IMG/VR virus record: IMGVR_UViG_3300043420_002038
Coordinates: 1 to 24,982 of that record
Length of the DNA: 24,982 nt
Direction: 5' to 3' (one strand)
Source of the DNA: a virus
Shown here: positions 1 through 24,982 of the stretch, piece after piece
Position numbering within the stretch: the stretch's first letter is position 1
Layout: the number at the start of each line of letters is the position of its first letter
The notes under the pieces: generated by a model
Databases searched by the model: none
What the model saw: only the letters and a program-made list of their open reading frames with translations
What the model was told of the DNA's origin: nothing
Program-made: the position numbers and the translations under genes

Positions 1-162
1 TTCTTTATCTTCGTCTTCGTCTTCGTCTTCTTTTTTAGATTTTTTATACTTCTCTTCAACATACTCCAAATACTCATCTCTATTTGAAATAACATTACCT
101 GAAACAGATTCTAGATAAATCTGTTTCATTTCATTTAAACTTTCTACGATACGATCAGACAT
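1..162 (-). CDS. Unknown acidic/lysine-rich protein, N-terminal part (runs off the left edge)
   Basis: An open frame starts with ATG at 162 and runs off the window after 54 codons with no stop. The visible part begins MSDRIVESLNEMKQIYLESV and ends in a lysine-rich stretch followed by alternating Glu-Asp residues encoded by a GAC-GAA repeat (plus-strand tcttcg repeat, about 1-32). It looks mostly helical, with a charged linker at the cut edge. A late-promoter-like octamer (191-198) lies just upstream, so late expression and a virion or assembly role are inferred. I do not recognise the family and the rest of the gene is not visible. Confidence 0.7.
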   Translation of the reverse strand, partial: MSDRIVESLNEMKQIYLESVSGNVISNRDEYLEYVEEKYKKSKKEDEDEDEDKE

Positions 163-190
163 TTGTATAAATTTTTAAAACCTATACATT

Positions 191-198
191 TATTTATT
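191..198 (-). promoter_or_regulatory. Late promoter, AATAAATA
   Basis: The minus strand reads AATAAATA, one base from the T4 late -10 element TATAAATA, 29 bases before the ATG at 162. It overlaps the stop codon of the preceding gene. The position matches the other late-type octamers of this window, which supports it; alone the sequence could occur by chance in AT-rich DNA. Confidence 0.5.
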
Positions 199-1420
199 AT
201 TTCTCTATACTTCTCTTGTATTTTTGAATAAAATTTTTAATTGTTTTAGTCCCTGTCATTTTCATTGCATACTCCCTAAATGCATCAGTTCCAACTTCTC
301 TTTGACTTGCAGGAACACCAGAAACATCTGTCCATTCAGTTAAATCTTTAATCCAAGATTTAAACATTATATTGTCTTCCGTAACACATATCAAATAATT
401 GGGACCACGACGAATAACCTCACCTACCAATCCAGTATTTAAATTTTGGACTTTTTCGCCAATCTTAAAAATATTTTCCCGGTAATACTGTTCTCTTAAT
501 GTAGTCAAATCAAATTCTGGCGCATACCTCCAAATTTCTGCTATGTCTTGTGGTTCTTTCTGTTCTGGTTGTCCACCATCCAACATAGACCTCTGAACGG
601 CAAAAAACAGTGCCTGGGCATCCTTATCTTTAATTCTTTTTGGAATACCAATTTTGAACTTATTATAATTATTCTCAATTGCAGCTTTTCTTAAGCTTGA
701 TGAAGAACTTTCAGAGTCTGGGTCAATTGGACCAGAAGGTATAACATTTATTTCATCGAAATTATAAAGTTTACCATTATGCTGACCAGAAAGTCTTTCA
801 AATTCAGAGACCCTATCCAAACCAGCAACAATGTTTACTTTATCATATCCATCCTCATTTGCTGCCGTCAAAACATCAAATATAGTATTCATGTCCTTAT
901 CATTGATAATATTATCTTTGATCTCCGGAAACATCTTTCTCATATATTTAATTTTAGATGCAGGATCTAATGGATTTCTTTGATTATCCTGCATTCTAGA
1001 TGGATATATTCTTAGTTCTCCACCAGCTGCGATCTCTTGTGCTTTCTTAATCAATTTTTCATGCTTAACTGAAGGTGGGTTAAACTTAGCAAAGACAATA
1101 GTAAGTGGTAAGTCCTGCTCAATTTCTGGTGGAGCAGGCTCTTCTTTTGGTGGACTAATACCTTTTCTTTCAGCTGGATCCGGTGGTGGCTCGACAACTC
1201 TTTGTGGTGTTCTTGGGCCGGTTGGCCCTGGCTCTGGCTTTTCTGGGGAAGGACTTTTTTTACGAATCATCTCAAGATCGCCACCTACAGTTTGAGCGAC
1301 AACTTTTCCGCTTCTATCTACCCAGTTTCCATGACCGTCTGAAACCAGCCCAAGACGATATGCCTTTTCTGATGCTCTCGATCCCCTGAATTCTAGTAAA
1401 AATTGCGAAAACCTTTTCAT
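197..1420 (-). CDS. Nucleotidyltransferase-like protein with capsid-targeting-like N-terminus
   Basis: 407 residues in several blocks. Residues 1-10 (MKRFSQFLLE) resemble the T4 capsid-targeting peptide MKTYQEFIAE of internal proteins. Residues 21-50 form a small domain (YRLGLVSDGHGNWVD), followed by a proline-rich linker (about 57-105). Residues 106-260 look like a cytidylyl/nicotinate-nucleotide-type nucleotidyltransferase: a beta strand with FAKFNPPSVKH (110-120) in the place of the usual FNPxxxGH signature, the segment NPLDPASKIKYMRKMFP, and SSSSSLRKAA (239-247) where the family has its ISGTxxR-like motif. The usual Gly of the GH pair is Lys119, so activity is uncertain. Residues about 318-365 look like a small SH3/KOW-like beta domain. 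The late-type octamer at 1442-1449 suggests a virion or assembly protein. The domain assignment comes from motif reading; the substrate is unknown. Confidence 0.75.
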   Translation of the reverse strand: MKRFSQFLLEFRGSRASEKAYRLGLVSDGHGNWVDRSGKVVAQTVGGDLEMIRKKSPSPEKPEPGPTGPRTPQRVVEPPPDPAERKGISPPKEEPAPPEIEQDLPLTIVFAKFNPPSVKHEKLIKKAQEIAAGGELRIYPSRMQDNQRNPLDPASKIKYMRKMFPEIKDNIINDKDMNTIFDVLTAANEDGYDKVNIVAGLDRVSEFERLSGQHNGKLYNFDEINVIPSGPIDPDSESSSSSLRKAAIENNYNKFKIGIPKRIKDKDAQALFFAVQRSMLDGGQPEQKEPQDIAEIWRYAPEFDLTTLREQYYRENIFKIGEKVQNLNTGLVGEVIRRGPNYLICVTEDNIMFKSWIKDLTEWTDVSGVPASQREVGTDAFREYAMKMTGTKTIKNFIQKYKRSIEK

Positions 1421-1441
1421 TCTTGTATAAAATCCTTTACT

Positions 1442-1449
1442 TATTTATT
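1442..1449 (-). promoter_or_regulatory. Late promoter, AATAAATA
   Basis: The minus strand reads AATAAATA 22 bases before the ATG at 1420, in the short gap after the preceding gene. An AAGGA ribosome-binding-like element lies between it and the start codon. It matches the late consensus TATAAATA except at the first base. Confidence 0.55.
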
Positions 1450-1450
1450 C

Positions 1451-2080
1451 TTAACCTCTTGGTGGGTTGCTATCATCACTATATCTTGTAGCTCTTTTCC
1501 TAGTAGATCTAGCTCCAGGTGCAACAGATCTATTGGGATCATCTGCGGTCTGGATTACAGGCTTACCTGGTTTTATTTGATCTCCCTTTCTGAGAATGTC
1601 ATATGTCAATGGCGCTCCCTGTGAAGCTAATCTTTGTCTGCCACCTGGTCCAACAAATGTAGGTTGTGCAGTTGGGCGTCTTTGCTCTGCTTCTCTCCCA
1701 ACACTAGTCGATCTATCTCTGCCTAATATTATATCTGCAGTATTAGAAGCAGTTCTTTGTGCTGTAGTTTCTCTTCCCTGACCTGGTGTTGATAAATTCA
1801 TAGTTCTGGATTGGACAGCACCTCCAGAAGAAGATGCGCCCCTATTTCTTATACGAGCTCTAATTTCAGCTGATTGATCAACATTGGTATTTGAAATGCC
1901 AAGCATTTGCCTTCTCTGTTGGGATGCTGCTCTCCGTCGCGCCTTCTCTTCTGAACTAAGTGCCTCATCTAGCAACTCATCGTACCAATCATCGCTGGCC
2001 ACATGAAGTATCTTTAGTGCAGATACCATATCGTTAGCAAATCCATTTTCTACCAAATACTCAGCGATATATAATTCCAT
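1451..2080 (-). CDS. Conserved-looking late protein, probable virion/assembly protein, function unknown
   Basis: 209 residues. The first 40 residues look like a compact helical domain (YLVENGFANDMVSALKILHV, then DDWYDELLDE), a pattern I associate with short N-terminal modules of marine T4-like phage structural proteins. The remainder is low-complexity and basic, rich in Arg, Ser, Thr, Gln, Gly and Pro, and probably disordered. The junction LDE|A (37-39|40) fits the T4 gp21 prohead-protease consensus (L/I-x-E before a small residue), so processing during head maturation is possible. The start at 2080 follows a strong late octamer and a terminator but has no clear Shine-Dalgarno. Function is not assigned; the late promoter and position point to a virion component. 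Confidence 0.7.
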   Translation of the reverse strand: MELYIAEYLVENGFANDMVSALKILHVASDDWYDELLDEALSSEEKARRRAASQQRRQMLGISNTNVDQSAEIRARIRNRGASSSGGAVQSRTMNLSTPGQGRETTAQRTASNTADIILGRDRSTSVGREAEQRRPTAQPTFVGPGGRQRLASQGAPLTYDILRKGDQIKPGKPVIQTADDPNRSVAPGARSTRKRATRYSDDSNPPRG

Positions 2081-2103
2081 TTGTAGCCATTAGAACTTTT
2101 TAC

Positions 2104-2111
2104 TATTTATA
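2104..2111 (-). promoter_or_regulatory. Late promoter, perfect TATAAATA
   Basis: The minus strand carries an exact T4 late -10 octamer 24 bases before the ATG at 2080. Its first base is also the last base of the T-tract of the terminator ending the replication operon, so termination of one unit and initiation of the late unit share sequence. gp55, encoded in this window, would be the expected specificity factor. Confidence 0.75.
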
Positions 2112-2133
2112 AAAAAACCTCCCGAAGGAGGTT
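2111..2133 (-). terminator. Rho-independent terminator of the gp43-uvsX-gp41 operon
   Basis: On the minus strand AACCTCC-TTCG-GGAGGTT forms a 7-bp stem (2127-2133 with 2116-2122) with a TTCG tetraloop, followed by a run of seven T (2111-2117, overlapping the stem end). It lies 5 bases after the stop of the 60-residue gene, the last gene of the replication operon. Confidence 0.9.
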
Positions 2134-2137
2134 CAAA

Positions 2138-2320
2138 TCAAAGAGTATGGACTTCAAGCTCTTCGTCTAGTTGTAGAATTACAGAACGAATATCATCAAT
2201 ACGAGGTGGAACACTCACTTCATCATAAGTATATCCCACCTGAGATTCGAAAAGGATTTGACGAACTGCTGCCGCCTGGCGAGGATCCATTTTAATTGTT
2301 ACTTTTTTTTCTTTAGTCAT
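2138..2320 (-). CDS. Small conserved-looking protein, function unknown
   Basis: 60 residues, soluble, mixed charge, no membrane segment or cysteine. The N-terminus is lysine-rich (MTKEKKVTIKMDPRQAAAVR) and the C-terminus acidic. The ATG overlaps the stop of the MazG-like gene (ATGA) and has a strong ribosome-binding site (GGAGGGAG) inside that gene, so it is translated as the last gene of the operon, just before the terminator at 2111-2133. I do not recognise a family. Confidence 0.7.
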   Translation of the reverse strand: MTKEKKVTIKMDPRQAAAVRQILFESQVGYTYDEVSVPPRIDDIRSVILQLDEELEVHTL

Positions 2321-2736
2321 AGATCTCCCTCCACGCGATTTTCGGAACGATATACATCAAATGCTCCTTCTGGATAACGAGCACTTAGCTTTTCGTAATT
2401 CATCTGAAGAATTTCATCAAAATTAGTATTAAGTGCCATACAAGCTTGAGCAAGATACCAACAGATATCACCAAGTTCTCGTTTTAGATGAAACTCAGTT
2501 TCTTGACTGTATGGTTTACCTTGAAGAAATACTTTCTTCACAACTTCAGTAAACTCTCCTGCTTCTGCACTCATACCAAAAGCAGCAGTCAAAAGTCGAG
2601 GGACATCAGCACCGAAAGAAGCTTCAAGCTCAACAATACGAGAAATTAAACTTTCTGTACTACTACTAGCAGGACTTGTAGTTTGGCGAACAAAATCAAT
2701 GTACTTGTCGCTATCAATTTTTTGTACTTTTTCCAT
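2317..2736 (-). CDS. mazG: MazG-like nucleotide pyrophosphohydrolase
   Basis: 139 residues from the ATG at 2736, which overlaps the gp41 stop as TGATG; a TTG one codon upstream is possible but unnecessary. The C-terminal two thirds have the all-alpha NTP pyrophosphatase pattern: an EAGEFTEVVKK helix with metal-binding acidic residues and, about 30 residues on, ELGDICWYLA. The family cleaves (d)NTPs to NMP and pyrophosphate. MazG proteins are widespread in cyanomyoviruses and have been proposed to reshape nucleotide pools or host alarmone levels. Its position after helicase gp41 in the replication operon fits a role in dNTP supply; the substrate cannot be read from the sequence. The first 30 residues are Ser/Thr-rich and poorly conserved in appearance. 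Confidence 0.85.
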   Translation of the reverse strand: MEKVQKIDSDKYIDFVRQTTSPASSSTESLISRIVELEASFGADVPRLLTAAFGMSAEAGEFTEVVKKVFLQGKPYSQETEFHLKRELGDICWYLAQACMALNTNFDEILQMNYEKLSARYPEGAFDVYRSENRVEGDL

Positions 2737-4118
2737 CAAAATGTAAAACTCCTAAATTTACTTTTTAAATCAGATTGGTGTTCTTCGTCATTATACTCTT
2801 CTTCTTGTCCAGAGTCAAGTATGTCTTTTTGAGCCGATTGGTCAACATCATATAAGCGCATTTTTGCTCTGTCTATACCAACAACAAATTTTTTATGCAA
2901 GGACTTATCGCTATATCTATTCTTTAATTGTTTAACAAGTATTTGATTCAATTGCTCCAATTCATCAGTTGAAATCAAAGCGAAAAGAAAGTCAGCAGTC
3001 GCAGGCAAACCAAAAGATTCGGAGGTATCTGTCAATTCTGGATCAGATGATGCAAATCCAGATCTAGTAGTCTGGGTGGCGCTCATGATTGGAACATTAA
3101 ACTCCACTGCAAGACCTCTCAATTCTTCAGCAATAGATTTAACATAAGAATATGAATTTACGGATATATTACCTTTATATCTACTGGAAGCACAGATATT
3201 AAGATAATCAATAAAAATGACATCTGGCTTAAATGACTTCTTTAGAGACAATTCATTTAACAACGCTTTAAAATGACCAGCATGTGCAGATGCAGTTGGA
3301 TATTCTTTGATAATTAAAGACCCATGCGTTTTTCTTGAAATAGAATTAATTTTATTCTCAAATGTAGTTTTTGGTAAATCTTTAATATCTTGGATTTTAA
3401 TGTTCATTTGATTAGCATCAATTCGCTCAGCAATTTTCTCTTCTGCCATTTCAAGCGTAATGTACAATACATTCCTCCCCTGGAGCAAGTAGGAGCCAGC
3501 CATGTGGCACATGAATAAAGATTTGCCGACATTCGTACCAGCAAGTGCGATGTTAAGAGTTTTAGGAGAGAGGCCACCACTCGTAATTTTATTAAAATAT
3601 TCAAGATCAAATTCAAGTTTGTTTTCTTTTTTGTTATAATTTTCATATCTTTTTTCGTAATCTAACAGATAATCATGTCCGATATGATTATCAAAACTAA
3701 CTGCTAATGCATCAGATAAAATAGAGGGAATAGAATCTCTATTTCTCTTTTCATCATTACCATCGGCAATTTGAATTGATTCCATAAGAGCAAGATAGAT
3801 TGCTCTATCACGACACCATTTCTCTGTAGTATCAACTAACCATTCAATCTCAACTGGAACAAATTCTAACCCATCAATTAATGAAACTATTTCTTTATAG
3901 GTAGTTTCATTCAGATCGGTTCTTTTTTCTACTTCTATCAATAAAGCTTCTTTTGTTATTGGGCTGTTATATTGATCTATAAAAGAATAAATCTCAGTAA
4001 AAATAACTTTAAAACTATGGTCCTGAAAGTATTCAGGCTTTAAAAATGGTAGAACTTTTCTGATGTATTCTTCATTATAAATTAAATTCCTTAGAATTAA
4101 AAATTCAATCTTTTCCAT
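2736..4118 (-). CDS. gp41: Replicative DNA helicase gp41 (DnaB family)
   Basis: 460 residues (T4 gp41 is 475). It forms the hexameric 5'-3' helicase that unwinds the fork and partners with primase. The N-terminal half is helical. The RecA-like core has Walker A AGTNVGKS (193-200), Walker B VIFIDYLN, the ATQTTRSG sensor segment and a C-terminal KNRYSDKSLHKKFVVGIDR. The ATG at 4118 overlaps the uvsX stop as TGATG; a TTG codon directly upstream would add only one residue. Order uvsX-41 and overlapping reading frames indicate one operon and coupled translation. The last 40 residues are acidic. The primase gene (61) is not in this window. Confidence 0.95.
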   Translation of the reverse strand: MEKIEFLILRNLIYNEEYIRKVLPFLKPEYFQDHSFKVIFTEIYSFIDQYNSPITKEALLIEVEKRTDLNETTYKEIVSLIDGLEFVPVEIEWLVDTTEKWCRDRAIYLALMESIQIADGNDEKRNRDSIPSILSDALAVSFDNHIGHDYLLDYEKRYENYNKKENKLEFDLEYFNKITSGGLSPKTLNIALAGTNVGKSLFMCHMAGSYLLQGRNVLYITLEMAEEKIAERIDANQMNIKIQDIKDLPKTTFENKINSISRKTHGSLIIKEYPTASAHAGHFKALLNELSLKKSFKPDVIFIDYLNICASSRYKGNISVNSYSYVKSIAEELRGLAVEFNVPIMSATQTTRSGFASSDPELTDTSESFGLPATADFLFALISTDELEQLNQILVKQLKNRYSDKSLHKKFVVGIDRAKMRLYDVDQSAQKDILDSGQEEEYNDEEHQSDLKSKFRSFTF

Positions 4119-5122
4119 CAAGTACCATAACTAAATTCTTCTTTTGCAATTTCGTCTAATTTTTTCATTACTTCTTCGGTGAAATATACTTCAGGATTAG
4201 CGAGAATTTGTTTACCATAGATTTTCTTGCCGTTGATTTCGTAACGACCAGAGACATTTTTCCAAAGTCCACCAATCTCACCGAGTTCAAGTAATCCATA
4301 ATACCGATCAAGACCGCGCTCGTCATAAAATAAACGAATCTCTACATCTTTATTTTCTTTACTTAAACGCGATTTAGCAGTCTTAGCCTTGACAATATTT
4401 CCGACCACTTCTGTTCCATCTTTTTCTTTCTTTTTGCTGAGATAAATGATCGTACTTGCTGCATATTTGAGTCCAGAGCCTCCCCCCATTTCTTTCGTTG
4501 GTACATAAGCTCCGATGACATCGTATGTGTGATTTGTGACAAGAAGTGGAACATTTGCTTGGCCTAATTTAAGAGTGAGCATTCGGAAAGCCCCTTTGAT
4601 AAGTTGCGATTTAGTCATATCACGAACTTGTTTGTCATTTAGGGCATCTGTGATTTCTTTCTCGGTGGAAAGCATCCCCAAAGAGTCTAGCACAAACATA
4701 CAAGGTTTGCGTTCGCCTTCAGGTTTTTTTAAATATAAATCTACTGCTTTTAGTGCCTTTCCACGAAACTCTTCAACAGTAACAACATTAACAACCACCA
4801 AACGAGAAGTATCAATTCCACGAGATTCTACAAGTGACTTGGTGATAGCAGCCTCAGTGTCAAAGTAGAGACAGTAACCATCGGGATGAGTATCAAGAAA
4901 GTTCTTAACCACGGCGAGAGAGAAAAAAGTCTTTCCAGTAGAAGACTCTCCAGCAATAGCAGTAATTTTATTCCCAGATACACCACCAAATATACTACCT
5001 GAAACCAGTGCATTAAAAATGTATGAACCCGTATCAACATAAGTCTCAGTCTCGTCAATATCCGATGCAAGTTGGGTATATTCTCCCCCAATTTCTTTTA
5101 CAATATCTTTTAGAAAATCCAT
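4118..5122 (-). CDS. uvsX: UvsX, RecA-like recombination protein
   Basis: 334 residues (T4 UvsX is 391). It forms filaments on single-stranded DNA and catalyses strand exchange for recombination-dependent replication and repair. Walker A is GESSTGKT (58-65), Walker [10 protein letters not shown], and a VTNHTYD segment with the following Gly-rich [11 protein letters not shown] corresponds to the L2 DNA-binding region of RecA folds. A GGAG ribosome-binding site sits 7 bases before the ATG, and a sigma70-like promoter lies within the end of gp43 (5145-5173), so it can be transcribed independently of polymerase. Its partners UvsY and UvsW are encoded in the same window. Confidence 0.95.
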
Positions 5123-5144
5123 AGTACATCTCCATTACCTTTCT

Positions 5145-5173
5145 AGTATAGCATTAAACGAAAAATGAATCAA
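5145..5173 (-). promoter_or_regulatory. Sigma70-like promoter for uvsX-gp41 (extended -10)
   Basis: On the minus strand TTGATT (5168-5173), a 17-base spacer and TATACT (5145-5150) preceded by TGC form an extended -10 promoter. The -35 and part of the spacer overlap the 3' end of gp43. The -10 nonamer TGCTATACT differs by one base from the nonamer at three other promoters here. The uvsX ATG is 23 bases downstream. Confidence 0.65.
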
Positions 5174-7655
5174 GAGTAATCCTCTTCTCAGTTTGCCAAC
5201 CAATAATATCAAGTATGAGTTTCAAGGGATTCAAAAATGTTTTTTCAAATTGCATTTCATAATCAACATACTTTTGTATGTCAAATTCCGTAGGAAGTCT
5301 CTGGATAAAAGAAATTACATTTTCGTGCATTGGATTTGGCAATTTTAAGTAGCAATATTTTATTTTTTCTCCATTTTTAATCATGGAGTATTTTCTTCCT
5401 AATTTTTTTTCTTTAATATAGTGATTATATAGAATAGCTCCTCTAACATGTATTGGAGTTCCCTTGACATACATTGTTAGGTTAGACTTAAATTTTGTAA
5501 GTTCATTGATAGATTTTGGAAACGATACCTCCTCCGGAGTGAGTTTGAAAAAATCTTCTTTTGTTTCGGAAATAAATTTAATCATTTCATCTTCATTTGA
5601 AGTCATAATCAATTTAATAGCGCGTTTAATCCTATCTCTACAAAAAGCAGGTGTAGAAGAACGAATTGCTTCAACGCCAGTCATTGCCAATTCAGGCTCA
5701 GAATACCTTACGCCTTCATTATCCCAGACATTTGCAATGTACCTCTTCTTAGATATAAATACCGCCCTATCCGTAATTTTTTCTCGTTTCATGTGCAACT
5801 TATGTGCATATGCATTCAAAATTGTTGCCAATTCTCGATATGAAGAATCGACATAATCTTGAATTTTAGTGGCAAAAATAGAATCCAAAAAGTTAATCAC
5901 TTCGATCTTTTCCGGTTTTTTATCTTTAAAGATTAAATCAACTAGAGGTTTCATATTTAAAAATGCAGAATCTGTGTCACAATAAACAACATAATCAACA
6001 CCATCAGTTTTTAAAATTTTATTGAGGTACTCGTTAAATTTCATTTCAATCCAACGAATAGCGAGCTGACCAGTATATGTAACTGCCTCTGCATTTCTTA
6101 GATCATAAAATCTAAAATATGGATTTCCAGTCGCACCGTAACAAGAATTCAAACAAACTTTGATAGATTGCTCTTTGACACTATACATCGAAATTTGCTT
6201 TTTAATTTTTGGAGAATGAGTTTGCTCATATTCTTTTTTGAGCTCCTTCATCTTATCCTTATAAAATTTTCTTTTTTGAAACATTTTTTCCAATAGCTCT
6301 GGTAAAAATCCCATGCTATCTTTCCTATACATGGATCCATTTGGACAAACAGAATATTTAAATTCTTCAGGTATTTTTACAGTTCCACTGAGAACTGAAT
6401 CTACACTTATTCCATTGAATCTCTCTTTCATGAGTGTATCTGGACTTATGTTCAATCCCATCATGATGTGTGGATATAGAGAAGTCAAGTCCATACTAAC
6501 AACATAATCATACGATCCTGGAATTGGCTCTTTTACAAATGCTCCAACAAATTTATCAGATTTTTCTTTTGCTGCTTCTTTTAGTGGTATAACAATATTC
6601 TTACGACGAAGGTAATTGTAGATAATAGTGTCCCACATTCTAACCTGATAAAAAACATCTTCAAAGTTGGTTTTAGAGTCAAACGCCAACATGATTGCTA
6701 ATTCAATCATGTGCAATTTATCCTCTAGTTTATTCACAAGTTCAGTATCAATTACATTATACTTTACGAATGTGTCCCAGTCTTTATCGTAAAAATCTTT
6801 GAATGTTTCATATTCACTGTGATCTAATTTATTTTGTCCTAGCTCATTGTATGCAATTGTATCTAGTCTAAAATTTTCAGGTTTTTTAAATGAATATTTT
6901 TTATACAAATCAAAGTAATCTACAATTGAAACTCCAAATATATCGTATACAGTTTGATATTCCCCCTTTCTAACTTCAACCTGGCGATCGGAAATCCAAT
7001 TATATGGAGACAATTTTTTTGTTTCTTTTTCTCCAATCAATCTATGCATCCTACCTATGATGTATGGGAAATCATAGTAAAGACAATTCCAACCAGTTAC
7101 AATTTCTGGGGTGTTATTTTGCCAATATGTCAAAAATGAATAAATTAGACTTGATTCATCATTGCAATAAAAATACTTATGATCTTGTAATTGGCAATTA
7201 AATTTTCTAGTTCCCCATGTCAATATTTCCTTAGTTATATAATCTTGAATAGTAATTAATAAAATTTCTTCGTCGCATGTTTTTGGATCTGGGAATCCAT
7301 TTTCAGATCCACACTCAATATCTATGGCAACAATTTTAATTTTAGTTATGTCATACTCAATCTGCTCTTCTGGATAATTATCGGAAATGTACTGATAGAT
7401 AAATGCCTCATTGCCATAAATATCAAATCCATCAACTTCTTTATACTGAGAAACAAAATTTTTAGATTCTTTAATTGTTCCTGGGTATATTGGTTTTACA
7501 TAATTACCATCTAAAGTGTTGTAGTTAGTTTTTTTGTCAGTTTTAACATAAAAAGTTGGCTTAAAATCAACTATATCTTTAAAGTGCTCGCCGTTGTCAT
7601 AACCTCGTACATAGATTCTATTTCCGAGCTGTTTTACATTAGTGTACCAACGCAT
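5154..7655 (-). CDS. gp43: DNA polymerase gp43 (family B)
   Basis: 833 residues (T4 gp43 is 898). The N-terminal part holds the 3'-5' proofreading exonuclease: Exo I around AIDIECGSENG, Exo II around VTGWNCLYYDFPYIIGR and Exo III around YNVIDTELV. The polymerase core has motif A DLTSLYPHIMMG, motif B with CLNSCYGATGNPYF, and motif C VYCDTDSA with the catalytic Asp pair. The C-terminus would bind clamp gp45. The gene is uninterrupted, with no intron, homing endonuclease or split, as sometimes found in T4-like gene 43. Its ATG overlaps the stop of the 98-residue gene upstream (TAATG), so both are read from the promoter at 7975-8003. Confidence 0.97.
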   Translation of the reverse strand: MRWYTNVKQLGNRIYVRGYDNGEHFKDIVDFKPTFYVKTDKKTNYNTLDGNYVKPIYPGTIKESKNFVSQYKEVDGFDIYGNEAFIYQYISDNYPEEQIEYDITKIKIVAIDIECGSENGFPDPKTCDEEILLITIQDYITKEILTWGTRKFNCQLQDHKYFYCNDESSLIYSFLTYWQNNTPEIVTGWNCLYYDFPYIIGRMHRLIGEKETKKLSPYNWISDRQVEVRKGEYQTVYDIFGVSIVDYFDLYKKYSFKKPENFRLDTIAYNELGQNKLDHSEYETFKDFYDKDWDTFVKYNVIDTELVNKLEDKLHMIELAIMLAFDSKTNFEDVFYQVRMWDTIIYNYLRRKNIVIPLKEAAKEKSDKFVGAFVKEPIPGSYDYVVSMDLTSLYPHIMMGLNISPDTLMKERFNGISVDSVLSGTVKIPEEFKYSVCPNGSMYRKDSMGFLPELLEKMFQKRKFYKDKMKELKKEYEQTHSPKIKKQISMYSVKEQSIKVCLNSCYGATGNPYFRFYDLRNAEAVTYTGQLAIRWIEMKFNEYLNKILKTDGVDYVVYCDTDSAFLNMKPLVDLIFKDKKPEKIEVINFLDSIFATKIQDYVDSSYRELATILNAYAHKLHMKREKITDRAVFISKKRYIANVWDNEGVRYSEPELAMTGVEAIRSSTPAFCRDRIKRAIKLIMTSNEDEMIKFISETKEDFFKLTPEEVSFPKSINELTKFKSNLTMYVKGTPIHVRGAILYNHYIKEKKLGRKYSMIKNGEKIKYCYLKLPNPMHENVISFIQRLPTEFDIQKYVDYEMQFEKTFLNPLKLILDIIGWQTEKRITLDSFFV

Positions 7656-7951
7656 TATTTTTTCAGTAAATTTTTGTATTTGTCTAGGATTTGCTTCCTT
7701 GGTTCAGACATTGTCAAAATCTTGTCGGAACTAATTTTAAAAACATTTTGAGTAGTGTATGAATTCAACCACTGACTTAAAGAAATGCTTTGAGTTACCT
7801 TTTCGTAACTAATTATAAATGGATCAATCAGCTTACAGTTCGGCTCTCCAATTTCTGCAACTATTTCTTCTATTTTTGAAATCAGAACTTCACCTCCATG
7901 TAAAACTAAAATAGAAATCGAGTCATAACTTTCTATTTTTTCTTCACTCAT
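7655..7951 (-). CDS. Small conserved-looking phage protein, possible Sm-like fold
   Basis: 98 residues from the ATG at 7951, preceded by AGAGGA; a TTG four codons upstream is less likely because it sits within that ribosome-binding region. The segment ILVLHGGEVLISKIEEIV followed by CKLIDPFII resembles the Sm/LSm pattern of a strand, a Gly-containing turn with acidic residue, and a second strand. The 134-residue protein at 19008-19412 shows the same pattern (LITGEEIFAKV, LLVSDPIIL). It is the first gene of the operon, directly before gp43 with a TAATG overlap, and is driven by a strong sigma70-like promoter. The Sm-like idea is a visual inference; function is unknown. Confidence 0.7.
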   Translation of the reverse strand: MSEEKIESYDSISILVLHGGEVLISKIEEIVAEIGEPNCKLIDPFIISYEKVTQSISLSQWLNSYTTQNVFKISSDKILTMSEPRKQILDKYKNLLKK

Positions 7952-7974
7952 AAGTCCTCTCAACCTGAACTGCC

Positions 7975-8003
7975 ATTATAGCAAGAAAAAAGGGAGAAGT
8001 CAA
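7975..8003 (-). promoter_or_regulatory. Strong sigma70-like promoter for the gp43 operon
   Basis: On the minus strand TTGACT (7998-8003), exactly 17 bases, then TATAAT (7975-7980), preceded by TGC as an extended -10. This is the closest match to the bacterial consensus among the minus-strand promoters. The -35 hexamer lies in the loop and stem of the hsp20 terminator, and the T-tract forms part of the spacer, so terminator and promoter are physically merged. The first gene begins at 7951. Confidence 0.85.
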
Positions 8004-8014
8004 TGGCTTCTCCC
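7986..8014 (-). terminator. Rho-independent terminator after hsp20
   Basis: On the minus strand GGGAGAAG (8007-8014) and CTTCTCCC (7992-7999) form a perfect 8-bp stem with a 7-base loop, followed by six T (7986-7991). It lies 13 bases after the hsp20 stop. Its loop and stem contain the -35 of the next promoter. Confidence 0.93.
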
Positions 8015-8027
8015 CAAAATAAATCAA

Positions 8028-8459
8028 TTAAAACCAAACTTTTCTCTTTTGGTGTTCTGGGACTATTTTAACAATGTCAATAAGTAACAACCCATCTTCA
8101 AATTTAACTGATTTTATTTCTACATCGTCAGATATTGTCCAGGATCTGATAAATGCTCTATTTGCTAGTCCTTGATGTACATATTCTTTATTGGAATCCA
8201 CATCCTTAGTGCCTTCCACATAAAGTTTATTATTCTCAGTATAAACAGTTATTTGATTCTTTTTAAACCCAGCAAGAGCAATTTCCAATCTAAATTCTGT
8301 ATTACTAGTTTTAATTACATTATATGGAGGATAATTTGATTCTGTTTGCGTTAAGCCATCAAATCTATTAAACCATTCGTCCATTCCAATTGAATACTTT
8401 TCAATGTCATTTAAGAATTTTTGAATATTTTGTGTATTGTATCGAACTAATGCGTCCAT
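8028..8459 (-). CDS. hsp20: Small heat-shock protein Hsp20 (alpha-crystallin domain)
   Basis: 143 residues from the ATG at 8459, chosen because AGGGGA sits 8 bases upstream; an in-frame upstream start would read through a long inverted repeat and add non-conserved residues. The N-terminal region (about 1-45) is helical. The alpha-crystallin beta-sandwich follows: FRLEIALAGFKKNQITVYTE, a KLYVEGTKD strand, ANRAFIRSWTISDDVEI and FEDGLLLIDI. Small heat-shock proteins hold unfolding proteins in a refoldable state without ATP. The gene is common in T4-like cyanophages, often near regA as here, and may assist virion assembly or protect host proteins. It is a single-gene transcription unit: terminators flank it on both sides and it has its own promoter-like element. 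Confidence 0.93.
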   Translation of the reverse strand: MDALVRYNTQNIQKFLNDIEKYSIGMDEWFNRFDGLTQTESNYPPYNVIKTSNTEFRLEIALAGFKKNQITVYTENNKLYVEGTKDVDSNKEYVHQGLANRAFIRSWTISDDVEIKSVKFEDGLLLIDIVKIVPEHQKRKVWF

Positions 8460-8483
8460 GAGTATTCCCCTAAAAGCGAGATG

Positions 8484-8520
8484 TAATATTGTTGGACCCA
8501 ATTGGCATCCAACAATATTA
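8484..8520. repeat. 13-bp perfect inverted repeat in the hsp20 5' region
   Basis: TAATATTGTTGGA (8484-8496) is exactly complementary to TCCAACAATATTA (8508-8520), separated by 11 bases that contain the palindrome CCAATTGG (8498-8505). The hsp20-side -10 element TATAAT (8517-8522) overlaps the right arm, so the repeat covers the -10 and the predicted transcript start. It resembles an operator or a 5' regulatory hairpin. No T-tract follows on either strand, so it is not a terminator. Confidence 0.9.
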
Positions 8521-8522
8521 TA
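8517..8522 (-). promoter_or_regulatory. Putative hsp20 promoter -10 (TATAAT)
   Basis: The minus strand reads TATAAT just after the regA terminator and 57 bases before the hsp20 ATG. No good -35 is found at 16-18 bases upstream, so it would need an activator or a short-spacer arrangement. The strong terminator upstream means hsp20 needs a promoter in this interval. Confidence 0.5.
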
Positions 8523-8536
8523 TATCACTTAAGGAT

Positions 8537-8565
8537 AAAAAATATAGTAGGGTTTACCCTACTAT
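8537..8565 (-). terminator. Rho-independent terminator after regA
   Basis: On the minus strand ATAGTAGGGT (8556-8565) and ACCCTACTAT (8544-8553) form a perfect 10-bp stem with a 2-base minimal loop, effectively 4 bases if the closing pair opens, followed by six T (8537-8542). The first stem base overlaps the regA stop codon. Confidence 0.88.
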
Positions 8566-9002
8566 CATTCAGAATCTAAATTTCTTCCTTTTTTTCCAAT
8601 TGAATATTTTGCCTCCAGGATCCAATCATCCTTTTCTTTATATGGCAATACTTTTATTTGATTCAAAGGAGCAATATCTGAAACTTTATCTGGGTTGACA
8701 ACTGACACCAATCCCCAATCAGATAGAAGTTTAATTATTCTATTTCTACGCTGAATGTCATTTACAGTCAAGTTAGCGTGCTTCCCATCTAAAGCAAATA
8801 ACTCTTTAAAGCTAACAAGGTAATATCTCCCCTGTTTATGGAGTATATGTACCGACTGATACAACTTCTTTTCTTTTCTAGATGCGACACCAATACGAGT
8901 AAGAGTCTCTCTAACTTTTAAGAAATCATCTGGTTCAGATAAAGTAATCTCAACCATCATATCTGGAGTCCAATTTACTTGGGGTTCATTGATAGTAGTC
9001 AT
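8565..9002 (-). CDS. regA: RegA translational repressor
   Basis: 145 residues (T4 RegA is 122). The core is close to T4 RegA: VEITLSEPDDFLKVRETLTR, LYQSVHILHKQGRYYLVSFKE, a LLSDWGL segment and a C-terminal KYSIGKK. In T4 the protein binds mRNA near start codons and represses translation of early genes such as 44, 45 and its own. The ATG at 9002 overlaps the gp62 stop (ATGA) and gives a 15-residue N-terminal extension relative to T4; an internal ATG-ATG pair about 15 codons in would give a T4-like start but has no visible ribosome-binding site. It is the last gene of the clamp/clamp-loader operon, before a strong terminator. Confidence 0.93.
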   Translation of the reverse strand: MTTINEPQVNWTPDMMVEITLSEPDDFLKVRETLTRIGVASRKEKKLYQSVHILHKQGRYYLVSFKELFALDGKHANLTVNDIQRRNRIIKLLSDWGLVSVVNPDKVSDIAPLNQIKVLPYKEKDDWILEAKYSIGKKGRNLDSE

Positions 9003-9391
9003 TTCGTTCCACCGATATCAAGTCTTTGTTTAATAAAATTAATTTGGTCTTTAGTTAGAATATTTAAAACCTGAGATGCTTTCTCGTCACTATAACCATA
9101 ATATTTTTTTATGTATTCTAAATCTTCAACTTTATTTTTTGTGATCCAAGAAGAAAATCTCTTCTTTTTTCTCAAACTATTTAGATAAAATGAATATTGC
9201 ATATCTTTATCTAGATTATTACTAATATTCATCTCATTGGCAAACAAAATGGTGTCTAAGTAAGCAGACAGACACTTATTTATAATGTATGGTGGATATG
9301 ATTTTATATTATCTGGATCGGACTCAATTAAATTTTCTTTTGTAAAATTTAAAGAATTTAGCCAATCTTTTAGTTCATATTTTACTTCCAT
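8999..9391 (-). CDS. gp62: Clamp loader subunit gp62
   Basis: 130 residues, clearly shorter than T4 gp62 (187). The match rests on position (44-62-regA, as in T4) and on the pattern YPPYIINKCLSAYLDTILFA followed by LDKDMQYSFYLNSLRKKKRF and a C-terminal GYSDEKASQVLNILTKDQI, which fits marine T4-like gp62. It forms a 4:1 complex with gp44 that loads clamp gp45. The frame overlaps gp44 by 10 bases and regA by 4, indicating coupled translation, as in T4. Confidence 0.87.
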   Translation of the reverse strand: MEVKYELKDWLNSLNFTKENLIESDPDNIKSYPPYIINKCLSAYLDTILFANEMNISNNLDKDMQYSFYLNSLRKKKRFSSWITKNKVEDLEYIKKYYGYSDEKASQVLNILTKDQINFIKQRLDIGGTK

Positions 9392-10320
9392 TCAACTTCA
9401 CACATAATTTCAGTTAAACATGCAATTAAATTAATCTCACTATCTGCAACAAAAGCACTTCTGTATTGATATTTAGAAATGACCAAAATAGCTGCAGGAA
9501 TAGTACTCTCCACTGCAGTATCATATAAACTATCATATACTTTTCTTAGAATTTTATTTGGGTCATTATCTATGTTCTGGATTACCCACTTTCTAACTTC
9601 AGTAAAATTCTTATCTTTTAAATGTTTAATTAAACTAGAAACTGTTACATCAGAAACATGTGCTAGAATTCCAGAATCCAATTTTCCACTGGATGAGTAC
9701 CTCTGCACTTCATTTAATGTTCGTCTGAAGTCTGGAAAATACTTATTAATTATTCCAGCTAAAGCGGAAGATTCGCAATCAATTTTTTCCAATTCCAAAA
9801 TATTCAAAATCCTCTTCATAAAATCTGAAGCAAGTTTTGGTTTTTCTTTTGGTGGAATTAAAAATTCAATCGCAGCAGCACGAGAGTGCAATGGGGGGAT
9901 TAATTTATTTTTATAATTACATGTGAATATAAATGTACAATTAGTCTGTAGTTCTTCTATGGATGCTCTAAGAGCTAATTGCGCATCATGAGTTAAATTA
10001 TCTGCTTCATCAATTAAGAGAATCTTTTTCCCCGTGTTAGACAAAGAAAGAGTAGAAGCATAATTCTTGACTTTGTTTCTAATTACATCAATAGACCTTT
10101 CATCAGATCCATTAATTACCATAAAGTCTCTATCTAGTTCTAATGCCAATGCTTTGATTGTTGATGTCTTTCCGATTCCAGGTGGACCAGAAAGAATCAT
10201 ATTAGGAATTTTACCAGAATCTCTTACTTCGATAAAAAAATTTTTTATCGATTCGGGTAAAATACAATCTTCCACCCTCTTGGGGGCATATCTTTCAACA
10301 AAAATAAAATCACTATTCAT
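9382..10320 (-). CDS. gp44: Clamp loader ATPase gp44 (AAA+)
   Basis: 312 residues (T4 gp44 is 319). Walker A GPPGIGKT (45-52), Walker B LLIDEAD (101-107), a sensor-1 FTCN segment, and an arginine-finger region HSRAAAIEF where the family has SRC. It hydrolyses ATP to open and place the gp45 ring at primer ends. The start at 10320 lies 3 bases after the stop of the preceding gene. The overlap with gp62 suggests ratio control by coupled translation. Confidence 0.96.
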   Translation of the reverse strand: MNSDFIFVERYAPKRVEDCILPESIKNFFIEVRDSGKIPNMILSGPPGIGKTSTIKALALELDRDFMVINGSDERSIDVIRNKVKNYASTLSLSNTGKKILLIDEADNLTHDAQLALRASIEELQTNCTFIFTCNYKNKLIPPLHSRAAAIEFLIPPKEKPKLASDFMKRILNILELEKIDCESSALAGIINKYFPDFRRTLNEVQRYSSSGKLDSGILAHVSDVTVSSLIKHLKDKNFTEVRKWVIQNIDNDPNKILRKVYDSLYDTAVESTIPAAILVISKYQYRSAFVADSEINLIACLTEIMCEVEWK

Positions 10321-10323
10321 AAT

Positions 10324-10833
10324 TTAAATCCATTCAGGTTTTCGTTCTGGCATACGAAGATAATTAGATGCAACCCAAGGTTTGGACGCGATATACATCT
10401 TGTAAGCAGTAAAAGTATCAATGCTTGTGTCAAGTTTATATTCATCTGGCATTGCACGAACAAAAGAAGTCACATTAGTTATTTTGCCTTTTGGAAACAA
10501 ATAATACGCCTCCAAAAGGGTATTATAACAAGAGTGTGGTTTCCCATATCGAAGCTCAAATTCATCGCAAATGTTCATGCCATGCTTGATAAGCCAATAT
10601 GCATTATCAATCGTTTTTGCTGCCCATTGAGTGCAAGGGTGGTTTCTAAATGCTCCTTTTTCAGTTGAATAAGCCTCGCCATTTTTTTTATGAAGTTCTC
10701 CATAATTGTGATACCAAGGTGAAGCAACAATAGATAGCATTTGACAGCATTCAAGTGCCATCTTGGTTATGTGGCGATCTGGAAGAACAATGGCACTTTC
10801 AGCTGGAAATGGAGAGGTGGCAAATATATTAAT
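10324..10833 (-). CDS. Unknown conserved-looking T4-like phage protein with apparent ATT start
   Basis: The first in-frame ATG is at 10761 (145 residues), but the frame stays open upstream for 28 more codons without ATG, GTG or TTG. That upstream stretch reads INIFATSPFPAESAIVLPDR and continues HITKMALECCQML, which looks like a continuous conserved N-terminus (a pattern like xNIFxxxPxxAAxxxxDKHxxKMxLE that I associate with a family in marine T4-like phages). ATT at 10833 is preceded by GAGGA at a 7-base spacing, so it is the best initiation codon, giving 169 residues. Later motifs include HPCTQWAA and ICDEFELRYGKPHSCYNTL. Function is unknown. It sits between clamp gp45 and clamp loader gp44. 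Alternatives are an ATA start two codons on, the short ATG form, or a base error in the start codon. Confidence 0.65.
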   Translation of the reverse strand: MNIFATSPFPAESAIVLPDRHITKMALECCQMLSIVASPWYHNYGELHKKNGEAYSTEKGAFRNHPCTQWAAKTIDNAYWLIKHGMNICDEFELRYGKPHSCYNTLLEAYYLFPKGKITNVTSFVRAMPDEYKLDTSIDTFTAYKMYIASKPWVASNYLRMPERKPEWI

Positions 10834-10864
10834 TGGAGGATCCTCAACTCATCAAAAATAATAC

Positions 10865-11530
10865 TCAATCAAATTTAGAATCTGGTTCCAATGCAATGTG
10901 ATACTTAACTGACTTCGATTGGCTTTCAAATCTAGACAATAGTTTAGTAGAAATGTACACCTTATATGAGCCTGGTAAAATTTTAATATTTTCCACTTTA
11001 AAGTTTAAAGTGAAGTTTTTGTCAGTTTCACCCACAATAATTGAAAACTCATTGGTAGTGTCGTTCTTTTTGTCTCGCACAACCAAACTAATAACCCCAT
11101 CATGACCTACTGCCGCCAAATCTGGAAGTTGATATACTGCTGATGCCTTTAGTAGTTTTTCAAGTTGAGAGTGATCCAACTGGAAAAATACATCTTCAGT
11201 TGGAAGTTCAATCTCTTTCTCTGGTGGAGAGACAATGACAGAAGGATCAGCAAAAAAGTATTTAACTTTTCGTTTTCCTTCTCGAATAGTTAGATATGAG
11301 CCATTAGAAAAATCTAATTCTGGACTATCATGTAAGCTGATGCCATTCAGAAATTGATTCAAATCATAAATTGCAAAATCCCTAGGGAAGTTTTCTTGGA
11401 CAGTTGCTTGAGCTAGAACATTTTTCATTACCGATATTGTTCGTAGCTGATTTCCCTCTTTGACAAAGATTGATTGATTAATAGAAGCAAAGTTTTTTAG
11501 GATAACAAGAGTTTCACTGGATAATTTCAT
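10865..11530 (-). CDS. gp45: Sliding clamp gp45
   Basis: 221 residues (T4 gp45 is 228). The start MKLSSETLVILKNFASINQS aligns well with T4 MKLSKDTTALLKNFATINSG, and the segments DFAIYDLNQFLNGISL and a PGSYKVYIS strand near the C-terminus match the clamp fold. The trimeric ring tethers gp43 to DNA; in T4 it also activates late transcription through gp55 and gp33. The ATG overlaps the stop of the DUF3310-like gene (ATGA). No gp33 gene is seen in this window. Confidence 0.96.
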   Translation of the reverse strand: MKLSSETLVILKNFASINQSIFVKEGNQLRTISVMKNVLAQATVQENFPRDFAIYDLNQFLNGISLHDSPELDFSNGSYLTIREGKRKVKYFFADPSVIVSPPEKEIELPTEDVFFQLDHSQLEKLLKASAVYQLPDLAAVGHDGVISLVVRDKKNDTTNEFSIIVGETDKNFTLNFKVENIKILPGSYKVYISTKLLSRFESQSKSVKYHIALEPDSKFD

Positions 11531-11874
11531 TTGTTCTCAATTAGGTTTAGATGATTAATTAGGAGCATAGTGTAATGCAATACTTTGAATAGATCTGCTC
11601 TTGGAGTACCTTTAGTGTCATACCTATCAATATATTTTGTGACATTTCCAGCACAGAATCCCTCACGGCGGTTGTGTTTAATTTTATCGAGAGTTTGCTC
11701 TTTGCCGCCGCCAGTTCGATCAACATAATGTTGCCTATATGTGCTCGCAATATACTCTTCAAGTTGCTTAAGGATTTTATCTTCATTGTATCTCCAAAAA
11801 TGATTTGAAGCATTAGAGGTATTTCCCAGATCAATCACATCATTAAAATTGACTGATTTTAATTCATTTTCCAT
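11527..11874 (-). CDS. DUF3310-like protein (possible nucleotide kinase relative)
   Basis: 115 residues from the ATG at 11874. An ATG ten codons upstream is in frame, but the AAAGGAGAA ribosome-binding site lies between the two at the right distance from the inner ATG, so the inner start is chosen. The C-terminal half has the DUF3310 signature: FCAGNVTKYIDRYDTKGTPR followed by DLFKVLHY. Families with this domain are frequent in phages; T7 gp1.7, a nucleotide kinase, is to my knowledge a relative, but no P-loop is visible here so kinase activity is only a guess. It precedes and overlaps gp45, consistent with a nucleotide or replication role. Confidence 0.82.
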   Translation of the reverse strand: MENELKSVNFNDVIDLGNTSNASNHFWRYNEDKILKQLEEYIASTYRQHYVDRTGGGKEQTLDKIKHNRREGFCAGNVTKYIDRYDTKGTPRADLFKVLHYTMLLINHLNLIENK

Positions 11875-11931
11875 AAAGTACTTTTCTCCTTTCGGTAGTA
11901 TCATAATATTAAATGTCCCTAAGTTATAATA

Positions 11932-13044
11932 TCACTCTTCCGCAGAATTGTCAATTTCTACATCAGAATCTTTGTCAAAGTCTTCATCAATTTTATCGTA
12001 AAGCTCAATGAATGAGGATTTAGTATCTTCATCAAACCTAGCAATTGATAGTTTAATTGCTTTTGCTTTATTTTTAAAGATCGAATATGCTTTTAGTAAG
12101 TGAATCAAACGACGAGTAGAAATAATTTCATCAATACCACCATCATAAAATGTTTTACGAATAGCATCACTCCAGTTCACCAATTTCTTGATGAAATCAT
12201 CTTCATTTTCTAGATTAATTGCTTTTGCAAGTTTAGTTAGAATTTTAATCTCAATAGAATTAGATGGATAAGATTGCTCAAAAGTAACACTAAACCGCTC
12301 TAGGAATGCCTCATTAAGAACATTTGTCCCAATAAATCGCCCATCATCAGATCCCTTTCCTTTAGTGTTTGCGGTTGCAATGATATTAAATCCAGGTTGT
12401 GGATGAACTACCTTTCCAATTTTCTTTAAAAATAGTGGCTTGCCTTCCAAAACAGATTGGAGAACCATAATCTTATTTGAGGCAAGATCACACTCATCCA
12501 GGAGAAGAATAGCTCCTCTTTCCATTGCTTCAACTACAGGTCCATTACTCCACACAGTGTTTCCATCTTGTAATCGAAATCCCCCAATAAGATCATCCGA
12601 ATCAGTTTCGATAGTAACATTGAATCGAATTAGCTCTCGTTTCAATTGTGCGCAAACTTGCTCGACGCACATTGTCTTTCCATTACCAGAAAGACCAGTA
12701 ATAAAAACTGGATAAAATAAGCCAGATGAAATAACTTTTTTTACATCAGAAAAACAACCAAAAGATACGAATCCAGGATCTTTTTCTGGAATTAAATTCT
12801 TTTCAGATAGAGGAATTACTGATGGCGCGACATAAGATTTTTCAATAGAAGAAATTGCGTCTTGAGTTACTTCGAGATTCCATTTACCATGACCAGATTT
12901 ATAATTTTCTAGACGACGAGTTACAGTTGGATAAGAAACATTTTTCATCGTGCAGTATGCACGAACATCTGCTGATGTGATCTTATTACCGAACATATCA
13001 AGAAGATCTGAAATGATGTTTTGTTCAGTCATTTTTGTGTACAT
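11932..13044 (-). CDS. cobS: CobS-like AAA+ ATPase (MoxR type)
   Basis: 370 residues. The N-terminal 60 residues form a helix-rich, winged-helix-like segment (ISDLLDMFGNKITSADVRAY, then SYPTVTRRLENY). The AAA+ core has Walker A GLSGNGKT (117-124), Walker B ILLLDECDLA, a sensor-1 ATANTKGKG and an arginine-finger region NEAFLERF, all typical of cobaltochelatase subunit CobS and MoxR ATPases. In bacteria CobS and CobT with CobN insert cobalt in aerobic cobalamin synthesis. In T4-like cyanophages cobS is very common although the host uses a different cobalt-insertion route, so its role is debated. The CobT-like gene directly upstream makes a CobS/CobT-type ATPase-VWA pair likely. It has its own sigma70-like promoter at 13067-13095. 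A second ATG four codons in (13032) is an alternative start; no clear ribosome-binding site favours either. Confidence 0.9.
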   Translation of the reverse strand: MYTKMTEQNIISDLLDMFGNKITSADVRAYCTMKNVSYPTVTRRLENYKSGHGKWNLEVTQDAISSIEKSYVAPSVIPLSEKNLIPEKDPGFVSFGCFSDVKKVISSGLFYPVFITGLSGNGKTMCVEQVCAQLKRELIRFNVTIETDSDDLIGGFRLQDGNTVWSNGPVVEAMERGAILLLDECDLASNKIMVLQSVLEGKPLFLKKIGKVVHPQPGFNIIATANTKGKGSDDGRFIGTNVLNEAFLERFSVTFEQSYPSNSIEIKILTKLAKAINLENEDDFIKKLVNWSDAIRKTFYDGGIDEIISTRRLIHLLKAYSIFKNKAKAIKLSIARFDEDTKSSFIELYDKIDEDFDKDSDVEIDNSAEE

Positions 13045-13066
13045 GATTTGGGTATTGAACTTTTAA

Positions 13067-13095
13067 ATTATAGCAGGGAGGGAAGGCACTGTAGA
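13067..13095 (-). promoter_or_regulatory. Sigma70-like promoter for cobS (extended -10)
   Basis: On the minus strand TCTACA (13090-13095), a 17-base spacer and TATAAT (13067-13072) with TGC before it. The -10 is perfect and extended; the -35 matches 4 of 6 positions. It lies in the 79-base gap between the CobT-like stop and the cobS start, with no terminator seen in that gap. Confidence 0.72.
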
Positions 13096-13123
13096 CTTTG
13101 GCTGTGGCAGTTTTAAAATTGGA

Positions 13124-15217
13124 TCATGCAACTAAATCAATGAATTGTGACAGAATTTTTTTATTCATTTTTTTAGATTGCAAAGACTTTTTGAATGCAT
13201 TTCTAATGTCAGTAACTGAGGCAGTTTCCGACACATTAAAATCAGTAGATGCATTCAATGCACTCGAATATATACCAAAATAAGAATCATAACCAGAACA
13301 AGTAATCATACAGGATTTATTTTTTTTCCATTCCTCCATAATTTTATTGTATAAATCCGATTTATCATTATTATCCAAATGACTACGGACAAATGCTCCA
13401 ATTTCGCCACCAGCAAGTAACCTAATACCAATAAAATTTACAGAAGGAAACACATCTTTTAAATGGCGTAACATCACATCAGTAAATTTGTGGGTTGCAT
13501 AATAAGAGTATGGTGGAAACCTATAAGTAGTTTTTAGTTTATCGTCCTTAAGAAAGCAATTATGACCAATTCCTTGGTACCCATTTCCAGATACTCTAGC
13601 TAATGCACTAGCTTCTCCATCTGTAAGAATTACACATTGAATCTTTTCGACTTTTGTTTTCATTTTAAATTGAGGAATAATCTCATGTAATGTAATTAAA
13701 GTTTCATTCAAAGGCGTTCCAGATAGACCCAGTTGAGTTGGACAAGAATAAGAACAATAAGAAGTTTTATTTAAATATGCTAATCTATATAAATTTTTCA
13801 TTTGAATATCTAAAACTGATGAATTGACTTGGCTGGTAATCATATTAAGAAGATTAAAGTTGCCATCAACCACTAGGGAATTATCAACAGTGCTACTATT
13901 TTTACCATAAGAATATGACCAACTATTGGTAAAAGCATATACTTCAAATGGAATTGAAACTTTACGGCAAAACCAAATAAGATTAAACAACTGACGGCAT
14001 GTATCTAAAATAACATTATCCATGGAGCCAGACCAGTCAAGAATAAAAATAAGTCCATGGTTTTTTGCATCGGCAACATTAACTACTTTTTTAAAAATAT
14101 CATCATTAAATTTATAAGTATGAAGAGCACTACAATCTAATACGCCAGTCTTTGATTCGGAAGCACGAGAATATGATTCTGCTGCTTTTTTACATTGAAA
14201 TTCTTTTACCAGATAATTAACTTCTTTTTTTGATGAATTTTTGAACTGAATATAATCACTATCTACTGTAAGAAAATCTTCATCTTTGTTGTGGGTAGAC
14301 CAATACTTGTTACATAATGAGTGAACTTTTTTAGAATCAATCACAATTTGACTTAAATCAATCTTTGGAATCTTAAGATAATTAATTTTATTTTCAGTGG
14401 AAGAAGCTAACTTATTAATAGCTTTGTTAAATGAAGAAGCTGTTTTTACATAATTTGCATCGGATGTGGGATCATAATCACTAGTGCTCTCAATTCCATC
14501 ATTAGGTGATTCCGTGGAATCTGATTGTCCATTCAAATTACTACCTGATTGTTCCGCACTATTTGAACTTCCAGATTCAGCTTGCCCATTCTCTTGTGAA
14601 TCTGAGGTATTTTTGCCAGCTCCGGTAGTATCTGGAGTAGAAAAATCTTTGAGGATTTCTTTTAGTTGCTCTTCATTTTTACAATATTCATATAATTTTT
14701 CTGCACAACGAACTGAATCGATAAATGTTTCAGATTGGCCAATTTCATCTAAAATAGCTTTTTCTTCGTCATTGAATTGAATTTCAATAAAATTACCAAT
14801 TTTAAAATGTAAATTAATTTTATCAGCCAAATTGTATTCATTGATGTCATCATCGGAAACTGCAAAAAAGTCCTGATCATGAAGTTCTTTGTATCCGCCA
14901 AAAAATGTCTTTTTCAACCCAGGATACTTTCTCTTCATCAACTTTTCAATTCTGACATCTTCAGTCACATTCAAAAACTGCATTGGAACTGAAGTTAATA
15001 CAGTCCAATCTTCGTTGGGCGTATAAATTGCATGAGCTGCTTCGTGACTCAAAAGAAGTTGATATACAACATCAGATGCCTTTTCCCAAATAGGAAGGGT
15101 TAGAGTTCTAGTTTCAACATTAAAACAAGCAGTTTCAACATTTGAATGCTCAATATTCAAATTCTCTGTTGCCAAAAGTCGAGCAAGATTACCGTGAATT
15201 TCGTGATTGGAAGCCAT
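13124..15217 (-). CDS. CobT-like protein: HEAAH metallopeptidase-like motif plus VWA domain
   Basis: 697 residues from the ATG at 15217; a TTG ten codons upstream lies inside the promoter region and is rejected. The N-terminal part has HEAAH (58-62) with NVTEDVRIE (83-91), the HExxH plus downstream N..ED.R.E arrangement of metallopeptidase-like CobT/VWA proteins. A Ser/Asn/Gln/Gly-rich low-complexity linker spans about 195-255. A von Willebrand A domain follows, with the MIDAS motif DWSGS (394-398) and a later ILTDGEAS segment. This matches the CobT arrangement in which a VWA protein works with a MoxR/CobS ATPase, encoded next. Substrate or target is unknown: a chelatase role, or a chaperone-like or proteolytic role, are all possible. 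No signal peptide or membrane segment is seen. Confidence 0.82.
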   Translation of the reverse strand: MASNHEIHGNLARLLATENLNIEHSNVETACFNVETRTLTLPIWEKASDVVYQLLLSHEAAHAIYTPNEDWTVLTSVPMQFLNVTEDVRIEKLMKRKYPGLKKTFFGGYKELHDQDFFAVSDDDINEYNLADKINLHFKIGNFIEIQFNDEEKAILDEIGQSETFIDSVRCAEKLYEYCKNEEQLKEILKDFSTPDTTGAGKNTSDSQENGQAESGSSNSAEQSGSNLNGQSDSTESPNDGIESTSDYDPTSDANYVKTASSFNKAINKLASSTENKINYLKIPKIDLSQIVIDSKKVHSLCNKYWSTHNKDEDFLTVDSDYIQFKNSSKKEVNYLVKEFQCKKAAESYSRASESKTGVLDCSALHTYKFNDDIFKKVVNVADAKNHGLIFILDWSGSMDNVILDTCRQLFNLIWFCRKVSIPFEVYAFTNSWSYSYGKNSSTVDNSLVVDGNFNLLNMITSQVNSSVLDIQMKNLYRLAYLNKTSYCSYSCPTQLGLSGTPLNETLITLHEIIPQFKMKTKVEKIQCVILTDGEASALARVSGNGYQGIGHNCFLKDDKLKTTYRFPPYSYYATHKFTDVMLRHLKDVFPSVNFIGIRLLAGGEIGAFVRSHLDNNDKSDLYNKIMEEWKKNKSCMITCSGYDSYFGIYSSALNASTDFNVSETASVTDIRNAFKKSLQSKKMNKKILSQFIDLVA

Positions 15218-15238
15218 AATCAAAATTAATCTACAAAA

Positions 15239-15244
15239 ATTATA
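15239..15244 (-). promoter_or_regulatory. Possible promoter -10 for the CobT-like gene
   Basis: The minus strand reads TATAAT directly after the T-tract of the gp46 terminator, 22 bases before the ATG at 15217. No recognisable -35 is present at the usual spacing. The upstream terminator makes a promoter here likely, but the element itself is only suggestive. Confidence 0.45.
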
Positions 15245-15245
15245 C

Positions 15246-15269
15246 AAAAAAAATCCGCCTCATGGGCGG
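15246..15269 (-). terminator. Rho-independent terminator after gp46
   Basis: On the minus strand CCGCC (15265-15269) and GGCGG (15255-15259) form a GC-rich 5-bp stem with a 5-base loop, followed by A and eight T (15246-15253). It lies 16 bases after the gp46 stop. Confidence 0.9.
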
Positions 15270-15285
15270 TTGTGTAGACAGTTGT

Positions 15286-17010
15286 TCAATTGGCATTCTG
15301 GTATGACATCGAAGAGAAGTTTCCTTTCTTTTCGAATTCTAATACATTATCAAACTTTTCTTGTATCCCATCTTTATGTGATATCACAAACACATTTGAA
15401 TTTTTAATCACACCCTTAATAATCCTAAGGAAATCACTTGTACCAGAAGAATCTAAAGAAGAATCAAAAACTTCATCTAAAATTAAAATATTAACATTAG
15501 TAGAATTTTTTATCTTTGCTACATCCCTCCAAGTAAAAAGAAGTGCTAAATTAATTCGTTGCCTTTGGCCTTCAGAAAATGAAGAATAGCTAAAATCTTC
15601 GTACACAGGAGTTTTAATTGATTCATTGAATTCTTCATCTAAATTAAAATTAATATAAAAATCCATCATTTTCAAATAATAATTAACCTGCTGGTTAATC
15701 AATGGCAAGTATTTTCTAATAATTTTTGATTTTACTCCACCATCTTTCAACATGTAAGAAATATACTCATTATATTCGATTGTTTCTTTTTTTGTCACAT
15801 ATTCTTCTTTAGTAGAATTTAATTCATTTTCTATTATTTTTAATTTATGATGTTCTATATTTTTGTTTTCTACATTTTCTTTTATTGATTTTATTTCTTC
15901 CTTTATCTCTTCAATTTGAGTTCTACCTTGATTTATCTTTAAATTATTTTTAGAAATATTGTGATTTAACTCTAGTATTTTATTAGATATATTGGAAAAG
16001 TTATTTTCCCTATCTTCCTCTTCTAGTATGGATTTTTTTATTTCATCATATGCATTTTTCAACTCAGTTAACGAATCTTGGTACTCTTTTATTTTCTCTT
16101 CTTTTAAACTTTCTGTTATTGATTGAGTACAAGTTGGACAAATAGAATTTTCAACAAAAAAATTATGATTTTCATTTATGGTAGAAACTTTTTGAGTCAA
16201 TTTACCTTTAATTGTTCCCAATTTTTTTAGTCTACCAGAAGCACCACTAAATTGTTTCAACTCATCATTTAATTTACCAGAAATCGAAATTAAATCTTCT
16301 ATCTCTTGTTCGATATCTTTTATATTTGATGATATAGATTTAATTTTTTCTAGTTTATTTGATATTTCAGTATTACTACTTTTTTCCAAATCATAGATAA
16401 AAGCAGATTGCATTTTTACCTTATCAGTAAGAGAGTCTTTTTTAATTTCAAGAATCTTTATTTCTTCCTTTAATGTTTTTATTTTGTCTTTAATAATACC
16501 ATTCATAGAAGAAAATATTTTAATATCTAAGAGTTCTTCAATGACCTCTCTCCTACTTGCAGCAGGAAGTTGCATAAAAGGAGTAAAATTACTATTACCC
16601 AAAACTACAATTTGAGTAAAAGATCTATAATTCATCTTCAGCACATTTTGCTCGAACCATTTTTGTTGGTCTACTATAGATGCATTTTGGTCCAACAAAA
16701 TATCATTCTTGTAAATTTCAAATACGCTAGGTTTCTGACCTCTTCGAACTTTCCAATTTAATTTTCCAATTTTAAATTCAATTTCAACTAAACAATCTTT
16801 TTCGTTAACTGAATTTACCAATTGTGGTTTATTAACTAGCCTGTAAGATTTTCCAAATAAAGCGTATGTAATAGCATCCATAAAGGAACTCTTTCCGCTT
16901 CCATTCTTTCCAACAATACAAGTATTTCCACTAGCATTCAAATTAATTTCAGTAAAAGTATTACCAAATGAAAGAAAATTTTTAAACCTTACTTTTTCAA
17001 ATATAATCAT
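15286..17010 (-). CDS. gp46: Recombination endonuclease subunit gp46 (Rad50/SbcC-like)
   Basis: 574 residues (T4 gp46 is 560). Walker A GKNGSGKS (34-41), long coiled coil (about 170-290 and 300-420) interrupted by the zinc hook CPTC (291-294), then signature SSFSEGQRQRINLALL and Walker B ILILDEVFDSSLD near the C-terminus. With gp47 it resects DNA ends to start recombination-dependent replication and helps degrade host DNA. The ATG overlaps the stop of the DUF3110-like gene as ATGA, so 47, the small gene and 46 are read together. Confidence 0.95.
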   Translation of the reverse strand: MIIFEKVRFKNFLSFGNTFTEINLNASGNTCIVGKNGSGKSSFMDAITYALFGKSYRLVNKPQLVNSVNEKDCLVEIEFKIGKLNWKVRRGQKPSVFEIYKNDILLDQNASIVDQQKWFEQNVLKMNYRSFTQIVVLGNSNFTPFMQLPAASRREVIEELLDIKIFSSMNGIIKDKIKTLKEEIKILEIKKDSLTDKVKMQSAFIYDLEKSSNTEISNKLEKIKSISSNIKDIEQEIEDLISISGKLNDELKQFSGASGRLKKLGTIKGKLTQKVSTINENHNFFVENSICPTCTQSITESLKEEKIKEYQDSLTELKNAYDEIKKSILEEEDRENNFSNISNKILELNHNISKNNLKINQGRTQIEEIKEEIKSIKENVENKNIEHHKLKIIENELNSTKEEYVTKKETIEYNEYISYMLKDGGVKSKIIRKYLPLINQQVNYYLKMMDFYINFNLDEEFNESIKTPVYEDFSYSSFSEGQRQRINLALLFTWRDVAKIKNSTNVNILILDEVFDSSLDSSGTSDFLRIIKGVIKNSNVFVISHKDGIQEKFDNVLEFEKKGNFSSMSYQNAN

Positions 17011-17267
17011 ATGGATTTAGGTGGAACAACAATATCGTTTGGAGTAATTATAGTATAAAGACTACCTGTTACTTCACATGTTTTGATCAAAATCTCATCA
17101 TCATATTCTATGACATGAGTCTCTGGCATCCCAGACTCCTCTAACATCAATGCATAACGAACAGCATCATCTTCATGCTGAAAGAAAAATACTACCTTTT
17201 TACCAAATTCATTTACCACAGAATAGGCACCTTCATCTTCTTTTCCGTCAAGTGTAATTAAAAACAT
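17007..17267 (-). CDS. DUF3110-like protein between gp47 and gp46
   Basis: 86 residues from the ATG at 17267, which overlaps the gp47 stop as TAATG and follows an AGG ribosome-binding element; a TTG five codons upstream is in frame but would lie deeper in gp47. The segment VVFFFQHEDDAVRYALMLEE followed by SGMPETHVIEYDDEILIKTC has the pattern of DUF3110, a small family found in cyanobacteria and their phages. Function is unknown. Its position inside the 47-46 operon, with overlaps on both sides, makes it co-translated with the nuclease subunits and suggests a link to that complex. Confidence 0.8.
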   Translation of the reverse strand: MFLITLDGKEDEGAYSVVNEFGKKVVFFFQHEDDAVRYALMLEESGMPETHVIEYDDEILIKTCEVTGSLYTIITPNDIVVPPKSI

Positions 17268-18307
17268 TATACCTGTTCGCAAGCTTCTTTGTGGATGCCA
17301 ACCAATATATTCTTAACTACATCTTTATTTAAATCAATTTCACTCTCATCTACAAATCTTTGAAGTAACGATAGAGTGTCTTCAGTTTCAAGAGAAACAT
17401 CAAATTCTTCTACATCTAGAGTAAAATGATTCTCTATTATTTTTAATTCAGCGACATTTGCATCTAAAATTTTGTCAATATACTTTTCAAATTGTTTTAC
17501 TTTCGTTTTCTTTTTGACTATTACTTTTACTATTTTATTTTCAAATTCTCTTGAATTTAATGTCTGATGTGGGGTATCATCATAATATAGATTATAGTGC
17601 ATTTTATATGGATTATCAACATAAAAATGATCTAGCGTTTCAGTATCAAATATACAAAATCCCCTAGTTTCATCCACATCATTAAAATATATTTCATATG
17701 GATTTCCAATATAATATATTTTTTGGTTGTCAGATCTACTGTGATAATGTCCAGAAAAAACTTTCTTAAACTTTTTAAACATATCTGGATCTCTACCATC
17801 TTCCATTATATGTCCTTTATGTGCAATGAATCCATTCAATTCTAAATGTCCCATGACAATCTTAGAATTAGAATTATTCAATAACTGTAAAGTATCTGAT
17901 TCATTTTCGGAATTTATCCAAGGAATAAACAGAACATCCAATCCATCTATATCAACTTTAGTTGGATCCGAATATACTTGTATGTTTGGATACTGCCCGA
18001 GCAAAAGAGATGGAGAATTTATTCTATTAGTAGATCTAAAGTATACATCATGATTTCCATTGATAAGATGTACTTTATACTTTGATAGAGGATCTAATAC
18101 TGATTTTTTAGTCCACTCCAATCCAAAAAAATCTATAGATTTTCTATTATCAAACGCATCTCCAAGATGAACTACTGTTTCTACACCAAATTCTTCTAAA
18201 CTAGGAAAAAATACATTTTTATAGAATTGATCAAAATAATCCTGAAATAACTTAGAAGATTTCCTAGCACCCCAATGTGTATCACATATCAGAGCAACTT
18301 TACTCAT
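17267..18307 (-). CDS. gp47: Recombination endonuclease subunit gp47 (Mre11/SbcD-like)
   Basis: 346 residues (T4 gp47 is 339). The metallophosphoesterase motifs are in order: CDTHWG (Asp9, His11), HLGDAFDNRK (Asp50), NGNHD (Asn85, His86), MGHLELNG and SGHYHSR. These bind two Mn ions for nuclease activity. It partners with gp46. The start follows the gp55 stop by 3 bases, with GAGG in the gp55 3' end as ribosome-binding site, so it is transcribed with gp55. Confidence 0.95.
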   Translation of the reverse strand: MSKVALICDTHWGARKSSKLFQDYFDQFYKNVFFPSLEEFGVETVVHLGDAFDNRKSIDFFGLEWTKKSVLDPLSKYKVHLINGNHDVYFRSTNRINSPSLLLGQYPNIQVYSDPTKVDIDGLDVLFIPWINSENESDTLQLLNNSNSKIVMGHLELNGFIAHKGHIMEDGRDPDMFKKFKKVFSGHYHSRSDNQKIYYIGNPYEIYFNDVDETRGFCIFDTETLDHFYVDNPYKMHYNLYYDDTPHQTLNSREFENKIVKVIVKKKTKVKQFEKYIDKILDANVAELKIIENHFTLDVEEFDVSLETEDTLSLLQRFVDESEIDLNKDVVKNILVGIHKEACEQV

Positions 18308-18310
18308 TCT

Positions 18311-18808
18311 TCAGTACCTCAATTTTAGTTGGACATTATCTTTGATCGAATTGTAATCTGAATAATTTGATCCGTCAATGTTATTATCATCAACAAAAAC
18401 TTCATCAAATCCAGATCGTTCTAAAATTTTACCTTTAATCTCTAACTGTCTTTTTTCTTTTTGTATTCTCCTCAAAAAAGCATAATGTATTACTTGAGTA
18501 AAATATGCAAAAGGGTTTTGAGATTTCTCTGGATCAAAATTCAAAACATACTGAATACAATTTTCTATACCATCGCATATCATATCATCTTTAAACATGT
18601 AATTAACAAAATTTGGTTTAAAAGATAAATGGGTTGCAATTTTTAAAAAACACTCACCTATGTAATTTGGAATTATCGGCTGTGGTTGATCATTTTCTTT
18701 TGCTATTTTAACAAGATGTCGATATTCAACCAAAGCAGCCAAAAATTCTTTATTATTAACATAGTGTACGCTACGCTTTCTTTTTGTCATAACGGCTGTT
18801 GTAATCAT
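18311..18808 (-). CDS. gp55: Late-transcription sigma factor gp55
   Basis: 165 residues (T4 gp55 is 185). It directs host RNA polymerase to late promoters of the TATAAATA type. The assignment rests on gene order uvsW-(small gene)-55-47-46 and on sequence features: a basic N-terminus, MFKDDMICDGIENCIQYVLN followed by PFAYFTQVIHYAFLRRIQKE, which corresponds to the sigma region 2 core (polymerase binding and promoter melting), and a variable acidic C-terminus. The first ATG (18808) is used; a second ATG six codons in is possible. It has its own sigma70-like promoter (18836-18864), consistent with expression before the late phase. Confidence 0.93.
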   Translation of the reverse strand: MITTAVMTKRKRSVHYVNNKEFLAALVEYRHLVKIAKENDQPQPIIPNYIGECFLKIATHLSFKPNFVNYMFKDDMICDGIENCIQYVLNFDPEKSQNPFAYFTQVIHYAFLRRIQKEKRQLEIKGKILERSGFDEVFVDDNNIDGSNYSDYNSIKDNVQLKLRY

Positions 18809-18835
18809 GGACGCCTACAAATACTATGTATTTAA

Positions 18836-18864
18836 ATTATAGCACTTAGTGTCGAATATTGCAA
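18836..18864 (-). promoter_or_regulatory. Sigma70-like promoter for gp55-gp47-gp46 (extended -10)
   Basis: On the minus strand TTGCAA (18859-18864), 17 bases, then TATAAT (18836-18841) preceded by TGC. The -10 nonamer is identical to those at 7975 and 13067. It lies 28 bases before the gp55 ATG. Confidence 0.75.
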
Positions 18865-18875
18865 ATCACAAAAAC

Positions 18876-18904
18876 TTGACAAGGTTTCAAAACTGCAGTA
18901 GAAT
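18876..18904 (+). promoter_or_regulatory. Plus-strand sigma70-like promoter, divergent from gp55
   Basis: On the plus strand TTGACA (18876-18881), exactly 17 bases, then TAGAAT (18899-18904): a perfect -35 and a 5 of 6 -10. It points away from gp55 and into a region with no plus-strand gene. The two divergent -35 elements are only 11 bases apart. The -10 is flanked by the short inverted repeat GCAG/CTGC. A chance match cannot be excluded. Confidence 0.5.
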
Positions 18905-18910
18905 CTGCTT

Positions 18911-19004
18911 TGTCGGCTTTGATGGAATCAGTTTAGTTATTAATTAATAAAGAATAATATATAGAATTTATTTTCGATAGAAAATGTTTTTCCGAAGGAA
19001 AAAC
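18911..19004 (+). ncRNA. Candidate small RNA from the divergent promoter (speculative)
   Basis: If the plus-strand promoter at 18876-18904 is active, transcription starts near 18911 and reads about 95 bases with no meaningful reading frame (the only ATG frame stops after four codons). The end contains two consecutive hairpins: ATTTTC-GATA-GAAAAT (18970-18985) and GTTTTTCC-GAA-GGAAAAAC (18986-18993 with 18997-19004). The second lacks a long T-tract on this strand, so the 3' end could run on as antisense into the 3' end of the 134-residue gene. Confidence 0.25.
18981..19004 (-). terminator. Probable terminator after the 134-residue gene
   Basis: On the minus strand GTTTTTCC-TTC-GGAAAAAC forms a perfect 8-bp stem with a 3-base loop (18986-19004), followed by ATTTTC, a short T-tract. 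It begins 4 bases after the stop codon at 19008. A second smaller hairpin follows (18970-18985). The weak T-run makes it less certain than the other terminators. Confidence 0.7.
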
Positions 19005-19007
19005 GAT

Positions 19008-19412
19008 TTATAACTCTTTAAATATCTTTTCTAGTATTCTTTTAGCTTCAGTTACATCAGAGACATATCCCATCTCTTTCGTAATCTTATAATAATTTAT
19101 ACCATAGTTAGGATTATTTTTTTCATTTTGTTTGTATACTACAAACTTTTGATGCATTCTAATTATCTCCATATCAAAAGTTTCACTAATTGTGATGATA
19201 TTCCTCATTTCAATTATAAAAATATCATCATCAGAAGTTTTCATCCAAGGTTCTATTTTATAACCCATTCCATCTCTTGTCTTTACTTCTATTAGTATTA
19301 TTGGATCTGATACCAATAATACTTTCTTTTGATTTTCTTCAGATGGAATAACCTTAGCAAATATTTCCTCTCCAGTAATTAATTTAATACTAGCATAAAA
19401 ATCTTCTTCCAT
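19008..19412 (-). CDS. Small conserved-looking protein between uvsW and gp55, possible Sm-like fold
   Basis: 134 residues. The first 50 residues read ASIKLITGEEIFAKVIPSEE, then VLLVSDPIILIEVK, the spacing of an Sm/LSm-type barrel (strand, Gly-Glu turn, strand, loop, strand). The C-terminal half has MRNIITISETFDMEIIRMHQ and a helical end rich in Lys and Glu. The ATG overlaps the uvsW stop as TAATG, so it is co-translated with UvsW and ends at the terminator at 18981-19004. A protein in this place is usual in T4-like cyanophages to my knowledge, but I know of no function. The Sm-like reading is an inference. Confidence 0.75.
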   Translation of the reverse strand: MEEDFYASIKLITGEEIFAKVIPSEENQKKVLLVSDPIILIEVKTRDGMGYKIEPWMKTSDDDIFIIEMRNIITISETFDMEIIRMHQKFVVYKQNEKNNPNYGINYYKITKEMGYVSDVTEAKRILEKIFKEL

Positions 19413-20887
19413 TATTCCTTTAAATTTATGGGTATAATTTCATAATTAAACTCTTCCTCGTTATATAACTTGACTCTTTCAATAAAATGATTTAAAGTAT
19501 AGTTCTTCCTGTTATTATGAGTACAATCATCAGATATATCATATAAAACTGCTTTCTCTTTATTATTTCCCTTTCTCAAAACTCTTCCGATACTTTGTAA
19601 ATTTCTAATTTTAGACTTACTTGGTGATGCAAATATTATGTTATGTAAATTTTTAATTGAAATTCCTGTACTGAATACACCATAACTTGCTACTATAATT
19701 GCATCCTTTTCTCTTTCTGTTATTTCTCTAACTGCTTCTCTTTCATTTACATTAACTCCACCATGAATAAAAAATATTTTTCTATTTTTATCCACATGAT
19801 TATTTATTAATTCGTACAATGGTTGACCATGTGTTTCAACCCTTGCGAATAAAATTAAAGTATTTCCACTTAGATTTAAAGTGAGATTTTTAATAAAATT
19901 ATTTCTTTTAGTGTTTCCTATTAAAAATTGAATTTCACTTTCGTATGTTTCAAATTTTTGTGGAGGATGTTTTAATACTATACAATGTATGTTTAATTGG
20001 GAAGCCCTTCCTTTGTCAATCATTTCCTTTGTATTGATTGTTTTATAAGTAGGACCAAATAATCCTGAAATTACCCATTCATGAGTCTGGGAATCTTTCC
20101 CCCCATTTGATAGCGTTCCAGTAAATCCAAATCTATATTTTGCATGATGACATTTTTTCATGGTATCAATCAATGATTTTGATTTTGCTTGATGGCATTC
20201 GTCAACCATTACGCAATCGAAGCTCTCAAAAAATGATTTGTCCATCCTAAAGATAGATTGCCAAGTAGATAGAGTTACTGGAAGATTTGTATTTTTTTCT
20301 TTACCAGAATATATCATATGGCAATTTTTAGATGAATCCCAACCATAATCATCAAAATCCTTTGCCATTTGATGAATCAATGAAGTAGTAGGAAATATGA
20401 TTAAAATCTTACAATCTTTATTTGCGTAATATCTTGCAATTGAATATATTACTAGTGATTTACCGGAAGCTGTCGGCGATATGATTGTTTTTCTATTATA
20501 TCTAAGACATTCATAAACTGCATTTATCTGATAGTCATATGGCTCATAAGAGCAAATTGCACGCATATATCCATTTACACCTTCTTGTGTGATTTCTTCA
20601 TTCAACTCAAAAGGTAATCCATAATATTTGTTATCTTTAAATTCATATGAATATCCATGTAATTTTATTTTTGCAATAACTTTGTCCAATAATCCAGCAT
20701 AAATTTCTCCAGTTGAAACTGAAAGTAAATGTATTGTGCCGTCCCATCCAGTTGATCTGAATTGGGGCATAAATTTTGCACTATCCACCTCAAAGGTAAA
20801 ATAAGGTTGAAGTTCATATAAAACATGTGGCTCACAATGCAATTTTATATAAACTTCATTCTTCTTGGTAATAATTACATCAGCCAT
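19412..20887 (-). CDS. uvsW: UvsW RNA-DNA/DNA helicase (SF2)
   Basis: 491 residues (T4 UvsW is 503). The N-terminal 110 residues are the substrate-binding domain (PQFRSTGWDGTIHLL). The helicase core has a Q-like YEPYDYQINAV, Walker A PTASGKS (138-144), the DEAH-type box VDECHQAKS, motif III FTGTLS, and motif VI QSIGRVLRKG. In T4 UvsW unwinds R-loops and branched DNA and drives the switch from origin-dependent to recombination-dependent replication. It overlaps uvsY by 8 bases, so recombination mediator and helicase are co-expressed. Confidence 0.96.
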   Translation of the reverse strand: MADVIITKKNEVYIKLHCEPHVLYELQPYFTFEVDSAKFMPQFRSTGWDGTIHLLSVSTGEIYAGLLDKVIAKIKLHGYSYEFKDNKYYGLPFELNEEITQEGVNGYMRAICSYEPYDYQINAVYECLRYNRKTIISPTASGKSLVIYSIARYYANKDCKILIIFPTTSLIHQMAKDFDDYGWDSSKNCHMIYSGKEKNTNLPVTLSTWQSIFRMDKSFFESFDCVMVDECHQAKSKSLIDTMKKCHHAKYRFGFTGTLSNGGKDSQTHEWVISGLFGPTYKTINTKEMIDKGRASQLNIHCIVLKHPPQKFETYESEIQFLIGNTKRNNFIKNLTLNLSGNTLILFARVETHGQPLYELINNHVDKNRKIFFIHGGVNVNEREAVREITEREKDAIIVASYGVFSTGISIKNLHNIIFASPSKSKIRNLQSIGRVLRKGNNKEKAVLYDISDDCTHNNRKNYTLNHFIERVKLYNEEEFNYEIIPINLKE

Positions 20888-21308
20888 ATCCAGAAATATA
20901 TTTTTGGTACTCTATTGAATTTTTAATTTGATATGTCCTACTATGAATCATCTTTAGTATATCACTAAGATAGTTTAGCATAGTGTCATAGTATTCTATT
21001 TTTAGTGATATATTAGATAAATCTTCGTCTGCATTGAGACAACTATTTAAATGCTCTTTGTCTCTTATTTTTTTCTGATAAGATTCTTGATATTCTTCTG
21101 GGTCTGCTTTCCCAGTATAATATTCATATTTTTTATGTCTTATTTTATTTTTATTTTCTTGTGCTCGTTTTTTCAATAAAATAATGTTATTAAAAATTTC
21201 ATAATATTTCGAATGCAATTTTGGTATGTTTAAAGATTCTAAATGCAAATTATCTGGGTCTATTATAGAGTCTTGTTTCCACATAGACTGTAGTTCATCG
21301 ATATTCAT
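20880..21308 (-). CDS. uvsY: UvsY recombination mediator
   Basis: 142 residues (T4 UvsY is 137). Pattern matches T4: MNIDELQSMWKQDSIIDPDN at the start, KKYEYYTGKADPEEY where T4 has a LDYYSGRGDGDEF segment, a LNADEDLSNISLKIEYYDT block (T4 LSADKDVLKVDTSLQYW) and a helical C-terminus. UvsY loads UvsX on gp32-coated single strands. The ATG lies 14 bases inside the gp3-like gene, with AGGGA as ribosome-binding site. Confidence 0.92.
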   Translation of the reverse strand: MNIDELQSMWKQDSIIDPDNLHLESLNIPKLHSKYYEIFNNIILLKKRAQENKNKIRHKKYEYYTGKADPEEYQESYQKKIRDKEHLNSCLNADEDLSNISLKIEYYDTMLNYLSDILKMIHSRTYQIKNSIEYQKYISGYG

Positions 21309-21867
21309 ATAAAGAGTTTCCCTTATTGTCAGTTATTTCATAATAAGTATACTTAAATTTGACTTCTGCTGTAAAAAATTCAGCATCGCTATCTGTAGCA
21401 TCAAATAATAATGTAGTTAAATCATATGGAAATAGGTCATAAAACTTTACTTGAAAGTTTGGTCTTTGATTACTAGTTAAAATTTGAAGAGTACCATCGG
21501 AATATAGATTTAAATTTGAATTTATATTGGTTTCTACTTTTTGAGCTTGTCTTTGTAATGTGTATATTTGATCTAGAGATTCCGGATAGCCAAGACCTCT
21601 AATCCAATTCTGTATTTCCATATAGTTTTCTAGACTTTCATCTACCATAAATCGAAGATTAAAGTCTTCAAATTTTATTTTATCTCCTGGTTGAGAAATG
21701 TCTTTTAAATATGAGGGTTGGTTTGCTATACCAAGAGCTAATGATGGTATGTTTGCAGTATTTGAAAAAAATGCTACTTTTGGTGCTCTAGTTATAGTAA
21801 ATTTAAACTGGGTTGGAGATAAAAAATTTCTATTTTGTATTTGATTACTATAAGCGTTTCCAGTCAT
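21295..21867 (-). CDS. gp3: gp3-like tail completion/sheath stabiliser protein
   Basis: 190 residues (T4 gp3 is 176). The assignment rests on position between 23 and uvsY, the usual place of gene 3 in T4-like cyanophages, and on the tail-tube-like pattern FLSPTQFKFTITRAPKVAFF, then PGDKIKFEDFNLRFMVDESL and ENYMEIQNWIRGLGYP, a beta-rich fold shared by tube and tube-capping proteins. In T4 gp3 caps the tail tube at its head end. A late octamer lies just upstream (21878-21885), but no ribosome-binding site is visible and the predicted leader would be only a few bases. Confidence 0.75.
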   Translation of the reverse strand: MTGNAYSNQIQNRNFLSPTQFKFTITRAPKVAFFSNTANIPSLALGIANQPSYLKDISQPGDKIKFEDFNLRFMVDESLENYMEIQNWIRGLGYPESLDQIYTLQRQAQKVETNINSNLNLYSDGTLQILTSNQRPNFQVKFYDLFPYDLTTLLFDATDSDAEFFTAEVKFKYTYYEITDNKGNSLYEYR

Positions 21868-21877
21868 TTTTTTGAAC

Positions 21878-21885
21878 TATTTATG
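21878..21885 (-). promoter_or_regulatory. Late promoter, CATAAATA
   Basis: The minus strand reads CATAAATA, differing from the late consensus only at the first base, 10 bases before the gp3-like ATG (21867) and a few bases after the gp23 terminator T-tract. The expected transcript start would leave a leader of only about 5 bases. Confidence 0.55.
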
Positions 21886-21890
21886 GACAT

Positions 21891-21920
21891 AAAAAAAGAG
21901 GACCTCTCGGTCCCCCCTTT
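21891..21920 (-). terminator. Rho-independent terminator after gp23
   Basis: On the minus strand GGACC-GAGA-GGTCC forms a 5-bp GC-rich core with a GNRA tetraloop (21900-21913); it can extend outwards through G-T wobble and A-T pairs (AAGGGG with CTCTTT), followed by seven T (21891-21897). It lies about 20 bases after the gp23 stop. Confidence 0.9.
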
Positions 21921-21941
21921 GGATATATTTTTATATCTAGA

Positions 21942-23375
21942 TCACATTAGGTTCTTGACCTGTACTCTACGATAGTAGCGGTTGCTATTGACCTGTAGAC
22001 GGCCTAGACCTTGGCTACCAACATCACCTTCTGCAAATGGATTCGCTACCATTCCGTAGCGAGTCTTGAAGCCAATCTTAGGCTGGAAGGTGTTCTCACC
22101 AACGGCACGAACCATTTGAAGAGGAACATAAGGACAATAGAAGAGTCCTGCGTCATAAGGTGAGGTTCCCTTATATCCTACAACATAGTACTGACCGCCA
22201 TCAGCACCAGGATTGGTTCCACCAGAATAAGGATCGATATATACGCGATACTTACCCATTAGAACGCCAGCAAAAGTGTTGCCGGTGTCATCTACATTTA
22301 GGTTAGCATTTAGGGCAGGGGTGTAATCGAGTACGCCAGCCATGGTTAGAGCTGATGCAACATCAGATGAACACATGATTACATTACCCTTTCCTCTACG
22401 AGTTCTGATTGCAATTGCGTTTGCATCACGCTCGATTTGGAATAGTAGACCCTTGAACTTCTCAACTGACCAACGACCGTTGGAGTCGATATCTAGGTCA
22501 AATACGCCATTGGTAGCAACATTAGTAGCAGCACCCTGCTCAGCAACCTTATAGATGGTTCTGATTACTTCGCGGTTGATTTCAGCAAGAATCTCGGTTG
22601 AGAGAATATTTGCTAATTCCGCTTCAGCATTTAGACCATGGATTGCCTTGAGGTCTTGTGCTAGCTCTAAGCTATACTCGGCCTTTAGTGCTCTTGACTT
22701 TGCCTCAACAAGTACTTTCTCGATTGAGAAAGCCATTTCGTTGAATTGACCACCATTTGCTGAACCTAGAGCTTCAGCATCGCCAGTCTTCATACCTTGA
22801 CCTACATTGTAGCCAAGTGAAGATCCAGCGCCAACTGGATTTAGAATTCCAGGATTACTACCAGTTTGTACGCCACCAGTAGTACCCATACCAGCGACGC
22901 CATCAGTTGCATTAGTAGCACTGTTATTTGCGTTGGTACCAGAGAATGCACTGTTGACTTCGTTATAGAATGCTTCGTCGCCAGACTGGTTTTCATAGCG
23001 TGAACGCATTGCGAAGATTAGTCCAGTAGGACCAGTCATTGGTTGTACACCAGCTAGGTCGTATGCAACCAAGTTAGGCATTGAACGACGGATTAGGCTG
23101 ATTAGAACGGGATCAAAACCAGCAACAGGACCGCCAGCAGCAGCGCCAGTACCTACGCTACTGTAAGCACCATAACCACCAGGAGCATTACCTGAATTGG
23201 TTGGTGACTCCATTAGTACACCATTAGAGAAGGCTTGTTCTTCTCTTAGAAACTTTTCTTGGTTTTCGAGCAAGACAGCGGTTACTGCTTTACGATGAGA
23301 ATCTTTGATTGGATCAAGACCATCATAGTTGAGAAGCGGTGCCCACTTTTCTTGCAGATGCTCGGATTGGAACAT
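21942..23375 (-). CDS. gp23: Major capsid protein gp23
   Basis: 477 residues (T4 gp23 is 521). The N-terminus matches T4 gp23 architecture: EKWAPLLNYDGLDPI, then ENQEKFL, later IRRSMPNLVAYDLAGVQPMT followed by GPTGLIFAMRSRYE. The probable gp21 cleavage is VLME|S (56|57), replacing the T4 site after Glu65. Residues about 150-200 are Gly/Ala/Asn-rich. The C-terminal region KIGFKTRYGMVANPF is typical. The start has AAGAGG 9 bases upstream. Codon use is visibly less AT-rich than neighbouring replication genes, as expected for the most highly expressed phage gene. No late octamer is seen in the 53-base gap before it, so it may be read from the gp22 promoter. Confidence 0.97.
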   Translation of the reverse strand: MFQSEHLQEKWAPLLNYDGLDPIKDSHRKAVTAVLLENQEKFLREEQAFSNGVLMESPTNSGNAPGGYGAYSSVGTGAAAGGPVAGFDPVLISLIRRSMPNLVAYDLAGVQPMTGPTGLIFAMRSRYENQSGDEAFYNEVNSAFSGTNANNSATNATDGVAGMGTTGGVQTGSNPGILNPVGAGSSLGYNVGQGMKTGDAEALGSANGGQFNEMAFSIEKVLVEAKSRALKAEYSLELAQDLKAIHGLNAEAELANILSTEILAEINREVIRTIYKVAEQGAATNVATNGVFDLDIDSNGRWSVEKFKGLLFQIERDANAIAIRTRRGKGNVIMCSSDVASALTMAGVLDYTPALNANLNVDDTGNTFAGVLMGKYRVYIDPYSGGTNPGADGGQYYVVGYKGTSPYDAGLFYCPYVPLQMVRAVGENTFQPKIGFKTRYGMVANPFAEGDVGSQGLGRLQVNSNRYYRRVQVKNLM

Positions 23376-23428
23376 TTGCTATTACCTCTTAAAAAATGTG
23401 TTTGTTTTTGTTTGATTTAATATTAAAA

Positions 23429-24610
23429 TCAGTTTTTAGCCAACATAGAAAGTGCTTTCATGTAAGTGTTCATTGAACCAGAATAATCTTCGTTCAATGA
23501 GACTACACCTTCTGAAAGTGTTTCAGGTTGAGCATTTGGAGATGCAGTTTTGGTTGGAAAATATGATTCCCTTAAAGTCTCCATTTTTTCACGATATTCT
23601 CTTTCACTTTCAAACTCAACACTTTCGGCAAGTGAAGCGAGCTTTTCTTTCTGAGTGGTGGCTAGGCCATCAGATACTTCATCAAAGATTCTATCAGCAA
23701 CCGACTCTGAGAGACGCTTGTTGAGTTGAATATTTCTCTCAATTTGCTCGTTGAGTTTTGTTTCCATTTCATCAAGTTTTTCTACCATATTCTCAAGTAC
23801 ATCATATTTTTCTTCAGGGAGTTGTACATAATGATCTTCAAAAAGATTCTTGAGGTTGCTCAAGAATGATTCAGTTAGTTGCTCTTTAATGCCATACTCA
23901 ACAGCAAGAGTATTCTCTTGCATCCATTCGTCTGCAACATACTCTAGATATGAATCAATACGCTCTTCTAGAGTTTCTTTCATCAATTCAACTTCTTCGC
24001 ATAGTCTTTGCTCGTAAGCTGCTTGATATTGCTCTTCTAGAGCATCACGAATCTCACCTACTTTTGAGCGAAGTGCGGATTCAAAAATTAGTTTTGCTTT
24101 ATCTTTAAATTCTTCTGAGAGTTCTTCGCCTTCGACGAGAGCTTGAACATCTTGATCTACATCAAAAGTTTCTTCTAACTCTTCATCTTCATCATCTTCA
24201 TCTTCATCTGACTCGTCTTCATCTGACTCGTCTTCTTCGTTGATTTCCTCAACTTCTTCTAGAGTTTCCGACTCATCTAGAATTTCTTCTACTTCGTCTT
24301 CAACTTCTTCATCAGCTTCTTCTTTTACTGCCATTTTTTGAATGGGCTCAGCTGCGTGTGCTTTTGCATTCACAACATCGCTTACACTCTTAAGTGTGGC
24401 AGCAGGATCTTTAATTTTAGCTGATTCATCATCAGACTTATAATTTTCTGGTGTAGGTCCACCTAGATCTTCCCAATTACCAGTTTGACCATCAGGAATA
24501 CCTGTGGTCAAATGAGGCATTGCTTCTGCTGGTTTGGCACTTGCGTTTACAGCAGATTTGGATTGCTTTGTGCCTACTTCCATTTCTTGTAAGTTTTTTC
24601 CACGAGACAT
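23429..24610 (-). CDS. gp22: Prohead core scaffolding protein gp22
   Basis: 393 residues, longer than T4 gp22 (269). The N-terminal 95 residues are Gly/Pro/Ser-rich. Residues about 96-150 are an acidic run of Glu and Asp with a repeated SDEDE unit. The rest is predicted helical/coiled coil (KAKLIFESALRSKVGEIRDA onward), as expected for a scaffold that fills the prohead. Candidate gp21 sites are LVE|G (158-160|161) and LSE|G (365-367|368); in T4 the scaffold is degraded to peptides during maturation. Position 21-22-23 and the late promoter at 24650-24657 support the assignment. The ATG has GGAGAG 6-8 bases upstream. Confidence 0.92.
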   Translation of the reverse strand: MSRGKNLQEMEVGTKQSKSAVNASAKPAEAMPHLTTGIPDGQTGNWEDLGGPTPENYKSDDESAKIKDPAATLKSVSDVVNAKAHAAEPIQKMAVKEEADEEVEDEVEEILDESETLEEVEEINEEDESDEDESDEDEDDEDEELEETFDVDQDVQALVEGEELSEEFKDKAKLIFESALRSKVGEIRDALEEQYQAAYEQRLCEEVELMKETLEERIDSYLEYVADEWMQENTLAVEYGIKEQLTESFLSNLKNLFEDHYVQLPEEKYDVLENMVEKLDEMETKLNEQIERNIQLNKRLSESVADRIFDEVSDGLATTQKEKLASLAESVEFESEREYREKMETLRESYFPTKTASPNAQPETLSEGVVSLNEDYSGSMNTYMKALSMLAKN

Positions 24611-24649
24611 TTGAACTCTCCGATTTATCTTTTGTATTAAATCTATATT

Positions 24650-24657
24650 TATTTATA
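24650..24657 (-). promoter_or_regulatory. Late promoter, perfect TATAAATA
   Basis: The minus strand carries an exact T4-type late octamer in the gap between gp21 and gp22, 39 bases before the gp22 ATG. It could drive gp22 and gp23 until the terminator at 21891-21920. Confidence 0.78.
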
Positions 24658-24667
24658 ATTTGAGAAA

Positions 24668-24982
24668 TTACAAGGAATTTAAAAATTCATCAAATAGTTG
24701 AATTTTTTTCTCTTCTAGTTGTTTTTGGTCAACTAAGGTATTTATTTTTTTCTTTGTATTTTCAAGCAACCAAGAATTTCTTGATACATCATATATCCAC
24801 TCCACTCCTTCCATAATTCCGTTCACAAATGCATCTGGAGCAGATGGATCTGCAACTATATCAGCTGCAGTCGCTAACATAAAATCATCAGAAACATAAC
24901 GAACACCATTTTTTTCTATTAATGAGCCAATACCACGAGAAGAGACTCCTAATTTAACTCCTTCTGATATTAAAGATGAAGC
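24668..24982 (-). CDS. gp21: Prohead core protease gp21, C-terminal part (5' end beyond the window)
   Basis: The frame is open to the right edge, so only the last 104 residues are visible; the ATG at 24880 is internal. The visible part begins ASSLISEGVKLGVSSRGIGS and continues with RYVSDDFMLATAADIVADPS and a helical, lysine-rich tail. GVSSRG is the motif that carries the catalytic serine in T4-type prohead proteases, followed by the conserved DIV.DPSAP segment. The enzyme cleaves gp22, gp23 and internal proteins after (L/I)-x-E during head maturation. Gene order 21-22-23 supports it. Confidence 0.93.
   Translation of the reverse strand, partial: ASSLISEGVKLGVSSRGIGSLIEKNGVRYVSDDFMLATAADIVADPSAPDAFVNGIMEGVEWIYDVSRNSWLLENTKKKINTLVDQKQLEEKKIQLFDEFLNSL

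Follow-up and report, generated by a model that had tools for sequence, protein, structure and literature searches.

A probable T4-type capsid-targeting sequence on a nucleotidyltransferase-fold protein of a T4-like, cyanophage-type virus

The DNA analysed here (the window) is a 24,982-base metagenomic virus contig of T4-like, cyanophage type, whose T4-like cluster of replication and head genes has gp23, gp22 and the final stretch of gp21 at its end. An ORF encoding 407 residues lies downstream of gp41 and mazG, a neighbourhood shared with S-SM2, S-SM1 and Syn9, and its product aligns almost end to end with the 'cytidyltransferase' of Kyanoviridae phages (top match 51% identity, Synechococcus phage B23); homologues in S-SM2, P-SSM2, S-SSM5 and S-SM1 bear the label T4-GC190. 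Homology and gene neighbourhood thus both fit membership of the phrog_395 / T4-GC190 family. The features on which the analysis turns are the following, where a slash in a peptide marks a gp21 junction (predicted in the cyanophages):

197-1420, minus strand: ORF of 407 aa, T4-GC190 / phrog_395 'cytidyltransferase' (phrog_395, E 3e-82) with an N-terminal capsid-targeting-like peptide
1391-1420, minus strand: MKRFSQFLLE, probable T4-type capsid-targeting sequence (pattern, conservation, leader swaps), with a predicted gp21 cut after E10 (between 1391 and 1390) and Phe as P1'
1451-2080, minus strand: ORF of 209 aa, the upstream neighbour, which has a 39-residue leader and is a second candidate for head targeting
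1964-2080, minus strand: the 39-residue leader, MELYIAEYLVENGFANDMVSALKILHVASDDWYDELLDE, ending at the predicted gp21 site LDE/A
2104-2111, minus strand: TATAAATA, late-promoter-like box that follows a terminator-like hairpin and stands 24-31 bases ahead of the first gene of the pair, the 209-aa ORF
21942-23375, minus strand: major capsid protein gp23, with a candidate gp21 junction VLME/S near residue 56
23429-24610, minus strand: prohead scaffold gp22 (T4_CASP; phrog_237, E 1.8e-104), the expected docking partner of a capsid-targeting sequence
24668-24880, minus strand: C-terminal part of the prohead protease gp21 (phrog_207), whose gene runs past the window edge

The two proteins that a capsid-targeting sequence (CTS) presupposes, the gp21 protease (phrog_207) and the gp22 scaffold (phrog_237), are both encoded in the window, gp21 in part. 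Ahead of the 209-aa ORF and the transferase gene stands a terminator-like hairpin, GAACCTCCTTCGGGAGGTTT (window 2115-2134, minus strand), followed directly by the late-promoter-like box TTTTATAAATAG. For the late expression proposed in an earlier note on this DNA, the only sign is this TATAAATA box ahead of the gene pair; such boxes are no commoner across the window than expected by chance, and the late-promoter reading is weak.

The 407-aa protein begins with MKRFSQFLLEFRGSRASEKAYRLGLVSDGHGNWVDRSGKVVAQTVGG (first residues MKRFSQFLLEF); the span 1388-1420 singled out in the earlier note corresponds to residues 1-11, the ten-residue peptide itself to 1391-1420. The likeness to the T4 CTS claimed for these ten residues holds, as M-K-x-F-x-x-F-L-x-E is present and the pattern occurs at gene starts well above chance. 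Across ten cyanophage genomes,.[KR].[FYWL]..[FYW][ILVFM].E was found at 22 of 2401 called gene starts versus 14 of 510,395 internal positions (odds ratio 337, P 2e-42), the 22 genes being not independent because several belong to the phrog_395 / T4-GC190 family. At the DNA level, ATGAARNNNTWYNNNNNNTTYNTNNNNGAR matched 23 times across 15 T4-like genomes and the reversed pattern once, and in T4 it picks out exactly the known CTS proteins IPII and IPIII and gene 61.1. T4 gp61.1 (54 aa, hypothetical; L279 467-631, minus strand) begins with MKTFKEFIKE, which makes it look like an additional CTS-bearing internal protein of T4.

Conservation of the N-terminus was counted over 80 IMG/VR homologues, which represent 37 distinct N-termini. 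F4 is kept in 37/37 of these, F7 and E10 in 36/37 each (the single exception is a sequence whose start falls inside the peptide) and L or I at position 8 in 33/37; M1, K2, F4, F7 and E10 are invariant in a 37-sequence alignment, and positions 3, 5, 6 and 9 are free to vary among the 80 homologues. Since the codons of the invariant residues differ synonymously among homologues, selection acts on the peptide, and conservation of the DNA itself as a promoter or ribosome site is ruled out. Suppressor analysis of T4 IPIII assigned targeting mainly to residues 4 and 7 and processing to residues 8 and 10 (PMC9026906), so the conserved sites coincide with the positions that are functional in T4. The homologues thus retain the N-terminal pattern where it matters in T4 (positions 4, 7, 8 and 10), and the LLE fit to the gp21 consensus, also claimed earlier, is borne out by L8 and E10 and by their conservation. 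Some family members lack the tag, the protein starting with VSFFKKVRTILEG in S-CAM9, with MKTLKELLRKK in HTVC008M and with MALNCIKCYF in Syn1.

Relatives of the window in IMG/VR bear on the predicted cut through the gene upstream of the transferase, in which the same mature protein is found behind either the 10-aa tag or an unrelated leader of ~39 aa; in the window itself, the 209-aa ORF carries the long form (MELYIAEYLVENGFAN...DELLDE/A). In the first such swap, MKTFSQFLEE/AKIDWNAGPRAKAERK in L156 is matched by MELYIAEYLVEN...WYGELIDE/AKINWNAGPRAKAERK in L160, the mature proteins starting with AKIDWNAG and AKINWNAG, respectively, and being identical at 55 of 73 positions from mature residue 1 while their leaders are unrelated. 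A second swap sets L302 and L269 against L169 (80/150 and 62/138 identical), and a third L183 against L185 (186/220 identical); in L183, part of the long leader is left over between the tag and the cargo. The homology break in the first two swaps is at the predicted cut after E10. Moreover, junctions in the N-terminal region of gp23 resemble the end of the tag in these phages (FLSE/A in P-SSM2 and S-SRM01, FLNE/A in S-CAM9, ILTE/T in S-SM1, compared with FLTE/A in T4), the cyanophage cut sites in gp23 being predictions. Leader swaps at that site in relatives and gp23 junctions of the FLSE/A type indirectly support a predicted cleavage after residue 10. The ~39-aa leader, which alternates with the 10-aa CTS in front of the same mature proteins, may constitute a second class of capsid-targeting leader; copies of leader-like domains also occur inside or at the C-terminus of other phage proteins, and the leader may be a general scaffold-binding domain.

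We consider cleavage after E10 in this phage likely, with one complication: P1' is Phe in the 407-aa protein (Ala in 22/37 distinct N-termini), and E10 may therefore be cut slowly or not at all. An alternative is that the peptide targets the protein to the prohead core and stays uncut at E10 in this clade, the tagged protein remaining in the head. Both the window clade and its sister clade have F or Y at P1', where most homologues and T4 IPII/IPIII have Ala, and targeting and processing are separable in T4 (PMC9026906); L/I8 and E10, which both serve processing in T4, are nevertheless still conserved in these two clades, and we regard an uncut tag as somewhat unlikely.

The cargo behind the tag, for which an AlphaFold2 model was made (mean pLDDT 74.6), has the following parts:

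1265-1381, minus strand: residues 14-52, small module with consensus RLGLxSDGHGxWxDxxGxxVAxTxxGxL, modelled as a helix (15-22) and strands (32-51)
1115-1264, minus strand: residues 53-102, Pro/Glu-rich low-confidence linker (pLDDT about 50)
572-1114, minus strand: residues 103-283, nucleotidyltransferase fold of the HIGH superfamily (NMNAT/PPAT), from a fold search of the model
1061-1084, minus strand: residues 113-120, FNPPSVKH, a degenerate form of the TxGH motif of most homologues
689-709, minus strand: residues 238-244, SSSSSLR, the counterpart of MSASKLR in homologues
335-457, minus strand: residues 322-362, SH3-like beta-rich tail in the model, a separate 93-codon gene in Syn1

A nucleotidyltransferase-like domain, as the earlier note had described, is confirmed by the fold match to PPAT/NMNAT (Z about 11, rmsd about 3, about 155 residues). 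The SH3-like tail described with it fares less well: the model has strands at 323-362 and the domain is separable in Syn1, but it has no fold match of its own, the fold-search rows covering residues 103-283 and the fold of the tail coming from the model alone. The separate tail gene of Syn1 (L284 1140-1418) is annotated 'ribonucleotide reductase alpha subunit', which looks like a misannotation, and the Syn1 transferase is devoid of both the tag and the GHGxW module.

Most homologues carry GRFNPPTxGH together with an MSASKLR-like motif, whereas AKFNPPSVKH and SSSSSLR stand in their place in the window protein and its nearest relatives; the (H/T)xGH active-site motif of the HIGH superfamily (PF01467, NMNAT/PPAT) is thus replaced by SVKH in the window protein. 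Pfam gave no match for this protein, and only homologues outside the SVKH clade reach or approach PF01467, while a PDB sequence search with the family profile returned chance-level matches only. Because Pfam is blank for the window protein, its assignment required PHROGs, structure and homologues. Given the change from TxGH to SVKH, the nucleotidyltransferase-fold domain may or may not retain an enzymatic role in the window clade. An action on host NAD has been proposed for NMNAT-like virion proteins (PMC9602691), and phage NAD systems have been surveyed (PMC9503650); together with the NMNAT/PPAT fold, this raises the possibility that the injected protein, bringing NMNAT-like activity in at time zero, takes part in NAD metabolism or counters NAD-depleting defence, a role compatible with a CTS. 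We deem it unlikely, as NMNAT-like activity is putative, the substrate is not predictable from the fold and the active-site motif is degenerate in the window clade.

The same peptide on unrelated cargo, which the earlier note had proposed to look for, was found across cyanophage genomes and IMG/VR loci. In S-CREM2 the tagged ORFs are ORF6 (an S-AdoMet lyase; PF23780, E 2e-19), ORF13, ORF14 (protein-kinase/APH-like) and ORF154 (the cytidylyltransferase), and elsewhere the tag is borne by a family of small proteins (phrog_1742 for the tested IMG/VR example) and by P-SSM2, S-SRM01 and B23 proteins of unknown function. An IMG/VR scan with MK[ST]F.[QE]F[IL].EA matched at least 120 stretches, compared with none for a control using the same codons in permuted order. 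Among the matches listed, which come from short IMG/VR contigs, 84 in kept loci start ORFs and fall into 35 cargo clusters after removal of the tag, and some of these cargos carry recognizable domains (GNAT, PF13508; DPBB lytic transglycosylase; glucosaminidase; DUF6267; DUF5661). Further tagged ORFs occur in the window's IMG/VR relatives, some resembling GNAT proteins or ADP-ribosyltransferases by eye, and Pfam gave no match for those tested. Small tagged proteins with ..YHGTPESS.. or AHYTS.. starts have the look of ADP-ribosyltransferases (compare T4 Alt):

L267 1616-2083 and 2080-2625, minus strand: ADP-ribosyltransferase-like tagged ORFs, by eye
L274 229-642: ADP-ribosyltransferase-like tagged ORF, by eye
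L275 505-957, minus strand: ADP-ribosyltransferase-like tagged ORF, by eye
L300 1211-1858, minus strand: ADP-ribosyltransferase-like tagged ORF, by eye

No Pfam family matched these proteins of L267, L274, L275 and L300. A DUF6267-like neighbour (the KWDGAPA protein) was considered as a second tagged cargo in cultured phages and rejected, as it starts there without the motif; one IMG/VR member does bear the tag.

A second element recurs as well. The module of residues 14-52, spanned by phrog_3561, is found in the S-CREM2 virion kinase (two copies), in the S-CREM2 virion nuclease and in kinases of S-H34, MA01 and S-N03, so that the tag and the GHGxW module are two separate elements common to unrelated virion enzymes. 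In the S-CREM2 genome (L154), the nuclease annotated Cas9 (7704-10313, minus strand) and the kinase (10579-12846, minus strand) have the ~40-aa GHGxW module behind a targeting peptide, as does the window protein; a Pfam search of the 'Cas9', ORF12, gave no support for that label. An amphipathic N-terminus conserved for another purpose (a tail or baseplate part, the membrane, another phage protein) and resembling the T4 CTS by convergence would accommodate the homologues that lack the peptide, and a direct test of head location was not found in the literature for any cyanophage; with the spacing of T4 IPII/IPIII kept, the peptide present on many unrelated cargos and another leader taking its place precisely at an LxE site, we hold convergence to be very unlikely.

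Published mass spectrometry places the family in virions of several cyanophages; absence of the protein from virions had been named in the earlier note as a refutation. T4-GC190 was found in S-SM1 virions (Sullivan et al. 2010, PMC3037559), and S-SCSM1 ORF91 (NMNAT; PMC9602691), S-CREM2 ORF154 (PMC10665884) and S-SZBM1_140 (PMC9146016) were likewise detected in the virions of their phages. All four are tagged, with MKKFSAFLNE/A in S-SM1, MKSFLQFLKE/A in S-SCSM1 ORF91, MKNFSSFLTE/A in S-CREM2 ORF154 and MRFRQFIIE/A, one residue shorter, in S-SZBM1_140. The four S-CREM2 ORFs that start with the strict motif are all in the 52-protein virion list (4/4), the virion nuclease ORF12 has LRFASFMAE/A at residues 17-25, and virion ORF136 begins with MQTFSMFFSE; with the strict-motif ORFs and ORF12 in the list, all four S-CREM2 virion proteins that its authors named and that are neither structural nor lysis proteins bear the motif. 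Counting the motif anywhere in the first 15 residues gives 5/50 virion versus 1/148 other S-CREM2 ORFs (P 0.004). Two small tagged proteins, S-SZBM1_191 and 192, are not among the 30 proteins detected in S-SZBM1 virions, and in the literature on cyanophage virions we found neither N-terminal mapping nor a demonstration of ejection for tagged proteins. The authors of the S-CREM2 and S-SCSM1 proteomes did not exclude co-purification (PMC10665884, PMC9602691), and the tag common to these virion proteins argues for loading instead. That the protein is an intracellular metabolic enzyme (an auxiliary cytidylyl- or NMN adenylyltransferase) contaminating virion preparations, as this caveat and the fit of the fold and of most homologues' motif to an active NMNAT-like enzyme might suggest, is very unlikely, given independent virion detection in several phages alongside other tagged proteins, the loss of canonical TxGH in the window clade and the lack of a Pfam family match.

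Conserved T4 positions, unrelated cargos and virion detection of tagged relatives together support the capsid-targeting reading of MKRFSQFLLE, and our working conclusion, to which we give a probability of about 0.87, is that the first ten residues are a T4-type CTS. By analogy with T4 IPIII, the peptide would bind the gp22 scaffold core during head assembly, presenting F4 and F7 as the contact face, and the 407-aa protein so bound would be enclosed in the prohead. There gp21 would cut after E10 (L-x-E), freeing a mature protein that would stay in the filled head and exit with the DNA at infection; delivery into the host is in our judgement fairly likely. On this view the tag would belong to a loading system in general use among T4-like cyanophages, which would also pack the SAM lyase, the kinase, the nuclease and many small proteins. 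More broadly, and with the balance only slightly in favour, T4-like phages of aquatic bacteria may possess a modular delivery system in which at least two interchangeable leaders at the gp21 site (the 10-aa T4-type CTS and the ~39-aa helical leader, roughly Y-L-x-x-x-[FY]-A-x5-A-x-K-I-x3-S-D/E-x-[WF]-Y ... LxE/A) and a shared ~40-aa GHGxW module load dozens of unrelated effectors (SAM lyase, kinase, nuclease, GNAT, ADP-ribosyltransferase-like and nucleotidyltransferase-fold proteins) to be injected as infection begins.

A tag on unrelated cargos would explain why supposed metabolic enzymes are repeatedly found in purified cyanophage particles, and a cyanophage core gene supposed to be metabolic would then be classed as an 'injected head protein' rather than as 'auxiliary metabolism'. 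The tag may also give a sequence rule from which the proteins injected by T4-like phages of aquatic bacteria can be predicted. The tagged proteins of T4 itself turned out to be anti-restriction factors (PMC12373910), so the tagged set offers a short list of candidates for counter-defence and take-over roles. Our literature searches, whose coverage was incomplete, yielded papers on T4 or other phages only and no earlier report of a CTS in cyanophages.

The closest known system is the CTS of T4 IPII/IPIII (MKTYQEFIAE/A), which shares the length, the spacing, positions 1, 2, 4, 7, 8 and 10, the N-terminal place, the LxE-type end and the use on unrelated cargos; it differs in that the T4 cargo is small and basic, whereas here it is a 407-residue enzyme-fold protein with Phe at P1', the window's relatives infect cyanobacteria and targeting and cleavage are predicted here. 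Within T4-GC190 / phrog_395 (S-SM1, S-SCSM1, S-CREM2 ORF154, S-SZBM1_140), the window protein is homologous over nearly the whole length to most members, with 35-51% identity to those of cultured phages, and the four named have been detected in virions; it differs by the degenerate TxGH of its clade, and the publications consulted on the family do not mention the N-terminal peptide. T4 Alt, an ADP-ribosyltransferase, is likewise a head-carried enzyme with a short gp21-cleaved N-terminal propeptide that is ejected into the host (PMC9026906), but it is another enzyme and is cut at both ends. The ejection proteins of SPN3US/phiKZ, with propeptides cleaved by the prohead protease, are comparable, going by how they are described, as head proteins trimmed by that protease. 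The tag very probably represents the known T4 mechanism extended to a new cargo and a new phage group.
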